A stretch of 64,000 bases of DNA from Rheinheimera texasensis DSM 17496 (GTDB lineage Bacteria; Pseudomonadota; Gammaproteobacteria; Enterobacterales; Alteromonadaceae), in contig NZ_KL544007.1 of assembly GCF_000711985.1 (NCBI RefSeq), positions 219,488 to 283,487 on the forward strand. Reading direction: 5' to 3'. This document shows positions 1 through 64,000 of this stretch, one piece after another. The notes under the pieces were generated by a model that saw nothing but the letters and a program-made list of their open reading frames with translations, did no database searches and was not told the DNA's origin. How positions within the stretch are numbered: the stretch's first letter is position 1; each line of letters starts with the position of its first letter. The translations under genes were made by a program, and so were the position numbers.

Positions 1-76
1 GGGTCATTAGCTCAGCTGGTAGAGCAGCGGACTTTTAATCCGTTGGTCGATGGTTCGAATCCATCATGACCCACCA
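1..76 (+). tRNA. tRNA-Lys (anticodon TTT)
   Basis: A complete 76-base cloverleaf including an encoded 3' CCA. The acceptor arm GGGTCAT pairs with ATGACCC, the T-loop reads GGTTCGAATCC, and positions 34-36 of the molecule are TTT between T33 and A37, which decodes lysine AAA/AAG. It begins at the first base of the window, so its promoter, and any further tRNAs in the same transcript, lie outside. Confidence 0.97.
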
Positions 77-132
77 ATTCCCGAATATTTCAAACACTTC
101 GCCCTATTATGTCTCTCAGCGACAAAGCTGTG

Positions 133-138
133 TATAAT
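133..138 (+). promoter_or_regulatory. candidate -10 box of nadA
   Basis: A consensus TATAAT lies 33 bases before the nadA start, between tRNA-Lys and nadA. No good -35 hexamer stands 17 bases upstream, so the promoter may be weak, may need an activator, or nadA may also be read from the tRNA transcript. The nadA ribosome site is GGAG at about 158-161. Confidence 0.45.
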
Positions 139-170
139 ACGCCACCTTTTTCAGCCCGGAGTTTATCCGC

Positions 171-1229
171 ATGAATCAAGCGCTGCATTTTAACGAACTT
201 GACTTCGTCTTCCCGAAAAAGCCTGTGCCATTGTCAACCGATGACAAACAAGCGTACAAGAGCCGGATTAAAGCCTTATTACAGCAAAAAGATGCTGTTC
301 TGGTTGCGCACTATTACACAGACCCGGAAATCCAGGCCTTAGCCGAAGAGACTGGCGGTTGTGTCTCGGATTCCTTAGAGATGGCGCGATTCGGCAACGC
401 CCATCCGGCGAAAACACTGCTCGTCGCTGGCGTGAAATTTATGGGCGAAACCGCCAAAATCCTCAATCCGGAAAAAACTGTCCTGATGCCAACGCTGGAA
501 GCGACCTGTTCACTGGATTTGGGGTGTCCGGCTGATGCGTTTTCTGCTTTTTGTGATGAGCATCCGGACCGAGTAGTAGTGGTGTATGCCAATACCTCTG
601 CTGCGGTAAAAGCCCGTGCGGACTGGGTGGTCACTTCGTCAATTGCTTTAGATGTAGTAGAACATCTGGATAGCGAAGGCAAAAAAATTCTGTGGGGACC
701 GGATCGGCATTTAGGTGCTTATGTGCAGAAGCAAACCGGCGCAGACATGATTTTATGGCAAGGTGCCTGTATCGTGCACGACGAGTTCAAAGCCAAAGCC
801 TTGGTTGAACTGAAAAAACAACATCCGCAAGCCGCTGTGCTGGTGCATCCTGAATCGCCGGCCAGTGTGGTCGACCTTGCTGATGCGGTTGGCTCCACCA
901 GCCAACTGATTAAAGCCAGCCAAACGCTGCCGAATGATACTTTTATCGTCGCCACCGACCGGGGCATCTTTTATAAGATGCAGCAGGCGATGCCGGATAA
1001 GACCTTTATCGAAGCCCCGACCGGCGGTAACGGCGCTACTTGTCGTAGCTGTGCACATTGCCCCTGGATGGCGATGAATGGTTTACAGGCGATTGAAGCG
1101 GCGCTGATCGATGCGCAGGGCCACGAGATTTTTGTTGATGCCGCCCTGCGTGAACAAGCGTTAGTGCCACTGGACCGGATGCTCGGTTTTGCCAAAACCA
1201 ATAAGGTCGCAGTCAAAGGCAATGCCTGA
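171..1229 (+). CDS. nadA: quinolinate synthase NadA
   Basis: NadA condenses iminoaspartate with dihydroxyacetone phosphate to quinolinate in de novo NAD synthesis, in the cytoplasm, using a 4Fe-4S cluster. The 352-residue protein has the family's usual length. Visible marks are the substrate-binding HYYT near residue 48, and three separated cysteine regions that carry the cluster ligands: [10 protein letters not shown] around 112-120, GACIVHDEF around 199, and CRSCAHCPW around 292-299. The ATG at 171 follows a GGAG ribosome site. nadB is not in the window, so the partner L-aspartate oxidase is elsewhere. The identification is secure. Confidence 0.97.
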
Positions 1230-1293
1230 ACAAAGGAAGTGCTGCTAAACTGCTGAAATTTCCAGCGAATAACGGCGCCCCGGTATTTTCCAG

Positions 1294-1322
1294 TTGCCAA
1301 GGCCACAGAATTTACCTAGTAT
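1294..1322 (+). promoter_or_regulatory. sigma-70 type promoter of tRNA-Ser
   Basis: TTGCCA at 1294-1299 and TAGTAT at 1317-1322 are separated by exactly 17 bases. The -10 ends 25 bases before the mature tRNA 5' end, leaving room for a short leader with GC-rich bases near the start site, as is common for stable RNA promoters. The tRNA therefore appears to be transcribed independently of nadA. Confidence 0.65.
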
Positions 1323-1347
1323 GTCGGCGCTTGCTGAGGCAAGTCCC

Positions 1348-1437
1348 GGAGAGATGGCTGAGTGGCTGAAGGCGCACGCCTGGAAAGTGTGTTTAGGTTA
1401 ACCCCTAACGAGGGTTCGAATCCCTCTCTCTCCGCCA
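1348..1437 (+). tRNA. tRNA-Ser (anticodon GGA)
   Basis: A 90-base class II tRNA with an encoded CCA. GGAGAGA at the 5' end pairs with TCTCTCC at the 3' end. The anticodon loop CTGGAAA gives GGA for UCC/UCU serine codons. The long variable arm expected of tRNA-Ser is the TAGGTTAACCCCTA region, and the T-loop is GGTTCGAATCC. A terminator follows 12 bases later. Confidence 0.96.
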
Positions 1438-1449
1438 TATTCAGTGAAG

Positions 1450-1478
1450 AGCCCCGCACTAACCTGCGGGGCTTTTTT
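1450..1478 (+). terminator. Rho-independent terminator of tRNA-Ser
   Basis: Nine-base arms AGCCCCGCA and TGCGGGGCT flank a 6-base loop and are followed by a run of six T. Confidence 0.9.
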
Positions 1479-1593
1479 GTTTCATCAGCTGTCCTGCGCA
1501 TCGTTATTGGCGCTGGCGATTGCCGGCTGATTATTCGAGCGTGCTGGCATTGCTTTTGTTAAAATAGCGGTCACGTCACATTCTTAGGTATGC

Positions 1594-2712
1594 ATGTTGC
1601 ATTGCGAGATTTTTGCCAGTGGCAAATGTGGGTCTTGCCCGCATATCCATCAACCTTATCAGCAGCAGCTTGAACGCAAGCAAGCGCAGTTGCAGCAGAT
1701 TTTGCCGCAGCTGACTCTGGTAGCGCCGCAAGAGAGCGCAATTGCGCAGTTTCGCAATAAAGCCAAAATGGTGGTGATGGGGACCAGTCAGCAGCCAGTA
1801 CTTGGCATTCTCAATGGCGACGAGCCGGTGGACCTGACGAACTGTCAGCTGTATCCGGCGGGCTTTCAGAGTGCTTTTAACCATCTGATTGAATTTATCC
1901 GTCTGGTGCGACTGGAACCTTATCAGTTAGACAGCCGCCGTGGTGAGCTGAAATTTATTCTGCTCAGTTACAGCGACCTGGACGGTTGGTTGCTGCGCTT
2001 TGTGTTGCGCTCACAACATCATCTGGCCGCTATCCGCAAACATTTGCCAGCACTGCAGCAACAATGGCCGGAGCTGGCTGTGGTCACAGTGAACTTGCAA
2101 CCGGAGCATAAAGCCATTCTGGAAGGTGAGCAGGAATTTGTGCTGAGCAGCCAGAACATGCTGCGTCAGCAACTGAATGACGTAGTGCTTTATCTGCAGC
2201 CACAGAGCTTTTTTCAGACTAACACCGCGGTTGCCGCCGCTTTGTATCAGACGGCGCGAGACTGGACAGCCTCATTGCAGCCAACGCGGATCTGGGACTT
2301 GTTCTGTGGTGTGGGCGGGTTTGCCTTGCATCTGGCTAAACCCGGTGTGCAGGTCACCGGCATTGAAATTTCGGCGCCGGCTATCGATTGTGCCAGTCGC
2401 GCCGCACAGGAACGTGGAGTCCAGATAGATTTTCGCGCGCTGGACGCCAGCGCTTTTGCCGACGCAGCACAGCAGGCACCGGATTTACTGGTCGTCAACC
2501 CGCCGCGTCGGGGCTTAGGGCCTGCACTTTGTCAGCGCATCGATGCGTTAAAACCCAAAGCGCTGTTGTATTCAAGCTGTAATCCGGCGACGCTGGCGCG
2601 CGACCTGCAAAGTTTGCCGGCTTTTCAGCCGCAACGCGCCCAACTCTTTGACATGTTCCCGCATACTGATCACGCGGAAGTTTTAGTGCTGTTGCAGCGC
2701 AGTGACATCTAA
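1594..2712 (+). CDS. rlmC: 23S rRNA (uracil-747-C5)-methyltransferase RlmC
   Basis: An SAM-dependent m5U methyltransferase of the RumA/TrmA family, 372 residues, matching RlmC (RumB) along its length. The N-terminal cysteines of an iron-sulfur site are visible in the first 20 residues (CEIFASGKCGSCP) with a further cysteine in NCQLYPAGF near 90. The SAM motif is WDLFCGVGGF near 231, the substrate motif is VNPPRRG near 301, and the catalytic Cys is in YSSCNPATLARD near 327. The short N terminus without a TRAM domain separates RlmC from RlmD. It modifies U747 in helix 35 of 23S rRNA, next to the G745 target of RlmA, also in this window (7834-8634). Confidence 0.95.
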   Translation: MLHCEIFASGKCGSCPHIHQPYQQQLERKQAQLQQILPQLTLVAPQESAIAQFRNKAKMVVMGTSQQPVLGILNGDEPVDLTNCQLYPAGFQSAFNHLIEFIRLVRLEPYQLDSRRGELKFILLSYSDLDGWLLRFVLRSQHHLAAIRKHLPALQQQWPELAVVTVNLQPEHKAILEGEQEFVLSSQNMLRQQLNDVVLYLQPQSFFQTNTAVAAALYQTARDWTASLQPTRIWDLFCGVGGFALHLAKPGVQVTGIEISAPAIDCASRAAQERGVQIDFRALDASAFADAAQQAPDLLVVNPPRRGLGPALCQRIDALKPKALLYSSCNPATLARDLQSLPAFQPQRAQLFDMFPHTDHAEVLVLLQRSDI

Positions 2713-2718
2713 CAGACT

Positions 2719-3240
2719 TTACCGCTTACACTCCGCCGGTTGTGGCAGTTGCAGGATTTGCAGCGACCACAGTTCAGCGGCGCGGGTCAGCTGATAAATC
2801 CGGCCATAATCCTGTTCAGTTAATTCAGGTACTGCCATCTTGCTGAGTAAGGTCGCCAGCTGCGGTGTGGTGTTGCTGTGACCAACCACCAGCGCATTGG
2901 TGCCAGTGCTCTGCAACTCTTTCGCTAGAGTCGTCAGGTCTTTCGCATCGTATTGCTGCAGGCTGCGCCCGTCTTTCAGACTGGCGGCAGCGGTTTGTTT
3001 GGTGCGCTGATAGCCACTGTGGTATAGCAGTGGTAATGGTACTCCCTGTAATAATGTTGCTAATGCGGCGGCTTGTGCCTGACCACAGGCGGAAAGCTCC
3101 GGATCTTTGCTGCTGTCGGCTTTTTCAGCATGGCGGACCAAATACAGCTGTTGGATATCTGCCGCCCGCACGGCTGCCGTCCAACTAGCCCCAAACAACA
3201 AGCCTATCGCGATTGTTGTACAAAAATATTTGCCAGCCAT
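2719..3240 (-). CDS. exported histidine phosphatase family protein
   Basis: A 173-residue protein of the phosphoglycerate-mutase/SixA clan. An N-terminal signal peptide (MAGKYFCTTIAIGLLFG, ending near AVRAA) precedes the RHG-type motif YLVRHAEK near residue 37, whose His would form the phosphoenzyme; a second His lies in LVVGHSNTTPQL near 118. The start at 3240 is chosen over a longer open frame because GGGGTG lies just before it and the signal peptide begins there. It is convergent with rlmC (6 bases apart) and divergent from the TonB-like gene. The substrate is unknown; periplasmic location is inferred. Confidence 0.85.
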   Translation of the reverse strand: MAGKYFCTTIAIGLLFGASWTAAVRAADIQQLYLVRHAEKADSSKDPELSACGQAQAAALATLLQGVPLPLLYHSGYQRTKQTAAASLKDGRSLQQYDAKDLTTLAKELQSTGTNALVVGHSNTTPQLATLLSKMAVPELTEQDYGRIYQLTRAAELWSLQILQLPQPAECKR

Positions 3241-3334
3241 GGTCACCCCTTTTTTGTTTCTGCTGCGTCCAATCTCTGAACGTGGTGCAACAAGCACCGT
3301 ATTTTGCAAATCTACATTTCTCTGGAGACGCATC

Positions 3335-4033
3335 ATGACAAGCATTTTATTATCCGACAATCTGCAACCTGGTGCCGGGCTATTGTACGCGCAGCAAGCC
3401 CCCAAAAATCTAAACTGGCTGCCAGCAATGATACGTGGCCTGACGATGGCTGCTGCGGCAGCGCTGATTAGCTTTGCGTTGTTTCAGCTGATGGCGCAGC
3501 TGGTGCAGTCAACTGCGCCCATCACAGCCAAAGTTGATACGGTGTTTGATGTCACTCCGCTGGTGCCGCGGGAGGAATCTGCCGCGAAAAAAATCATCCG
3601 GCAAATTCCGCAGCCGCCTGTGCCACAGCTAATACCAAAACTGGCAATGCCAACGTCGGCAGAACCTGGCGATATGCTGGATGTCACGTCTGATAGCGGG
3701 CGGCCGGTCATTGCACTGACAGGACCGTCTCTGGAAGCGCCGGCCGGCGCAGATAAAGCAGCCACGCCGCTGGTGCGGATTGAACCCAAATATCCGCCTG
3801 CAGCGGCCAGAGACGGAATAAACGGCTGGGTACAACTGCGCTTTAACATTGCCGCGGATGGCCGGGTCACAGATGTCCGGGTGCTGGCTGCAGAACCGCG
3901 ACGGGTGTTTGAGCAGGAAGCCATCCGTGCGCTGAAGAACTGGAAATATCAGCCAAAACTTGAAAATGGTCGCGCTGTTGCGCAAAGTGATCTGGAAGTG
4001 CAACTGGACTTCCGGCTGGACCAGCAAGGTTAA
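3335..4033 (+). CDS. TonB-family energy transducer
   Basis: A 232-residue inner-membrane protein. One membrane segment is visible around residues 36-55 (MAAAAALISFALFQLMAQLV), then a proline-containing linker, then a C-terminal TonB domain from about 145 (VRIEPKYPPAAARDGINGW, later EQEAIRALKNWKYQP). The N-terminal segment of about 30 residues before the membrane span is longer than in classical TonB. The start at 3335 follows CTGGAGACGCATC and gives a sensible membrane topology. No exbB/exbD or TonB-dependent receptor is adjacent, so its ExbBD partner must be encoded elsewhere. It lies 64 bases upstream of the ECF sigma gene, so a shared transcript is possible. Confidence 0.85.
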   Translation: MTSILLSDNLQPGAGLLYAQQAPKNLNWLPAMIRGLTMAAAAALISFALFQLMAQLVQSTAPITAKVDTVFDVTPLVPREESAAKKIIRQIPQPPVPQLIPKLAMPTSAEPGDMLDVTSDSGRPVIALTGPSLEAPAGADKAATPLVRIEPKYPPAAARDGINGWVQLRFNIAADGRVTDVRVLAAEPRRVFEQEAIRALKNWKYQPKLENGRAVAQSDLEVQLDFRLDQQG

Positions 4034-4097
4034 TTTGTTACTGGTTCATGTGATGTGCGGGTTGCCAGAGGCCGCGTGAAGCGGCAGGGGAGGCAGT

Positions 4098-4688
4098 ATG
4101 GGATGGAAATGGTTGGGGCGACTGGCAGGGCCGGTGCAGGTGGAAAGCCGGCTGCTGCTGCAGCAGTATCAGCAGCAAGCAGATCCGGCCCTGTTGCAGC
4201 AATTGTTTTTGCGTTATGCCGATGCTTTGTACCATTTTTTACTGCAGCAAAGTGATGCCGAACTGGCGCAGGATTTAAGTCAGCAGGCCTGGATCCAATT
4301 GATGCTGCACGCCGGCAGCTATCAGGGCCAAAGCTCGGTCAAAACCTGGCTATTCAGTATTGGCCGGAACCTGCTGATTGATGAATGGCGCCGTCAGCGG
4401 TCGCACGCCGCACAGGAGTTGCTGGATGAATTGCCGGATCCGGCGGCAAAGCCGTTACAGCAATTATTGGCTGCAGAACAGTCTGCCAACTTAGATCTGG
4501 CGATCCAACGTTTGCCACTGTTGCAGCGTGAAGCTTTATTACTGCAACTGGAGGATTTTTCGCTGGCACAAATCAGCGAAATTACCGGCGTCGGTCAGGA
4601 AACCGTGAAAACCCGGCTCAGATATGCCCGTCATCAATTGCAGCTGTGGCTGACAGCCACTGCGGAGCAGACTCATGAACACAGATAA
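4098..4688 (+). CDS. ECF-type RNA polymerase sigma factor
   Basis: A 196-residue group IV sigma-70 protein. Region 2 runs through AQDLSQQAWIQLMLHAG and the promoter-melting SVKTWLFSIGRNLLIDEWRR near residues 75-100. Region 4 is the C-terminal helix-turn-helix with LPLLQREALLLQLEDFSLAQ and QETVKTRLRYARHQL near 139-185. The gene overlaps the next one by 14 bases, the usual coupling of an ECF sigma factor to its anti-sigma factor. The regulon is not evident from this window; the preceding TonB-like gene could belong to it (inference). Confidence 0.9.
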   Translation: MGWKWLGRLAGPVQVESRLLLQQYQQQADPALLQQLFLRYADALYHFLLQQSDAELAQDLSQQAWIQLMLHAGSYQGQSSVKTWLFSIGRNLLIDEWRRQRSHAAQELLDELPDPAAKPLQQLLAAEQSANLDLAIQRLPLLQREALLLQLEDFSLAQISEITGVGQETVKTRLRYARHQLQLWLTATAEQTHEHR

Positions 4689-5364
4689 ATCAGCCGGTGT
4701 CACGCCAGCAGCTAAAGACACAGATGTCGCGCCACAACTTGACGTGGCTTTGCGGCAATGGCATCAGCTTAGTAAACAGCAACATCGGCTGGATAAAGCA
4801 CAGCGTCAGGCATTACAGCAGCTGGTGTTAAAGGAAAAGCCGCTGCGCCGCAGCCGGGATTGGCAACCCGCAGTACAGCAAGTGATGGCGCTGGCGGCCT
4901 GTATTTTAGTACTGGTGGTCTGGCTGTCGCCGCCTGAGTTGATGTATCAGATTGAACAACAGCAACAGGGCTTATACACCATTCAAATTCATCAGCTGGC
5001 GCCAGTGGCAACGGCAGAGCAGCAAACCGTGGCTGCCAGCCCGACCCGCGCGCAGCAGCGTCAGCAACAATATCAGCTGGTGTATCAGGATTATCTGCGC
5101 AGTCAGCACGAGAGTCAGCAACAGGCCGCCCGCACGGTTGCCGTATGGCGCGAGGCCACGGCAGCTGGCTGGCAGTTACAGAGTTGCGACCGCTTGCAGT
5201 TACAGGTTCATACCGATTTGCTGGCTGCGCTCAGACAGCAGCAAGCGGATCAGCAACAATGGCAACAGCTGGAACAAAGCCGGTTTTTACTGCTGACAAC
5301 GGGCACACAGGGGCAGATTCTGGCACTAAAACCGGGTATTGAAGCACCGCACTGCGCGATTTAG
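4675..5364 (+). CDS. glutamine-rich single-pass membrane protein, putative anti-sigma factor
   Basis: A 229-residue protein with an N-terminal cytoplasmic segment of about 70 residues, one membrane span near 71-84 (MALAACILVLVVWLS) and a glutamine-rich periplasmic region. The position directly after and overlapping an ECF sigma gene, and the topology, suggest an anti-sigma factor. I see no zinc-binding H-x3-C-x2-C motif and no sequence I can assign to a known anti-sigma family, so the role is inference from context. The periplasmic part (about residues 110-225) is strongly Q-rich with few cysteines. Confidence 0.6.
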   Translation: MNTDKSAGVTPAAKDTDVAPQLDVALRQWHQLSKQQHRLDKAQRQALQQLVLKEKPLRRSRDWQPAVQQVMALAACILVLVVWLSPPELMYQIEQQQQGLYTIQIHQLAPVATAEQQTVAASPTRAQQRQQQYQLVYQDYLRSQHESQQQAARTVAVWREATAAGWQLQSCDRLQLQVHTDLLAALRQQQADQQQWQQLEQSRFLLLTTGTQGQILALKPGIEAPHCAI

Positions 5365-5469
5365 CAGCTGTGTCAGCAGCGGTTGACTTGGTCGGTTGCA
5401 AGGCTGCGGTTACAATAGCGCTTTTCGCAACTGCAGTTGCACTTGCAGGCATTAAGAGGCAAAGCGCCG

Positions 5470-5985
5470 GTGGATTTACCATATTTACGCCAGTATCCGG
5501 AATCAATTCAGCAACAAGTACGCGCGCTGGTGCAGGCCGGTACACTCGGCAGCACCTTGAAAAAGCGTTATCCGGACGGCCGCCACGACATTCAATCTGA
5601 TGCGCGTTTGTATGAATACACTATGGCGCTGAAACAGCAGTTTATGCGCAGTTCAGCCCCCATCAGCAAAATCTGCTTTGACCCTAAGATCCATATCGTT
5701 AATAACGCGTTGGGCCTGCACAGCCAGGTCAGCCGGGTGCAGGGTAAGGCGCTGAAAAGTAAAAATGAAATTCGCGTAGCCAGCCTGTTAAAAACCTTGC
5801 CATTGCCGTTGCTGCACATGATTGTGGTGCATGAATTAGCCCATTTGCGGGAAAAAGATCATAACAAGGCGTTTTACCAATTGTGTCAGCACATGGAACC
5901 CCAGTATCATCAACTGGAACTGGACCTGCGGTTGTTTCTGACCTGGCAGGACCTGGCTGGAGGAGCCGCCGATGCAGACAACTGA
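5470..5985 (+). CDS. YgjP-type zinc metallopeptidase-like protein
   Basis: A 171-residue protein of the YgjP/WLM-like (M48-related) family. The zinc motif HELAHLREKDH is near residue 121, followed by NKAFYQLCQHMEPQYHQLE, a highly conserved block of this family. I chose the GTG at 5470 over an upstream TTG at 5437 because AAGAGG lies 10 bases before it and the resulting N terminus (DLPYLRQYPE) aligns with that of E. coli YgjP as I remember it. It overlaps the next gene by 14 bases. Substrate unknown. Confidence 0.87.
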   Translation: MDLPYLRQYPESIQQQVRALVQAGTLGSTLKKRYPDGRHDIQSDARLYEYTMALKQQFMRSSAPISKICFDPKIHIVNNALGLHSQVSRVQGKALKSKNEIRVASLLKTLPLPLLHMIVVHELAHLREKDHNKAFYQLCQHMEPQYHQLELDLRLFLTWQDLAGGAADADN

Positions 5986-6430
5986 GCATATTTTTGTCTA
6001 CGGTTTATTAATGTTTCCGGAGATTGTCGAAGCCATCACCGGGCAGCGTTACCAGATGCTGGATGCCGTGTTAGCGGACCATCAGCGCCGTGGTCTCAGT
6101 CAAAATCCGCTCGATGCGCCGGTACCGGTACTGACCGAAGCACCGGGCCGGGTGCAGCAGGGAAAACTACTGTTAGATGTAGGTCCGGAAGCGGTTCGTG
6201 CGCTGGATTTTTTTGAAGAGATAGATTCCGGTCATTATGTGAAAAAAGCCGTGCGGGTGCAGGCCGCAGGGCAGTGGTATTCAGCATTCTGTTATGCGAT
6301 TGGTCCGGCCTTAACGCCTTATATTTCGGGCGACTGGCAACCGGAGCTGGTCAGTGAGGCGCAAAAAGCGCATTTTATTCAGCAAGTGATCCCGCAGATG
6401 TTACAGGCATTGGCTGCGACAAAATCCTGA
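5972..6430 (+). CDS. gamma-glutamylcyclotransferase/AIG2-like protein
   Basis: A 152-residue cytoplasmic protein with the opening FVYGLLMFPE (the YGxL signature of the AIG2/GGCT fold), and the family's conserved acidic segment ALDFFEEIDSGHYVKKAV near residues 70-88 carrying the expected catalytic Glu. Members include gamma-glutamylcyclotransferases and gamma-glutamylamine cyclotransferases; which reaction applies cannot be told. Translation is probably coupled to the YgjP-like gene through the 14-base overlap (GGAGGAGC precedes the ATG). Confidence 0.82.
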   Translation: MQTTEHIFVYGLLMFPEIVEAITGQRYQMLDAVLADHQRRGLSQNPLDAPVPVLTEAPGRVQQGKLLLDVGPEAVRALDFFEEIDSGHYVKKAVRVQAAGQWYSAFCYAIGPALTPYISGDWQPELVSEAQKAHFIQQVIPQMLQALAATKS

Positions 6431-6500
6431 TTTTGTTGTGACTTTGCTCTCCGGCAGGCCTGAGCTGCCCAGCTGTGACCGCGGGACAGGATATTTGTCT

Positions 6501-7754
6501 ATGTGGAAATTTACTGCAGTCGCCGGCCTGGTTTTATGGGCGGGCTCTGTGCTGGCAGCCCCTTCTGTCGATGAGTTCGCTAATCAGTTTCATCGCGAAT
6601 TTCAGCAAAAAATGGCGAAAAACCGGGTGCCTGGTGCTGTGTATGTCATCGTAAAAAATGACCGGATTGTCCGGGTCGGCGCTTATGGCGTGCGCTCAGT
6701 CGGCAGTAAAACGCCGGTCGACGCCAACACCATTTTCCGTTTAGCGTCAGTGTCAAAAACCTTTGCGGCTGGCCTCGCGGCTCAGGTCGAACACGAAGGC
6801 CGTTTTGACTGGAACGATCGCGTCACCCGCTATGTGCCTGGTCTGCAGTTCCGCAGTCAGGCGATGACGGCACAGTTAAAAGTTGAACATTTGCTTGGCC
6901 AGAATGCCGGCTTAGTCGACAACGCCTTTGATGAACTCATCGAAGCTGGTCAGACACCGGCGCAAATCCTGCCCAAATTTAAAAATATCAACCCGCGGTG
7001 TGTGCCGGGTCGTTGTTATGGTTATCAGAACGTGTTGTTCAGCCAGATTGAAACTGTGCTGCTAAAAACGACCGGCCAGCCTTATGAAAAGCTGCTGGAG
7101 CAGCGTATTTTTAAACCGCTGCAAATGCATACCGCCAGTGTCGGTTATGCCGGCTTTCTCGCCAGTAAAAACCGCGCTATGCCGCATATCGGTACCCGTA
7201 AAGGCTGGGCCGAAACCAAAGTGGTGCCAACTTATTACCGCGTCAATCCGGCAGCAGGCGTTAATGCCAGCGCGATGGATATGGGCAAATGGCTGATTGC
7301 GCGGTTAGGCCACAAGCCCCAGGTGCTGTCTGCTGCGGTGTTAAAAGACATTGAAACGCCAAGGGTTAAAACTGCAGACAACCTGCAGGGGCGTACTTAT
7401 GGCCCTTATGTCACTACGGCGCATTATGGCCTGGGCCTGCGGGTATATCAGTTTGGCAAGAACACTGTGTATCATCATGGTGGCCTGGTGCGTGGTTATC
7501 GTACTGATATGTCGTATTCGCCGGACGCCGGTTTAGGCGTGGCGGTGCTTGTGAATGCGCAAACCAATGCTGTAGCTGAACTCGGCAGTTATTTCTGGCA
7601 TCAGATGCTTGATACGCCGGCCCAGGCTGTGCCGGTGCCGACAAAAAAAGCCGGCAAAAAACCGGTGAAAAAGCTGACGAAAAAAACGCAGAAGCCGCCG
7701 GTAAAGAAAAAACCAGCGCCCAAAAAGCCCGCCGCGAAAACGACCAACAGATAA
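6501..7754 (+). CDS. exported serine hydrolase (class C beta-lactamase/DD-peptidase fold) with basic tail
   Basis: A 417-residue protein. A signal peptide (KFTAVAGLVLWAGSVLAA) is followed by a penicillin-binding-like domain: S-x-x-K in LASVSKTF near residue 80, Y-x-N in GYQNVLF near 176, and HHGGLVRGY near 326 replacing the K-T-G triad with H-x-G, as in many class C-like esterases and D-aminopeptidases. The start at 6501 is chosen because the signal peptide begins there. The last 40 residues are a lysine/proline/alanine tail (KKAGKKPVKKLTKKTQ onwards) which is unusual in this family and could bind nucleic acid, lipopolysaccharide or wall polymer. Whether it is a beta-lactamase, an esterase or a peptidase cannot be decided. 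Confidence 0.85.
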   Translation: MWKFTAVAGLVLWAGSVLAAPSVDEFANQFHREFQQKMAKNRVPGAVYVIVKNDRIVRVGAYGVRSVGSKTPVDANTIFRLASVSKTFAAGLAAQVEHEGRFDWNDRVTRYVPGLQFRSQAMTAQLKVEHLLGQNAGLVDNAFDELIEAGQTPAQILPKFKNINPRCVPGRCYGYQNVLFSQIETVLLKTTGQPYEKLLEQRIFKPLQMHTASVGYAGFLASKNRAMPHIGTRKGWAETKVVPTYYRVNPAAGVNASAMDMGKWLIARLGHKPQVLSAAVLKDIETPRVKTADNLQGRTYGPYVTTAHYGLGLRVYQFGKNTVYHHGGLVRGYRTDMSYSPDAGLGVAVLVNAQTNAVAELGSYFWHQMLDTPAQAVPVPTKKAGKKPVKKLTKKTQKPPVKKKPAPKKPAAKTTNR

Positions 7755-7833
7755 TTCAGACAGGCGCCGGCACATTCTGCGGATGACGGCGCCAGACTAT
7801 CGCTGGACTGCGCCTGCAAAGAGGCCGTCGCAA

Positions 7834-8634
7834 TTAATCCTTCTGATATAAATCGAGATAAAAATCCAGCTGAATAGCCGGCAATTGCTGACACAACAGC
7901 TCGCGCATGGTGGCGTTGAGTTTGTAAGCCAGTGGCGTCATCTCAATTAGCTGCAGCATGGTTGCGGCATCAGGCGCCTGCCATAACGATTGCAGGCGTT
8001 GGCGCTTCACATGGCTGAACCCCGCTTCTTGTTTGATGGTGTCCGGGTGCAGCCGCACTGTGGCGTAGGCTTGTTGCTTGAACTGCAGTAAATGTTCGGG
8101 TGCCGGACTGACCGTCAGCAGATAGCCGCCTGGCCTCAGCACCCGGGCCATCTCATCTGCGTCTGACGGCGCATAGATGCGCAGTAAGCCGGCAAAAACG
8201 CCATCTGCAAATGGCAAGGCATAACTGCTGGCAACACAGCAAAGCAGGTTTGTGTAGCGCTTGGCGGCATACCGCACTGCAGTTTTAGAAATATCCAGAC
8301 CAAAGACGTCAACCCCGGCAAGCGCCGCAGCGACTTTAGCGCTGTAGTAGCCTTCGCCACAGCCCAGATCCAACAGTGCGCCGGCACCTTGAAGGACAGC
8401 AGCCAGCTGTTGGCTGATGGCTTCGGCCAGAAACTGATAGTGACCGGCATCAAGAAAGGCGCGGCGAGCCTGGATCATCTCGGCATTGTCACCCGGATCG
8501 AGCGACTTCTTGTTCTGCACCGGCAGCAAATTGACATAACCTTCCCGCGCGATATCAAACTGATGACCATTTATGCAGCGCCAGGCATTGTTCTGCTTAC
8601 TTAATATTTCACGGCAAAGCGGGCAGCGATACAT
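7834..8634 (-). CDS. rlmA: 23S rRNA (guanine-745-N1)-methyltransferase RlmA
   Basis: A 266-residue SAM methyltransferase. The N-terminal zinc finger is CPLC then CINGHQF (residues 4-26), followed by the RlmA signature GYVNLLPVQNKKSLDPGD and RRAFLDAGHYQFL. The SAM motif is LLDLGCGEGYYSAKV near 88. The ATG at 8634 follows GGAG and matches the E. coli RlmA N terminus; an upstream in-frame start would add 8 residues. It methylates G745 in 23S helix 35, beside the RlmC site. Confidence 0.94.
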   Translation of the reverse strand: MYRCPLCREILSKQNNAWRCINGHQFDIAREGYVNLLPVQNKKSLDPGDNAEMIQARRAFLDAGHYQFLAEAISQQLAAVLQGAGALLDLGCGEGYYSAKVAAALAGVDVFGLDISKTAVRYAAKRYTNLLCCVASSYALPFADGVFAGLLRIYAPSDADEMARVLRPGGYLLTVSPAPEHLLQFKQQAYATVRLHPDTIKQEAGFSHVKRQRLQSLWQAPDAATMLQLIEMTPLAYKLNATMRELLCQQLPAIQLDFYLDLYQKD

Positions 8635-8695
8635 CAGAACTCCGGGACTGTCGGGCAAAGGCCGCGATTATAACCAAGCGGACAGTTGGCCGCAC

Positions 8696-9181
8696 TTAAT
8701 TCAGGATCTCGCCGGGTTGATACTCCAAATCATTCAGTTCGGCCATCAGGCTGGCAAAAATGTGCGTCCAGCCTTCAATTAATTGCTGGCGATACAAAGC
8801 CCATTGCGCGGAGGTCTGGTGGCTCAGTACCAGTTCGCACCCCAACGGGTGCGGCTGAAATTGTAACTGCACCATGTCTGGTTCGGCGAGGCCAGGCGGC
8901 GAGCACCTGGCCATCGCGCTGGTGCTGCAACTGAACAGCAGCAAGTGCGGGCGCAGGATTTGATGATACTCGGCAGTATGGATCCACTGATGTCCATTTA
9001 ACTGTTCGATGACGCGAAATTGCTGATTGGGGGTGAATTCCAGCTGCAGGTGATGCATCCGGCCCTGCGGCGTGGCGAACATCCAGCGACCGGCCTGATG
9101 CTCGGCCAGCCAATGGTCAAATACTTGTGTCGGGGGCTGACGAAATAAATGACGAACCTGAATGAGTTCCGACTCAACCAT
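8696..9181 (-). CDS. SRPBCC/AHSA1-like domain protein
   Basis: A 161-residue cytoplasmic protein with the look of the START/AHSA1 ligand-binding fold: an N-terminal strand (ELIQVRHLFRQPPTQVFDHW), a middle segment with W/G pattern, and a C-terminal amphipathic helix (LIEGWTHIFASLMAEL). The start at 9181 has AAGGAGTGGTG directly before it; a longer frame to 9277 has no ribosome site. Ligand and function are unknown. It lies between rlmA and the VOC gene on the same strand. Confidence 0.65.
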   Translation of the reverse strand: MVESELIQVRHLFRQPPTQVFDHWLAEHQAGRWMFATPQGRMHHLQLEFTPNQQFRVIEQLNGHQWIHTAEYHQILRPHLLLFSCSTSAMARCSPPGLAEPDMVQLQFQPHPLGCELVLSHQTSAQWALYRQQLIEGWTHIFASLMAELNDLEYQPGEILN

Positions 9182-9305
9182 CACACCACTCCTTGTTGGA
9201 TGCCTGTTGTTGGATGCCTGGCCCGATAGACATCTACCGGATTCAACAGTGTAGGAGCAGGAATATGACGTACCCAAGTCAGCCGGATGATTTGTCAGAA
9301 AAATA

Positions 9306-9698
9306 TCAGGTATTTTTCCGTTCGATTAAATCCCACAGGTTGCCATAGAGGTCGGCAAACACGGCAACTGTACCGTAGGGTTCATAGCGCGGCGTTTCTT
9401 GAAATTGTACACCAGCGGCGGCCATGCGTTGATAATCGCGTTCAAAATCATCGGTTTGTAAAAACAACCAAACCCGCCCGGCGCCCTGGCGGCCAATCAT
9501 CGCCTGTTGCTCTGCATCGCTGGCGCGCGCCAGTAACAGTGCTGAACCTGTGTCGCCTTGCGGTGCGATGACGACCCAGCGTTTTTGCCCTTGTGGGGTA
9601 TCTTCTACCAGCCGGAAGCCTAACTTGTTGCAGTAAAAGTCGATGGCCTCGTCGTAATCGCGCACGAGCAGGCTGACGAGGGCAAGTTGTTGTTGCAT
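9306..9698 (-). CDS. VOC-family (glyoxalase/dioxygenase fold) protein
   Basis: A 130-residue single vicinal-oxygen-chelate domain pair: ALVSLLVRDYDEAIDFYCNKLGF at the start (quoted in parts: ALVSLLVRDYD, AIDFYCNKLGF) and the second betaalphabeta unit ending FADLYGNLWDLIER, with the metal-ligand Glu expected in that final strand replaced by the D/L context. The ATG at 9698 is preferred to an upstream TTG at 9713. Members include glyoxalase I, antibiotic-binding proteins and dioxygenases; I cannot choose. It follows the two-component genes by 21 bases on the same strand. Confidence 0.8.
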   Translation of the reverse strand: MQQQLALVSLLVRDYDEAIDFYCNKLGFRLVEDTPQGQKRWVVIAPQGDTGSALLLARASDAEQQAMIGRQGAGRVWLFLQTDDFERDYQRMAAAGVQFQETPRYEPYGTVAVFADLYGNLWDLIERKNT

Positions 9699-9719
9699 AG
9701 TTGAATATTCCAAAATGAG

Positions 9720-10355
9720 TTAATGCAATAAACCAAGATCGATGGCTTTCAGTACCGCCTTGGTTCTGTCGCGCACACCGAGTTTACTTAAAATGGCCGA
9801 CACCTGATTTTTCACTGTGCCTTCAGACTTAAACACCGCGGTGGCGATTTCCCTGTTACTGAAGCCGGCCGCCAATAATCGCAGCACTTCAACCTCTTTG
9901 GGCGACAGTGTTTCAGTGTCCTGCGGCGCGTCAGTGATCTGGCGGGATTGCAGGATACGGTCGGTCAGTGCCGGTTGCAACAAAGAGCCGCCGACGGCAA
10001 CAGTGCGGATCGCCTGCAGCAGCACATCAAGCGCGACATCTTTTAAAAGATAACCACGGGCACCGGCCAGCATCGCGCTCAGTACCTGCTGATGGTCATC
10101 AAAAGTGGTCAGCATCAGCACCGGTACGCGCAGTCCGGCCTGCTGCAATGAATGCAGCGCATCAATACCACTGACCTGCGGCATGCGGATATCCATCAGC
10201 AGCAGGTCCGGTTGATATTGCTGCACCAGCGTGACGACTTCACTACCATTGCTGGCCTCTGCCACCACTTCGATCTCTGCATCCAGCTGCAATAAGCTGA
10301 TAATGCCCTGACGGACTAAGGTTTGGTCGTCGATAACAATGATCCGGATCCTCAT
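9720..10355 (-). CDS. NarL/FixJ-family response regulator
   Basis: A 211-residue DNA-binding regulator. The receiver domain has the acidic pair in VIDDQ near residue 8, the phospho-acceptor Asp in LLLMDIRMP near 55, Thr in MLTTFDD near 83 and the Lys in YLLKD near 105. The C-terminal LuxR-type helix-turn-helix is ETLSPKEVEVLRLLAAGFSN through GTVKNQVSAILSKLG (about 147-195). Its ATG overlaps the stop of the kinase gene by 4 bases (ATGA), so the two are translationally coupled. It resembles DesR/LiaR-type partners of HisKA_3 kinases. Confidence 0.93.
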   Translation of the reverse strand: MRIRIIVIDDQTLVRQGIISLLQLDAEIEVVAEASNGSEVVTLVQQYQPDLLLMDIRMPQVSGIDALHSLQQAGLRVPVLMLTTFDDHQQVLSAMLAGARGYLLKDVALDVLLQAIRTVAVGGSLLQPALTDRILQSRQITDAPQDTETLSPKEVEVLRLLAAGFSNREIATAVFKSEGTVKNQVSAILSKLGVRDRTKAVLKAIDLGLLH

Positions 10356-11581
10356 GTCGTCACCGCCGGCAATTCAATATCAATCTGCAGCTGTTGCTCC
10401 GGGTTTGACAGCAGCAAACGACCGCCGGCTTGCTCAATGCGCTCGCGCATGCCGGTCAGGCCATGACCCTCAATCAGTGGCCAGTGCGGGAGCTGGCCAT
10501 TGTCGCGAAAGCGATAGTGAATTTGATCTTTGTATTGCCATAATTGCAGTTGGGCGCTGCTGGCGCCGCTGTGGCGTACAGTGTTGGTGATGGCTTCCTG
10601 ACTGACCCGGTACAGCAGTGCTGTAGACAGCGGATCTGAAGGCAAACCGGGCGGGATTTGCAGGTCCAGCTGCAACTGAGGTACGTTTTGCGCCAGTGCT
10701 TTAAGTTGCAACGCCAGTTGTGGCAGCGCAGGTTCACGTAGTTGCGACACAGTGTGCCGTATTTCCTGTAGCAGTTGTTTGGCCAGATCATGGCAATGTT
10801 GAATGTGCCCGGTCAGTGCCTGTTGTGCCGTGTCATTGGCGGTATCAGCTGCACTGAGCTGGCTGCTTTGGTAACCGGCAACCTGCAGCTGAATGACTAA
10901 AGCGGTCAGATGATGGCCCAGACTGTCGTGTAAATCGCGGGCAATACGCAGCCGTTCGGCATCTGCGGCTTGTATCGCCAGTTGCGAGTGCGCGGCCAAT
11001 AATGCCTGATGCGTCTGGGCTAAGGCCTCACGCGCCAGCTTTTCTTCGCGCGCTTTGCTCATCGCAAACATGGCAAAAAACTGAAAAGTGCCACAGACCA
11101 GAATCATCAGGCCTTCACCAAGACGCAAGCCATCCAGTGACTGCATGATCAGCACTGGCAATAACGCCGGTACGATCATCAGATATAACCAGCGCGCCGG
11201 CACGAACCAGGGCAACAGACAGCACCACAACACACCGAGGCCAGCGGCAAAGCCATTCGGTGCCAGCACCGCGGTTGTCGTCAGTGCCGCCCACATCGTG
11301 ACCAAGCCAACCCATGGGGTGGAATGTTCTTCGCAGGACTGACAATAAAAAAACAACCCGATAAACAGCAATAAACTGACCGCGCACAACAGGCTGAGCG
11401 GATGCCAGTTGCCATAGAGCTGCATGGCCGTGCTTTGCTGGATATAAGCAAACACCAGCCAGCTCAGCACTGCCGCCAGATTTTCTTTATGCAGCCAGCG
11501 CGCCGGATGCACGCTGGCCGGCGTTGGCGTTGGCGTTGGCGTTGGCGTTGGCGTTGGCAAGGGCGCGACAGAGTCAGTCAT
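10352..11581 (-). CDS. membrane sensor histidine kinase (HisKA_3 type)
   Basis: A 409-residue kinase. Residues 8-22 are a Thr-Pro repeat, followed by about five or six hydrophobic spans up to residue 170, then a coiled linker and the dimerisation/phosphoacceptor motif RIARDLHDSLGHHLTAL near 213. The HATPase domain shows the N-box YRVSQEAITNTVRHS near 322 and the G-box HGLTGMRERIEQAGG near 377. The ATG at 11581 is used; the frame can be read one TTG codon earlier. There is no large periplasmic domain, so the stimulus is probably sensed in or at the membrane, as in DesK/LiaS-like kinases (inference). Confidence 0.92.
   Translation of the reverse strand: MTDSVAPLPTPTPTPTPTPTPASVHPARWLHKENLAAVLSWLVFAYIQQSTAMQLYGNWHPLSLLCAVSLLLFIGLFFYCQSCEEHSTPWVGLVTMWAALTTTAVLAPNGFAAGLGVLWCCLLPWFVPARWLYLMIVPALLPVLIMQSLDGLRLGEGLMILVCGTFQFFAMFAMSKAREEKLAREALAQTHQALLAAHSQLAIQAADAERLRIARDLHDSLGHHLTALVIQLQVAGYQSSQLSAADTANDTAQQALTGHIQHCHDLAKQLLQEIRHTVSQLREPALPQLALQLKALAQNVPQLQLDLQIPPGLPSDPLSTALLYRVSQEAITNTVRHSGASSAQLQLWQYKDQIHYRFRDNGQLPHWPLIEGHGLTGMRERIEQAGGRLLLSNPEQQLQIDIELPAVTT
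11520..11558 (-). repeat. hexanucleotide microsatellite (GGCGTT)x6.5
   Basis: Six perfect GGCGTT units plus GGC, 39 bases. On the coding strand of the kinase they encode an in-frame Pro-Thr repeat within the first 25 residues. Because the unit is six bases, slippage would change the number of Pro-Thr pairs without shifting the frame. Confidence 0.95.
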
Positions 11582-11753
11582 CAATTTTTTGCTCAGGTCG
11601 GGTCTACAGAAGTCTCGCAGTATGCGCGAGGCCTGCCTGTACCAGCAATAGGCCAGAAGTCATAGTGCCGAAAGTGACTTGTGGCACTGTGCCGGCCCGC
11701 GTAAAAGCCGCATGCTGGTTTCAGTTGAGATCGCAACCGCCCGGAGGCTTTTT

Positions 11754-12503
11754 ATGCAAATGTTGCATCAGTTTTTATTAGTTTTACATGTGGTTTGTGG
11801 CGCACTGGCGTTGTGCGTGTTCTGGGGGCCAATGCTGGCGAAAAAAGGCAGTCCCTGGCATGTGCGCAGCGGCCATTGGTACAGCACGCTGATGTATCTG
11901 ATTTGTGGCGCCGGTGTTTTGATGTGTGCACTGGTGCTGTCTGCGCCGCTGGTGGTCAAAGCGGCTGATTTACGTGTCGGCCAAGACCCGCAGGTGTTTG
12001 CTGAGCGGGTTAGGCTGATGTCTGGGTTTTTACTATTGCTGTGTTTGCTGGCGCTGATGAATTTACGCCAGGGCTTGTTGGCATTGCAGGCTGGTGCTGC
12101 GCGTGTCGCGCTCAAACATTGGTCGCATCAGGCTTTAGTACTAATCACATTTGGCTACGCCATCTGGACTTTATGGCAGGCCGTGCCACGCCAGTTTGTA
12201 TTGGGGCAAATTTTCGGCGCTATTGCGCTCTTTAGCAGCATCGGGTGTCTGCGGTATATCCACAGAGCCAGCGTGGAACAATCAGCGATACTGAAAGAGC
12301 ATATCGGCAATATGCTGGCCTCCGGCATCGCCATTTTTACCGCCTTTTTTGCCTTCGGCGGCCGGAAAGTGCTGGATTTCAGCCCTGAGCTGCAACTGGT
12401 CAGCTGGGTGCTGCCGTCGGCGTTGGGCATAGCCGCGACCTTCTGGTACAACAAACGTTATGTAAAAGCCCGCGTGGGCCTCAAGACGGCAGCGGCGCGC
12501 TGA
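11754..12503 (+). CDS. multi-pass membrane protein, DUF2306-like
   Basis: A 249-residue protein with about seven hydrophobic spans, beginning MLHQFLLVLHVVCGALALCV. The segment HVRSGHWYSTLMYLICG near residues 36-52 resembles the H-x-R-x-G-x-x-Y pattern of DUF2306-type predicted membrane proteins, and a last span is near 215-235. The start at 11754 has CCGGAGG 6 bases before it. It is divergent from the sensor kinase with 172 bases between. Function unknown; the family assignment is tentative. Confidence 0.7.
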   Translation: MQMLHQFLLVLHVVCGALALCVFWGPMLAKKGSPWHVRSGHWYSTLMYLICGAGVLMCALVLSAPLVVKAADLRVGQDPQVFAERVRLMSGFLLLLCLLALMNLRQGLLALQAGAARVALKHWSHQALVLITFGYAIWTLWQAVPRQFVLGQIFGAIALFSSIGCLRYIHRASVEQSAILKEHIGNMLASGIAIFTAFFAFGGRKVLDFSPELQLVSWVLPSALGIAATFWYNKRYVKARVGLKTAAAR

Positions 12504-12540
12504 GATATACTGCGGGCCTCTCAATTTACGGGGACTTGTG

Positions 12541-12867
12541 ATGTCAGACAGCTTAGAACTCTGGTCGATGGATGAACTTTGTGACCATGCATTTGCGATT
12601 TTTGAAGAACTGGCCAGTGAGAATCTGAGTGCTGAGGACTACGCGCTTTATCAGCAACATTATGAAAGCCGGGCTTATGTGGATTTAGTACCGGCTGGCG
12701 AAGACTGGCTGGAGCTGATTGGTGCTGAGCTCGACTCTGAGCTGCACCTAGAAGCGCTGATTGGTCTTGGCGGCACTGATGGCGCGGCCGACCTTGTGTT
12801 AGCGCGTATTTTGCTCAGCAGAGAAAAACACGATGCACTGTGCCATGCCCAGTGGCGCGGGCAGTAA
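12541..12867 (+). CDS. yciU: YciU/HI1450-type double-stranded DNA mimic protein
   Basis: A 108-residue strongly acidic protein that matches the DUF440 family: MDELCDHAFAIFEELASENL at the start, EDWLELIGAEL in the middle and the diagnostic C-terminal block ARILLSREKHDALCHAQW. The family's solved member HI1450 is described as a DNA mimic thought to bind HU-type proteins. Many Asp/Glu residues fit this. The ATG at 12541 follows GGGGACTTGTG. It is followed 16 bases later by the HutD-like gene. Confidence 0.85.
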   Translation: MSDSLELWSMDELCDHAFAIFEELASENLSAEDYALYQQHYESRAYVDLVPAGEDWLELIGAELDSELHLEALIGLGGTDGAADLVLARILLSREKHDALCHAQWRGQ

Positions 12868-12883
12868 GTGGCGTGGGCAATAA

Positions 12884-13525
12884 ATGGTAAATCTGATTGC
12901 TAACTCTAAGCCAGTCTATGTTCAGGTTATCCCGGCATCTGAGCAGCTGGTGACGCAGTGGGCTGGCGGTGAAACCCGGCAACTGGCGATAGCTCCGATT
13001 GGCTCGAGCGTCGCCGCGCGGGATTTTCACTGGCGTTTTAGCAGCGCGACCGTGTTGCAATCCGGCCCCTTTACCATCTTTGATGGTTACCAGCGATATC
13101 TGGCAATCCGCAGTGGTGCAGGTCTTGAGCTCGCTGTGACTGCGCCAGGGGCACCACAACAGCGTATGCAGCTTTGCAGTGTGCAGCATCAGGCTGGTTT
13201 TGCCGGTGCGGCGTCAACTGATGCAACACTGCTCGATGGCCCGGTGCGAGACATCAATTTAATGTTGTCGGCTGGTCTGCAAGGTGGGCTGCGGGCGCTG
13301 CGCCTGCAGGCAAATCAACCTGCGTTTTTGCAGACAGTCGCCAGCGGTTGGTGGCTCATTTATGCCGATGGGCTGAGTCAAGGCCAGCAAATCCAAATAC
13401 AAAGCGGCGCACAGCAGTATCCATTGGCAAGTGGTGATGTGTTGGTGTTGCCAGAAGCCAGCTGCACTTTATTGGCGGCAGTGGATTGCGAGCTGGTGGC
13501 TGCCTGGATCGCTGCCACCGCATAA
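12884..13525 (+). CDS. HutD/Ves-family cupin protein
   Basis: A 213-residue protein of the HutD (DUF886) family: the opening VTQWAGGETRQLAI, DFHWRFSSATVLQSGPFT near 46-63 and the family block ATLLDGPVRDINLM near 111-125. HutD proteins are associated with histidine utilisation in some bacteria and E. coli Ves with cold response; neither biochemical role is established. No hut genes are nearby. Two cupin-like halves are suggested by the repeated strand pattern. Confidence 0.82.
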   Translation: MVNLIANSKPVYVQVIPASEQLVTQWAGGETRQLAIAPIGSSVAARDFHWRFSSATVLQSGPFTIFDGYQRYLAIRSGAGLELAVTAPGAPQQRMQLCSVQHQAGFAGAASTDATLLDGPVRDINLMLSAGLQGGLRALRLQANQPAFLQTVASGWWLIYADGLSQGQQIQIQSGAQQYPLASGDVLVLPEASCTLLAAVDCELVAAWIAATA

Positions 13526-13642
13526 AGTCGGTTGGTTTTGTTGGCGAAAGCAGAATCTGTCTATCGGTGGCAAAATCTTCTGGTGATCGAAAGCAGTTTT
13601 TGGCAAGCTCAGCTTTATCTGAGTTTTGATAATGCTGGCATT

Positions 13643-14866
13643 ATGCTGCACCACAAGCTGCGTTCCTGTGATTTATCCGTCTCTCGGTTTATTTTCTTGC
13701 CTCGTCAGTATGGGCTGATGTTGTTGATAGCCGTGCTGTCTGCTTTCGCGCCGGTTCAAGCCAACAGCACAGTGAAGGCTGATGTAACATCCAGTTCCGC
13801 AGCATTATTAGCGCCTGAGTTGCGCTTGGCTGCGCCGTCAGTAAGCGCTTTCCCGCCCGCTACTGGCAATTTTGCGCTGTGGCAGCAACAGGCGAAAAAT
13901 CTGCTCCATCATGCCTTGTTACTTCCACCAGCTGATCCGGTCTTGATTGCCGCCGCCACACGGCTTAATCCTGCAAGCATCACCAACCTTGAGCAGTGGC
14001 GGTTGCCGCTATGGCAGCCGCTGGATCTGTATCTGTATAAGCCAGCCAAGTTGCGTCAGGGCGCAATCAACGCGGTGATCCTGCTGCATGATCATGGCGC
14101 CGAATTTCGCATCGGCAAAGACAAATGGTTACCGCCCGCGCTCAGCGACCAGCCGCAGTTGGTCAGCCAGTGGCAGCAAAAATATTTTGATGGTATGACT
14201 ATTGCTGAACTGTTGCGGGCACAAGGTTATCTGGTGTTGCTGGCCGATGCGCCGGGTTTTGGTGCGCGCGGGCCGATTCAGTACGCTGAACAGCAGCAAC
14301 TGGCAGCCAATTTACAGGCGCAGGGTGCCAGTCTTGCCGGCCTGATGGCGCGGGAAGATGAAGCTGCAGCGGCTTTTTTGGCGCGCCAACCCGGCGTGAC
14401 GGGCATCGCTGCTGTGGGCTTTTCGATGGGCGGATTTCGCGCCTGGCAGCTGGCGGCTATATCGGCAGATGTAAATGCTGCTGTCAGTGTGGGGTGGTTC
14501 AATAGCCTTAAGTTTTTGCGGGAACCTGGCAATAACTTCAGCCGCGGCCAGACTGCTTTCTACATGATCCATCCCGGGCTTTACCGTCAGATGGATTTGC
14601 CGGATATCGCCGCGCTGGCTGCGCCTAAACCACTGTTATTGCTGCACGGTGAGCAGGACCCTTTAATGCCGCCTGCCGAGGTCAACGAGGCGTTTCAACA
14701 GCTGAAAAACCGTTACCAACAATGCGGTGCACCAGCGCCAGAACTCGTGATAGCAAAGGGACAAGGCCATCGCTTTGGCGATGGCTTACAGCAAGAGATG
14801 CTGCACTGGCTGGCGCAGCTTCAGTTGGCAGATCTTCAATTGCCAGGGGCCGGTTGTAGCAACTGA
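13643..14866 (+). CDS. exported alpha/beta hydrolase (dienelactone hydrolase-like)
   Basis: About 407 residues with a hydrophobic signal region (GLMLLIAVLSAFAPVQA). The hydrolase core shows the nucleophile elbow VGFSMGGF near 257, the acid in LLHGEQDPLMPP near 338 and the His in KGQGHRFGDG near 377. An insert between strands holds the lid region. The start is uncertain: ATG at 13643, ATG at 13718 (directly at the hydrophobic segment) and a TTG at 13532 are in frame and none has a strong ribosome site. Its last 31 bases overlap the end of the convergent nuclease gene. Substrate unknown. Confidence 0.78.
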   Translation: MLHHKLRSCDLSVSRFIFLPRQYGLMLLIAVLSAFAPVQANSTVKADVTSSSAALLAPELRLAAPSVSAFPPATGNFALWQQQAKNLLHHALLLPPADPVLIAAATRLNPASITNLEQWRLPLWQPLDLYLYKPAKLRQGAINAVILLHDHGAEFRIGKDKWLPPALSDQPQLVSQWQQKYFDGMTIAELLRAQGYLVLLADAPGFGARGPIQYAEQQQLAANLQAQGASLAGLMAREDEAAAAFLARQPGVTGIAAVGFSMGGFRAWQLAAISADVNAAVSVGWFNSLKFLREPGNNFSRGQTAFYMIHPGLYRQMDLPDIAALAAPKPLLLLHGEQDPLMPPAEVNEAFQQLKNRYQQCGAPAPELVIAKGQGHRFGDGLQQEMLHWLAQLQLADLQLPGAGCSN

Positions 14867-15636
14867 TCCAGCTGCCAGGCCAGGCGCACTGCCGCCTGCA
14901 GCAGACGGGTTTCAATCAGCGGTCCGTCGCGGTCCAGTTCCGGCTGACTGAATAACATGCCAGGTTTGTAGCGCTGATAAACCTTGCGGGTTTGTGTCAG
15001 CGATTGCTGTGCCCACACCAGCGGCTGTCCGCTTTGCCACTGTAGGATTGTGGCCGGTGGCAGTGCCGCCAGTTTGCCTGCAGCCAATTGCTGATTGTCG
15101 GCATAACCGAGACTTTTCAGCATCGCCGTGTCCCAGATTCCATGCAGATTTGACGGTTTGCCAAAATAATAAACCGCGGTTTTATTGCCGCCTAAATCGT
15201 CGGCATAACTAACATGTAGCGGCTGGTGCAAATCAGCAATAAGATGGCTGTAGAACAACAAAGCCTCGGCGCGTTGCCGGTTTTGTCCGGGTTGTTTTAG
15301 CAGCGCCGCATAATGCTTCAGTGCGCTGAGTAAACAGCCCCTGGCAGCACAATCTGTGGCTTTTACCTGCGACTGTTGACGCGGCACATTCAGATAGTGG
15401 AAAGGGGTGGTGAACTGATAAGCCGGTTCTCGTCGTGCTTCGTCCGGCCAGATGCAGCCCTCGGCGAACTGCTTTTCTGGACCGACAGCAAGTAACAGGT
15501 CAATCTGTTGTCTGGTGTCTGGTTTTACCAGCTGATAGGCCAGGCTGCACACTTGTTGATGACCGATACTGCCAAATGCCAGAACTTTGCCGGGCAGCCA
15601 ACATAACATCAGCCCAAGGAAAAACGCTAAACGCAT
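14836..15636 (-). CDS. exported S1/P1-type zinc nuclease
   Basis: A 266-residue protein. The signal peptide is FFLGLMLCWLPGKVLA; the mature protein would begin FGSIGHQQV, where family members usually begin with Trp whose backbone amine binds zinc, so Phe at this place is notable. Other zinc-ligand blocks are present: WPDEAR near 66, FHYLNV near 82, HLIADLHQPLHV near 127-138, DLGGNKT near 143 and NLHGIWD near 160. Members cleave single-stranded DNA and RNA and remove 3' phosphates. The ATG shares one base with the rlmJ stop (TAATG), so translation is coupled to rlmJ. Confidence 0.9.
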   Translation of the reverse strand: MRLAFFLGLMLCWLPGKVLAFGSIGHQQVCSLAYQLVKPDTRQQIDLLLAVGPEKQFAEGCIWPDEARREPAYQFTTPFHYLNVPRQQSQVKATDCAARGCLLSALKHYAALLKQPGQNRQRAEALLFYSHLIADLHQPLHVSYADDLGGNKTAVYYFGKPSNLHGIWDTAMLKSLGYADNQQLAAGKLAALPPATILQWQSGQPLVWAQQSLTQTRKVYQRYKPGMLFSQPELDRDGPLIETRLLQAAVRLAWQLDQLLQPAPGN

Positions 15637-16472
15637 TATTCCTCCACCAGCTGGCGGACTGTCCATTGCACCGAAGGACCCAGCAAGGGCGCTAACTCGG
15701 CCAGCGCATCTTTCATCTCCGCCGCGAGGGTATAAGGTGGGTTGATCACAAGCATGCCGCTGCCGGTCATGCCAAAACCACTGCTGTCAGGCAGCGGGCA
15801 CAGTTCAATCCGTAGTTGATTGCGGATGCCGGTGCCAACAATCGCATCAATCACCGCTTCAATACTGGCGCGCTCAATCACCGGATACCAGATGGCAAAA
15901 GTGCCTTGTGGAAAACGCTGCACGCCTTGCTGCAGACCTTTGACCAGATCCTGGTATTCGGTTTTCAGCTCATATGGCGGGTCAATCAATACCAGACCGC
16001 GCTTGTGCAGCGGTGGCAACATGGCGCGCAGACCGGCATAAGCGTCCATTTTTTCAATGCGGCAAAACCGGCGGCCTTCAAACTGGGTTTGTAACAATGG
16101 AAAATCCGCAGGATGCAGTTCAGTCGCCTGAATGCTGTCACCATCGCGCAACATCAGCCGGGCAATGCCGGGCGAACCGGGATAAAACTGCAGCTGGCCG
16201 TCCGGATTCAGCTCACGTACCAGCTCCAGATAAGTTTGTAATGCCGGGCTACTGGCCTGATAGCCAAACAACTTGCCGATACCGGTCTGATACTCGCTGG
16301 TTTTTTGCGCCTGCGCACTGTCGAGACTATATAAACCCGCGCCGGCGTGGGTGTCGTGATAGCAAAATGGCTTATCTTTTTTCTTTAAATACATCAGGAT
16401 AGCGACTTCTACCAGATGCTTGACCAGGTCGGCGTGATTGCCGGCATGAAAACTGTGACGGTAACTGAGCAT
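15636..16472 (-). CDS. rlmJ: 23S rRNA (adenine-2030-N6)-methyltransferase RlmJ
   Basis: A 278-residue SAM methyltransferase. The N terminus LSYRHSFHAGNHADLVKH is the RlmJ signature and sets the start at 16472 rather than the longer frame. The catalytic DPPY motif is in LVLIDPPYELKTEY near 164. It methylates A2030 of 23S rRNA during subunit assembly. It forms a coupled pair with the downstream nuclease gene and is divergent from the yfiF-like gene with 140 bases between. Confidence 0.94.
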   Translation of the reverse strand: MLSYRHSFHAGNHADLVKHLVEVAILMYLKKKDKPFCYHDTHAGAGLYSLDSAQAQKTSEYQTGIGKLFGYQASSPALQTYLELVRELNPDGQLQFYPGSPGIARLMLRDGDSIQATELHPADFPLLQTQFEGRRFCRIEKMDAYAGLRAMLPPLHKRGLVLIDPPYELKTEYQDLVKGLQQGVQRFPQGTFAIWYPVIERASIEAVIDAIVGTGIRNQLRIELCPLPDSSGFGMTGSGMLVINPPYTLAAEMKDALAELAPLLGPSVQWTVRQLVEE

Positions 16473-16612
16473 AAATATTCCGAAACGGCGCAAATTGGCG
16501 CCAGCTTACTGCAGCCGATGACAAACTCAAGTCTTTCTTCGATAGCGCAGGGTTTTGCGGTAAACTGAGCACCTTTTTGGGCTGCAGGCCCGTCAGTGAC
16601 AGGACCGACATC

Positions 16613-17569
16613 GTGGCATATCCGCCGAAAAAACCAGCTTCTACCGCCCGCCCACCGCGTTCACGTGACGGCGAGCCGTCGTTACTCGAAAAACCATGGA
16701 AAGGCAAAGGCTCAGCATCCGCAGCAAAATCCGGTAAGCCGCGCGCGGATAAACCGGCTGACCAGCCGCAGAACCAGCCGCGTCAGAGCCAATCACGTCA
16801 GCACCAGCCTTTGTCTGCAGCGCAACTGAAACAACAAGGCCAGCATGAAAGCCGGGTTTTAGGTGAAAACGCCTGCCGGGTTTGTTTCACGCAACGACCT
16901 GACGCTGTGATCAAAATGTACCTGCATGCCGACTATGCGCCGCGTTTTGCCGATGTGATGAAATATCTGGCGGCGCACAAGCGGGCTTATCATATTGTCG
17001 ATAATGCTGAGCTGGAAAAGATCAGCGGCAGCCAGCACCATGGCGGCGTGATCCTGGTGGTGAAAAAACGCGAGTCGATGTCCATCGCCAGTTATCTGAC
17101 GCTGCACCGTAAAAAACCACAAGACTGTTTATTGGCGCTCGATGGCGTAGGCAATCCGCATAACCTCGGCGCCATCGCCCGGAGCTGCGCGCATTTTGGC
17201 GTCAGTGGTATTATTCTGACTGCACCTGAAGCACTGCAATCCGGCGCTGCTGCACGCACGGCCGAAGGTGGGCTGGAATTTGTTGAAGCGCTGCAAACCG
17301 ATCATCTGCCTCTGGCACTGAAGCTGTGTAAAGAAGCGGGTTATACCCTCATTACTACTTCGAGCCATGCCGGCGTATCTTTGTATAAAAGCCAGCTGCC
17401 GAAAAAGGTGGTGGTGGTGTTTGGTGAAGAAATGCAAGGCGTGTCCAAAGCCGTCGCCAACAGCGCCGAAATTGCTTTGCAGATTCCGGGTACAGGTAAA
17501 GTTGAATCGCTGAATGTCAGCGTCGCCGCCAGCCTGATTCTGGGGGAGTGGTATCGGCAACAGCAATAG
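16613..17569 (+). CDS. SPOUT (TrmH-like) RNA methyltransferase, YfiF-like
   Basis: A 318-residue protein starting with GTG at 16613 (AGGA lies about 10 bases before). The first 85 residues are a basic, Pro/Gln/Ser-rich disordered arm. A substrate-binding domain follows (ENACRVCFTQRPDAVIK; SGSQHHGGVILVVKKR near 150), then the SPOUT domain with motif 1 GNPHNLGAIARSCAHFG near 186, motif 2 VVVFGEEMQGVS near 269 and motif 3 VESLNVSVAASLILGEW near 296. It matches E. coli YfiF in order and length; the RNA target of YfiF was not known to me. Confidence 0.88.
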   Translation: MAYPPKKPASTARPPRSRDGEPSLLEKPWKGKGSASAAKSGKPRADKPADQPQNQPRQSQSRQHQPLSAAQLKQQGQHESRVLGENACRVCFTQRPDAVIKMYLHADYAPRFADVMKYLAAHKRAYHIVDNAELEKISGSQHHGGVILVVKKRESMSIASYLTLHRKKPQDCLLALDGVGNPHNLGAIARSCAHFGVSGIILTAPEALQSGAAARTAEGGLEFVEALQTDHLPLALKLCKEAGYTLITTSSHAGVSLYKSQLPKKVVVVFGEEMQGVSKAVANSAEIALQIPGTGKVESLNVSVAASLILGEWYRQQQ

Positions 17570-17631
17570 ATTAAGCGGTCTGTCTTTGCGACAAATTGCC
17601 TGACAAAGAATTTATCTGCAGCTATAACTGA

Positions 17632-17664
17632 AACAACTCCGCTGAGCGGCAGCGGAGCTTGTTT
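17632..17664 (+). terminator. hairpin after the yfiF-like gene, possible terminator
   Basis: Seven-base arms CTCCGCT and AGCGGAG, extended by AACAA and TTGTT with a bulge. The T-run is short (GTTT), so termination may be weak. The structure ends 13 bases before the GAF-protein start and might also lie in that mRNA leader. Confidence 0.4.
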
Positions 17665-17676
17665 GCAGGAGACGTT

Positions 17677-18204
17677 ATGCTCGACCAAACAGCGCTGTTA
17701 CTGCTGATTAAGGCGTTTAAAGATCAACAAATCACGGCGGAAGCCTTTTACCGCCAGCTGACTGAAACCATCACCAAACAACTGCATTGTTCCCGGGCCA
17801 GTTTATGGCTCTATTCTGATTCGCTGCTCAGCGAAATTATTGCCGTGGATTTATACGATAGTAACGAAGATGCGCACTATCAGGGTATTGCGCTGCATGA
17901 AGATGATTTTGCACCTTATTTTGAAGCCATGCGCAATGATGGTGGCATCAACGCGGCAGATGCGGCGACGCATCCGGCAACATCCTGTTTTAACGAGGCC
18001 TATTTTGAGCCGAACGACATTATGTCCCTGCTCGATGTCGGTATCCGCTACAACGGCCAGTTAGTTGGCGTGTTTTGTTGCGAACAGGTGGGCAACATCA
18101 TGCAGTGGAATGCCGGTCAAATCGCGTTTCTGGAGCAGGCCGGTAAACTCATCACTTTTGCACTGAAGCCGCTGTTGCAGGAGAAATTCGCAGCCTTGTT
18201 CTGA
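17677..18204 (+). CDS. GAF-domain protein
   Basis: A 175-residue soluble protein consisting of a single GAF domain: an N-terminal helix (ALLLLIKAFKDQQ), CSRASLWLYSDSLLSEII as the first strands near 38-55, and the last strands LLDVGIRYNGQLVGVFCCEQ near 119-138, then a C-terminal helix. There is no output domain, so it would act alone or with a partner. CAGGAGACGTT before the ATG at 17677 fixes the start. Ligand unknown; the FCCE cysteine pair in the last strand is visible but unexplained. Confidence 0.8.
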   Translation: MLDQTALLLLIKAFKDQQITAEAFYRQLTETITKQLHCSRASLWLYSDSLLSEIIAVDLYDSNEDAHYQGIALHEDDFAPYFEAMRNDGGINAADAATHPATSCFNEAYFEPNDIMSLLDVGIRYNGQLVGVFCCEQVGNIMQWNAGQIAFLEQAGKLITFALKPLLQEKFAALF

Positions 18205-18227
18205 ATCGTGGTGGAGCACAAAGTAAA

Positions 18228-18255
18228 ACGGGGCGCTGGCCCCGTTGTGTTTTTG
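18228..18255. terminator. bidirectional terminator
   Basis: Perfect 7-base arms ACGGGGC and GCCCCGT with a 4-base loop, AAAA on the left and TTGTGTTTTT on the right. It lies between the convergent GAF-protein and DUF4097-like genes and can serve both. Confidence 0.8.
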
Positions 18256-18263
18256 TCTGTGAA

Positions 18264-19031
18264 TTACTCGCGTTGCTTATCATCCGGGACCGAGATCCGG
18301 CCTGAGATTTGCTGATAACTGAGTTCACCGGAACCATCATCTTCGACGTTTAGACCACCGGCCTGAGCCACCCGAATATCACCGGAGCCATCTTCAACCT
18401 TGACCGTGCCCTTTACCTGGCTGATGTCCGCATCGCCTGAACCATCGGTCAGCGTCAGATCACCAGCTACCTGCGTGACACGGATATCGCCGGAACCATC
18501 ATCGATACTGACATTACCGCGGGTACCGGACAGCGATAAGTTACCTGAGCCATCTTCGATACTGACCTGGCGGCCACCGGATACGTGCAGGTCGCCTGAG
18601 CCATCCGTAATCAGCAGGTCGCCAGTCAACTGCTCAATCCGGGTATCACCGGAGCCATCTTCCAGTTTCAGCGCGAATCGTTCGGGTACCCTGACAACTA
18701 AATCAACTGAAGCGTTATTCACATAACCAAAAGACACATTTTCTTTGTTGCGGGCAATCAGTACGGCCGCGTCGCCCTTGGCCTCGAGCGTCAGCTCCAG
18801 TTGGCTAATGTCGTCGTAACGAATGCGCGCTTCTACTTCAATCTGTTCGCGGCCTTTTTCACCAATAATTTGCAGATCACCGGCTTCTGTTTCGGCGACC
18901 AGTTGTTGCAAGCTATTGGCATTGAGTTGTAGTTGACGGCTTTGCACATTAGCGGGTTCGTCGGCACCGACATGGATCACACAGGCATTTAACAGGGTAA
19001 GCGAACAAATAATTGGTACTATTTTTTTCAT
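18264..19031 (-). CDS. DUF4097-like beta-repeat lipoprotein
   Basis: A 255-residue protein with a lipoprotein signal (ICSLTLLNAC, Cys 16 as lipid site). After a linker, seven copies of a D-G-S-G-(D/N/E) motif recur every 18-19 residues between about residues 124 and 240 (for example LEDGSGDTRI, ITDGSGDLHV, IDDGSGDIRV), the pattern of a parallel beta-solenoid as in DUF4097 or DUF2807 proteins. The aspartates would stack along one face and could bind calcium (inference). No secretion or anchoring partner is nearby. Envelope location is inferred from the lipobox. Confidence 0.82.
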   Translation of the reverse strand: MKKIVPIICSLTLLNACVIHVGADEPANVQSRQLQLNANSLQQLVAETEAGDLQIIGEKGREQIEVEARIRYDDISQLELTLEAKGDAAVLIARNKENVSFGYVNNASVDLVVRVPERFALKLEDGSGDTRIEQLTGDLLITDGSGDLHVSGGRQVSIEDGSGNLSLSGTRGNVSIDDGSGDIRVTQVAGDLTLTDGSGDADISQVKGTVKVEDGSGDIRVAQAGGLNVEDDGSGELSYQQISGRISVPDDKQRE

Positions 19032-19250
19032 GATGCGTCCTTATGAGTGAATGTGTTGGCAATTAAGCAAAGCCAATGCCATAAAAATATTGAACAAAAT
19101 CAGCTATGTAAAAGCGCCGCATTGTAGCGTTCTGCAACATTTCACTAAAAGTTAGTCAAATGTGTGATGCAAAGTTGTGTCTGGTGCACAGGTAGTCGGC
19201 ATTGACTTTTAATTGGTTTAAACGCGAATCAAAAAATGTGATAAGGCGGA

Positions 19251-19883
19251 TCAGAGCGTGGCGGATTGTTGCTGGTAGCGGCGCAACAGAATATCGACCC
19301 GTTGTAGATAGGCTTTGGTCTCGGCATAGGGTGGGATACCGCCATGACGGTTAACAGCACCTGGACCGGCATTGTAGGCGGCCAGCGCCAGCCGTCGGTT
19401 GCCATTAAACTGCTGCAGTAAACTTGCCAGATAAGCAGTGCCGGCTCGAATGTTCTGCTGTGGTAGCCAGACATTACCGACGCCAAGCTCTTTGGCTGTC
19501 TCTGGCATCAGTTGCATTAACCCCTGCGCCCCGGCTTTAGAGCGGGCTTTCGGATTAAAACCGGATTCAGCATGGATCACAGCCCGGATCAGACTGGGTT
19601 CAAGCTGATATTGCTCTGCAGCAGTCAGAATTTCCTGTTGATAGTGCTGCAAAAACAGGGGGGTAGTATTGAAGTTAATAGCGGAACGTACGCCACAGGC
19701 AAAACAGTCATAGCGCAGTACTTTAAACGGGCTGTCAGCGGGCGGTTTATCACTGAAGGCCACCACGCCATTTTGTTGAGTGTACTGGTAAACCTTGACC
19801 TGCCCGCCAAACAGCGGCGGGCAGAGCAGCAGCGCTAAGCAGGCCAGCGGGCCTGCTATTGCAGCTGTAGGTTTCGCTGTCAT
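19251..19883 (-). CDS. exported lytic murein transglycosylase (SLT/family 1 type)
   Basis: A 210-residue protein. A signal peptide is followed by a short DUF4124-like segment (VYQYTQQNGVVAFSDKPP) and an SLT domain: catalytic Glu in AVIHAESGFNPKARS near 108, GAQGLMQLMPETAKELGV near 121, and the AYNAGPGAV block near 170. Such enzymes cut the glycan strand of peptidoglycan to leave 1,6-anhydro-MurNAc ends. It lies 5 bases downstream of the YkvA-like gene on the same strand. Stretch 19032-19250 upstream of the lipoprotein gene holds no feature that I can name. Confidence 0.9.
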   Translation of the reverse strand: MTAKPTAAIAGPLACLALLLCPPLFGGQVKVYQYTQQNGVVAFSDKPPADSPFKVLRYDCFACGVRSAINFNTTPLFLQHYQQEILTAAEQYQLEPSLIRAVIHAESGFNPKARSKAGAQGLMQLMPETAKELGVGNVWLPQQNIRAGTAYLASLLQQFNGNRRLALAAYNAGPGAVNRHGGIPPYAETKAYLQRVDILLRRYQQQSATL

Positions 19884-19888
19884 CCGGC

Positions 19889-20458
19889 TTAGCGGCGGAA
19901 AGAGAACACAGAGCGGAAACCGCCACCGCCGGTGCTGCTGCGCTTTTCAGCACGACGACGGCGCAGCCAGGAGTGCAGTTCCTGTTTCTTCGTGTCCAGC
20001 CAGTCGGCTTTGCTGGTCTGCGCTTCTGCACCGCGACGTTCGATTTCGTTACGGCGGAAGGTACAGAATTCGCTGTAGGCTTCAAAGTCGTCTGCCAGTG
20101 ATTGCACGACCAGTTCAATCATGATCGCGTCATCAAGGAAACCCAGCACTGGTAAGTGGTCGGCAATTAAATCTTCCGGTTTGCTGAAATAAGCCAGTGC
20201 AGATAATACATCCAGTTTTTCTTCTTCAGTTAAATCCCAGTCTTTATCCTCAACCATTGCCACCAGGGTTTCGAGCTGTTTTAACCGGATTGCAACGAAT
20301 TCTGGTACCTGATTTTGCACTTCGCCAGCCAATGCTTTGGCGGCGCTCAGGATCTCCTCGCTGCTATGATGGCTGACAACCCGTTCAGTTTTTTGCATTA
20401 ATTGGCGGAAGTAATCTAAATCCTGCTCTTGCAGGTCAAAGCTGATGGTCAAAGCCAT
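19889..20458 (-). CDS. YkvA-domain (DUF1232) protein
   Basis: A 189-residue protein. The DUF1232 signature is LSALAYFSKPEDLIADHLPV followed by LGFLDDAIMIELVV (about residues 86-118), a short hydrophobic helical hairpin. An N-terminal charged helical part precedes it and a basic tail rich in Arg, Ser and Gly ends the protein. The ATG at 20458 has AAGGGA before it; a longer frame to 20521 is less likely. Function of the family is unknown; membrane association is suggested by the hydrophobic helices. Confidence 0.78.
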   Translation of the reverse strand: MALTISFDLQEQDLDYFRQLMQKTERVVSHHSSEEILSAAKALAGEVQNQVPEFVAIRLKQLETLVAMVEDKDWDLTEEEKLDVLSALAYFSKPEDLIADHLPVLGFLDDAIMIELVVQSLADDFEAYSEFCTFRRNEIERRGAEAQTSKADWLDTKKQELHSWLRRRRAEKRSSTGGGGFRSVFSFRR

Positions 20459-20638
20459 GGTCGTTCCCTTGTATTTTTTTAGTCGGAGTTTCAGTATAGA
20501 AAGCAGTCTTCGCAGCGACAAGCAAAGTCCTGACGCCTGATTATTGCGCTAAAGATTACATCATTTCAACAAAATAAATACGTGTTGAGCGCTGGCACAG
20601 GGTAAGCTGCATGCCAAGAAGTTCATGAAGGGTTTAAT

Positions 20639-21313
20639 ATGGAAAATCAACAGCTTGAACAACAGCCGGCACAACGGGTTGGTGCCGGTTTTTCGCTGGC
20701 GGCGATGCAACAGGCGCAACAGACTGCGCTGGATTGCCTGCACCAGATTGCCGCGAGGCTTGAGCCTGGCATCCTTGAAGCTGACGCCATTGCTATCGCA
20801 AAGGCAGTACTGCAGCAGGCCGGTGCCGAACAGCACTGGCACCCGCCCATCATCCGCTTTGGTCATAACACCGCAAAAATTTACAGTGAGCCCTCAGCAC
20901 CTGATAGCCGTCTTTGCGAAAACGACATCTTTTTTATCGACTTAGGCCCGGTATTTGCCGGCCATGAAGCGGATGTAGGTGCGACTTTTTGTGTTGGTAA
21001 CAACCCGGTGCACCAGCACGTACAACAAGCAGCACATCAGGTGTTTGCTCTGGTTGCAGCGCACTGGCGGGCGACCGGCTGTTCGGGTGCCTCGTTGTAT
21101 CAGGTCGCCGCAGACGCCGCCGCTCAACAAGGTATGGTGCTGAATCATCAAATCAAAGGCCACAGAGTCGGGGACTTTCCGCACAAACTTTACGCGTCGG
21201 GGCAACTCGGCGGTTGTGAGGGAGAGGTTCGCAGCGGCATCTGGGTGCTTGAGATCCAGTTACTCGACCCGGCAAGCGGCTATGGCGGTTTTGTCGAGCA
21301 AGTGTTGTTTTAG
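20639..21313 (+). CDS. M24-family (creatinase/aminopeptidase P fold) protein
   Basis: A 224-residue pita-bread fold protein. Metal-ligand positions are visible: FIDLGPVFAGHEADVGATF near 99-118 supplies two Asp, GHRVGDFPH near 175-183 a His, and WVLEIQL near 203 a Glu. It is shorter than methionine aminopeptidase and Xaa-Pro peptidases and lacks an N-terminal domain. Substrate unknown. Its last 4 bases overlap the stop of the convergent response regulator gene. Confidence 0.85.
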   Translation: MENQQLEQQPAQRVGAGFSLAAMQQAQQTALDCLHQIAARLEPGILEADAIAIAKAVLQQAGAEQHWHPPIIRFGHNTAKIYSEPSAPDSRLCENDIFFIDLGPVFAGHEADVGATFCVGNNPVHQHVQQAAHQVFALVAAHWRATGCSGASLYQVAADAAAQQGMVLNHQIKGHRVGDFPHKLYASGQLGGCEGEVRSGIWVLEIQLLDPASGYGGFVEQVLF

Positions 21314-22872
21314 TCGCTGGTTTTTTGTTCCTGTGGCAAATTAACTCCGCGAAAACGTTGGATGCCGAGCTGTTGCATCAATGCATACAGCTGCTGACGT
21401 ATTGCTGCGTTCTGTGGATCATAGCTACAGGCGCGCCGCAAAGCTTTGGCGGCACTGAGCAAGTCTTGCTTTTGCACGTAACGACTGGCCATCTGCTGAT
21501 AAGCCTGAGCTTTGTCGGCAGCTGCGGCAAACACCAGATCAAAAGCATGCTGATGCAGGCAACCGCTAAAAATGCGATGACAGTTATCCTGCATCTGCTG
21601 CAGCTGGTTGTCCGCATCAAACAACAAGTCGAACGCGGTCTGCTGTTGTTTCAGACTGCTATAAACCAAAGCAGCATGACATAACACACTGACTGATTGT
21701 TTAATCCATTCGGTCTGACGCAGCTGGTCCTGTAGCAATTGCAGCGCGCTGTCCGGCCCCTGGGAAAATTGGCGTAAATGGATTTCCAGCAGAGAAACCG
21801 AAACACTGAAGTCTGCGGCAGCTTTGTCCTGCCGGATTTGATGCAATAAGGTCTCTGCCTGGCCTTGATACTCGGCCTGCTGCTCAGCACTGCTGTGTTG
21901 CAAGCGCCAGATGGCGGCACGTGTCTGGGCGATACTCAGTTGTACATATAATTCGCCACGTACCGCCAGCCGGCGTTTTCTTTCGATAAATTCCTGCGCG
22001 CGTTCCACATCGCCGGCCAGAAAATACACCAGGTGCACCAGCCGGACCAGATTACAGGACATACCAGCTGCCGGGATTTTATTGGCCACCTGCAATGCAG
22101 TCGGGTAATCCAGTGCCTGCAATGCCAGATAAATCTGCCACAACTCGCGCCGTTGAGCGTAGCGGGCCAGTTCTTCTGAGCTGTCCTGCAAAAATGTCTG
22201 GCAGGCCTGCAGGTCGCCGCGTTCATAGCGTACCCGGTAGAGTGCCCACAGTGCCCAGCCTTGCTGTTCGGCGATAGGGGCTTTGAGCAGCGGGATCACC
22301 GCATCGAACTTATGTAAATCCAATAACAACTGGACACGCAGACGCTGCAACACCGCATCAAGCCCGGGCGGCATTGGCTGACTTTGGGTATGCAACAGCA
22401 GTTTTAATGCATCTGCGTAACGGCCCAATCCGGCCAGCGTCAACAATGGACGCAAAATAGGGCCGAGCATCACCTGTTGTTTCAGTTCCAGGTCTAACGT
22501 GACTTTGTTAAATGGCCGCTCCAGATAGCTGATCTGATGGTAGGGGTATTCGATTGCGTATTGTGCCCGCTCATTTTGCTGCGCCATCAGCACCAGACGG
22601 GTGCGGTTGGGCAAAATACCGTGTTGTACCAGCCAGTCGACAATCTCGCCGCCGGTCATTTGTGTGTCCACGGCATAATCGAGAAAAACGATGTCGGCGT
22701 TGACCGGCGTTTCCCGCGCCATTAAATCGTCGATTTGCCGGGCGGTTTCGATTTTCTTGATCCCCAGATTCAGCAGCATTTGTTTAAACAAATGCAACAA
22801 ATCAGGGTCTGCTTCAATCAGCAACACCTGCAATTCGAACAATTTACTGAGGTCGAGTTTAAATTGGGTCAT
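21310..22872 (-). CDS. response regulator receiver fused to long helical-repeat region
   Basis: A 520-residue protein. The N-terminal receiver-like domain spans residues 14-130: VLLIEADPDLLHLFKQML supplies the acidic pair as E-A-D, IVFLDYAV near 61-68 supplies the phospho-acceptor Asp, and the conserved Lys position is in SYLERPFNK near 118, where Arg-Pro replaces Lys-Pro. The remaining 390 residues are helical and show TPR-like spacing (for example ALLGRYADALKLLL-type and LLSAAKALRRACSYDPQNAA near 475). No DNA-binding or enzymatic output domain is seen, so a protein-protein role is likely. Residues 119-121 lack the canonical Lys, which may affect phosphorylation. Confidence 0.8.
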   Translation of the reverse strand: MTQFKLDLSKLFELQVLLIEADPDLLHLFKQMLLNLGIKKIETARQIDDLMARETPVNADIVFLDYAVDTQMTGGEIVDWLVQHGILPNRTRLVLMAQQNERAQYAIEYPYHQISYLERPFNKVTLDLELKQQVMLGPILRPLLTLAGLGRYADALKLLLHTQSQPMPPGLDAVLQRLRVQLLLDLHKFDAVIPLLKAPIAEQQGWALWALYRVRYERGDLQACQTFLQDSSEELARYAQRRELWQIYLALQALDYPTALQVANKIPAAGMSCNLVRLVHLVYFLAGDVERAQEFIERKRRLAVRGELYVQLSIAQTRAAIWRLQHSSAEQQAEYQGQAETLLHQIRQDKAAADFSVSVSLLEIHLRQFSQGPDSALQLLQDQLRQTEWIKQSVSVLCHAALVYSSLKQQQTAFDLLFDADNQLQQMQDNCHRIFSGCLHQHAFDLVFAAAADKAQAYQQMASRYVQKQDLLSAAKALRRACSYDPQNAAIRQQLYALMQQLGIQRFRGVNLPQEQKTSD

Positions 22873-23106
22873 GGGCCTGCAAAATTGGTTGAGAGCCGGA
22901 AATCTGGCGTTTAATCAAGGTGTAACATTGAAGCAGCTTAGTCGCCAGTCCCTGATGTTGCAATGTATCGGCAGAACGGCTCCATTGGTCGTATTCGGCG
23001 ATTATTTGCGAAAAAATCTATTGTGTTCTGGCAGTTGCATCCCCATGTCTACATCAGCAGTTCGATTTGCAGTTTCGTGGTGTGGGTAGACAAAAAATAT
23101 GGTTTT
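22873..23106. other. non-coding stretch upstream of ahpC
   Basis: Between the response-regulator start and the conserved ahp element at 23107 I see no gene, terminator or repeat. The DNA becomes AT-rich towards 23090. It would hold the response regulator's promoter, which I could not pick out. Confidence 0.5.
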
Positions 23107-23156
23107 AATCGATAAAATAAATTACATAAATTCATTTTATTCGTTATACGCAATTG
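23107..23156 (+). promoter_or_regulatory. ahpC copy of a 50-bp element shared with ahpF
   Basis: This stretch matches 38 of 50 bases of 23890-23939 upstream of ahpF. It starts AATCGATAAAA and contains near-perfect arms CGATAAAATAAATT and AATTCATTTTATTCG (one base differs in length). It ends 11 bases before a candidate -10 box TACTAT at 23168-23173, which places it over the -35 region, where an activator such as OxyR would sit. I do not see the canonical ATAG/CTAT OxyR spacing, so the protein that binds is not identified. Confidence 0.7.
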
Positions 23157-23237
23157 TCCTCTTACACTACTATGCTTGCAACGCCATCGCTTTTGTAGAC
23201 AAAGCATTCACATTAACCACAACATGGAGAACGACAA

Positions 23238-23801
23238 ATGTCGATTATCAATAGCAAAATCAAGCCATTCAGTGCTCAGGCTTTCCATCAGGGTAAATTC
23301 ATTTCTGTCACTGATCAGGACCTGATCGGCAAATGGTCAGTGGTATGTTTCTACCCGGCTGACTTCACTTTCGTGTGCCCGACTGAATTAGGCGATCTGG
23401 CTGATTTCTATCCAAAATTCCAGGAAATCGGTGTGGAAGTGTACTCAGTGTCTACTGACACGCACTTCACTCACAAAGCCTGGCATGACGCTTCTGAAAC
23501 TATCAAGAAAATCAACTACCCAATGGTGGCTGACCCAACAGGTGCTATCACCCGTAACTTTGATGTGATGATCGAAGAAGAAGGTCTGGCTCTGCGCGGT
23601 ACTTTCGTGATTAACCCGGAAGGTATCGTGAAAGTTGCTGAGATCCATGACCTGGGCATCGGCCGTTCTGCTGCAGAGCTGTTCCGTAAGGTTCAGGCTG
23701 CACAATACGTCGCGAACCACGACGGCGAAGTATGTCCTGCTAAATGGACTCCAGGCGAGAAGACTCTGGCTCCGTCACTGGACCTGGTTGGTAAAATCTA
23801 A
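23238..23801 (+). CDS. ahpC: alkyl hydroperoxide reductase AhpC (typical 2-Cys peroxiredoxin)
   Basis: A 187-residue peroxiredoxin of the AhpC subfamily. The peroxidatic Cys is residue 47 in [10 protein letters not shown] and the resolving Cys is residue 166 in GEVCPAKW, as in Salmonella and E. coli AhpC. It reduces hydrogen peroxide and organic peroxides in the cytoplasm and is recycled by AhpF, encoded 235 bases downstream. GGAGAACGACAA precedes the ATG. A strong terminator lies between the two genes, so ahpF needs its own promoter. Confidence 0.97.
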
Positions 23802-23827
23802 TCCGGCCACATTGATGCTTGAAAGAA

Positions 23828-23860
23828 AACAGCCGGACTTTGTCCGGCTGTTTTGTTTTT
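23828..23860 (+). terminator. Rho-independent terminator of ahpC
   Basis: Eleven-base perfect arms AACAGCCGGAC and GTCCGGCTGTT around a TTT loop, followed by TTGTTTTT. Confidence 0.93.
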
Positions 23861-23889
23861 GTCATCAAACAAAATCGTTTTTGAATTTC

Positions 23890-23939
23890 AATCGATAAAA
23901 CAAATCAAATGAATCCGTTTAATTCGTTTTATAAGATTG
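23890..23939 (+). promoter_or_regulatory. ahpF copy of the 50-bp element shared with ahpC
   Basis: This matches 38 of 50 bases of the ahpC copy and again ends 11 bases before a candidate -10 (TAAGAT, 23951-23956). It lies 97 bases before the ahpF start. Identical placement relative to both -10 boxes suggests one regulator acting on both promoters. Confidence 0.7.
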
Positions 23940-24036
23940 CTTGTTTTGCCTAAGATAGCTTTATCAAACAGAAACATAGTTGCCGCCAGATTAATCAGCT
24001 GCAACACCCGGCATTCGTCATGAAGAGGAACTCAGC

Positions 24037-25581
24037 ATGTTAGACAACAACTTAAAATCAGCATTAAAAGGCTACCTGCAAAATCTGAAAACGCCAGTGG
24101 AACTGGCACTGGCAGCAGACCAAAGCGAAAAAGGTTTAGAGTTAAAAGCACTGGTGGATGATATCGCCAGCTTGTCTGACCTGATTGTCGTCACGCAAAA
24201 CGCCACAGCAAGCCGCGTCCCTTCAATGCAGGTACGTTCTCAGGCCAAAGGCACTGTGATGACCTTTGCTGGTGTGCCAATGGGCCATGAATTTACTTCG
24301 CTGGTGCTGGCACTGTTACATTCAGGTGGCCATACCATCAAAGAAGAAGCCGCAGTGCTGGAGCAAATTGCAGCGTTGCCAGGGACACTGAATTTTGAAA
24401 TTTACGTGTCACTGAGCTGCCAGACCTGCCCGGAAGTGGTGCAGGCGCTGAATTTGCTGGCGGCAGTGAACCCAAATATCACCACCACGATGATTGACGG
24501 CGCCGTGTTCCCGCAGGAAGTGGCGGATCGGAACATCATGGCCGTACCGACCGTGTACTTAAACGGCGAGCAGTTCTCACAAGGCGCGATTAGCCTTGGC
24601 AATATTCTGAACAAAGTGGATGCATCTGCAGCAACGCGTCAGGCCGAAGCGCTGGCAAAAAAAGACAATTTTGATGTATTAGTTGTTGGCGGTGGCCCGG
24701 CAGGCTCGGCGGCAGCGATTTATGCCGCGCGTAAAGGCCTGAACACCGGTGTGGTCGCTGAGCGTTTTGGTGGTCAGGTGGCTGATACTGTTGGCATCGA
24801 AAACTTCATTTCGGTGAAAGAGACCGAAGGGCCAAAACTGGTGGCGAATTTAGAAGCCCATGTCCGTCACTATGAAGTCGACATCATGCACAGCCAGAAA
24901 GCGGTGAAGTTGTCGCAAAACGAATTGTTTGAACTGGAATTGGCCAATGGTGCAGTACTGAAAGCCAAAACCGTCATTCTGTCGACCGGCGCGCGCTGGA
25001 GAGAGATGAATGTGCCGGGCGAAAAAGAATACCGCGGTCGTGGCGTCGCCTATTGTCCGCACTGTGACGGCCCGCTGTTTAAAGGCAAACGCGTCGCAGT
25101 CATTGGTGGCGGTAACTCTGGGATTGAAGCGGCGATTGACCTGGCCGGTATCGTTGAGCACGTCACTGTACTGGAATTTGACAGCAAACTGCGCGCTGAT
25201 GCCGTGCTGGTGAAAAAAGCTCAGTCGATGGGCAATATCGACATCATCCTGAACGCGCAAAGCACCGAAGTGCTGGGCGATGGCAGCAAAGTGACTGGTA
25301 TCAACTACACAGACCGCGTGACAGGCAAAGCCAAACATGTGGCCTTAGCTGGTATCTTCGTGCAAATCGGTTTAGTGCCAAACACTGAATGGCTGCGTGG
25401 CACGCTGGAATTGACCAACCGCGGTGAAATCATCGTTGACAGCCATGGCCAGACGTCCATGAAAGGCGTGTTTGCTGCAGGTGATGCGACTAATACGCCG
25501 TTTAAGCAAATCATCATTGCGATGGGTTCAGGCGCGACAGCATCTTTGGGTGCTTTTGACTACCTGATCCGTAACTCTTAA
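24037..25581 (+). CDS. ahpF: alkyl hydroperoxide reductase subunit F
   Basis: A 514-residue flavoprotein disulfide reductase that passes electrons from NADH to AhpC. The N-terminal domain of two thioredoxin-like folds contains the redox pair SCQTCPEV near residue 129. The FAD-binding motif is [13 protein letters not shown] near 215 and the second redox pair AYCPHCDGP near 345, followed by the NADH-binding [12 protein letters not shown] near 356. The ATG follows GAGGAACTCAGC. Length and order match E. coli AhpF. Confidence 0.97.
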
Positions 25582-25595
25582 GTTGTAAGCACTAT

Positions 25596-25660
25596 CAGCA
25601 GCCAGCGTCATCCCTGGCTGCTGAGTTCCCTGCCACCGCAGCATCGCTGCGGTTTTTTTT
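25596..25660 (+). terminator. double hairpin and terminator after ahpF
   Basis: A first hairpin (10-base arms CAGCAGCCAG and CTGGCTGCTG, 25596-25623) is followed by a second with 7-base arms CCGCAGC and GCTGCGG (25636-25652) and eight T. The second is the likely Rho-independent terminator. Confidence 0.88.
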
Positions 25661-25875
25661 ATGTACAGGATGTACGGTACAGTGAAACCGGGATCTCAAT
25701 AGGCCAAAAGTTTGGCCTATTGCCGGTTGAACGCCATTCCCTCAGGGAATGGCGAAAATGCAGGTACGTGGTACCCAGTACGTGGTACCCAGAGCTTTTC
25801 GGTGATTCGCGCCATCCATGGCGCTCACCTTTCAGGCCAACGCTTTGCGTTGTTAAAAATTGCTACGGGCAATTT
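25661..25875. repeat. chain of short palindromes (array of hairpins)
   Basis: About 215 non-coding bases hold a string of separate inverted repeats. They are TGTAC-G-GTACA (25671-25681); AATAGGCCAAA-AG-TTTGGCCTATT (25698-25721) inside outer arms AACCGG and CCGGTT; CGCCATTCCCT-C-AGGGAATGGCG (25732-25754); a direct repeat TACGTGGTACCCAG twice near 25765-25792; GGTGA..GCGCCAT-CC-ATGGCGC..TCACC (25801-25829); CAACGC-TTT-GCGTTG (25838-25852); and AAATTGC-TACGG-GCAATTT (25857-25875). The arms all differ in sequence. No protein or known RNA family is recognised. Confidence 0.8.
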
Positions 25876-25910
25876 CTTTTATGTTCAGGGACGTCAGCGC
25901 TTTACAGAGC

Positions 25911-26975
25911 TTAAGCCGGGATCTGTAAATGGATCTGCTCATTCGCCTGCATCGGCACTAACTCCCGCCACCAGGCGTGGTGCAGGGCAGGGGCAAAGCT
26001 CAACTGCGATAAATCAACTGGTGCACCAAACACCGGCGTCACCAGCTGCGCCTGATAAGCTTCTGCAGCCGCCGCTAAGCGTTCTAGCGGTTCGTACCAG
26101 GCGTGCATGGCGAGATCAAAACTGCTGTTGTGAATGGGTACCAGATAAGCAGCCTGTAAGTCCAGATGGGCGCGCAGGCTTTGTTCTGGCTGCATATGAA
26201 TATCGGCCCAGAGTTCGTCGTAAGCGCCGGTTTCGATCATTGCTACATTGATGGGGCCAAAGCGCCGGCCGATTTCGGCAAAGCCACTGAAATAACCACT
26301 GTCACCGCTGAAAAACAGCCGCTTCTGGCTGGATTCTATGACAAAAGATGCCCAAAGCGTTTGGTTTTTGTCATTTAAACCGCGGCCAGAGAAATGCTGT
26401 GCTGGCGTGGCATGCACGGTTAAGCCGGCAAATGTCGTCTGTTGCCACCAGTCCAGCACAGTGATCATCTCGTTTGGCACGCCAAAACGACGTAAATGCG
26501 CGTCGACGCCTAGCGGTACAATAAAACGTTTGGTCTTCGCGATTAACGCGCGCACCGCCTGTTTATCCAGATGATCATAATGATCGTGTGAGATCAATAC
26601 GGCGGCAAGTTGAGGTAAATCATCCAGTTGCAGTGGCAGGGCATGAAAACGTTTTGGCCCGAGCCACTGCAGTGGTGACGCGCGTTTACTGAACACCGGG
26701 TCCAGCAGCAGATATTCACCGTCGAGGCGCAGCAGCACAGAGCTGTGGCTGATTTTCAGCAACATGTCATGGCTGCCGGATAAATCCGCCGCCTGCACCG
26801 GAATGGGCTGGCGCGGCGTTTTATCAGCCACTTTTTGCGTCAGATAACGCCAGATGATCTGGCCAAGGGCTGCACTGCCATCTTGTGTCTTTGCAGTGTT
26901 GTGAAAGGTGCGGCGCACTGGTTTTGCTGCAGTGTCAGGACGGAATGATACACAAGTTTTATCGGCGATACTCAT
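25911..26975 (-). CDS. metallo-beta-lactamase-fold hydrolase (NAPE-PLD/UlaG-like)
   Basis: A 354-residue protein of the Lactamase_B_2 group. The metal-binding motif is LISHDHYDHLD near residue 127; further ligands are the His in ATPAQHFSGRG near 192 and the Asp in FFSGDSGYFSG near 218, with a last His in VPIHNSSFDLAMH near 286. The fold and lengths match bacterial relatives of N-acylphosphatidylethanolamine phospholipase D. AGGAGCATCTG precedes the ATG. It is divergent from a TetR regulator across a perfect palindrome, so that regulator likely controls it. The first 60 residues are not part of the core. Confidence 0.85.
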   Translation of the reverse strand: MSIADKTCVSFRPDTAAKPVRRTFHNTAKTQDGSAALGQIIWRYLTQKVADKTPRQPIPVQAADLSGSHDMLLKISHSSVLLRLDGEYLLLDPVFSKRASPLQWLGPKRFHALPLQLDDLPQLAAVLISHDHYDHLDKQAVRALIAKTKRFIVPLGVDAHLRRFGVPNEMITVLDWWQQTTFAGLTVHATPAQHFSGRGLNDKNQTLWASFVIESSQKRLFFSGDSGYFSGFAEIGRRFGPINVAMIETGAYDELWADIHMQPEQSLRAHLDLQAAYLVPIHNSSFDLAMHAWYEPLERLAAAAEAYQAQLVTPVFGAPVDLSQLSFAPALHHAWWRELVPMQANEQIHLQIPA

Positions 26976-27011
26976 CAGATGCTCCTGCTGCTGGCGGTTT
27001 AGTATTAAAAG

Positions 27012-27032
27012 TAAACTACACGGTGTAGTTTA
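27012..27032. promoter_or_regulatory. operator-like palindrome between divergent genes
   Basis: A perfect 10-base inverted repeat TAAACTACAC-G-GTGTAGTTTA. A degenerate second copy starts at 27051 (TAAACTGCTTAGTGTA), and both are preceded by AAAAG so that AAAAGTAAACT occurs twice, 39 bases apart (27007 and 27046). The arrangement suits autoregulation and control of the divergent gene by the TetR protein. Confidence 0.8.
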
Positions 27033-27134
27033 GTGGTGAAATAGCAAAAGTAAACTGCTTAGTGTAAAATTTTCTGCAATAGTGTCAGGCGATAGCCAGT
27101 TGTAGTCTGGGCAATAGCGTTGAAGAAGAGGGGC

Positions 27135-27740
27135 ATGATGGAACCTGTAGGTCGTTCAGCACAAAAACGTCAGGCGGTAATAAATGCTGCTTTGGCTGAA
27201 TTTAAAGACAAAGGTTTTGTCGGCGCCAGCATGGACGCCATTGCCGAGCGGGCGCAAGTGTCCAAACGCACTGTTTATAACCACTTTGCCAGCAAAGAGC
27301 TGTTGTTCAATGAAGTCACCGGCTCGTTCTGGGTACAAACCAAACAAGCGGCCAGCTTACAGTTTGATGCCAGTCGTCCGGTGCAGGAGCAACTCCTGCA
27401 AATCGCCCGCTCGGTCTGGACTGTCTATCAAAGTGAAACCTTGATTGAGCAAGCCCGGATAGTGCTGGCGGAACTGATCCGCCAGCCAGAATTGGTGGAA
27501 CAAGCCTTAGCGCAGGTTAATGATCAGGAATGTGGTTTATTGCCGTTTTTACACCAGGCGGTGGCGGCTGGTGTTTTACAAATCCCGGATATCAAAATCG
27601 CCGAAACCCAGTTCTGGGGCCTGATGAAAAGCTTCGCTTTCTGGCCGGCGGTGTTTCGTTTTCACGATTATTCGGCGCAGGCCGAACAAGTGCTTCACAG
27701 CAATGTGCAGATGTTTGTCCGGCAATATTTACCCGGCTGA
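27135..27740 (+). CDS. TetR/AcrR-family transcriptional regulator
   Basis: A 201-residue repressor-type protein. The helix-turn-helix is in AIAERAQVSKRTVYNHFASK near residues 36-55, following the N-terminal helix RQAVINAALAEFKDKGF. The C-terminal ligand-binding domain is helical, including the TetR_C AefR-like look (LPFLHQAVAAGVLQIPD). GAGGGG precedes the ATG pair at 27135/27138; either may be the start. The neighbouring metallo-hydrolase is its probable target (inference). The ligand is unknown. Confidence 0.92.
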   Translation: MMEPVGRSAQKRQAVINAALAEFKDKGFVGASMDAIAERAQVSKRTVYNHFASKELLFNEVTGSFWVQTKQAASLQFDASRPVQEQLLQIARSVWTVYQSETLIEQARIVLAELIRQPELVEQALAQVNDQECGLLPFLHQAVAAGVLQIPDIKIAETQFWGLMKSFAFWPAVFRFHDYSAQAEQVLHSNVQMFVRQYLPG

Positions 27741-27749
27741 AAACTGTAT

Positions 27750-29657
27750 TCAGGGTTCCAGGCTCAGCATCGGGTTTGGCGTCGCTGCAGTAAGGTCCGG
27801 CAATGTAAACTGGGCCTGCAGCTGTTGAAATAAAGCCGGCCGATATTGTTGCAGCCGCTTGAGTCGTGCCAGATGCGACGGTTCCAGAGCCTCGGTTTCC
27901 TGCAGAATATAAAACAGCGCCGGGTGCAGTTGTTGCTGCAGGTAACTGGCATCCAAAGCCAAATCCAGCGCGTCCGGGCCTAGCGGGTTCTGCTGCAGCG
28001 GCACTTTGGCGTTAATCAATAAACTCACGGCTTCAGCGCTGTCGGCAAAAGCCTGCGGGTATAAGTTGCGGCCTTTAGTATCGGTGATACCCAGATCAAA
28101 ACCGTTTTGCTGTAGTTCCTGCCAGTGTTCAATGCCGTCATAAGTGAGCATGTGTTCGAGCTGACTGACCGCCAGGCCAGTTGGCCAGTGCTTCGCCCAT
28201 GCTGGTCGCGCCGACAATGCAAGCAGTAGGGCCGCAGCTTGCTCTGGAGACGGCCCCGACTCGATGGCTTTGATAAAATCAGTTTCGTTGACGGGTACGT
28301 CATAGGACGTCAGCAATGCTGTTTCCTGCTGTTGCCAGTAAAACGCCAAGAGCGCCGGGTCCAGCTGATGCAACAGCAGTGGCAATTCGTTGGGACTATG
28401 CTGTTGCTCCAGCCTGTCCAGCTGGTTCACAACTTCGCTTTCCGGCCACAAACCTTGCGCGTTAAGCGCAGCATCCTGCTCGGCCTGACAAGCTGTTTTG
28501 ATTTGTTGCTGTTGTTGGTCAAGCTGCTGATATTGCTTTAGCAAGTTCCGCAGTGCTTCCAGAGCCGGCAGGCTTTGCAGTTGCAACAGCTGTTGGGCTT
28601 TAGCGAGGTTGATCAGGTCTTCGTCGTAGCTGATAAATCTGGGTTCGCCCAAAGCAGAAACCTGCAGAAAAGTCCTGCCGTTTTTCGTCGTGTTGAGTTC
28701 CCCATGCAGCGGATAACCAAGATGTTGCAGGAATTGAATAGTCGCCTGTTGGCGTTGCCGGCGCTCACTATCGTCCCAGCCTTTTTTCCGCCATTTACTG
28801 CTAAAAGCAAAATCCATGGCACTAAACAGGCCATCCTGGCGACTTGGCAGTACTTGATAACGCGCGAGCAGTGGCAGTAAATCATCTCTGAAATGATAGA
28901 CCGCCAGATCAGCCAAATTAAACAGGTTGTGCCGGCTTTGCAGTTCATCGGTCTGTTGCAGGAGCTGTTCTAACTGTTGGGCGCTAAGTTGCTCACCAAT
29001 CAGCCCACTGTAATCTCTGGGTAAAAAACGCAGACCAGTCAAAGCCTTGTCAAATTGCTGCTGATGCAGTGCCATCATCAGCAAGATGGTTTTCGGCTGA
29101 AAATCATCCAACCGGCCTGAAGGTTCCAGATATACCAGCTCGATTTCAGGTGCTTGACGTAAGTAGTCGATTTTCTTCGTTGGCGGGATCTGTTTTAGGC
29201 CAGCATAAAATTCACTGTAGGCCTTTTGTTGAAAGACATGCTGCTGCAAACTGCCTTGATAATGGCTCAGCGCATCCAGCAATTCAAATTGCAGTTCAGC
29301 CTGGCGCTGGCTCAGCGCTTTGTCTTGTGTCGGGCGGTCGCGCAGCATCAGCAATAGCTGCTCAGGACCGTCGCCTTGTTGCAACCGCTCATACAGATAT
29401 TGCCGGATGGCTTCACGCTCAGGCGTTTTGTGCCAGTCCTGATCTGGCAGCACTTGCTGGCAAACCGGCGTTGTTTTGGCCACTGGCGCGTCGGGTTGAG
29501 TAGGGGCTGATACAGTGGTAGCGGGCTGGGCGACGCCTGTGTCGACAGCAGCAGTCTGCTGTTGTGGCTTTGCTGGTTGGTTCACTGGTAACAGCCAGTA
29601 CAGCCCAATGCCGCCGCAAAGCAGCGCAAGCAGAGCCAAGCTGCGGCTTTTACTCAT
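27750..29657 (-). CDS. large envelope-anchored protein of unknown family, paralogue B
   Basis: A 635-residue protein with an N-terminal membrane anchor or signal (SLALLALLCGGIGLYWLLP), a Gln/Ala/Thr linker, then a helical region. It is a paralogue of the preceding gene: both share NLADLAVYHFRDDLLPLL-type, GLFSAMDFAF-type, GYPLHG, KGRNLYPQAFA, GPDALDLALD and a C-terminal SHLARLKRLQQYRPALF-type block in the same order. The C-terminal part (about 535-610) resembles ankyrin-like helix pairs (GRNLYPQAFADSAEAVSLLI). The ATG at 29657 overlaps the upstream gene's stop by 8 bases. I do not recognise the family. Confidence 0.75.
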   Translation of the reverse strand: MSKSRSLALLALLCGGIGLYWLLPVNQPAKPQQQTAAVDTGVAQPATTVSAPTQPDAPVAKTTPVCQQVLPDQDWHKTPEREAIRQYLYERLQQGDGPEQLLLMLRDRPTQDKALSQRQAELQFELLDALSHYQGSLQQHVFQQKAYSEFYAGLKQIPPTKKIDYLRQAPEIELVYLEPSGRLDDFQPKTILLMMALHQQQFDKALTGLRFLPRDYSGLIGEQLSAQQLEQLLQQTDELQSRHNLFNLADLAVYHFRDDLLPLLARYQVLPSRQDGLFSAMDFAFSSKWRKKGWDDSERRQRQQATIQFLQHLGYPLHGELNTTKNGRTFLQVSALGEPRFISYDEDLINLAKAQQLLQLQSLPALEALRNLLKQYQQLDQQQQQIKTACQAEQDAALNAQGLWPESEVVNQLDRLEQQHSPNELPLLLHQLDPALLAFYWQQQETALLTSYDVPVNETDFIKAIESGPSPEQAAALLLALSARPAWAKHWPTGLAVSQLEHMLTYDGIEHWQELQQNGFDLGITDTKGRNLYPQAFADSAEAVSLLINAKVPLQQNPLGPDALDLALDASYLQQQLHPALFYILQETEALEPSHLARLKRLQQYRPALFQQLQAQFTLPDLTAATPNPMLSLEP

Positions 29658-31566
29658 TCGCCACCGCCAACACCGGGTTGGCTTCATAGCTGCTGAGATC
29701 GTCCAGCCAGCCGAGTAACAATGGCTCTTTGGCGAGTGCCTGCTGCAGCGCAGTAAAAACAGCAGGTTGATACTGCTGCAAGCGACGTAGCCTGCTGAGA
29801 TGCGAGGCTTCCGGCTTACCCATTTTCTGCATCATGTTCACTACCGCCGGATGCAGTTTTTTATCAAGGTAGCTTTGGTCCAGCGCCAAATCTAAAGCGT
29901 CTGGTCCGACAGCTGGCTGGTCGACGGCAACATTTTCCTCTAACAGCAAAGCGACCGCATCTGGCCCGGCGGCAAAGGCCTGTGGATATAAATTACGGCC
30001 GTAGATGTCCTGCAAGTGCAAAGAAAAACCGTGTTTGCTTAATTCGCGCCACAAAGTGGCGGTATCATTTTGTTTTTGCAGAAAATTCAAATGCAACACT
30101 GCTTTGGGTTGCCAATAGACAGCAAGTGCCGGCTGTTGCTGTAAACGACCCAATGCGATGGTAGCCCGAAAAGGGTCCACGTTGATTTGTATCTGCCGAA
30201 CGATTTCTGCCTGATCCTCTGCCTTGAACTCTGGCAGTTCGATGCTAAAACCTTTTGGCCAGAGTCTGGTAACGAGGCCCGGATCACGTTGATGCAAAAT
30301 GGTTGCAGCCGCGCTCAATTCACCACTGATTTGTTCCACCCGGCTTACTTCCTGCCGGATTTTCGCCTCGCTCCAAAGTCCTTCAGACTGCAGTTTTAAC
30401 TGGTTTTGCCTGGCACAGTTTTCATTGGTCTGCTTGTATACCCTGGCTTTGTCTTCCAATGGTTGTAACATTTGCTGCAGTTCAGCATTCGGTTGCATCG
30501 GCTGGACTTTTTCCAGTTGCTGAGCAGCTGCAAGTTCCAGTAATAACGGTTGATAAAGGGGGCCATTTTCACCCCCGGCAAAGTTCCAGATTGAATCAAT
30601 GATCAGAAAGGGCCGGCCTTCGGCGTCAACGCCTTGCTGGCCATGCAGCGGATAACCTTTTCGCTGCAAATACTCGATGGTTTTACGACGATCGCCGAGA
30701 GCTTTTTGGCCTATTGTTTTAGCCGGCCATTCCGGCGCGGTAAACGCGAGGTCGAGTGCACTATAGAGCCCTGGCTGCAATGAAGGTCTGAGCTGAAATT
30801 CTTCCAGCACAGGCAGTAAATCGGCTCGTAAAAATAACACGGCAAAGTCGGCCAGATTCATCCCTTCCCGCTGAAAGTTGGACAAGCCGCTACTTTTTTG
30901 CAGCAGCTGTTGCAAGGTTGCCGCGCTCAGATGATACAAAGATAAGCTGTAATCCGAAGGGCTCAGACTGATACCGTCTAACGCTATGTTCAGCAGCGTC
31001 GGATCATCGCCAGCGGCCGTAAGTAACATCGATTTCAGCGAAAACTCGGACAGGCTGCCGTCGTCGTTTTGCCAGGCCGCATGAAACAATGGGGAATTTT
31101 TAATGCTCTGAATGGCCTGCGCCCGATCTTTTGCTGCCAACTGTTGTTCCAGCTGGCTTAACTCGGCGATATGGTCGTCCATTTTCAGCAGGTTTTTATA
31201 TTGACTGCTGGCAAAAAGCCCGGCGGCCATTGCCAGCTCAGACCGGTGTGGTGTGTACATCAGCACGTGCCGAAGTTCAGTGTAGGGCACTCCGACTTTG
31301 AGTTGTTGTAACAGGAAGTCCTGCAGACGCTGACGGTCATCTGCCATCGCTTCCTGCTGCTGTGATGCGCTATACACAACACAGTTTGCCGTTTGTTTGG
31401 TTAGCCCAGAGTTTGCGCTTTGCAACGCTTCAGCCTGAGGTGTGGTTTGCGCCTTGAATGTTTCCACACTGGGTTGGGGGAGCGTAGGGGTGTCCCGACC
31501 GAACCATAAATAAAGGGTCACAGCGACTGTGACCGCGGCCAGCACATTGGTTCTGATCGAAGGCAT
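29650..31566 (-). CDS. large envelope-anchored protein of unknown family, paralogue A
   Basis: A 638-residue protein with an N-terminal hydrophobic anchor (VLAAVTVAVTLYLWFG), a linker, a helical middle and the same C-terminal block as paralogue B (GRNLYPQAFAAGPDAVALLL, GPDALDLALDQSYLDKKLHP, SHLSRLRRLQQYQPAVF). An unpaired Cys pair seems to be shared with B near residues 60 (NCVV, PVCQQV) and near 390 (ENCARQN, KTACQAE), which might form a disulfide outside the cytoplasm (inference). It follows the PH-like gene by 12 bases and overlaps B by 8, so the three are one unit. Function unknown. Confidence 0.75.
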   Translation of the reverse strand: MPSIRTNVLAAVTVAVTLYLWFGRDTPTLPQPSVETFKAQTTPQAEALQSANSGLTKQTANCVVYSASQQQEAMADDRQRLQDFLLQQLKVGVPYTELRHVLMYTPHRSELAMAAGLFASSQYKNLLKMDDHIAELSQLEQQLAAKDRAQAIQSIKNSPLFHAAWQNDDGSLSEFSLKSMLLTAAGDDPTLLNIALDGISLSPSDYSLSLYHLSAATLQQLLQKSSGLSNFQREGMNLADFAVLFLRADLLPVLEEFQLRPSLQPGLYSALDLAFTAPEWPAKTIGQKALGDRRKTIEYLQRKGYPLHGQQGVDAEGRPFLIIDSIWNFAGGENGPLYQPLLLELAAAQQLEKVQPMQPNAELQQMLQPLEDKARVYKQTNENCARQNQLKLQSEGLWSEAKIRQEVSRVEQISGELSAAATILHQRDPGLVTRLWPKGFSIELPEFKAEDQAEIVRQIQINVDPFRATIALGRLQQQPALAVYWQPKAVLHLNFLQKQNDTATLWRELSKHGFSLHLQDIYGRNLYPQAFAAGPDAVALLLEENVAVDQPAVGPDALDLALDQSYLDKKLHPAVVNMMQKMGKPEASHLSRLRRLQQYQPAVFTALQQALAKEPLLLGWLDDLSSYEANPVLAVANE

Positions 31567-31578
31567 AAAAAATGCCGG

Positions 31579-32193
31579 TTAGTTTTTAATAAAAGTTTCA
31601 AACACGCCGCTGTAGTCTTTGCGATAAGCCTGCGACATCGCATCGCTTAGCGTGTCGTGATAAAAACTATAAAGTTCGCGGGCTTGCGCGGCGATATTGG
31701 CACCTTCACCGCTTTGCCGGGCCAGCGAATTCACCACGTGCGACAGGCTCTTTTCCACCGTCTGTAAATCCCGTTGCTCGGCTTCCATCAGCAAACTGAT
31801 TTCGGTCAGGGCTTTGTAGATGTCTTTCAGTTGTTCGATATGCTCTTTATGCACGTCGATGGAAAAATCGGTGCTGTGGATGCGGAATTTCAGTTCGACA
31901 TCGAGATCAATAGTGCCGGCCGTTTCCAATGACACATTGCGGATGTCGGCATTGATATATTCGTAGCGCTTCAGCAGGCGCTTTTTACTGAGCGCGGTGT
32001 TGCCGTCCAGATGCAGCAAAGCGAAGTTAGTAAAACAATATTCGTCGGTTTTGCTTTTGATTAAAAAGAAGATTTTTTCGCCGGTTTCGTGCTTGATGTA
32101 GTCGTCGGCTTCAACTTTATTGTAGTTTTCCGGGCTGATGACACGACCGATATCACTTAATCCCAATGCTTCTGAGGCAATTTTACCAAACAT
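31579..32193 (-). CDS. bacterial PH-like domain protein (YvbH-type)
   Basis: A 204-residue soluble protein. The N-terminal half is a bacterial PH-like domain with strands such as KIFFLIKSKTDEYCFTNFAL and SKKRLLKRYEYINADI, as seen in YvbH-type proteins; the C-terminal half (from about 118) is helical and probably oligomerises (EHIEQLKDIYKALTEISLLM). It is the first gene of a transcript that continues into the two large paralogues. I see no catalytic motif. Confidence 0.75.
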   Translation of the reverse strand: MFGKIASEALGLSDIGRVISPENYNKVEADDYIKHETGEKIFFLIKSKTDEYCFTNFALLHLDGNTALSKKRLLKRYEYINADIRNVSLETAGTIDLDVELKFRIHSTDFSIDVHKEHIEQLKDIYKALTEISLLMEAEQRDLQTVEKSLSHVVNSLARQSGEGANIAAQARELYSFYHDTLSDAMSQAYRKDYSGVFETFIKN

Positions 32194-32353
32194 AACCTGT
32201 TCCTTGTCTTTGATATGGAAACGAGAGACTGAGGTTCAGAGCTTACCAAGGGCGTACATGCGCTGCAACACACAAAATGTTAACAACTTTGTCGGGCAAT
32301 TAGCGCACGGCGCACTGAAGTGAGGCAGGCAAAAGTTGGGAGAGGACAGAGCT

Positions 32354-32384
32354 TGAGGCAGCTGTTTTTAGGCGAGCTGCCTCA
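32354..32384 (-). terminator. hairpin after the his operon
   Basis: Perfect 10-base arms TGAGGCAGCT and AGCTGCCTCA around an 11-base loop, starting 8 bases after the hisIE stop. There is no strong T-run on the minus strand, so it may be a weak or Rho-assisted terminator, or an mRNA 3' end stabiliser. Confidence 0.55.
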
Positions 32385-32391
32385 TCTGGCG

Positions 32392-33036
32392 TTACTGCTG
32401 ATGCCGTGCTTTTAATACATCAATGACATCATTGAGCTGCAAGTCCTGTGAGCGCAACAGCACCAGCAGGTGGAAGATTAAATCCGCTGCTTCGTTTTTC
32501 AGCTCTTCACGATCGCCGGCCATCGCAGCTAACGCAGATTCCACGCCTTCTTCACCGACTTTTTGTGCGATGCGTTTGACGCCGCGGGCAAACAAACTGG
32601 CGGTGTAGCTGGACTTTGGATCGGCATGCTGGCGAGCGGCGATCACAGTTTCCAAATCGGTTAAAAAGCTCAACGCCGGCGCGTTACGCTGTGCATCATG
32701 CCAACAGGTTTCGGTGCCAACATGGCAGGTTGGCCCGTCCGGCAACGCCAGTGCCAGCAAGCTGTCGCGATCGCAGTCGGCGCTTAAACTTTGCAGTTTT
32801 AAGAAATGGCCTGAGCTTTCACCTTTGGTCCAGAGCCGGTTTTTACTACGACTGAAAAAGGTGATCCGGCCGCTTTGTAGTGTGGTCGCCACGGCTTCGC
32901 TGTTGGCAAACCCCTGCATCAGCACTTTGCCGGACACCGCGTGCTGCACTATCAGCGGCAGTAAGCCGTCGGCCGGCCATTTTAATAGTTCCAGCTGATC
33001 AGGCAGCGGCGCATTCGCATCTAATACAAAACTCAT
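32392..33036 (-). CDS. hisI: bifunctional phosphoribosyl-AMP cyclohydrolase/phosphoribosyl-ATP pyrophosphatase HisIE
   Basis: A 214-residue fusion. The N-terminal HisI domain shows [11 protein letters not shown] near 38-48, [18 protein letters not shown] near 59-76 and the cysteine block [24 protein letters not shown] near 104-117 supplies further zinc ligands. The C-terminal HisE domain (from about 125) has [19 protein letters not shown]. It performs steps 2 and 3 of histidine synthesis. The ATG overlaps the hisF stop by 4 bases. It is the last gene of the operon. Confidence 0.97.
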
Positions 33037-33806
33037 GGCCGGATCTCCACGTTGGCAGCGATTAAGGCTGCTTTTAAATCAGCGATGGCAATAATGCCTT
33101 TATGAAACACTGAAGCGGCGAGGGCACCGTCGACGTCCGCGTCGCGAAACACGTCAATAAAATGCTGCACCGCGCCGGCGCCGCCGGAGGCAATCAACGG
33201 CACCTGGCAATACTGGCGCACTAAAGAGAGCTGCGCTAAATCGTAGCCCTGACGCACACCGTCCTGATTCATGCAGTTCAGTACGATTTCACCGGCACCG
33301 CGGCGCTGCACTTCTTCCACCCAATCCAGTAATAACCAGCGGGTTTTTTGGCTGCGTGTTTCATCTCCGGTGTATTGGTACACCTGATACTGGCCGGTGG
33401 TGGCGTCAAAATAGCTGTCGATACCCACCACCACACATTGCTGGCCAAAAGCCGCATTCAGTTCACTAATCAGTTCCGGCCGCGCCAGCGCCGGGCTATT
33501 GACCGAAATTTTGTCGGCGCCCAGTTCCAGAATTTTACCGGCATCCGCCACCGATTTAATGCCGCCGGCGACACAAAACGGGATATCAATGACTTCAGCA
33601 ATTTTGCGCACCCAGCTTTTGTCGACGACACGGCCGTCGCTGGAAGCGGTGATATCATAAAACACCAGCTCGTCAGCGCCTTCTTCGGCGTAACGGGCGG
33701 CGAGCGGCACTATGTCACCGATGATTTCGTGATTGCGAAATTGCACACCTTTGACGACGACGCCATCACGTACATCCAGACAAGGAATTAATCGTTTTGC
33801 CAGCAT
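33033..33806 (-). CDS. hisF: imidazole glycerol phosphate synthase subunit HisF
   Basis: A 257-residue TIM barrel. The catalytic Asp is in [20 protein letters not shown] opening ([17 protein letters not shown]11) and the second Asp in [16 protein letters not shown] near 130, with [11 protein letters not shown] near 222 as the phosphate loop. It takes ammonia produced by HisH. The start overlaps the end of hisA by 19 bases. Confidence 0.97.
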
Positions 33807-34540
33807 GCGATCGCCTCCTCAATGGTGAATTTGCCTTCCAGCAGGGCGCGGCCGAGGATCACGCCAGCCACTGGCGACGGTTGACCATTTTGCCCACGCA
33901 GGCTGCGAATATGGTCGAGGTCGCCAACACCGCCGGACGCTTGCCAGGCGATGCCGGGATATTTCGCTGCAAGTTCCTGATACAGCGCAACATTTGGCCC
34001 CTGTAAAGTGCCATCGCGGCTGATGTCGGTACAAAGCACATGCCGCGCGCCAGCGTCCAGCATGCCATCGAGCACTTGCTCCAGCGTGATGCCGGAGGCT
34101 TTGATCCAGCCATGGCTTGGTAAGGTTTTTTCGCCTTGTTCGTTAATGGATACGTCAAGCGCCAGCACGATGCGCTCGCCGCCGTATTGCCGGAGCCACT
34201 GTTGCACCAAAGCACTTTCCCGAATCGCCAAAGATCCAATCACCACACGGCTGGCGCCGGCTTCTAACAAAGTGACTAAATCGGCTTCGCTACGCACACC
34301 GCCGCCGACCTGTACCGGCAGCGGGCTTTGTTGCATCAGCTCACGCAACAATGCGGTCTGGCGTTTGCTGGCATCTTTGGCGCCGGACAAATCAACCAGA
34401 TGTAACACGCCGGCACCGGCCGCGGCGTAGCGGTCGCGCAGTTCAAACGGTGTTTGGCTGTAGTGGGTGGTCTGGTCATAACTGCCCTGATAGAGGCGTA
34501 CGGTCTGACCATCAATTAAATCTATTGCCGGGATTATCAT
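33788..34540 (-). CDS. hisA: phosphoribosylformimino-AICAR phosphate isomerase HisA
   Basis: A 250-residue TIM barrel homologous to His[19 protein letters not shown] supplies the catalytic Asp at residue 7, and [14 protein letters not shown] near 126 the second Asp. [13 protein letters not shown] near 77 and [11 protein letters not shown] near 197 are the phosphate loops. It opens the ring of ProFAR by Amadori rearrangement. It follows hisH by 14 bases. Confidence 0.97.
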
Positions 34541-34554
34541 TGTTGTTCCTGTGC

Positions 34555-35193
34555 TCAGTCGGGCGCGCGCAGCGTTTGCGCGTCCAGCTGTAAGAAATTC
34601 TGCAAAAGGCGGGCGCCGACTTTGCCGGAGCGCTCCGGGTGAAATTGCATACCAAGGAAATTGCGCCGGCCAATTACGGCAGCAAAAAGGCTACCGTAGT
34701 CACAGCTGGCGAGCATGTAATTTGACGGTTGCACGGCAAAACTATGCACAAAATAGACGTAGTCGGCCGCTGTGACGCCCTGCAGCAACGGGTGCGTTGA
34801 GCTTTCAACCTGTAATGTGTTCCAGCCCATATGCGGTAAGCGCAGGCCTTTGGCTTCAAGCGGTGCGACCTGACCCGGAATTAACCCAAGGCACGCCACA
34901 TCGCCTTCGGCGGAATGTTCAGTGAGTAGTTGCATCCCCAAACAAATGCCGAGCACTGGCTGCGTTAGTTGCTGTAAGGTGCTACGCAGGCCCTTGGCGT
35001 CGATATTGGCCATCGCCTGTTTCGCTGTGCCCACACCCGGAATAATCACCTTTTCCGCGGCACTGATCACGGCCGGATCAGCGCTGATCTGCACCTCAGC
35101 CCCTAAGCGCTGCAGTGCGCAAAACACTGACGTGATATTGGCGCAGCCGGTGTCGACAATCACTAGCTGCGGTTTGTTTGCTTGCAAAGTCAT
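34555..35193 (-). CDS. hisH: imidazole glycerol phosphate synthase subunit HisH (glutaminase)
   Basis: A 212-residue class I amidotransferase. The nucleophile Cys is in VLGICLGMQLL near 84, and the His-Glu pair in LGMQFHPERSGKVG near 187. IVDTGCANITSV opens the protein. The start at 35193 lies one base after the hisB stop (TGACATG), in keeping with translational coupling; a longer frame to 35226 would overlap hisB. HisH supplies ammonia to HisF. Confidence 0.96.
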   Translation of the reverse strand: MTLQANKPQLVIVDTGCANITSVFCALQRLGAEVQISADPAVISAAEKVIIPGVGTAKQAMANIDAKGLRSTLQQLTQPVLGICLGMQLLTEHSAEGDVACLGLIPGQVAPLEAKGLRLPHMGWNTLQVESSTHPLLQGVTAADYVYFVHSFAVQPSNYMLASCDYGSLFAAVIGRRNFLGMQFHPERSGKVGARLLQNFLQLDAQTLRAPD

Positions 35194-35194
35194 G

Positions 35195-36265
35195 TCAGAG
35201 CACACCTTTACTGCTTGGCAGCGCATCGCCGGATTTTAAAATCGCCTGACCCAGAGCGCGGCCAAAGGCTTTAAACAACCCTTCGACCATGTGGTGTTTA
35301 TTGCCTGGCGATACTGACAAATGCAGCGTCATCAACATGGCATCACAGAGGCTTCGGAAAAAGTGCTCAACCATTTCCAGATTCAGCTCACCAACTTTAC
35401 CTTCGCCGAGCGCAGCATCGAATTTCAGCAGCGGCCGGCCGGATAAATCCAGCACGGCTTCAGCGCGGCATTCGTCCATCGGCAACACAAAACCAAAACG
35501 GTTAATACCGCGTTTGTCGCCAATGGCTTGTTTCAGTGCCTGACCCAGCGCCAGTGCGGCATCTTCCACACTGTGGTGGTCGTCGATGTGTAAATCGCCG
35601 GTCACGGACAGCTGCAGTGAAAACCCGCCATGGGTGGCAATTTGGTCGAGCATATGGTCGAAAAAGCCAATGCCGGTGCTGATTTGATTACCGCCTTTGC
35701 GGTCCAGATCCAATTGTACGCTGATATCGGTTTCACGCGTGGTACGGCGCACTGAACCCACCCGGCCACGGCTTAACAGCTGGCGGGTGATTTCGGCCCA
35801 GCCCAGTGTGGTGCGGTCGTAGCGAAACGCTGGCAAGCCCATATTTTCGGCGAGTTGTACGTCGGTCAGACGGTCGCCGATGACATAAGAGCGGGTGAAA
35901 TCAACACGGCCTTGTTGCAGGTAATCTTTGACCAGGCCGAGTTTTGGTTTGCGGCAGCTGCAGTTGTCGCGCTCAAAGTGCGGGCAAATCAGCACGTCGT
36001 CAAAGCGGATACCTTGTGACTCTAACAGCTGCATCATCTTATCGTGCGGCGCATCAAAAGTGTGGCGCGGAAAACTGTCTGTCCCCAGGCCATCCTGATT
36101 AGTCACCATCACCAGGCGAAAACCGGCGTCCTGTAATTTCAGTAAAGCGGGGACCAAACCTGGCTCGTATGCCAATTTTTCTAGGGAATCCAGTTGCTTA
36201 TCAATTGGTGGCTCTTCCACCATTGTGCCGTCACGGTCGATAAATAAAATAGGCTGTCCGGCCAT
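35195..36265 (-). CDS. hisB: bifunctional histidinol-phosphatase/imidazoleglycerol-phosphate dehydratase HisB
   Basis: A 356-residue fusion as in enterobacteria. The N-terminal HAD phosphatase has [13 protein letters not shown] near 8 and the zinc-binding [17 protein letters not shown] near 101-117. The C-terminal dehydratase from about 165 has [31 protein letters not shown] near 205 and [12 protein letters not shown] near 234, with a C-terminal [15 protein letters not shown]. The ATG shares a base with the hisC stop (TAATG). The open frame continues 189 bases upstream, but that lies inside hisC. Confidence 0.97.
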
Positions 36266-37368
36266 TATTGTTCCCCTGCGATGCCTGCGCTTTGCTGCGC
36301 ACAAAAAGTGGTGATTGCTTGTTCCAGCAGCGCCATTTCTGCCGGGCTGCCGATCGATACCCGCACAACCTGTGAGCATCCTAAGCGCTCTAAACCAAGC
36401 TGACTGGATTGGTTGCGGATCAAAATCCCTTGCGAGGCGATACCGCTGACCCAAGCGGCGGCATCTTCGACGCCCAGCAGCACATAGTTGGCGTTGGAAT
36501 TAAACACCCGGCGTACCTGCGGCAACTCGCTGGCAAAATGGCAAAAAGCGGCACGCAGCTCGTTGATGGTTTGAACGCTTTGGCGCATCCGCTGCTGGCC
36601 GTCATTTGACAACGCCTGAGTGGCAATCTCCGCAACAGGCGCGGCGATAGGATAGGGCGCAATCATTTTTTTCAGGGCGCCAATGACTTCCGGTGCCGCC
36701 AGTGTAAAACCACAGCGTAAACCAGCCAGCGCAAAGGCTTTGGATAAAGTGCGTAAGATCACTAAATTTGGATATTGTGCCAGTAAATCGACAGTGGACG
36801 CTTGTGGCACAAATTCGATATAGGCTTCGTCTACCACCACCAAAGCGCTGTCCCGATAGAATTCCAGCAGCTCGACGATTTGGTTGCGTGGGATTAAGTC
36901 GCCAGTTGGATTATTTGGGCTGCAGATAAACACCAGTTTGGTACTGGCACTTTGTTTGATGGCCGGTAAGTCCAGCGTCAGCTCTGCGGTTAAAGGCACC
37001 ACAGTGCGGCCGACCTGATTGCTTTGCGCGCTGATGGCATACATGCCATAGGTCGGCGGGCAAATGACAATGTTGTCATGGCCCGGTTCACAGAAGCTGC
37101 GAATAAGCAGCTCAATGCCTTCATCGGCACCGCGGCTGACCAGCACCTGCTCAGCTGCCACACCAGCATAGCTTGCGTACGCGGCAATCAACGCTGGCGG
37201 CTGACAATCCGGATACCGGTTAAAACTGCCGGTTAACTGATATTCCGGGGCTAAGGCGTTTTCGTTGGCGTTCAGCCAAACTGAGCCACCGGACATCGAC
37301 AATCGCGCTGAGGCATAAGGCACCAGCGCTTTGACGCTGTCGCGGGCTAAATTACTGATACTGCTCAT
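36265..37368 (-). CDS. hisC: histidinol-phosphate aminotransferase HisC
   Basis: A 367-residue PLP-dependent aminotransferase of fold type [17 protein letters not shown] near 29 is the HisC signature, [14 protein letters not shown] near 152, DEAYIEFVP near 182, and the PLP-binding lysine in [17 protein letters not shown] near 211. It converts imidazole acetol phosphate to histidinol phosphate. The ATG overlaps the hisD stop by 4 bases. Confidence 0.97.
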
Positions 37369-38732
37369 TTAGTTTTCTCTTGCGGAATAGGAGCGAATTC
37401 ATCTTGCTGCTGCATTTTTTTACTCAGGCTTTTCAGGCGCAAACTGACGGCATTGGCGTGAGCGTTTAAGCTCTCCGCTGTCGCGAGTGTCACAATGGCC
37501 GGGCCAATCGCCTGTAGGCCTTTGCTACTCAGTGTCTGCACTGTGTAACGACGATAAAAATCCAGTAACGACAAGCTGCTGTGATTGCGACTGTAGCCAT
37601 AAGTTGGCAGCACATGGTTGGTGCCGCTGGCGTAGTCACCGGCCGATTCCGGCGTCCAGGGGCCAACAAAAATGCTGGCGGCATTTTTCAGTTGCGGCAG
37701 TAACTTATCGTCCTGAGCGGTCTGAATAATTAAATGCTCAGGGGCATATTGATTTGAAACCAAAGCGGCCTGCGCTAAATCTTCCACCAGAATAAACCGG
37801 CTGTGATCCAGCGCTTTTTTCGCGATGATGGCGCGCGGCAGGGCCAGCAACTGGTCTTCGAGGCGGGCCATCGTATCTTTCAGCAGCTTTTCACTGGGGC
37901 TGATCAGCACCACTTGCGAGTCCATGCCGTGCTCGGCTTGCGACAATAAATCGGCAGCAACAAAGGCCGGATCCGCAGTTTCATCAGCGATCACCAGCAC
38001 TTCAGAAGGACCGGCCGGCATATCGATAGCCGCGCCCTGCGCGTCGCGCGCCACTTGTTGTTTGGCTTCAGTGACAAAACGATTACCCGGGCCAAAAATT
38101 TTATCGACTTTGGCGATAGTCGCGGTGCCATAAGCCAGTGCGGCAATCGCCTGCGCGCCACCGACGGTGTAAATCTCACGGATGCCGCAAAGCTGCGCGG
38201 CGTAGACGATTTCCGGTGCAATATCAGACGCAAGCGGTGCGCCCGGCGGGGTGACCAGCACTACACGGCGGCAACCGGCTAATTGCGCCGGTACACCCAG
38301 CATCAGCACTGTGGAAGGCAGCGGCGCACTGCCACCCGGGATATATAAACCGACTGCGTCCATTGGCGCATGTTTCAGTTCACATACTACTCCCGGCGTG
38401 GTTTCGACCACTAAATCCTGTGGTTTTTGCGCAGCGTGGAATTTACGGATATTGCTATAGGCCAGCTCAATCGCCGCACGGCGCTCATCGCTGAGTTTAC
38501 CGAGCAACAATTGCTGCTGCACCAGGCTAAGTTCCAACGGATTGTTATCAATGCTGTCAAACTTCTGGCTGTAAAACTTCAGTGCTTTGTCGCCAGTATT
38601 GCGCACCGCTTTAATGATGGTGGTGACTTGTTCTGGCAGCTCTTCTGCATTTTTCAATTTGGGCCGGTTCAATACCCGGCTTTTACCGGCATCGTCCAGT
38701 TCGGCCCAACGGCTGATACGGATCTCGAGCAT
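37365..38732 (-). CDS. hisD: histidinol dehydrogenase HisD
   Basis: A 455-residue zinc enzyme, slightly longer than E. coli HisD because of a C-terminal extension of about 15 residues. VGLYIPGGSAPLPSTVLMLG near 131, DMPAGPSEVLVIADE near 240, LSQAEHGMDSQVVL near 262 and NHVLPTYGYSRNHSSLS near 373 are family blocks. It oxidises histidinol twice to histidine, the last step. It starts 3 bases after the hisG stop. Confidence 0.97.
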   Translation of the reverse strand: MLEIRISRWAELDDAGKSRVLNRPKLKNAEELPEQVTTIIKAVRNTGDKALKFYSQKFDSIDNNPLELSLVQQQLLLGKLSDERRAAIELAYSNIRKFHAAQKPQDLVVETTPGVVCELKHAPMDAVGLYIPGGSAPLPSTVLMLGVPAQLAGCRRVVLVTPPGAPLASDIAPEIVYAAQLCGIREIYTVGGAQAIAALAYGTATIAKVDKIFGPGNRFVTEAKQQVARDAQGAAIDMPAGPSEVLVIADETADPAFVAADLLSQAEHGMDSQVVLISPSEKLLKDTMARLEDQLLALPRAIIAKKALDHSRFILVEDLAQAALVSNQYAPEHLIIQTAQDDKLLPQLKNAASIFVGPWTPESAGDYASGTNHVLPTYGYSRNHSSLSLLDFYRRYTVQTLSSKGLQAIGPAIVTLATAESLNAHANAVSLRLKSLSKKMQQQDEFAPIPQEKTK

Positions 38733-38735
38733 GAT

Positions 38736-39644
38736 TTACTCCATCATTTTTTCGATCGGTAATACCAGTATAGAACTTGCACCCAGTGCTTTGAGCTGTT
38801 CCATCGTTTCCCAGAATAAAGTCTCACTGCTGACTACGTGTAAAGCGACTAAGTCTTCGTTACCTGCTAACGGCAATAAAGTTGGATTTTCGGCGCCGGG
38901 CAACAGCGCAATCACATCGGCCAGACGGGCGCGTGGCGCGTGCAGCATGATGTATTTGCTTTCATTAGCCTGCATCACACCCTGAATACGCGGCATTAGT
39001 TTGGAGATGAGTTTTAGTTGTTTGTCGTCATTGAGGTCCCGGCGCTGAATAAGCACCGCTTTAGAGCGGTAAATCACTTCGACTTCTTTCAGACCGTTGG
39101 CTTCGAGTGTTGCGCCAGTTGACACCAAATCACAAATTGCGTCGGCAAGACCGGCGCGTGGTGCCACTTCCACTGAACCTTTTAAATTGACGATGCGGCA
39201 ATTCACACCATTTTGTTTCAGGTAGCGGTTCAGCAATCGCGGGTAAGTAGTCGCGATAGTGCGGCCCTGTAAATCCTGAATCGACTGGTAATTTTCTTCC
39301 TGAGGTACAGCAATTGACAGGCGGCAGCCACCGAAATCCAGCCGGGCTAACACGGTGTAATCGTAGCTTTCGTTGTCGAGCTGGCGTTGCAGCGACATTT
39401 CTTCCAGCACGTTTTCACCGACAATGCCCAAATCACAGACGCCATCCATCACCAGACCCGGGATGTCGTCGTCACGTACACGCAGTAAATCGATGTCCAT
39501 ATTCTCGACATGCGCAATCAGCCGTTGTTCGCGCAGATTGATTTTCAGGCCGCAGCTGGTCAGCAGGGCCTGGGTGTCCTGTGACAGACGACCGGATTTT
39601 TGCATGGCGATACGCAGTTTTTTGCTTTCGATTAACGCGGACAT
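38736..39644 (-). CDS. hisG: ATP phosphoribosyltransferase HisG (long form)
   Basis: A 302-residue enzyme of the long, HisZ-independent type. [17 protein letters not shown] opens it; [18 protein letters not shown] near 66 and the PRPP-binding [18 protein letters not shown] near 170 are clear. The C-terminal ACT-like allosteric domain for histidine feedback is from about 225 ([18 protein letters not shown]). The start at 39644 gives the E. coli-like N terminus; the frame extends far upstream through the leader region, which is not translated as HisG. Confidence 0.97.
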
Positions 39645-39668
39645 CGGTATTTCCTCTGATTTAAACTC

Positions 39669-39706
39669 TAAAAACAACAACCCCGGATCTCTCCGGGGCT
39701 GTTGTT
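39669..39706 (-). terminator. his operon attenuator hairpin
   Basis: On the minus strand, an outer stem AACAACA/TGTTGTT and inner arms CCCCGGA and TCCGGGG with a 4-base loop are followed by TTTTT. It lies between the leader peptide and hisG, 25 bases before the hisG ATG, where the his attenuator is expected. Confidence 0.9.
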
Positions 39707-39760
39707 GAACACTATGCACACCGGAGCTATCAGTCATAGCCACCGGCCTCTCAGGCATGG

Positions 39761-39799
39761 CTAGGAGAGTGGATGATGATGGTGATGCAGTGTGGTCAT
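39761..39799 (-). CDS. hisL: his operon leader peptide HisL
   Basis: A 12-residue reading frame, [12 protein letters not shown], on the minus strand 116 bases before hisG. Five consecutive histidine codons (CAT and CAC) are the control codons; ribosome stalling at them when His-tRNA is scarce would favour an antiterminator over the hairpin at 39669-39706. E. coli HisL has seven. No clear ribosome site is seen directly before the ATG (GTTATTT). Confidence 0.9.
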
Positions 39800-40168
39800 A
39801 AATAACATAATGTAAAAGTTCCGGCTGCAGACAAGGTCGTCTGGTGGCGTTTGGTTGTATACAAGTTAAAGGTTTTCTTTTGCAGCTGCAAGCACAGAAC
39901 CAAAGAAAATATTGCTGGCTTGAAAATTGTATTATCAATTAAAACAGTAACTTAAGTGTGTTATCCGTATCTTTTGCAATTCTCTGCGGATAAGTTTTTT
40001 CATTTTTAGGTCGAATAGAGATAGATAAAGCGATTAAAAAATAATCAAGATGTATAGTTTTTTTGGTTGATCAATAGTTTGGTCGCAGTAGGTGAAGTCA
40101 CGCAGTAAACAGCCGATAGCAATAAAAGTAGCCGGCTTTTTGCCGCTTATACCCGAAGAGGACAGTTG
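39800..40168. other. his promoter region and AT-rich intergenic stretch
   Basis: Between hisL and the next gene on the other strand. The his promoter must lie near 39810-39890 on the minus strand; I can point to TTGTCT with TTATGT 18 bases downstream, but it is weak. A self-complementary TTGCAGCTGCAA lies at about 39880-39891 and TTGTATACAA-like repeats nearby. The rest (39900-40100) is AT-rich and has no recognisable gene. Confidence 0.5.
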
Positions 40169-40480
40169 ATGGACGCGATTTTTCCTTACCTGGTGCGCCG
40201 CACGCCGGCGGCGGAGCCGTCGCAACGTTTAATTGAACCTGTGACAAAGTACACCCGCTTTAGTCCGGACGAACACGGCCATCACCACGAAATCTGGCAA
40301 TACCGTATCAGCGGGCGCCAGGAACAATCGCGGCAACAGCAACAATCACAACAGCAATCTGAGCAACAGCCGCAGCAAACAAAGCCGGGCGAACCTCAGT
40401 ACTTACCCACCAGCCACGCGGTCACACCGGAAGCTGACCAACATGCCGATGCCGATGGTCATCTGGATATTTACGTTTAA
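40169..40480 (+). CDS. small Gln/His-rich protein of unknown function
   Basis: A 103-residue protein. CGAAGAGGACAG precedes the ATG. The N terminus (MDAIFPYLVRRTPAAEPSQR) is followed by HGHHHEIWQYRISG near residue 36, a glutamine-rich stretch of about 30 residues, and a C terminus HADADGHLDIYV. The His and Asp clusters could bind a metal (inference). No family recognised; presence of a good ribosome site and independent position support a real gene. Confidence 0.65.
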   Translation: MDAIFPYLVRRTPAAEPSQRLIEPVTKYTRFSPDEHGHHHEIWQYRISGRQEQSRQQQQSQQQSEQQPQQTKPGEPQYLPTSHAVTPEADQHADADGHLDIYV

Positions 40481-40631
40481 TCGACCAGACACATAGCGAA
40501 GTGTTTGGACCCCATCCACCGGCTTTGGCATAATGCCGCTTTTGCCCGAAGCCGCGGAGTCAGCTTGTTGACTGCTTTGTTATTGCCATGTTTCGCTTTT
40601 GCGCTGACCTATTCGGTACACGGAGCCGCTG

Positions 40632-42578
40632 ATGCAGGCTGAAGTCAAAGCAGCCTTTGGACCAGGTGGCGCGCTGGAAAAAGCCATTATCGGCTTTCGC
40701 TCGCGTGATGCGCAGCTCGAAATGGCAAGTGCTGTTTGCGACAGCATTCGCGATGGCAAAGCTTTAGTGGTCGAAGCGGGCACCGGCACCGGAAAAACGT
40801 ACGCTTATCTGGTGCCGGCACTGCTCAGCGGTAAAAAAGTCATTTTGTCGACCGGAACCAAAAATCTACAGGAACAGCTGTATTTACGTGACTTACCACG
40901 AATTCAGTCCGCCTTGGCGCAGCCGGTGGCGACTGCACTGTTGAAAGGCCGCAGCAACTATTTATGCACGTTTCGCCTGACCCAGCATTATCAGCATGTA
41001 CCGGTGCAGGATGCAGCGCTGATTCAGGACCTGAGCCTGATTAAAAAATGGTCGAATGAGACCCAGAGCGGCGACATCGGCGAACTGACCTATATCGCCG
41101 AAGACTCCAAAGCGTTGCCTTATGTCACCAGCACCACCGACAATTGCCTCGGCAAAGATTGTCCGGATTACGAAGAATGTTATTTACTCAAGGCGCGCAA
41201 AAAAGCGATGAATGCCGATTTGGTCGTGGTGAACCATCATTTGTTTTTCGCCGACATGGCATTAAAAGACACCGGTTTTGGCGAATTGCTGCCGAGCATG
41301 GACGTGGTGATTTTTGACGAAGCGCACCAAATTCCTGATATCGCCAGCGATTATTTTGGTGAAACTTTTTCCAGTTCGGTGCTGTTGGATTTGTGCCGTG
41401 ATATTGAAATCGCCTGTAAAACTGAGCTGCGCGACCATCCGCAGCTGGCGAAAACCGCAGAAAAGCTGGCCAGCCTGACCAAAGACTGGCGTTTGCTGTT
41501 GCCGGAAGACCCACAAAAAGGCAACTGGCGTGATCTGTTCCAGAAGGCTGAACAAAAAGTAGCACTGAGCCGCATCAGCGACGTGATGCAGATGCTCTAT
41601 CAGGTACTCAAAGGCAGCCTGGGCCGCTCGGATTTAGTCGACAGTTGTTATGAGCGGCTGGCACTGCTGCGCAACCGGCTGGAAAAATTACTTGATGTCG
41701 ATAAAACCGGCATCAGTTTCTGGTTTGATACCAGTAAACGCCATATCAGCCTGCATTATACGCCGTTGTCGATCGCCGATAAGTTTCAGGAATTAGTGTT
41801 TGACCAGCCGCGCTGCTGGGTTTTTACCTCAGCGACTTTGTCGGTCGATGGTGGTTTTGACCATTTCACCCGCCAGATGGGTTTAGGCGCGGCGCGCACG
41901 TTGCAGCTCGACAGCCCATTTGATTATCCGAATCAGGCGATGTTACTGGTGCCACGTTATCTGCCGGAACCAACAGATGCAAAAATGGCACAGGCGCTGT
42001 TACAACTGGCAGTGCCGCTGATTGAAGCCAACGAAGGCCGGTGTTTTTTCCTCTTTACCAGCCACCGGATGTTGCAGTGGATGGCGCAGCAGCTGCCGGA
42101 CTATATCCGCCTGCCGGTCCTGGTGCAGGGCAGTACCAGCAAACGCGTATTGCTGGAGCAGTTTGTCCAGCTCAAACACGCAGTGTTACTCGGCACCGGC
42201 TCGTTCTGGGAAGGCGTGGACGTGCGCGGTGACACTTTAAGTTTGGTTATTATCGATAAATTGCCTTTTGCCTCGCCGGATGAACCGCTGCTGCAGGCTC
42301 GCAGTGAAGATGCGCGCCTGGCCGGGCAAGACCCTTTTGCCGTGGTGCAGTTGCCGCAGGCGGTCATTACGTTAAAACAAGGCGTCGGCCGATTGATTCG
42401 TGACGTGTCCGACCGCGGTGTGCTGGTGATTGCCGACAACCGGCTGGTCAGCCGGCCTTATGGCGAAGTATTTTTAAAATCGCTGCCGCCGATGCGCCGC
42501 AGCCGCAGCCCGCAGGCTGCAATCGAATTTTTAACGGCGATCCACGCTAAAAGTGGCTCTGAGCCGTCCAAAGCATAA
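40632..42578 (+). CDS. yoaA: DinG/XPD-family ATP-dependent DNA helicase YoaA
   Basis: A 648-residue superfamily 2 iron-sulfur helicase. Walker A is VVEAGTGTGKTYAYL near 48, motif Ia ILSTGTKNLQEQL near 73, the 4Fe-4S cluster cysteines are in SNYLCTF near 112, NCLGKDCPDYEEC near 173-185, and DEAH box VVIFDEAHQIPD near 223. C-terminal helicase motifs are FLFTSHRMLQWM near 472 and VGRLIRDVSDRGVLVI near 583. YoaA acts on stalled forks in E. coli. It is followed by tsaB 12 bases later, as in E. coli. Confidence 0.94.
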   Translation: MQAEVKAAFGPGGALEKAIIGFRSRDAQLEMASAVCDSIRDGKALVVEAGTGTGKTYAYLVPALLSGKKVILSTGTKNLQEQLYLRDLPRIQSALAQPVATALLKGRSNYLCTFRLTQHYQHVPVQDAALIQDLSLIKKWSNETQSGDIGELTYIAEDSKALPYVTSTTDNCLGKDCPDYEECYLLKARKKAMNADLVVVNHHLFFADMALKDTGFGELLPSMDVVIFDEAHQIPDIASDYFGETFSSSVLLDLCRDIEIACKTELRDHPQLAKTAEKLASLTKDWRLLLPEDPQKGNWRDLFQKAEQKVALSRISDVMQMLYQVLKGSLGRSDLVDSCYERLALLRNRLEKLLDVDKTGISFWFDTSKRHISLHYTPLSIADKFQELVFDQPRCWVFTSATLSVDGGFDHFTRQMGLGAARTLQLDSPFDYPNQAMLLVPRYLPEPTDAKMAQALLQLAVPLIEANEGRCFFLFTSHRMLQWMAQQLPDYIRLPVLVQGSTSKRVLLEQFVQLKHAVLLGTGSFWEGVDVRGDTLSLVIIDKLPFASPDEPLLQARSEDARLAGQDPFAVVQLPQAVITLKQGVGRLIRDVSDRGVLVIADNRLVSRPYGEVFLKSLPPMRRSRSPQAAIEFLTAIHAKSGSEPSKA

Positions 42579-42590
42579 CAGGAGCTTGAT

Positions 42591-43286
42591 GTGAAATTAC
42601 TGGCGCTGGATACCTCCACCGAAGCCTGTTCGGTGGCGCTGCAATATGACGGCCAAAAGCTGACGCTGGATGAAGTTTGTCCGCAGCAACACAGCAAACG
42701 CATTTTACCGATGGTGCAGCAGCTGCTCGCCGAATCAGGCCTTGGGCTAAATCAGCTCGACGGTATTGTGTTTGGCCGGGGCCCCGGCAGTTTTACCGGG
42801 GTGCGGATTGGCGTCGGCGTGACCCAGGGCCTGGCCTTTGGCGCAGATTTACCGGTGTTTGGCGTTTCGACCTTACAGGCCATGGCGCAGGCTGCGGTCC
42901 GCTTGCATCAGGCGAAGCAAGTCATTGCAGCCATTGATGCCAGGATGGCGGAAGTGTATCTGGCGCTTTATCAGCAAAGCGCCGATGGTCTGATGCAACC
43001 GGTGTGCGAGGAACTGGCGCGCAAACCAGCTGAGTTGCCGCCGCTGACTTTAGCTGGCGAAATCTGCGCGGTTGGCACTGGTCTTGTCACCTATCGCGAC
43101 GTTTTTTTGCAGTGGGCTTCTGATACGCAGCTTAAGATCAGTGACCAAGTGTTGTTGCCGTCGGCGCAGGATATGCTGACGCTGGCGGTCCCGGCCTGGC
43201 AGCAGCAGTTATTTGTCGCCGCTGAACTGGCTGAACCTGTCTATGTGCGTGATGAAGTGACCTGGCAAAAACTGCCGGGGCGTTAA
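42591..43286 (+). CDS. tsaB: tRNA threonylcarbamoyladenosine complex protein TsaB
   Basis: A 231-residue protein of the ASKHA fold. LALDTSTEACSVALQYDG opens it, and GIVFGRGPGSFTGVRIG near 59-75 is the signature. TsaB binds TsaD and TsaE to form t6A at position 37 of ANN-decoding tRNAs. The matching threonylcarbamoyl-AMP synthase (Sua5 type) is also in this window at 59931-60890. The stop is followed by a strong bidirectional terminator. Confidence 0.95.
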   Translation: MKLLALDTSTEACSVALQYDGQKLTLDEVCPQQHSKRILPMVQQLLAESGLGLNQLDGIVFGRGPGSFTGVRIGVGVTQGLAFGADLPVFGVSTLQAMAQAAVRLHQAKQVIAAIDARMAEVYLALYQQSADGLMQPVCEELARKPAELPPLTLAGEICAVGTGLVTYRDVFLQWASDTQLKISDQVLLPSAQDMLTLAVPAWQQQLFVAAELAEPVYVRDEVTWQKLPGR

Positions 43287-43308
43287 GCGGGTTTCGTGTT
43301 GCCAAAAC

Positions 43309-43342
43309 GATAAAAAGCGGCAACTTTTTGCCGCTTTTTATC
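43309..43342. terminator. bidirectional terminator after tsaB
   Basis: Fifteen-base perfect arms GATAAAAAGCGGCAA and TTGCCGCTTTTTATC with a 4-base loop; both sides contain an A/T run, so it can act in either direction. Confidence 0.92.
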
Positions 43343-43457
43343 GGGCTGTAAGCCCTGCTGCACAAGGGATGTAGCCATTTTTAACTAGTGCTTGGCAACT
43401 CCGGTTTTCTGGTTATAATGCCAAAAAATAGTGCTGGTTTTTCAGTCGGAATTTGCT

Positions 43458-43784
43458 ATGGCAGTGACCTTCAGTCAGGATCTCAATCGCACCAATGGCC
43501 TGCGTCAGGTCAATGGCGGCGTTGGGCCGCGCGCACTGAAAGACGCCACGCAAAGTCCGTCGCAAAGTTCTGCCCAAAATACGCCAAACGCCACGCCGCA
43601 AGGGCAGGGTGTCAAAAGCTCTGCCGAAGTGATGGCGCTGCTCGACACTGAGCAATTAAATCGCGCCAGTTACGACGCACCGGACCAGCGTCAGCAAAAA
43701 GCCATCTCCGCCTATCAATCTTTCGCCAGTCAGGATAAACGCGAGCAACTGCAGCAAATGTTTGCAGTTGATGTTTACGCCTGA
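43458..43784 (+). CDS. small hydrophilic protein of unknown function
   Basis: A 108-residue protein with GGAATTTGCT before the ATG at 43458. It is Gln/Ser/Ala-rich with no membrane segment: TFSQDLNRTNGLRQVNGG at the start, a low-complexity middle (QSPSQSSAQNTPN), and a C-terminal helical region KAISAYQSFASQDKREQLQQ. No family recognised; an upstream-extended start (43431) is possible. Confidence 0.65.
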   Translation: MAVTFSQDLNRTNGLRQVNGGVGPRALKDATQSPSQSSAQNTPNATPQGQGVKSSAEVMALLDTEQLNRASYDAPDQRQQKAISAYQSFASQDKREQLQQMFAVDVYA

Positions 43785-43896
43785 TCACCGGCTGATTTTT
43801 CCATTTTTCTGTGTGTCAGCGGTTTTTCACCGCCTGATCAATCCAACTGTCGCCATTTGTCGTAACTGATCACAACAACCACTCACGGGATTTGTG

Positions 43897-44679
43897 ATGC
43901 AGACCCAATCTGTTTGTTTAATTACCGGTGCAAGTTCTGGCCTTGGCCGGGCGCTGGCGTTGCAGTTTGCCCGTAGCGGCTGGCAGGTCGTCGCCCTGGC
44001 GCGCAGCCAGGTGTTGCTGGAGCAGCTGCGACATGAACATGCCGGGATTGATATCTTGCCGGTGGATTTAACCGACAGTGCGCAGCTCGCTGGCGCGACT
44101 GCCGAGTTATCTGCCCGTTACGGCCGGCTTGATCAGGTGATCCTGAATGCAGGCACCTGCGAATATGTCGAAGCCGAAGATTTAAATCTCGGCTCATTCG
44201 AACGCACATTTAATCTCAACGTTTTGGCCGTAGTGGCCTGCACCAAAGCCTGGTTACCTTTGTTGCTGCGCAGCAGCACTCCGAGACTCGCCATCGTCGG
44301 CAGTCTGGCGCACTTATTTCCATTTGGCCGGGCCGAAGCTTATGGCGCCAGTAAAGCTGCCATTAGCTATTTCACCGACAGTTTGCGCGTCGATTTGGCG
44401 CACACGCCCATTCAGGTTTGTTTAATTGAACCCGGTTTTGTCGACACGCCACTGACGCAAAAAAATGATTTCCCGATGCCGTTTTTATTGAGCAGTGCTG
44501 ACGCGGCCAGCCGGATCTATCGTGCATTAGCACTTGGCCGCGTGCGACTGCAGTTCCCGCGCCGGCTGACCTGGAGCCTGAAGCTGCTGAATTTGCTGCC
44601 ATATCGGCTGCGACAACAGCTGGCGGCGCGGATGGCGCGCCAGGCGCAAACTCATGCACGCGCTGGGTCTCCATCATGA
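43897..44679 (+). CDS. short-chain dehydrogenase/reductase
   Basis: A 260-residue NAD(P)-dependent oxidoreductase. The coenzyme motif is LITGASSGLGRALALQF near residue 9, ILNAGTC near 80 (NAG motif), the catalytic Ser-Tyr-Lys are in IVGSLAHL near 131 and AYGASKAAIS near 149, and IEPGFVDTPLT near 182. The start at 43897 follows GTG at 43894. It overlaps the DUF2878 gene by 4 bases (ATGA). Such SDRs occur beside DUF2878 and chalcone-isomerase-like genes in marine gammaproteobacteria, where they are thought to act in fatty-acid or membrane-lipid modification (inference). Confidence 0.9.
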   Translation: MQTQSVCLITGASSGLGRALALQFARSGWQVVALARSQVLLEQLRHEHAGIDILPVDLTDSAQLAGATAELSARYGRLDQVILNAGTCEYVEAEDLNLGSFERTFNLNVLAVVACTKAWLPLLLRSSTPRLAIVGSLAHLFPFGRAEAYGASKAAISYFTDSLRVDLAHTPIQVCLIEPGFVDTPLTQKNDFPMPFLLSSADAASRIYRALALGRVRLQFPRRLTWSLKLLNLLPYRLRQQLAARMARQAQTHARAGSPS

Positions 44680-45215
44680 ACAGCGTTTTACAGCCATGGT
44701 TCAGACCGGAACAACCGGGCTGGCGCCAGTTGCTGCTGTTTAAAGCCGGCTGGCTTGGTTTAGTACTGCAGCCGATGCATAGCGCAACACTAGTGCTGTT
44801 TTTGCTGATCTGGTGGTTGTGGCAGCTCAAACCGGCGCAGCGTCTGACGGTATTCACGCTGTGGGGCTCGGGATTGCTGCTCGATACGCTGCTGCTGGCG
44901 GGCGGCGTATTTCAGTTTGATTCAGTCTGGCTGCCATTTTGGCTGGTGCTTCTGTGGGGCTGGTTCAGTCTGTTCTGGTCGCTGGTGTTTTCGCCGTTTT
45001 TACAGCGGCCACTGGCTGTAGCTTTATTCGGTTTGCTGGGTGGCCCGCTGGCGTATTGGGGCGGCGCACAACTGAGTAACAGTTTACAGATCATGACAGA
45101 GGCCTGGTTCTGGCTGATTATGGCGCCAGCCTGGGCCGCTTTGTTGTTGTGGGCACGTCACGCCGAGCTTTGGTGGTGGCAACGGCTCAAAGGAGGTCTT
45201 GATGCGCAAATCTAG
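44676..45215 (+). CDS. DUF2878-like membrane protein
   Basis: A 179-residue protein with four or five hydrophobic spans: LLLFKAGWLGLVLQPM, TLVLFLLIWWLWQL, LWGSGLLLDTLLLAGGVFQF near 63-82, PFWLVLLWGWFSLFWSL and a last one near 125-155. The GLLLDTLL-type segment and the neighbourhood suit DUF2878. It overlaps the SDR gene by 4 bases and the next gene by 14, so the three are coupled. Confidence 0.75.
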   Translation: MNSVLQPWFRPEQPGWRQLLLFKAGWLGLVLQPMHSATLVLFLLIWWLWQLKPAQRLTVFTLWGSGLLLDTLLLAGGVFQFDSVWLPFWLVLLWGWFSLFWSLVFSPFLQRPLAVALFGLLGGPLAYWGGAQLSNSLQIMTEAWFWLIMAPAWAALLLWARHAELWWWQRLKGGLDAQI

Positions 45216-45738
45216 TTTGATCGCAGCGGGCGTGCTGTTTGCTTTGTTGTCTTTACCATCGCAGGCGGACGAAGCGCCGTCCGTCACAGCCCTCAAAACC
45301 GTCGGCGAAGGCCAGTTCAGTTATTTGTTCTGGGACCTGTATCAGGCGAGGTTGGCAACCAGCGACGGCCAGTTTTTCAGCTATCAGCAGAACAAACCAC
45401 TGTTGCTGGAGCTGACCTACCAACGTGACATCAGCAAAGCCGATTTTGTCGAAGCGACTCTGGATCAATGGAAAGCACAACAAGGTAGCCTGCAGCAACG
45501 CCATCGCGACTGGGCGGCGCAATTGGATAAGCTGTGGCGCGACGTGAAAAAAGGCGACAGGCTGGCCTGCTTATTACGCGCCGATGGCTTGGTGGAGTTC
45601 AGTTTTAACGGCCAGCCACTTGGTCTGGTTGAAGATCCGGCCTTCGGGGCAGAATTTCTCGATATCTGGCTCGGAGAAAAAACCACGGCACCGAAGCTAC
45701 GCATTGCACTGCTTGGTCGAAACAAAAACGGCAGCTGA
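45202..45738 (+). CDS. chalcone-isomerase-like exported protein
   Basis: A 178-residue protein with a signal peptide (LIAAGVLFALLSLPSQA) and a fold like the Chalcone_3 family: VGEGQFSYLFWDLYQARLAT near 35-55, LLLELTYQRDISKADFVEAT near 70-90 and FLDIWLGEKTTAPKLRIALL near 150-170. AAAGGAGG lies just before the ATG. Bacterial members of this fold bind fatty acids or act on lipids; which applies is unknown. It ends the coupled SDR/DUF2878 unit. Confidence 0.82.
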   Translation: MRKSSLIAAGVLFALLSLPSQADEAPSVTALKTVGEGQFSYLFWDLYQARLATSDGQFFSYQQNKPLLLELTYQRDISKADFVEATLDQWKAQQGSLQQRHRDWAAQLDKLWRDVKKGDRLACLLRADGLVEFSFNGQPLGLVEDPAFGAEFLDIWLGEKTTAPKLRIALLGRNKNGS

Positions 45739-45755
45739 TGCTGCCGTTTTGTTTT
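45725..45755. terminator. terminator at the end of the SDR-DUF2878-CHI unit
   Basis: Eleven-base arms AAAACGGCAGC and GCTGCCGTTTT with a loop that contains the stop codon of the chalcone-isomerase-like gene, followed by GTTTT. It lies 14 bases before the convergent phosphatase stop and can act both ways. Confidence 0.85.
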
Positions 45756-45768
45756 AAGTGCATGCCTG

Positions 45769-47127
45769 TTATTTTTTCTCAATAAAATTTAGCAGCTTGC
45801 TGGCAATCGCTGTGTTGTCCTGGAAGCCGGCAAATTGCTGTGCGTCTTTGCCATAGGCCAGCACCGGCACGTCGATGGCGGTATGGGCGCCGCTGGTCCA
45901 GCCGGTGTTAGAGTATTTATCAATGAGCTTTTTCGCTTGCTTCGCTAAAGGCTCGAGTAAATCTGCTTCAGCTTCCAGCACATCCACTTCTTTGCTCCAG
46001 TCTTTGTTTGCATAAACCGGCGCCAATTGGTTGATTTGCTGGCTCAGCGCCTGCCATTCGATATCAGTTAACTTTAAACCGGTTTGCGCCAGCCAGACTT
46101 GTTGTTGCTCGGCCGTTTTGGCTTTGACCAGTGATTTGGCCAGTACCGGGCCCGTTTGTTTCACTGCTTTAATTACATCCCGGTTCCAGGCGTAAATGCC
46201 GTTAGCGCCGAGTGACAGCCCGCCGGTTTCGTGGTCGGCGGTGATCACTAACAAGGTATCCGGATTGGCGTCAACAAAGGCTTTGGCTGCTTTGATGGCA
46301 TTGCCAAAATCATGCATTTCTGCCATCGCACAGGCGACATCGTTGGCATGACCGCACCAGTCAATCTGACTGCCTTCGATCATCACGACAAAGCCTTTTT
46401 CTGAACTGCTGAGCAACTTCAGCGCTTTTTCCGTCATCTGTACCAGCGGCTGTTGCACCGGATTGTCCAGTGTACTTGGGAAACCTACCGGGGCTAATAA
46501 AGCCAGCGCAGGCAAGGCTTTGATGTTGTTAAAGTCCTGCCAGCTGTTGGCATATTGATAACCGGCCTGTTTGAACTGTTTGGCCAGGTTGCGATCTTTA
46601 CGCTCAAAATAGCTGGCCCCGCCACCAAACATTAAATCTGCGACAAATTTGCCATCGACTTTATTGTCAAAATAATCGTTGGCAATTTCGTCATAGGCTT
46701 TGCGGGTTTTGTTGTGGGCAATAAATGCTGCCGGCGTGGCGTGGTTGATTTGCGCCGTGGCGACAACGCCGGTTAATTTGCCTTGGTGTTTGGCAATTTC
46801 CAGCATAGTGGTGAGTTTGTTGTGGTCGTGGTCGACGGAAATGGCGCCGTTGTAGCTCTTGTGACGGGTCGACAACGCGGTCGCGCCAGCGGCAGAATCG
46901 GTGACAATTGTATCGTCATCCGGATAAGTGGTGGCGACACCGACCCACAGCTCGTCAAAAATGGTTGCTTCCACTGCTTTGGTCGCCGGGTCATCCATGT
47001 AATAGCGATAGGCAGACAAATACGCCGGGCCCATGCCGTCGCCAATCATATAAATGATGTTTTTCGGAGCAGCCATTGCAGAAGCAGGCAACAGAGCGGC
47101 CAGCACCGCCAGTGAAGTTTTTGTCAT
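45769..47127 (-). CDS. exported alkaline phosphatase (PhoA family)
   Basis: A 452-residue periplasmic enzyme. A signal peptide (SLAVLAALLPASAMAA) is followed by IIYMIGDGMGPAYLS near 25 (zinc/Mg Asp), the catalytic Ser in IVTDSAAGATALS near 76, IEGSQIDWCGHANDVACA near 252-268 and ADHETGGLSLG near 296, which carry the other metal ligands. The Cys pair around 260-265 may form a disulfide. No pho box is evident in the 382 bases upstream. Confidence 0.94.
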   Translation of the reverse strand: MTKTSLAVLAALLPASAMAAPKNIIYMIGDGMGPAYLSAYRYYMDDPATKAVEATIFDELWVGVATTYPDDDTIVTDSAAGATALSTRHKSYNGAISVDHDHNKLTTMLEIAKHQGKLTGVVATAQINHATPAAFIAHNKTRKAYDEIANDYFDNKVDGKFVADLMFGGGASYFERKDRNLAKQFKQAGYQYANSWQDFNNIKALPALALLAPVGFPSTLDNPVQQPLVQMTEKALKLLSSSEKGFVVMIEGSQIDWCGHANDVACAMAEMHDFGNAIKAAKAFVDANPDTLLVITADHETGGLSLGANGIYAWNRDVIKAVKQTGPVLAKSLVKAKTAEQQQVWLAQTGLKLTDIEWQALSQQINQLAPVYANKDWSKEVDVLEAEADLLEPLAKQAKKLIDKYSNTGWTSGAHTAIDVPVLAYGKDAQQFAGFQDNTAIASKLLNFIEKK

Positions 47128-47509
47128 ATCAGTCCGCCAGAAGTTGGGAGATTCATATCAGCAATTGCTGAAGCTTCGCTATTGTAGGGGCGCAGCACAG
47201 GTTCAGACAACAACTGCGATTAGTGTGAGTCTGGCTGCGGCAGATGACAAATTCATGACCCGCAAGAACTTTATCGCTGCTCTTGCGTGCGGCAAGGCTC
47301 TGACATATTGTGCTATGACAAAAATATTTGCTGCAGTGCAACTTTGCAGGCGGACGCTGGGTCGAATCAAGGCCGGTTCCTGCAAATGGTCCAACAGTCA
47401 AGTGGCGCAATCGTTTGCAAAAGCGGCAATAGAGGTGCTCAGCGCGCACTGAGCAGTGGTAGCAGTGTACTGCAGCATATTGCAGTGTCTTCACAGGGTC
47501 TGACGTCGT
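47128..47509. other. intergenic stretch between divergent phosphatase and slp genes
   Basis: 382 bases. I see a short palindrome CTCAG..CTGAG near 47438-47453 and ACTGCA..TGCAGT near 47468-47485, and no gene: frames of 100 to 130 codons cross it on both strands but have no ribosome site, no recognisable motif and odd Cys-rich composition. The promoters of both flanking genes must lie here. Confidence 0.5.
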
Positions 47510-48103
47510 ATGAAACTAATCCCGATCCTTTTCAGTTCATTATTGGTGCTGGGGGGCTGTGCCAGTTACCCGGAACCCGTGCGGGTAGCCGATGAAACCA
47601 CGCTGGTCAGTTTTCCGGCCACAGTCAAAGCAGGCCTGACCCAGGGCCCGGCACGCTGGAGCGGTGTGATTGCCAAAGTGCAAAATAATAGCCAGAACAC
47701 CCGGCTTGAGATTGTTTATTTCCCCAGCGGTTCGCATGGCCGGCCGCAGACTGATAAAGATACCGAAGGCCGGTTTGTCGCTTATGCCAAAGGCTTTTTG
47801 GACCCGGTGGTGTATCAACCCGGCAAGCAAGTTACAGTCCTTGGTCAGCTTAGTCCTTTTGAAGCCGGTAAAGTTGACCAGTTTCAATATAGTTACCCGG
47901 TGATCCAGGCGTCAGCGGTGTATTTATGGCCAAAACAACAGGAAACTACCCGGGTAGAAGTTGAACCCTGGCCGTTGTGGCGTGGACCTTATCCGTATTG
48001 GGGTTATGGCCCCGGCATGCGGATCAGAACAACAATTCCAACAGGTGCAACTCCAACACAAGGCCCGGCAGATGTACAACAGCCCAGTTCGCAACAGCGT
48101 TAA
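47510..48103 (+). CDS. Slp-family outer-membrane lipoprotein (YeaY-like)
   Basis: A 197-residue lipoprotein with signal MKLIPILFSSLLVLGGCASY (Cys 17 as lipid site). The Slp fold is seen in ARWSGVIAKVQNNSQNTRLE near 48-67, GRFVAYAKGFLDPVVYQPGK near 87-106 and VTVLGQLSPFEAGKVDQFQY. The C-terminal tail is Trp/Pro/Tyr-rich (WPLWRGPYPYWGYGPG) and then Thr/Gln-rich. Slp proteins are starvation- or stationary-phase outer-membrane lipoproteins; yeaY lies in the same position between tsaB and fadD in E. coli. It overlaps the methyltransferase start by 32 bases. Confidence 0.88.
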   Translation: MKLIPILFSSLLVLGGCASYPEPVRVADETTLVSFPATVKAGLTQGPARWSGVIAKVQNNSQNTRLEIVYFPSGSHGRPQTDKDTEGRFVAYAKGFLDPVVYQPGKQVTVLGQLSPFEAGKVDQFQYSYPVIQASAVYLWPKQQETTRVEVEPWPLWRGPYPYWGYGPGMRIRTTIPTGATPTQGPADVQQPSSQQR

Positions 48104-48926
48104 ATCAGTTTTATTTGTGTTGTGCTGCGCGGTTGCGCAGGCCCAAGCGGCAGTGCCGGCTGGCTTACAGCAGTGGATTGATGCGCCACAACGCAGTGCA
48201 GAGAACAAAGCCCGGGATCAATACCGTCATCCGGCGGAAACTCTGGGTTTTTTTGGTCTGCAGCCAGAGATGAAAGTGTTGGAAATATGGCCGGCGCGTG
48301 GCTGGTATACCGAAATTCTGGCGCCGTATCTCAAAGAGCGCGGCGAACTGACCATTGCCAATTTCCGTCGTAACGATGGCACGCTGGAAGATGATAAGAA
48401 AATCTTCTGGGCCAAGCTTTCCGCGCGGCTTGACGCGGACATCCGCAAAAAACCGCAGCATTTTGGCACAGTGAAATCACTGGAGTTTGACCCGCCGGCG
48501 ATGATGCAGCTGGGGCAGGTCAATTATTACGACATGGTGCTGAGTTTTCGCAATTCGCACGTCTGGAATGAAGCAGGTTATCTGCTCGATGTGTACCGTG
48601 CTTTGTTTGATGCATTAAAACCCGGCGGTACTTTGGGCTTGGTTGAACATCGTTCCAGCCGGCTGTCTGAGATCTCCAGCCGGGCTGGTGAGGGGTATCT
48701 CGATGAATATTATGTGATTTCGGTTGCGCAACAGGCTGGCTTCGTACTGGCCGAGCGGTCTGAAATCAACGCTAATCCGCTGGATACCAAAAACTACCCG
48801 AAAGGGGTTTATGCACTGCCACCGACGCTGGCGATGGGCGAACAAGACAAAGCGCGTTATCTGGCAATAGGCGAAAGCGACCGCATGACGCTGCGTTTTG
48901 TTAAACCTGTACCTGCAGCACAGTGA
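48072..48926 (+). CDS. exported methyltransferase-like protein (COG4798-type)
   Basis: A 284-residue protein. A signal peptide (VKSVLFVLCCAVAQAQA) is followed by a class I methyltransferase-like fold. The position of the SAM glycine loop reads VLEIWPARGWYTEIL near 66-80, in place of the usual E-x-G-x-G-x-G, as in a group of predicted exported methyltransferases. YYDMVLSFRNSHVWNEAG near 152 and LKPGGTLGLVEHR near 187 are further blocks. An export signal is hard to reconcile with use of cytoplasmic SAM, so binding of another ligand is possible. The start at 48072 is inside slp, 32 bases before its stop. Confidence 0.8.
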   Translation: MYNSPVRNSVKSVLFVLCCAVAQAQAAVPAGLQQWIDAPQRSAENKARDQYRHPAETLGFFGLQPEMKVLEIWPARGWYTEILAPYLKERGELTIANFRRNDGTLEDDKKIFWAKLSARLDADIRKKPQHFGTVKSLEFDPPAMMQLGQVNYYDMVLSFRNSHVWNEAGYLLDVYRALFDALKPGGTLGLVEHRSSRLSEISSRAGEGYLDEYYVISVAQQAGFVLAERSEINANPLDTKNYPKGVYALPPTLAMGEQDKARYLAIGESDRMTLRFVKPVPAAQ

Positions 48927-48932
48927 CACAAA

Positions 48933-49808
48933 TTGGCTTTGACCGCGCCTGTTGCTGTTGAATTTAAGCTGCCATCCGGCCTGACGTTGGCTGGATGGCG
49001 CGCTGCCCCTCAGTTGGAGTTACCTTCGCAACCGGTGTTGTGCCTACACGGCTGGCTTGACAATGCCAATTCGTTTTTGCCGCTTGCTAGCGCCTTGCCA
49101 GAACTGCCACTGTTAGCGCTGGATTTGGCCGGGCATGGCCACAGCAGCCACCGCAGTGCCGACGCCCATTATTATCTTTTTGATTATGTTGCAGATATTG
49201 CGACTTTATGTCGGCAGCAAGGCTGGCAGCAGCTCATTATCATCGGCCACTCTATGGGCGGCATGATTGCGACTGTATTGGCGGCGAGTTTTCCGGAGCT
49301 GGTCAGCAAGCTGGTGCTGGTTGATAGTTTAGGCCTGATGACCACAACGCCGGCCGAGACAGCGATACAGCTGCGCAAAGCCGTCATTTCCCGTCTGCAA
49401 AGTCATCAAAAGCAAAAGCCGCAATACGCCACGCAGGCTGAGGCTGCAACTGCGCGGCAGCAACAAAGTGATTTTGACCTTGCTACGGCCATGCTGCTGA
49501 CTGAGCGTGGCTGTGAACCGACTGCGGCCGGCTTTAGCTGGCGTGCCGATGTGAAATTACGCGAAGTGTCGGCATTTCGTATGTCTGACGCACAGGCGCG
49601 GGCGGTGATCCGCAATCTGCAATGTCCGGTACTGGCATTGATGTCAGCGCAAAGCCCCAGCGAGATCCTCCATGCAACTCAGCAATTTCAGGTCGATTAT
49701 CCGCAGCTTAAGCTGGTGCAGTGCCCGGGTGGTCATCATTTGCATATGACAGATGCTGTTTTTTGCGCCAATGAAATTCGTCGGTTTGTGTCAGCACAGC
49801 TGGTATAA
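48933..49808 (+). CDS. alpha/beta hydrolase
   Basis: A 291-residue cytoplasmic hydrolase. CLHGWLDNANSFLPL near 37 is the oxyanion loop, the nucleophile Ser is in IIIGHSMGGMIATVL near 106, the Asp position is in LVDSLGLM or near 233, and the His in PGGHHLHMTDA near 268. The start is a TTG at 48933 (or 48939); there is no ATG near and no strong ribosome site. Related enzymes are esterases or epoxide-hydrolase-like; the substrate is unknown. Confidence 0.8.
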   Translation: MALTAPVAVEFKLPSGLTLAGWRAAPQLELPSQPVLCLHGWLDNANSFLPLASALPELPLLALDLAGHGHSSHRSADAHYYLFDYVADIATLCRQQGWQQLIIIGHSMGGMIATVLAASFPELVSKLVLVDSLGLMTTTPAETAIQLRKAVISRLQSHQKQKPQYATQAEAATARQQQSDFDLATAMLLTERGCEPTAAGFSWRADVKLREVSAFRMSDAQARAVIRNLQCPVLALMSAQSPSEILHATQQFQVDYPQLKLVQCPGGHHLHMTDAVFCANEIRRFVSAQLV

Positions 49809-50005
49809 ATCGATATATTGACTGTGTAGATTGTCGACAATGCACGGACTGCGGGCGCATTGTATATCAGAAAAAATTGTGGGATGATTGAGGATTAGAG
49901 TAAAAACTCAGAAGTCGCTGCCGGATGTAAATATGCTGCTGTTTATTTGCATAACGCGGTGAACGTACCTATAAAAACAAATAGAAAAATGACGAGGAGA
50001 CGAAG

Positions 50006-51658
50006 GTGGAGAAAGTCTGGTTAAAGCGTTACCCGCCTGGCGTACCGGCAGAAATCAATGCCGATCACTACAGTTCGTTAGTGGATATCTTTGAACAATC
50101 CATTGCCACTTATGCCGACCGTATTGCTTATATCAATATGGGCAAATCTATCACCTATCGGGAGCTGGACCAGCACAGTCAGGCTTTCGCTGCTTATCTG
50201 CAAAAACTGGGGCTGAAAAAAGGCGATGCGGTCGCCATTATGATGCCAAACCTGCTGCAATACCCGGTGGCGTTATTAGGGGTTTTGCGTGCCGGTTGTA
50301 CCGTTGTCAACGTCAATCCACTTTATACACCGCGGGAATTGCAGCATCAGCTCAATGACTCGCAGGCCAAAGCCATTGTTATTGTAGAAAACTTTGCCCA
50401 CACGCTGGCTGAAGTGCGCGCCAATGTGAAGCTTGACCACATTATTTTGACCAAAATGGGCGATATGCTGGGCCTGCTCAAAGGCAGCATCGTCAATTTT
50501 GTTGTTAAACACGTCAAAAAAATGATCCCAGCTTATCAGCTGCCCGGCGCTATCCATTACAAGCAACTGATGGCGGACGCACAGGGGCTGGCATATCACA
50601 AACCTGAAGTAGTAGGTGAAGACCTGGCGTTTCTGCAATACACCGGCGGTACCACCGGCGTGTCCAAAGGCGCCATGCTGACCCATCGCAATATGGTGGC
50701 GAACCTGGAACAGGTGGCCGGTTGTATCGGGCCTATTTTAAATCCCGGCAAAGAGTTTATTGTCACCGCGCTGCCGCTGTATCACATCTTTGCGCTGACC
50801 GCGAACTGCCTGACATTTATGAAGTATGGCGGTACTAATCTGCTCATCACCAACCCACGTGACATGCCCAATTTTGTCAAAGAATTGGGTAAATATCCGT
50901 TCACGGCTATTACCGGCGTCAACACGTTATTTAACGGTTTGCTGAACTGTCCGGGTTTTGCTGAGCTTGATTTCAGCAAGCTTAAATTGTCATTAGGCGG
51001 TGGCATGGCGGTGCAAAAACCGGTGGCTGAGCGCTGGCAGAAAGTCACCAAAACTCGCTTGGTTGAAGGCTATGGTTTAACCGAATGCGCACCGCTGGTG
51101 ACTGTCAGCCCCTTTGATTTGGATGGCTTTAACGGCAGTATCGGTTTGCCGGCCCCGTCTACTCACATCAAATTAATTGATGATAACGGGGCTGAAGTGG
51201 CGCCGGGCGAAGCCGGTGAAATGCTGGTGCAAGGGCCGCAGGTGATGCGTGGTTATCTGAACCGGCCCGATGAAACCGACAAAGTACTGAAAGACGGCTG
51301 GCTCTATACCGGTGACATCGCGCGGATGGACGAGCAGGGCTTCTTCTATATCGTCGACCGGAAAAAGGACATGATCCTGGTATCGGGCTTTAACGTCTAT
51401 CCAAACGAAATCGAAGAAGTCGTGGCGATGAACGACAAAGTGCTGGAAGTGGCCGCTGTTGGCGTGCCCAACGAAGCCACCGGCGAAGCAGTGAAAATTT
51501 TTGTCGTGAAAAAAGACCAAAGTTTGACCGATCAGGAACTGATCGCTCACTGCAAAGAACGTTTAACAGGTTATAAAGTACCGAAGCTGGTAGAATTCCG
51601 CACAGAGTTGCCCAAAACCAACGTGGGTAAAATCTTGCGCCGGGAATTAAAAGGCTGA
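50006..51658 (+). CDS. fadD: long-chain fatty acid-CoA ligase FadD
   Basis: A 550-residue AMP-forming ligase of the fatty-acyl-CoA synthetase family. AMP-binding motifs are [20 protein letters not shown] near 211 (P-loop), [11 protein letters not shown] near 352, [20 protein letters not shown] near 430 and [17 protein letters not shown] near 453, with the catalytic Lys in [11 protein letters not shown] near the C terminus. It starts with GTG at 50006 after GAGGAGACGAAG. fadD followed by rnd is the same order as in E. coli. Stretch 49809-50005 upstream holds no FadR-type site that I could identify. Confidence 0.95.
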
Positions 51659-51674
51659 TCATCAGCCGAAAAAG

Positions 51675-51699
51675 ACCGCCGTCAGGCGGTTTTTTTTTG
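51675..51699 (+). terminator. Rho-independent terminator of fadD
   Basis: Arms ACCGCC and GGCGGT with a GTCA loop and nine T following. Confidence 0.88.
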
Positions 51700-51769
51700 C
51701 AACAATGCATGCGTTTCTGTATTGATGACGTGCTGTCGATGATGCGCTGCTGTATAGAAGGATTAAACC

Positions 51770-52915
51770 ATGAATTATCAAATGCTGACTGAGGATGCTG
51801 CGCTCGCGGCTTATTGCAGCAAAGCAGCGCAAGCCCCTTATCTGGCGCTTGATACTGAGTTTATCCGCACCAATACCTTATTGCCGAAACTCGGCCTTAT
51901 CCAGCTCAACGACGGCAACAGTGTCGTGTTGGTTGACCCTTTATGCATCAAAGACTGGCAGCCACTGATTGTGTTGTTAGCCAATCCGGCGGTGCTGAAG
52001 CTGGTGCATTCCTGTACTGAAGATTTAGAAGCGCTGGCTTCGGTCGGCATTGAACAAATCACGCCGCTGTTGGATACACAGCTTGCAGCGGAAATCATCG
52101 GCTGGGGCGGCAGTATGGGTTATGCCCGGCTGGTTGAGCAGATGCTGGGCGTCGTGGTCGACAAAACCGAATCCCGCACTGACTGGCTGGCCCGGCCATT
52201 GGCTGAGACGCAGTTACAGTACGCTGCCAACGATGTGGTGTATTTACTGCAGCTCACGCCGGCCTTATTAGCCGCGTTACCCAGTGCGCGCGCCCGTGAC
52301 ATTCTGCTGGCAGAAGGCCGTTCGCTCATCGAACGGCGTCAACGCGAGATGCCGCCGACACTAAAATATCTGGAATTAAAAAACAGCTGGCAGTTTGGCC
52401 CGCGTGAGTTGGCGATACTTCGCACTTTCTGCGCCTGGCGCAGTCAGTATGCCGTTGAGAAAGATTTAGCCTTATCGCTGGTGATAAAAGACGCGGTGTT
52501 ATACGAGCTGGCACGGCGTAAGCCACAAAGCATGGAAACATTAAGCCAGATTGAAGGTATGCAGGGCAGGGAATTGCGCCGCCACGGCCAGCTCTGGTTG
52601 CAGTTTATCCGCGAAGCCAAAGCGCTGGCGCCGGTTGAGCTGCCACAGACTTTTTATCATCTGGACATTTTCCCCGGCTACAAGCAAGTGCAGCAGCAAC
52701 TCAGTGACGCGATAAAGGCCGCAGCGGTTGCTGCCGGTATCCCGGCGGAAATTTTGTCGGTGAAACGCCAGCTCAATGAATATCTGAACTGGTGCTGGCG
52801 CGTCACTGAAGAAGAGCGTCAACTATTGCCGCTGCCGGAATTTTTAGGTGGCTGGCGACGCGAGATTTTATTGCCTTATTTGCCGGTGCCGCCGCAAGTA
52901 CAGGCACTGATTTAA
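51770..52915 (+). CDS. rnd: ribonuclease D
   Basis: A 381-residue 3' to 5' exoribonuclease of the DEDDy group that trims tRNA precursors. The DEDD residues are in LALDTEFIRTNT near 28, VHSCTEDLEALA near 82 and the Tyr and Asp in YAANDVVYLLQ near 145. An HRDC domain follows from about 205 (REMPPTLKYLELKNSWQFG...). It starts at the ATG with GAAGGATTAAACC upstream and lies after the fadD terminator. Confidence 0.95.
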   Translation: MNYQMLTEDAALAAYCSKAAQAPYLALDTEFIRTNTLLPKLGLIQLNDGNSVVLVDPLCIKDWQPLIVLLANPAVLKLVHSCTEDLEALASVGIEQITPLLDTQLAAEIIGWGGSMGYARLVEQMLGVVVDKTESRTDWLARPLAETQLQYAANDVVYLLQLTPALLAALPSARARDILLAEGRSLIERRQREMPPTLKYLELKNSWQFGPRELAILRTFCAWRSQYAVEKDLALSLVIKDAVLYELARRKPQSMETLSQIEGMQGRELRRHGQLWLQFIREAKALAPVELPQTFYHLDIFPGYKQVQQQLSDAIKAAAVAAGIPAEILSVKRQLNEYLNWCWRVTEEERQLLPLPEFLGGWRREILLPYLPVPPQVQALI

Positions 52916-52931
52916 CATAGGTTGATCCGGC

Positions 52932-52965
52932 TAAAAAGCGCTGCGTATACGCGGCGTTTTTTATT
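52932..52965 (+). terminator. probable terminator of rnd
   Basis: An imperfect hairpin around the self-complementary GCGTATACGC, flanked by AAAAAGCGCT and GGCGTTTTTTATTTT. The terminal mismatches make it weaker than the others. Confidence 0.6.
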
Positions 52966-53079
52966 TTGGTTCAGCGCATTTTTTCGACTAAACCCTTCAT
53001 TTAATTGCATTCATTTTATTGATCTCTGGATGTTTGTCGCTGCGTATGCAGTCTGGTTTTCACAATAGAGGATCAGAAC

Positions 53080-54441
53080 ATGCAATGGAAAAACTCTTTA
53101 ACCGTCTTAGCTTTAGGCGCGGTACTGGGGCTCAGTGGTTGTGGCAGTAGCGACAACGACGATGCTGCACCGGTTGTTGCTACGCCAACAGTCAGCCTGA
53201 AACTGGTGCATGCCGCGGTCGATGCGCCAGCGGTCAATGCCACATCCGGCGATGCTTTTAATGTCAGTAATGTTGCTTTTGGCAAAGCCAGCAGTGCAGT
53301 CAAAGTACCGGCGACAGGTCTCGGCCTTGCCGTCAGCGCGATTCTACCGGATAACAGCACCACGCCGGTTTTGACGCCTTCGTTAACTTTTATGGCCGGT
53401 CAGACTTATAGTGCTTATGCGGTTGGCAAAGTCGCCGATGGTAGCCTCAGTGCTTTGCTAGTCAATGCGCCGGACAGCGCACCGACCGCCGGCAACGCCT
53501 TATTGCAAGTCGTGCATGCTGCTGCTGGTGCGCCGACTGTGGATGTGCATCTGACCGCGCCAACCGCCGCACTGAGCAGCAGTACAGTGACCGCTACTTT
53601 GCCGTTTAAGCAGTTCACCGGTGCAGTATCTGTGCCCGCCGGGGACTATCGCATCCGGATCACACCAGCCGGTGCGCCGGCAACAGTCGTGTTTGATTCC
53701 GGCACTGTGGCTATTCCGGCCGGCGCCAATTTGCAGGTGGCCGCTATTGATAACCGCTTCGCTGGCTCTTCACCAGTATCGTTATTAACGGTCGACCCAA
53801 CCGGTGCTACCGGCGATATCAAAGACATCAACAGCACTTCTGCAGTCAGAGTGGTGCATGCAGTAGCGGATGCTCCCGCCGTGGATGTGCTGCTGAACAA
53901 CAACAAAGCCATCACAGCGCTGAAGTTTCCTGATTTCACCGGCTATGCGCAGCTGACACCAGGCAACTATAACGTCAAAGTTGCTGCCAATGCTGACAAC
54001 TCTGTCGTGGTTATTAACGCGGATTTGAATTTAGCAGCTGGTAATTTTGCAACCGTGTTGGCGACCGGTTCTTTAGCTGCAAACAGCATCAAGCCCTGGG
54101 TGTTGGCTGACACGCCGCGCCGCGTCGCCACATCGGCACAAGTGCGGATAGCGCATGCCTCGACTGTTGCCGGTAAGGTCGACATTTATGTCACTGCCAG
54201 CCGTGACATCAGCAACAGTACGCCAGCCTTTAAAGACGTGCCTTTTATGGCTGAGACTGGTTATGTCAATTTAAAACCGGGCAGCTATGTGGTCACCGTC
54301 ACACCAACCGGCAGCAAAACCGCAGCGATTGGGCCGGTCCAGCTGGAACTGGCGGGCAATAAAATTTATACCGCTGTGGCGAGGGACGGTATTGCCGGCG
54401 CTGCACCTGGTCTGATTCTGCTGGATGATTTTAACCCTTAA
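53080..54441 (+). CDS. DUF4397-type surface lipoprotein
   Basis: A 453-residue lipoprotein with signal LTVLALGAVLGLSGC (Cys 21). Four copies of a domain that begins V-x-x-V-H-A-x-x-x-A-P-x-V-D (for example LKLVHAAVDAPAVNATSGD, LLQVVHAAAGAPTVDVHL, VRVVHAVADAPAVDVLL and VRIAHASTVAGKVDIYV) recur about every 105-110 residues, each followed by AGxY or GNY-type strands, as in DUF4397. Surface location is inferred. It is convergent with the min operon. AGAGGATCAGAAC precedes the ATG. Confidence 0.85.
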   Translation: MQWKNSLTVLALGAVLGLSGCGSSDNDDAAPVVATPTVSLKLVHAAVDAPAVNATSGDAFNVSNVAFGKASSAVKVPATGLGLAVSAILPDNSTTPVLTPSLTFMAGQTYSAYAVGKVADGSLSALLVNAPDSAPTAGNALLQVVHAAAGAPTVDVHLTAPTAALSSSTVTATLPFKQFTGAVSVPAGDYRIRITPAGAPATVVFDSGTVAIPAGANLQVAAIDNRFAGSSPVSLLTVDPTGATGDIKDINSTSAVRVVHAVADAPAVDVLLNNNKAITALKFPDFTGYAQLTPGNYNVKVAANADNSVVVINADLNLAAGNFATVLATGSLAANSIKPWVLADTPRRVATSAQVRIAHASTVAGKVDIYVTASRDISNSTPAFKDVPFMAETGYVNLKPGSYVVTVTPTGSKTAAIGPVQLELAGNKIYTAVARDGIAGAAPGLILLDDFNP

Positions 54442-54465
54442 GCAGCACTTGCCTGCAGAAAAAAC

Positions 54466-54493
54466 AAAGGGCAGCCAAAGCTGCCCTTTTGTA
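54466..54493. terminator. bidirectional terminator between the DUF4397 gene and minE
   Basis: Ten-base perfect arms AAAGGGCAGC and GCTGCCCTTT with a CAAA loop, A-rich on the left and TTTT on the right. Confidence 0.9.
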
Positions 54494-54507
54494 TGTTGCA
54501 AAACCGA

Positions 54508-54771
54508 TTAACCGCGTTTGTCTTCCGGGAAAGTCACGTTTAATTCCAGCACCGACAGCTCATCCGAGCTTTTCTCCAAGGTCACTGAGACCTGATCATC
54601 CGCGATATCAACATATTTGCGGATCACTTCCAGAATGTCGCGCTCCAGCTGTGGTAAATAATCCGGGCTGGTGCGGCGGCGACGTTCGTGCGCCACGATG
54701 ATCTGCAGCCGCTCTTTCGCGGTTGACGCTGTGTTTTTCTTTGAGGAACGGAAATAATCGAGTAACGACAT
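54508..54771 (-). CDS. minE: cell division topological specificity factor MinE
   Basis: An 87-residue protein. [20 protein letters not shown] is the N-terminal MinD-binding segment, and [20 protein letters not shown] with [12 protein letters not shown] and [20 protein letters not shown] the dimerisation part. MinE drives the pole-to-pole oscillation of MinD. It follows minD by two bases. Confidence 0.97.
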
Positions 54772-54773
54772 GA

Positions 54774-55583
54774 TTAACCTCCGAAGATCCGTTTCAGCAG
54801 ACCTTTTTTCTCCACGTTCAGGAAGCGGAACGCAACGTCCTCACCTAACAAACGGGACACTGTGTCGAGGTATGCCTGACCGGCGTCACTGTCAGCATCG
54901 AGGATCACCGGCTGACCCGAGTTCGATGCGTTCAGCACGGCCTGAGATTCCGGGATCACGCCTAATAATTTAATCGCCAGAATGTCATTGACGTCATCGA
55001 CGCTTAGCATCTCACCTTTTTGCACGCGCTCCGGGTTGTAACGCGTCAACAATAAATGTTCTTTGATACCCGGCAGGCCTTGTTCGGCACGGCGGGATTT
55101 GCTGGATAACATGCCCAGAATACGGTCTGAATCGCGCACTGAAGACACTTCAGGGTTAGTCACCACAATAGCTTCATCGGCGAAATACAGCGCCATCATG
55201 GCACCGGATTCAATACCGGCTGGTGAATCACAGATAATAAAATCGAATTCGTCAGACAGTTCATTCAGCACGCGCTCGACGCCTTCTTTATGCAGCGCGT
55301 CTTTATCACGGGTTTGTGAGGCCGGCAGAATAAACAGATTTTCTAAACGTTTGTCTTTAATCAGCGCCTGTTTCAGGTTGGCTTCACCGTTGATCACGTT
55401 GACGAAATCGAAAACAACGCGACGTTCACAGCCCATAATCAGGTCCAGATTACGCAAGCCGATATCAAAATCGACGATGACGGTTTTGTGACCTTTCAGA
55501 GCCAGGCCAGTACCAATCGCCGCGCTGGTTGTGGTTTTACCGACACCACCTTTACCTGATGTCACCACTATAATTTTTGCCAT
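54774..55583 (-). CDS. minD: septum site-determining ATPase MinD
   Basis: A 269-residue deviant Walker A ATPase: [19 protein letters not shown] near 5, [14 protein letters not shown] near 38, [13 protein letters not shown] near 115 and the C-terminal amphipathic membrane-targeting helix (LLKRIFGG). It recruits MinC to the poles and is displaced by MinE. Confidence 0.98.
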
Positions 55584-55595
55584 AGCACAAAGTCC

Positions 55596-56306
55596 TTAGA
55601 ATAAATCTGCCAACATTAACTGTCCGTCCTGCAAGCCAATACAGACTGGTTTGCCCCAGTAGTCGCCTTGCAGGGTATCGCTTAACCAATAGTTACCGGC
55701 AATCGAGATTAACTCGGGTTGCATATTGTAACAATAAATCTTTTTCGAGGCGTCGCCGCCGGCGCCGGCAATCGCTTTGCCACGCAGCGCACCGTAAATA
55801 TGAATATTGCCATCGGCGATGACTTCCGCGCCTGCACCGACAGTACCGCGGATGATTAAATCGGCGCCTTTGACATAAATCTGCTGACCGGATCGGATAT
55901 TGCCGTCGATGGTTTTGTTGTCTGCACTGATCACCGTCGGTGCGGCCGGTGCTGTTGGGGCCGCAGGCGCTGCCGGTTTGGCCGGCTCTGTTGTTTTACC
56001 GGCCTTCGGTGGCTGCAGTGCGGCAAGACCAGCCGCATGCGCAGCTTTTTTTATTGTGGCGTCGGCGCCACAAACACCGACGAGTACCAGCTGTAATTCG
56101 ATGAACAACTGCTTGATGGCGGCGAAGTCAGGCGTTTGCGTGCAATTTTCGACGCTTATGACCACCGGAGCCTGAGTAAAAAAGCCGGGCGCCTGTGCCA
56201 GTTTATTGCTGAGTTCCTGTCGCAGCGTGGCGACAGAAAAATCCTGACAATACAACACAGATAAAGGAAACAAACTGCCTTTGAGTTCGATGCTTGGTTC
56301 AGACAT
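55596..56306 (-). CDS. minC: septum site-determining protein MinC
   Basis: A 236-residue FtsZ inhibitor. The N-terminal domain starts SIELKGSLFPLSVLYCQD; an alanine/proline linker (PAKPAAPAAPTAPAAP, near 115) separates it from the C-terminal beta-helix domain (IDGNIRSGQQIYVKGADLII, then GAGAEVIADGNIHIYGALRG near 165). The start at 56306 gives the normal N terminus. It lies 12 bases upstream of minD on the same transcript. Confidence 0.96.
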   Translation of the reverse strand: MSEPSIELKGSLFPLSVLYCQDFSVATLRQELSNKLAQAPGFFTQAPVVISVENCTQTPDFAAIKQLFIELQLVLVGVCGADATIKKAAHAAGLAALQPPKAGKTTEPAKPAAPAAPTAPAAPTVISADNKTIDGNIRSGQQIYVKGADLIIRGTVGAGAEVIADGNIHIYGALRGKAIAGAGGDASKKIYCYNMQPELISIAGNYWLSDTLQGDYWGKPVCIGLQDGQLMLADLF

Positions 56307-56474
56307 AACAGCCATGTGCAAAAAAGTTGAAAAAGGGTGGTCCGCGCCAATTTCGTCAAACGCCGGAGCGACGTTTTTCCGGTTTTACCCGCCGGGCATC
56401 GGTTCGCAGATTTAGCGCTTCATGGTATAGTCTGCGCCTTTGTTAGGCAAGTTACCCGGAACAGAATTTCTGCC

Positions 56475-56759
56475 ATGCTGAGCGCAATTTATAAGAGCCC
56501 GAAAAAACCTGAAACTTACCTGTATGTGCTGCGCCGGGACGATTTCAGTCAGGTGCCGCCGGCTTTATTGGCGACTTTTGGTACCCCGCAGCTGGTGACC
56601 GTGCTGGATTTGACCAGTCGCGCCACATTGGCCGGTGCCGACCTTGTCAAAGTGCGGCAAATGCTGACTGACCACGGTTATTACCTGCAGTTGCCACCGC
56701 CGCCGGAAGACTTGTTAAAGGAACATAAGAACTGGCTGGACAGTCAGAACCGCCAGTGA
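56475..56759 (+). CDS. ycgL: YcgL-domain protein
   Basis: A 94-residue protein of the YcgL family: SAIYKSPKKPETYLYV at the start and LTDHGYYLQLPPPPEDLLKE near 65-85, the family signature. The family's function is unknown. It is divergent from minC, the same arrangement as in E. coli, with 168 bases between and both promoters there. GGAACAGAATTTCTGCC precedes the ATG. Confidence 0.9.
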   Translation: MLSAIYKSPKKPETYLYVLRRDDFSQVPPALLATFGTPQLVTVLDLTSRATLAGADLVKVRQMLTDHGYYLQLPPPPEDLLKEHKNWLDSQNRQ

Positions 56760-56781
56760 CGTTGTTTTCAAAAAGGATGAG

Positions 56782-57981
56782 TTGTTGAACAGAATGATTC
56801 TTGTAACGCTGTTGGCCGGCACGGTCACCGCCTGTAGTCATGCCGGTACCAGCGACAGCGCCGCCGCACATAAAGCGGCCGTTGCAAATAAACCCGCAGC
56901 CAATCAGCCTGCTGTCAATAGAACAGGCGTAGCGAAAGGCGACAGCGCGAAAACTACCGCAGCAGCCCAACCTGATACCAGCGAAAAAAACGCCGCCGGT
57001 TTTCAGTTGTATGTCAAAGGTCTGCGTCAGCAAGCGGAAGCAGCTGGTTATCCAAAAGCTTTGTTGGATGAAGTATTTCCGACGCTGAAATTTCACCACA
57101 CTGTGGTCAAGGCCGACAAAGGTCAGCCCGAATTTGTCGAAACTTTAGATACTTATTTACCCAAGCGCGTCAATGCCCAACGCATCAAAATGGCGCGCGA
57201 GGCTTATCAGAAGTATCAGGCGGAACTGGCGCCCATCAGTGCGCAATATGGCGTGCCGGCACGGTTTATCGTGGCGCTGTGGGGCCTGGAAAGTGCCTTT
57301 GGCCGTATCACCGGCAATTATTCAGTGCCATCGGCGTTGGCGACTATGGCCTATGAAGGCCGGCGTGAAGAGATGTTTCGCCGCGAGTTTTTCCTGGCGC
57401 TGGATATTCTGCGTGAAGGCCATGTCAAATTTGCCAATATGAAAGGCTCCTGGGCCGGCGCTATGGGCCATACCCAGTTTATGCCAAGCGCTTTTATCAA
57501 ATACGCGCAGGATGGCGACGGTGATGGTCACAAAGATATCTGGACTAACAGACGCGATGCTTTTGCGTCTATTGCCAGTTATCTGAAAACTGAAGGCTGG
57601 CATAACGGCCAGAGCTGGGGTCGGCAGGTGCGTTTACCGAAGAATTTTGATTACAGCCGGGTTATTCCCAAAGGCAGTAAAGACCGCGCGCAGTGGTTAG
57701 ACTGGTGGCGGGAGCGCGAGTTACCGCTCAGCCAATGGCAAAAACTCGGTGTGCGTTTGGCTGATGGTTCGCCGCTGCCAAAGTCGGCGCTCAAAGCCGC
57801 AGTGGTGATGCCGGATGACAAAGACGGCCGGGCTTATCTGGCCTACCCGAATTATCAGGTGCTGATGCACTGGAACAGATCCTATTATTTCGTCAGCAGT
57901 GTTGGTTATCTGGCCGACGAAATTGTCGCCACCCCCGCAGGTAAAAAAGCGGCTAAATCAACGCAAAAAACAGCGAAATGA
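56782..57981 (+). CDS. MltB-family lytic murein transglycosylase (lipoprotein)
   Basis: A 399-residue lipoprotein (ILVTLLAGTVTACSHAG, Cys near 18). A disordered Ala/Lys/Thr segment is followed by a GH103-type domain: ARFIVALWGLESAFGRITG near 156-174 carries the catalytic Glu, FMPSAFIKYAQDGDGDGHKD near 233-252 includes the EF-hand-like calcium loop of MltB, and AYLAYPNYQVLMHWNRSYYF near 353-372 the C-terminal block. The TTG at 56782 (or 56785) is chosen because AAGGATGAG lies at the right distance; the ATG at 56794 is too far. It lies between ycgL and ycgM, where E. coli has nothing. Confidence 0.9.
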   Translation: MLNRMILVTLLAGTVTACSHAGTSDSAAAHKAAVANKPAANQPAVNRTGVAKGDSAKTTAAAQPDTSEKNAAGFQLYVKGLRQQAEAAGYPKALLDEVFPTLKFHHTVVKADKGQPEFVETLDTYLPKRVNAQRIKMAREAYQKYQAELAPISAQYGVPARFIVALWGLESAFGRITGNYSVPSALATMAYEGRREEMFRREFFLALDILREGHVKFANMKGSWAGAMGHTQFMPSAFIKYAQDGDGDGHKDIWTNRRDAFASIASYLKTEGWHNGQSWGRQVRLPKNFDYSRVIPKGSKDRAQWLDWWRERELPLSQWQKLGVRLADGSPLPKSALKAAVVMPDDKDGRAYLAYPNYQVLMHWNRSYYFVSSVGYLADEIVATPAGKKAAKSTQKTAK

Positions 57982-57991
57982 CGGAGCTCTG

Positions 57992-58687
57992 ATGCAGTAT
58001 CAACACCAGAACGTACTAGGGCAACCTATTGATTTACCTGTTGGTAAAGTGATTTGTATCGGGCAAAACTACCAGGACCATATCGCCGAGATGAACAGCA
58101 AAACCGCACCGGATGCGCTGTTTTTCTTAAAACCTGCCACAGCGCTGCGCCATTTCAGTGCGCCTTTGAGCATCCCGCAGGACCGCGGTTCAGTACACAA
58201 CGAAACTGAAATTGCGGTGTTAATCAGTAAGCCATTAACGGCCGTAACGCCGGAACAAGTGTTGGATGCAGTCTGGGGTTATAGCCTGGCGCTGGATTTA
58301 ACCTTGCGCGACGTGCAGGCAGAATTAAAAAAATTAGGTCGGCCCTGGGATATTGCCAAAGGCTTTGACGGCGCTTGCCCAGTTGCAGGTTTTGTCCCGG
58401 CAGCGCAAATTGCTGACGCACAGGCGCTGACCTTCAGCCTCGATGTCAACGGAGAACGGCGCCAGACTGGCGATGCGCGCTTGATGATCCGCGGTATCGC
58501 ACAGATGATCAGTGAAATGTCTGATTGGTTCAGCCTGCAGCCGGGCGACATCGTATTGACTGGCACACCGGCCGGCGTCGGGCCTTTAATCGTCGGCGAC
58601 CAGCTAAAGTTGACGTTAGATAATTATTTTTCGGTTCAGAGCCAGGTGAGTCAAAGCCCGGCGCTGGCCTTACGGAGCGGCGTATGA
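57992..58687 (+). CDS. ycgM: fumarylacetoacetate hydrolase family protein YcgM
   Basis: A 231-residue FAH-fold protein: VICIGQNYQDHIAEMNSKT near 20, FFLKPATAL near 46, VHNETEIAVLI near 70 with the metal-ligand Glu pair, FDGACPVAGFVP near 124, and LQPGDIVLTGTPAGVGPL near 190. Relatives hydrolyse acylpyruvates or decarboxylate oxaloacetate. It overlaps ycgN by 4 bases, and the ycgM-ycgN order is that of E. coli. Confidence 0.9.
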   Translation: MQYQHQNVLGQPIDLPVGKVICIGQNYQDHIAEMNSKTAPDALFFLKPATALRHFSAPLSIPQDRGSVHNETEIAVLISKPLTAVTPEQVLDAVWGYSLALDLTLRDVQAELKKLGRPWDIAKGFDGACPVAGFVPAAQIADAQALTFSLDVNGERRQTGDARLMIRGIAQMISEMSDWFSLQPGDIVLTGTPAGVGPLIVGDQLKLTLDNYFSVQSQVSQSPALALRSGV

Positions 58688-59184
58688 GCCTTGCAGAAAA
58701 ATTCTGGGAAACCAAATCCCTGATGGAAATGAGCGACGCTGAATGGGAAGCGGTGTGTGACGGCTGTGCCAAATGTTGTCTGAATAAATTTATCGACGAT
58801 GAAGATGAAGAGGCCGAAGGTCCGACTGACTTTATCCGCGAAGGCGAAACAGTGCATTTCACCAATATTGCTTGTCAGTATCTGAACAGCAATAAGTGCG
58901 AATGTGACTGCTACGAGTTGCGAACCGTGCTGGTGCCGGACTGCGTCAAACTGACCAAAGAGAACCTGAAAGACATTTTCTTTATGCCAACCAGCTGCAG
59001 TTACCGTCGTTTGCAGGAAGGACGTGGTTTACCGAGCTGGCATCCGTTGTTAAACGGCGGCAAAAAAAGCCTGATGCACAAAAAACAAATGTCGGTACGC
59101 AATAAAACCATTTCCGAGCGCGCGGTGCATATTAATGATTTTGAAGATCATATCGTGACCTGGCCGCTGAATGACCTGGACTAA
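58684..59184 (+). CDS. ycgN: YcgN family protein (UPF0260), cysteine-cluster protein
   Basis: A 166-residue protein. The N-terminal cysteine motif VCDGCAKCCLNK near 28-39 and later ACQYLNSNKCECDCYEL near 65-81, with CVKLTKENL near 90 and SCSYRRL near 106, suit a zinc- or iron-binding protein. An acidic insert (DDEDEEAEGPTDFIREGE, near 42-59) appears to be about 13 residues longer than in E. coli YcgN, compared from memory. It overlaps ycgM by 4 bases. Confidence 0.88.
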   Translation: MSLAEKFWETKSLMEMSDAEWEAVCDGCAKCCLNKFIDDEDEEAEGPTDFIREGETVHFTNIACQYLNSNKCECDCYELRTVLVPDCVKLTKENLKDIFFMPTSCSYRRLQEGRGLPSWHPLLNGGKKSLMHKKQMSVRNKTISERAVHINDFEDHIVTWPLNDLD

Positions 59185-59211
59185 CCGGCAGAATCAAGGA
59201 GCTTAAACCAA

Positions 59212-59856
59212 GTGATGGACGCCAATCTGAATTGGATCACTGAAGTCAAAACACTGACTGAGCACTACAAACCGGAAATTGCCCAGCTGATTGTTTCCGG
59301 CATTGTATTACTGTTCTATGCAGTGCTGAGCCGCCGTATTGCGCCTTTTATCTACCGCACTATCGCGGCGACTATGCTGAAAGAGGAAATGAACCGCCGC
59401 GCTATGGTGGTATTCCATATCCTGCTGTTTTTATTGCTGGTGGTTGTGCTCAGTATTATCTGGGGCATCGACATCAAAGGCTTGTTGGTACTGGCTTCCT
59501 CCATGATTGCGGTGGTGGGTGTCGCCTTATTCGCCGCCTGGAGTTTACTCAGTAACATCACAGCGTTTTTTATTTTGCTCGGCCAGTCGACTTTTGCGCA
59601 GGGCCGTACCGTGAAAATCGTTGATGGCAGCAATGCCATTGAAGGCACTATTGAAGAAGTGAATTTGTTTTCGACCACGCTTCGCACCAAAGAAGGTGAG
59701 TGTGTGGTGTATCCGAACAACCTGATAGTGTCGCGGCCGGTGTTTGTTAAAGAGCAGCAGCACTGCAAAACCCAGCTGGTGAAATCTGCCGAGCGTTGGC
59801 ATGCCAAACGCGAGCTGGCGCTGAAACAGCGGCAAAAGCTCAAGTCTGTCAATTAA
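59212..59856 (+). CDS. MscS-like mechanosensitive channel
   Basis: A 214-residue membrane protein. Three hydrophobic spans are visible: LIVSGIVLLFYAVL near 26-40, VVFHILLFLLLVVVLSIIWG near 66-85 and a pore-lining helix VLASSMIAVVGVALFAAWSL near 92-112 with the Gly/Ala pattern of MscS TM3; the beta domain (FAQGRTVKIVDGSNAIEGTI, EECVVYPNNLIVSRPV-type) follows. AAGGAG precedes a GTG at 59212 by 10 bases and an ATG at 59215; either may be used. Confidence 0.88.
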   Translation: MMDANLNWITEVKTLTEHYKPEIAQLIVSGIVLLFYAVLSRRIAPFIYRTIAATMLKEEMNRRAMVVFHILLFLLLVVVLSIIWGIDIKGLLVLASSMIAVVGVALFAAWSLLSNITAFFILLGQSTFAQGRTVKIVDGSNAIEGTIEEVNLFSTTLRTKEGECVVYPNNLIVSRPVFVKEQQHCKTQLVKSAERWHAKRELALKQRQKLKSVN

Positions 59857-59860
59857 GCAA

Positions 59861-59884
59861 AAAACCGCCGTTTGGCGGTTTTTT
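59861..59884 (+). terminator. Rho-independent terminator after the MscS gene
   Basis: Nine-base arms AAAACCGCC and GGCGGTTTT with a GTTT loop and TTTT tail. Confidence 0.92.
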
Positions 59885-59930
59885 AATATCAGCAACGCAG
59901 CACTTGCGCTGTAACTTGCTGTCGGTTGAC

Positions 59931-60890
59931 TTAGCTGCAGGCGCGGCGCAGCCGGTCGTTGACATCATCCCACTCCGGCGTTTGTGGCGGTTGTTCCAGA
60001 TAAATCTGGCGGCCTGGCAGCGCGTCGGCTTCAAACAAAGCCCGGTACAGCAACCGGGCGTAGCCGGCTTTATCTTGCGGTAACTGGCGGCTCTGTGACA
60101 ACTTTAAAGCCGCAAGTTCTTCGCTTTGATACAGACAAATCACTTCGTCAGCGTTTGGTTGTAGCGCAGCTAGCAATTCATCTTTTGGGAATATTTTCAG
60201 TGGTTTGCCTGGCTGGTAATGCGCTTTGACATTGCCCGGCACTGCAACGTTGTGTGATTTTGGCGTACTGACCGGCACGCCAAGCACAGCTTCCAGTTCG
60301 CCAGCGCTGATGGGGCCTGCGCGCAGCACTTGTGGGGTGTCCGAAGTCAAATCAACGATAGTGGATTCCAGGCCCACACTGCAGTCACCACCATCCAGCA
60401 CAGCGGCGATGCGGCCGTTTAGGCCGGCCATCACCTGCATGGCGCTGGTTGGGCTTAATTTTTTATACGGGTTGGCTGAAGGTGCTGCGACCGCAAGGCC
60501 AGTCTGCTGCAGTAAGGATAACAACACCGGATGAGCCGGCATGCGGATGCCGATACTGTCTTTGCCGCCGGTGACGACCGGGCTTACCGCATCGGCTTTG
60601 TGTAATAACAGTGTCAGCGGGCCGGGCCAGAAGGCTTTGGCCAGTAAAACTGCCTGCGGTGGAATATCCCGCGCCCAGTCGCTGAGTCTGGCGATATCGC
60701 CGATATGCACAATCAGCGGATGATTGGCCGGGCGGCCTTTGGCGACAAAAATCTTTGCTACGGCATCCGGGTTACTGGCATCAGCGGCCAGGCCATAGAC
60801 TGTCTCTGTTGGCACTGCGACCAGCTCACCGGCGCTGAGTAACTCGGCAGCCAATTTGGTGTCGGTCAAGGCAGATAACAGTTGGGTCAT
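59931..60890 (-). CDS. Sua5-type L-threonylcarbamoyladenylate synthase
   Basis: A 319-residue enzyme that makes threonylcarbamoyl-AMP for t6A tRNA modification. The YrdC domain (residues 9-195) has LVAVPTETVYGLAADAS near 23, KIFVAKGRPANHPLIVH near 45, TGLAVAAPSANPYKKLSPT near 131 and GLESTIVDLT near 175. A C-terminal Sua5 domain follows from about 235 (KPLKIFPKDELLAAL...). The length distinguishes it from the short TsaC (about 190 residues). The start at 60890 has AGGAC before it. It is convergent with the MscS-like gene. Confidence 0.93.
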   Translation of the reverse strand: MTQLLSALTDTKLAAELLSAGELVAVPTETVYGLAADASNPDAVAKIFVAKGRPANHPLIVHIGDIARLSDWARDIPPQAVLLAKAFWPGPLTLLLHKADAVSPVVTGGKDSIGIRMPAHPVLLSLLQQTGLAVAAPSANPYKKLSPTSAMQVMAGLNGRIAAVLDGGDCSVGLESTIVDLTSDTPQVLRAGPISAGELEAVLGVPVSTPKSHNVAVPGNVKAHYQPGKPLKIFPKDELLAALQPNADEVICLYQSEELAALKLSQSRQLPQDKAGYARLLYRALFEADALPGRQIYLEQPPQTPEWDDVNDRLRRACS

Positions 60891-60991
60891 AATGGCGTCC
60901 TGAAAAAATGGCCGCGCATTATAGCGCAAATAGAAGCCGCTCAGAAAGCAGAGTGGCACAGACTTAGAACTTCAACTGCGACAGACAACAA

Positions 60992-61013
60992 AAAGCCCGC
61001 AAATGCGGGCTTT
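60992..61013 (-). terminator. Rho-independent terminator of cysZ
   Basis: Nine-base arms AAAGCCCGC and GCGGGCTTT with an AAAT loop; on the minus strand a T-rich run follows (TTTTTGTTG), 19 bases after the cysZ stop. Confidence 0.88.
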
Positions 61014-61031
61014 CGTCTTCATGGCGGCGGC

Positions 61032-61748
61032 TCAGCGCCCGGCGTAATGCGCCGTTTTGTAACGATCCACCCACATGGCTGTCGCACCACAGACTGCGAT
61101 CGGCATCACCAGTAAGTTTAAAAATGGCACCATGCTACCAATCGCGACCGTCATGCCAAAGCTGTAACTGCCGGTTAAGTCACCACGCAGTTGCTGGCGC
61201 ATGGTGTGAAACGGCACTTTGTGATTGTCATACGGATAGTCGCAGTACTGAATGGCCATCATCCAGCTGGTAAATAAAAACCACAGCAACTGACCAATCA
61301 GCGGTAAAAAGAAAAACGCCAGTAAAAACACCAGAGCGCGCGGCAGGCAATACAGAAACTTGGTCCATTCGCGGCCGAGCATCCGCGGCACATCTTTCAT
61401 AAAGGCGGCAAAACCTTGTTCCGGCAACGCTTGTCCGGTCAGGTGCAATTCAACTTTTTCACTGAGCAGCGCATTAAAAGGCGCGGCGATAAAATTCGCT
61501 ACCATGGTAAAAGCAAAGGCCAAAGAAAGTACGACGCTCAGCACCAGCACCGGCCACAGCAGATATTCGAGGAAACTGAGCCAGTCCGGCACCCAGCCCA
61601 TCAGGTGATTGACCCAGCCTTGTACTTGCTGGATCAGGTAAAAAAACGCCCCAGCAAACAGGATGAGATTGATGCCTAGTGGGATCAGCACATAACGTCG
61701 CAGCCCTTTGGTACTGAGTAAACTGAGGCCCTGGAAAAAATAATGCAT
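61032..61748 (-). CDS. cysZ: sulfate transporter CysZ
   Basis: A 238-residue inner-membrane protein with the CysZ hallmarks: YFFQGLSLLSTKGLRRYVLI at the start, PLGINLILFAGAFFYLI as first span, VVLSLAFAFTMVANFIAAPF near 74-93, and YCDYPYDNHKVPFHTMRQQL near 168-187. It supplies sulfate for cysteine synthesis. It is divergent from smc with 136 bases between. cysZ beside smc/zipA is a common arrangement. Confidence 0.94.
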   Translation of the reverse strand: MHYFFQGLSLLSTKGLRRYVLIPLGINLILFAGAFFYLIQQVQGWVNHLMGWVPDWLSFLEYLLWPVLVLSVVLSLAFAFTMVANFIAAPFNALLSEKVELHLTGQALPEQGFAAFMKDVPRMLGREWTKFLYCLPRALVFLLAFFFLPLIGQLLWFLFTSWMMAIQYCDYPYDNHKVPFHTMRQQLRGDLTGSYSFGMTVAIGSMVPFLNLLVMPIAVCGATAMWVDRYKTAHYAGR

Positions 61749-61884
61749 AAAGAGACTCCTGCTTGATGCCTGTTGGGCCAGAGCTTATTTGGCAATGGCT
61801 TGATCTGCAATAGTTTTGCCGTGACAGCTATACCTCATTTTGTTACAGTCTGTGAACCTTCAGAGCGGTTTTCACTCATCAGGC

Positions 61885-64000
61885 ATGCGCCTTAAACAGA
61901 TCAAACTTGCCGGTTTTAAGTCTTTTGTTGACCCGACCCTGGTGCCGTTTCCAACGGCGATGACCTGTGTGGTGGGGCCAAACGGCTGCGGTAAATCCAA
62001 TGTGATCGACGCAGTGCGCTGGGTGCTGGGAGAAAGCAGCGCGAAAAACCTGCGCGGCGATGCGATGACCGACGTGATTTTTAATGGCTCTGCACAGCGC
62101 AAGCCGGTATCACAGGCCTCGGTCGAACTGGTGTTTGAAAACACCGAAGGCCGGGTGCAGGGCAGTCTGGCCGATCGCAGTGAAATTTCCGTCAAACGGC
62201 TGGTCACCCGCGATGCGCAATCTTTGTATTTCCTCAACGGCAGTAAATGCCGCCGCCGAGATATCACCGACATCTTTTTAGGCACAGGCTTGGGCCCGCG
62301 CAGTTACGCCATCATCGAACAGGGCATGATCTCCAAACTGATTGAATCCAGGCCGCAGGATTTAAGAGTGTTTATCGAAGAAGCGGCCGGCATCTCCAAA
62401 TACAAAGAACGCCGGCGCGAAACCGAAACCCGCATCAGCCATACCCGCGACAATTTGGACCGCTTGAGTGACGTACGGGAAGAACTCGGCAAAAACCTCG
62501 ATAAACTGCGCCGTCAGGCCGCCACTGCCGAGCGCTATAAAGAACTAAAAGCCACAGAGCGACGGTTAAAAGCTGAACTGACCACACTTCGCTGGTACTT
62601 TTTTAACGAGCAGCTGCAGCAGGCTGAACAGGCATTAGCTGCGCTTGAAACCGAATATCAACAGTTTATGGCAGAAGGTTCCGGCGCATTCCGCGTGCTG
62701 GAAACTCTGAAGCAGCAGCAACAAAGTCTGCGCGACAGCCTGGCGCAGAGCCAACAACAGTATTATCAGCTCGGCAGCCAAATCACCGCGCTGGAGCAGC
62801 AACAACTGCATCAACGCAGCCGTCGTCAGCAAATTCATGATGAAAAACGTCAGCTGCAAAATGACATCGAGCAGGGTCTGGATTTGCAGGCTGCTGAAGA
62901 ATTGCAACTGGCGGAATTAGAAGGTGCGCTGCTCGAAGGGGCGCCGGCACTCGAATTGCTCGAGCAACAGCATGAGGAATTGCAGCAGGCGTATGAAGCG
63001 GCGCAGCAGCAGGGCCTTGACAGCCAACAAGCTTATCAGCAGATGCAACAGCAGCTGTTTGCACTGGCGCAGCGGCAACAACAGCTACGCCTATCGACCG
63101 AGCATTTGCAAGCGCAGATGGATAGGGCAGAGCAGCAGGACGAGCGCCTGCAACAGCAGCTGCAGGTGCTAACTCCGCAGCTGTTACAGGAAGATTTGTC
63201 GGTGCTGCAACAACAGCAGCAACAGTTGCAAAAAGAGGCTGAGGCTGCAACTTCTGCAGTTACGCAGCAAGAGCAACAACTAGTGAGTATCCAGACAGCC
63301 CTGCAGCAAGCGCAGCTGGCGCGCAAAACCGCTGAACTTGAACTCAGTGCACTGGCACAACAGACTGCAGCGCTGACGCAGCAACTGGCTAGGCTGCAGG
63401 CCGAACAACCCTTGCTACCGGCTTTGACTATCAATACCGGCTGGGATATTGCGGTTGCCGTGGCGTTGCAGGCGCTGAATTTTAGTGAGGCGACAGACAG
63501 TTTCCCGGCTACTGCACCTGAGCATCATTTGTTACAAAGCACTCTGAGACCAGCTGTCGCTGGCAGCGCCGAATTACCGGCCGGGACAGCGACTCTGGCT
63601 GACCAGGTGGTACCGGATCCACAAGGGCGTAAAACCATCCCGGCGCAGTTCTGGCAGATTTTTTGTGTCTCTAATTACGCCGAAGCTCTAAAACTTCAGC
63701 CCGAACTCAGTGCCGGTCAGTCATTGATAACCCCGCAGGGGCTTTGGCTTGGGCCAAACTGGCTGATAGTGCCGGATCAGCAAGCGCGGCAAAATCCGCT
63801 GCAGTTGCAGCAACAGCTCGATAGCCTTGCCAAAGCAGAGCAGCTGCTGCAGGACCAACAGCAACAGCGAACTGCTGACATCACTCAGCTTGAAGCAGAG
63901 CTTACCGGCGACACTTTAAGGCTCAGCGAATCCCGACAGGCGTCGTCTGAGATTCAGCAGCAGTTACAACAAAGCCTCAATCAACTGCAACAGACCCAAT
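61885..64000 (+). CDS. smc: chromosome segregation ATPase Smc (5' part, cut by window end)
   Basis: The frame starts with ATG at 61885 and is still open at 64000 (705 codons). RLKQIKLAGFKSFVDPT opens it, and Walker A GPNGCGKSNVIDAVRWVLGE is near residue 32. The arm (about 165-500) is coiled-coil with many Gln. A hinge is recognisable from about 510 (LPALTINTGWDIAVAVALQA), and a second coil starts near 630. The C-terminal ATPase half lies beyond the window. The organism therefore uses Smc, not MukB. A ribosome site is not obvious before the ATG. Confidence 0.93.
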   Translation, partial: MRLKQIKLAGFKSFVDPTLVPFPTAMTCVVGPNGCGKSNVIDAVRWVLGESSAKNLRGDAMTDVIFNGSAQRKPVSQASVELVFENTEGRVQGSLADRSEISVKRLVTRDAQSLYFLNGSKCRRRDITDIFLGTGLGPRSYAIIEQGMISKLIESRPQDLRVFIEEAAGISKYKERRRETETRISHTRDNLDRLSDVREELGKNLDKLRRQAATAERYKELKATERRLKAELTTLRWYFFNEQLQQAEQALAALETEYQQFMAEGSGAFRVLETLKQQQQSLRDSLAQSQQQYYQLGSQITALEQQQLHQRSRRQQIHDEKRQLQNDIEQGLDLQAAEELQLAELEGALLEGAPALELLEQQHEELQQAYEAAQQQGLDSQQAYQQMQQQLFALAQRQQQLRLSTEHLQAQMDRAEQQDERLQQQLQVLTPQLLQEDLSVLQQQQQQLQKEAEAATSAVTQQEQQLVSIQTALQQAQLARKTAELELSALAQQTAALTQQLARLQAEQPLLPALTINTGWDIAVAVALQALNFSEATDSFPATAPEHHLLQSTLRPAVAGSAELPAGTATLADQVVPDPQGRKTIPAQFWQIFCVSNYAEALKLQPELSAGQSLITPQGLWLGPNWLIVPDQQARQNPLQLQQQLDSLAKAEQLLQDQQQQRTADITQLEAELTGDTLRLSESRQASSEIQQQLQQSLNQLQQTQ

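Follow-up and report, generated by a model that had tools for sequence, protein, structure and literature searches.

The window, by which we mean the whole 64,000-nucleotide stretch of DNA analysed here, comes from the 4.59-Mb, 12-contig genome of Rheinheimera texasensis and contains three consecutive genes on the minus strand, encoding a PH protein (31579-32193) and two paralogues, A (29650-31566) and B (27750-29657). PH and A are separated by 12 bp, and A and B overlap by 8 bp, the bases that hold the A stop and the B start (ATGAGTAA, 29650..29657, minus strand) being identical in the only two other genomes in which the trio was found. These are Rheinheimera sp. Bin_57_1, a metagenome-assembled genome (MAG; hereafter G009), and a Gammaproteobacteria MAG that the placement tool assigns to the same genus (G018), so that two of the three genomes are metagenome-assembled; B spans two contigs in G009, and the contig of G018 holds only its first part. 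In both, 0 bp separate the PH stop from the A start. A preliminary description of this DNA had proposed three linked genes with close or overlapping junctions, and their recurrence together in three genomes bears this out. Upstream of the trio in the window lie hisIE and hisF (named by eye), and B faces a gene for a TetR-type regulator; TetR and MBL-fold proteins are window neighbours by profile. PH, A and B are presumably co-transcribed. No sigma-70-type promoter was found in the region, against 3.9 in shuffled sequences, and terminator-like sites numbered 14 against 6.9. One terminator-like hairpin, at 31534-31516 on the coding strand and so just within A, consists of an inverted repeat of 8 pairs with a T-rich tail behind it; it is of a kind prone to chance, yet unhelpful to the co-transcription of the three genes.

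The PH protein (204 aa) carries a bacterial PH domain at residues 10-132 (31798..32166; PF08000, E 1.4e-31) and a YvbH-like oligomerisation region at residues 147-204 (31582..31755; PF11724, E 3.2e-8), both on the minus strand and both scoring above the curated cut-offs (109.5 against 27.7 bits and 34.2 against 22 bits, respectively). The presence of both the PHb domain and the YvbH_ext helical region makes it a protein of the PHb2 (YvbH) type. It matches 3b77 over residues 13-204 (E 1.4e-50), a PHb2 protein reported as a C12 ring (PMC2817789). The same paper locates YvbH of B. subtilis in the sub-membrane fraction, predicts that a conserved, mostly acidic site of PHb rings binds proteins, proposes these rings as end pieces of membrane-associated complexes, and calls the physiological function of bacterial PH rings not understood, as of 2010. 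By analogy, the PH protein of the window is predicted to form a cytoplasmic ring. It is strongly conserved between the window and G009 (99% identical in protein and 96% in DNA, dN/dS 0.020). The closest relatives that we found are 3b77 itself, from Exiguobacterium, and proteins encoded on a plasmid of the cyanobacterium Chondrocystis (50% identity) and on one of Jeotgalibacillus, of the Bacillota (45%); these were the two plasmid relatives among 72,556 records, and they have neighbours other than A and B. PH matches occur in 8 of 394 genomes of the order by protein search, seven of them weak and partial, and of 398 genomes sampled from the phylum, that of the window alone has PF11724 (neither G009 nor G018 is listed in that sample). 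Since its relatives lie in a cyanobacterium and in Bacillota, and since PH and PF11724 are rare in the order and phylum samples, this gene was likely acquired from outside.

From its sequence and fold model, A (638 aa) is predicted to be anchored and to contain two ankyrin-like blocks; all its features are on the minus strand. An N-terminal hydrophobic helix, predicted to be a signal anchor (residues 1-22, 31501..31566; helix 3-22 in the model), is followed by a first ankyrin-like solenoid (residues 131-353, 30508..31176), by a long helix between the blocks that bears the conserved C384 in the model and the alignment (residues 361-394, 30385..30486), and by a conserved C-terminal ankyrin-like block (residues 511-638, 29653..30036). 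B (635 aa), likewise on the minus strand, has a hydrophobic helix at residues 4-22 in its fold model (29592..29648), a first ankyrin-like solenoid at about residues 145-358 (28584..29225) and a C-terminal ankyrin-like block at about residues 520-616 (27810..28100; fold model and family profile). Both proteins are predicted to cross the inner membrane with one helix and to stand on its periplasmic side; for A, this topology follows from the positive-inside rule. In the family alignment, the column of C384 is a cysteine in 27 of 29 members and that of C62 in 24 of 29, and such a pair would fit an oxidising periplasm. The single N-terminal helix and the cysteine pair support the envelope anchoring that the preliminary description had suggested. 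Its ankyrin-like reading of A and B is also upheld: a profile of 15 family members matches DARPins at the C-terminal block of A, the predicted folds of A and B are those of ankyrins, and one distant relative passes the Pfam Ank profile, for which A and B themselves stay below the cut-off. The two blocks of A have no similarity to each other by BLASTP (E 2.9). Searches of Pfam, NCBIfam and PADLOC gave A and B no credible family above cut-off and none with a settled function, and the earlier description had likewise named no family with this arrangement; in PADLOC-DB 2.0.0 the best value was 0.026 for A, with no match for B or PH, and at E 0.01 there was none for a third paralogue (see below), a Shewanella relative or a relative from Rheinheimera sp. 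1928-s. A and B belong to an ankyrin-like family without a name.

Our main finding goes beyond the earlier description: A is a mosaic, with a body from another allele class on a constant tail. Between the window and G009, A is 55% identical in DNA, and blastn aligns only bases 1438-1917, the last 480 of 1917; the swapped segment, nucleotides 1-1437 (30130..31566, minus strand), has no alignment to the G009 allele. As a control, 49 open reading frames that we selected from the 171-52915 part of the window were compared with the loci of G009, and 46 of them were matched. In the 45 matched genes other than A, the alignment covered most of the gene or all of it (a few stop where a G009 contig ends), and the lowest 300-bp identity was 77-95%. 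Two of the three unmatched frames lie outside the compared part of G009; the third is 8696-9277, whose flanking matched stretches are about 50 bases apart in G009. This last frame is absent from G009 rather than diverged, because its matched flanks nearly adjoin there. Along contig C48 of G009, the PH gene is 95-97% identical to that of the window; within A the identity drops to 39-63%, and at the tail of A and the start of B it is back at 81-91%.

At the protein level, the A proteins fall into two classes. The window protein is 40-100% identical in all blocks to the other members of class I (P0001, P0003, P0004), and only 15-66% identical by block, up to residue 525, to those of class II (P0005, G009 and G018), to which residues 526-638 are nevertheless 81-91% identical. 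The lowest value is that of block 1-60, which contains the anchor and the short cytoplasmic tail (15%). Across six A proteins, a set that, like the trees, leaves out the fragment P0003, 92 of 128 residues are identical in the tail (511-638); in the body blocks the share is 19-34%, and in block 1-60, which holds the anchor, it is 5%. The two classes separate in a tree of the body (support 1.00 and 0.985) and dissolve, with low support, in a tree of the C-terminal part. Between the window and G018, the four-fold sites of the A tail have diverged too (39-44% identical), so that selection, and not recent exchange, keeps the tail alike between these two. We considered a simple assembly artefact and rejected it: contig C48 itself joins a near-identical PH, a divergent A body and a similar A tail, and this class II body recurs in G018 and in the database protein P0005. 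Some caution is in order, given that G009 is a MAG with two versions of the start of B, and in DNA a clear swap is seen in a single pair, the window against G009. These two versions, which differ slightly, are borne by contigs C48 (end of L089) and C58 (start of L088) and suggest a strain mixture in the MAG.

B is not swapped. Its DNA is 86% identical between the window and G009, its first residues are kept, and its dN/dS is 0.167, the second highest among 42 usable genes (43 genes less the row 35195-36454, dropped as an apparent frame artefact; A, 33788-34540 and 47961-48926 were excluded from the set). This value leaves positive selection in B unsupported: B is under purifying selection, with no sign of an arms race. 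A third paralogue, common to all three trio genomes, lies away from the trio (L003, L010, L011), on another contig in the window genome (G000:C4:719893-721899; L051 7888-9900), where the gene before it encodes a protein of 232 aa that is hydrophobic near its N-terminus and has no Pfam match. Between the window genome and G009, this paralogue is a milder mosaic with a variable front (51-76%) and a constant tail (85-94%). Its immediate 5' flank is 90-93% identical, dropping to 60-71% towards the upstream limit of the compared locus; its 3' flank is partly unaligned and then mostly 85-92% identical. In the comparison with G018 only the first 300 bases stand out, with no clear swap beyond them.

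No spread of the trio across gammaproteobacteria was seen. PH homologues are found in 3 of 22 genomes of the genus, the three that carry the trio, and outside the genus the relatives of A and B are, at the loci examined, lone genes with varied and mostly housekeeping-looking neighbours (by eye). A has matches (E <= 0.001) in 6 of 60 relatives, window genome included; those in G009 and G018 are of the trio type, G001 and G005 each have a lone paralogue, and the match in G041 is remote. The family is patchy in the order (17 of 394 sampled genomes); a class-wide search matched 46 of 369 genomes, the matches besides that of the window genome being short and mostly at profile positions about 500-597, which we read as generic ankyrin similarity. 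A scan of genome contigs returned seven loci, five from named Rheinheimera and two from one Gammaproteobacteria MAG, and searches of protein databases returned 6, 6 and 5 matches, close relatives only, perhaps because only about 8000 candidates were scored. No relative was found in the viral contigs searched. Gene content downstream of hisIE (32193-32392 in the window; L081-L087) varies among genomes of the genus: three of the five loci with 15 kb (L081, L082, L083) have some of the TetR, MBL or later genes of the window and lack the trio, and in L084 and L085 only hisIE and hisF were matched. In G017 (L087 420-3653) there is a 1077-aa protein whose N-terminus matches the PADLOC candidate defence family PDC-S60 (E 4.5e-25). 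In G018, a putative oxidoreductase gene, and not hisIE, is upstream of the trio (contig C218, L004, 3346 bases), and hisIE was not found in this genome, which is 91% complete. As read from this one 3346-base contig, the trio is probably at another site in G018, suggesting movement.

Between the window genome and its close relative G009, the front three-quarters of A differ wholesale while its tail and its neighbours are alike, and A therefore likely recognises a changing target. We tentatively propose, as a possible function, that the three proteins act together in recognition at the envelope, as a module in which the body of A can be exchanged. A and B would each stand, with two ankyrin-like blocks, on the periplasmic side of the inner membrane. 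In A, the exchangeable body would be the part that binds a ligand differing from population to population, and the conserved C-terminal block the part that pairs with B; the cytoplasmic PH ring would gather or read the A-B pair. Our guess is that the ligand may be a foreign protein that reaches the periplasm, such as one derived from a phage or a competitor, and the output may be protective. PH is 99% identical although the anchor and cytoplasmic tail of A are swapped, which argues against a sequence-specific contact between the two; if PH makes a contact at all, it is more likely through B, since PH is constant while the A anchors differ, and the first residues of B are kept. In favour of the module, the trio recurs with kept junctions and with a different upstream gene in G018, and PH and B are unswapped while A is swapped; the milder mosaic of the third paralogue, the ring type of PH, the ankyrin likeness and the cysteine pair also speak for it. 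Against it, B is under purifying selection, PADLOC gave no credible match, the trio is known from three genomes with a clear swap in one pair, and the relatives outside the genus are lone genes among mostly housekeeping-looking ones (by eye). Of the preliminary description as a whole, the observation is confirmed and the interpretation partly supported: the support concerns the linked genes, the ankyrin likeness, the predicted anchoring and the lack of a family with a settled function, and the heteromeric complex on the outer side of the inner membrane with a cytoplasmic PH partner stays a hypothesis. A fuller version would be a polymorphic envelope receptor: a PH ring joined through the inner membrane with a pair of ankyrin-like proteins, one of which has its body exchanged as a cassette while its C-terminal docking block stays fixed, and this in more than one place in the genome, in answer to changing foreign proteins. 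It seems to us rather unlikely.

Other explanations have to be contrasted with the recognition module. A and B could be housekeeping periplasmic ankyrin-like adaptors giving AnkB-like help in folding or with cofactors, the mosaic being the consequence of recombination with a divergent donor and not of selection for diversity. This is doubtful, even if the purifying selection on B and the mostly housekeeping-looking surroundings of the relatives (examined loci, by eye) agree with it, as does an ankyrin-repeat protein that is reported to be required for catalase activity in some bacteria (PMC7567364). No catalase was recognised by eye beside the trio or in the examined loci of relatives, presence in the order is patchy, and the swap affects A, more mildly the third paralogue, and none of the 45 other matched genes. 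Alternatively, PH could be a passenger, gained by horizontal transfer and having no more in common with A and B than the operon, in which case PHb rings would act on their own in envelope stress. The nearest PH relatives found, in Exiguobacterium and on two plasmids, do have other neighbours, and the order-wide samples list only the window genome with both the A family and PH; nevertheless, A is directly downstream in all three PH genomes (0, 0 and 12 bp), one of them apparently at another site, and we regard a passenger as unlikely. More improbable still is that A and B are orphan immunity proteins against toxins delivered to the periplasm, with PH incidental. Variable bodies would fit variable toxins, and T6SS immunity proteins can occur without a T6SS of their own. 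There is also a precedent (PMC10294624) in Tli, a periplasmic ankyrin immunity protein of Enterobacter cloacae against the T6SS phospholipase Tle. However, no effector gene was recognised by eye beside A, B or the wider family, whose neighbours are partly profiled, Hcp (PF05638), a single T6SS marker, had no match in the window's genome (0/1), and the predicted signal anchor is unlike the lipoprotein form of Tli.

The trio offers a concrete candidate partner for bacterial PH rings, and a recognition body exchanged on a constant tail would make this ankyrin-like family a testable case of periplasmic diversification. In PH, A and B, known folds come together in a new arrangement, and the pattern of swapping in A is unusual. 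No description of the unit was seen in the literature searched, mainly non-subscription papers; what was found on Rheinheimera and ankyrin, judged by titles and the opening of abstracts, and on PF08000 and ankyrin deals with unrelated topics.

Among known proteins, AnkB resembles A and B in being ankyrin-like and periplasmic (predicted for A and B), but is much smaller; it is linked to catalase genes, whereas no catalase was recognised near A and B, each of which has an anchor and two blocks. Tli shares with them the ankyrin repeats (ankyrin-like in A and B), a periplasmic location (again predicted for A and B) and, possibly, the confrontation with variable foreign proteins; it differs in being a lipoprotein co-encoded with its effector, A and B having instead a predicted signal anchor, a PH gene upstream and no recognised effector. 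The lone relatives of 640-720 aa, from Shewanella and from presumed Idiomarina- or Alteromonas-like bacteria, are similar in length, have the N-terminal helix, align over most of their length and, in nearly all cases, have the cysteine pair as in A, but they are single genes with no PH of the PHb2/YvbH type seen beside them. In two Shewanella genomes, a gene for another small protein, YbjQ (PF01906; L041 6240-6566 and L043 5961-6281), follows the lone relative after 49 and 63 bp, and AIM24-like genes are nearby (by eye). Finally, the PHb2/YvbH proteins (PF08000 plus PF11724; 3b77) have the same PH domain and C-terminal helical region as the PH protein of the window; while the relatives found belong to Bacillota and a cyanobacterium, here the gene of the PH protein, with its predicted ring, is accompanied by those of two ankyrin-like proteins with predicted membrane anchors.
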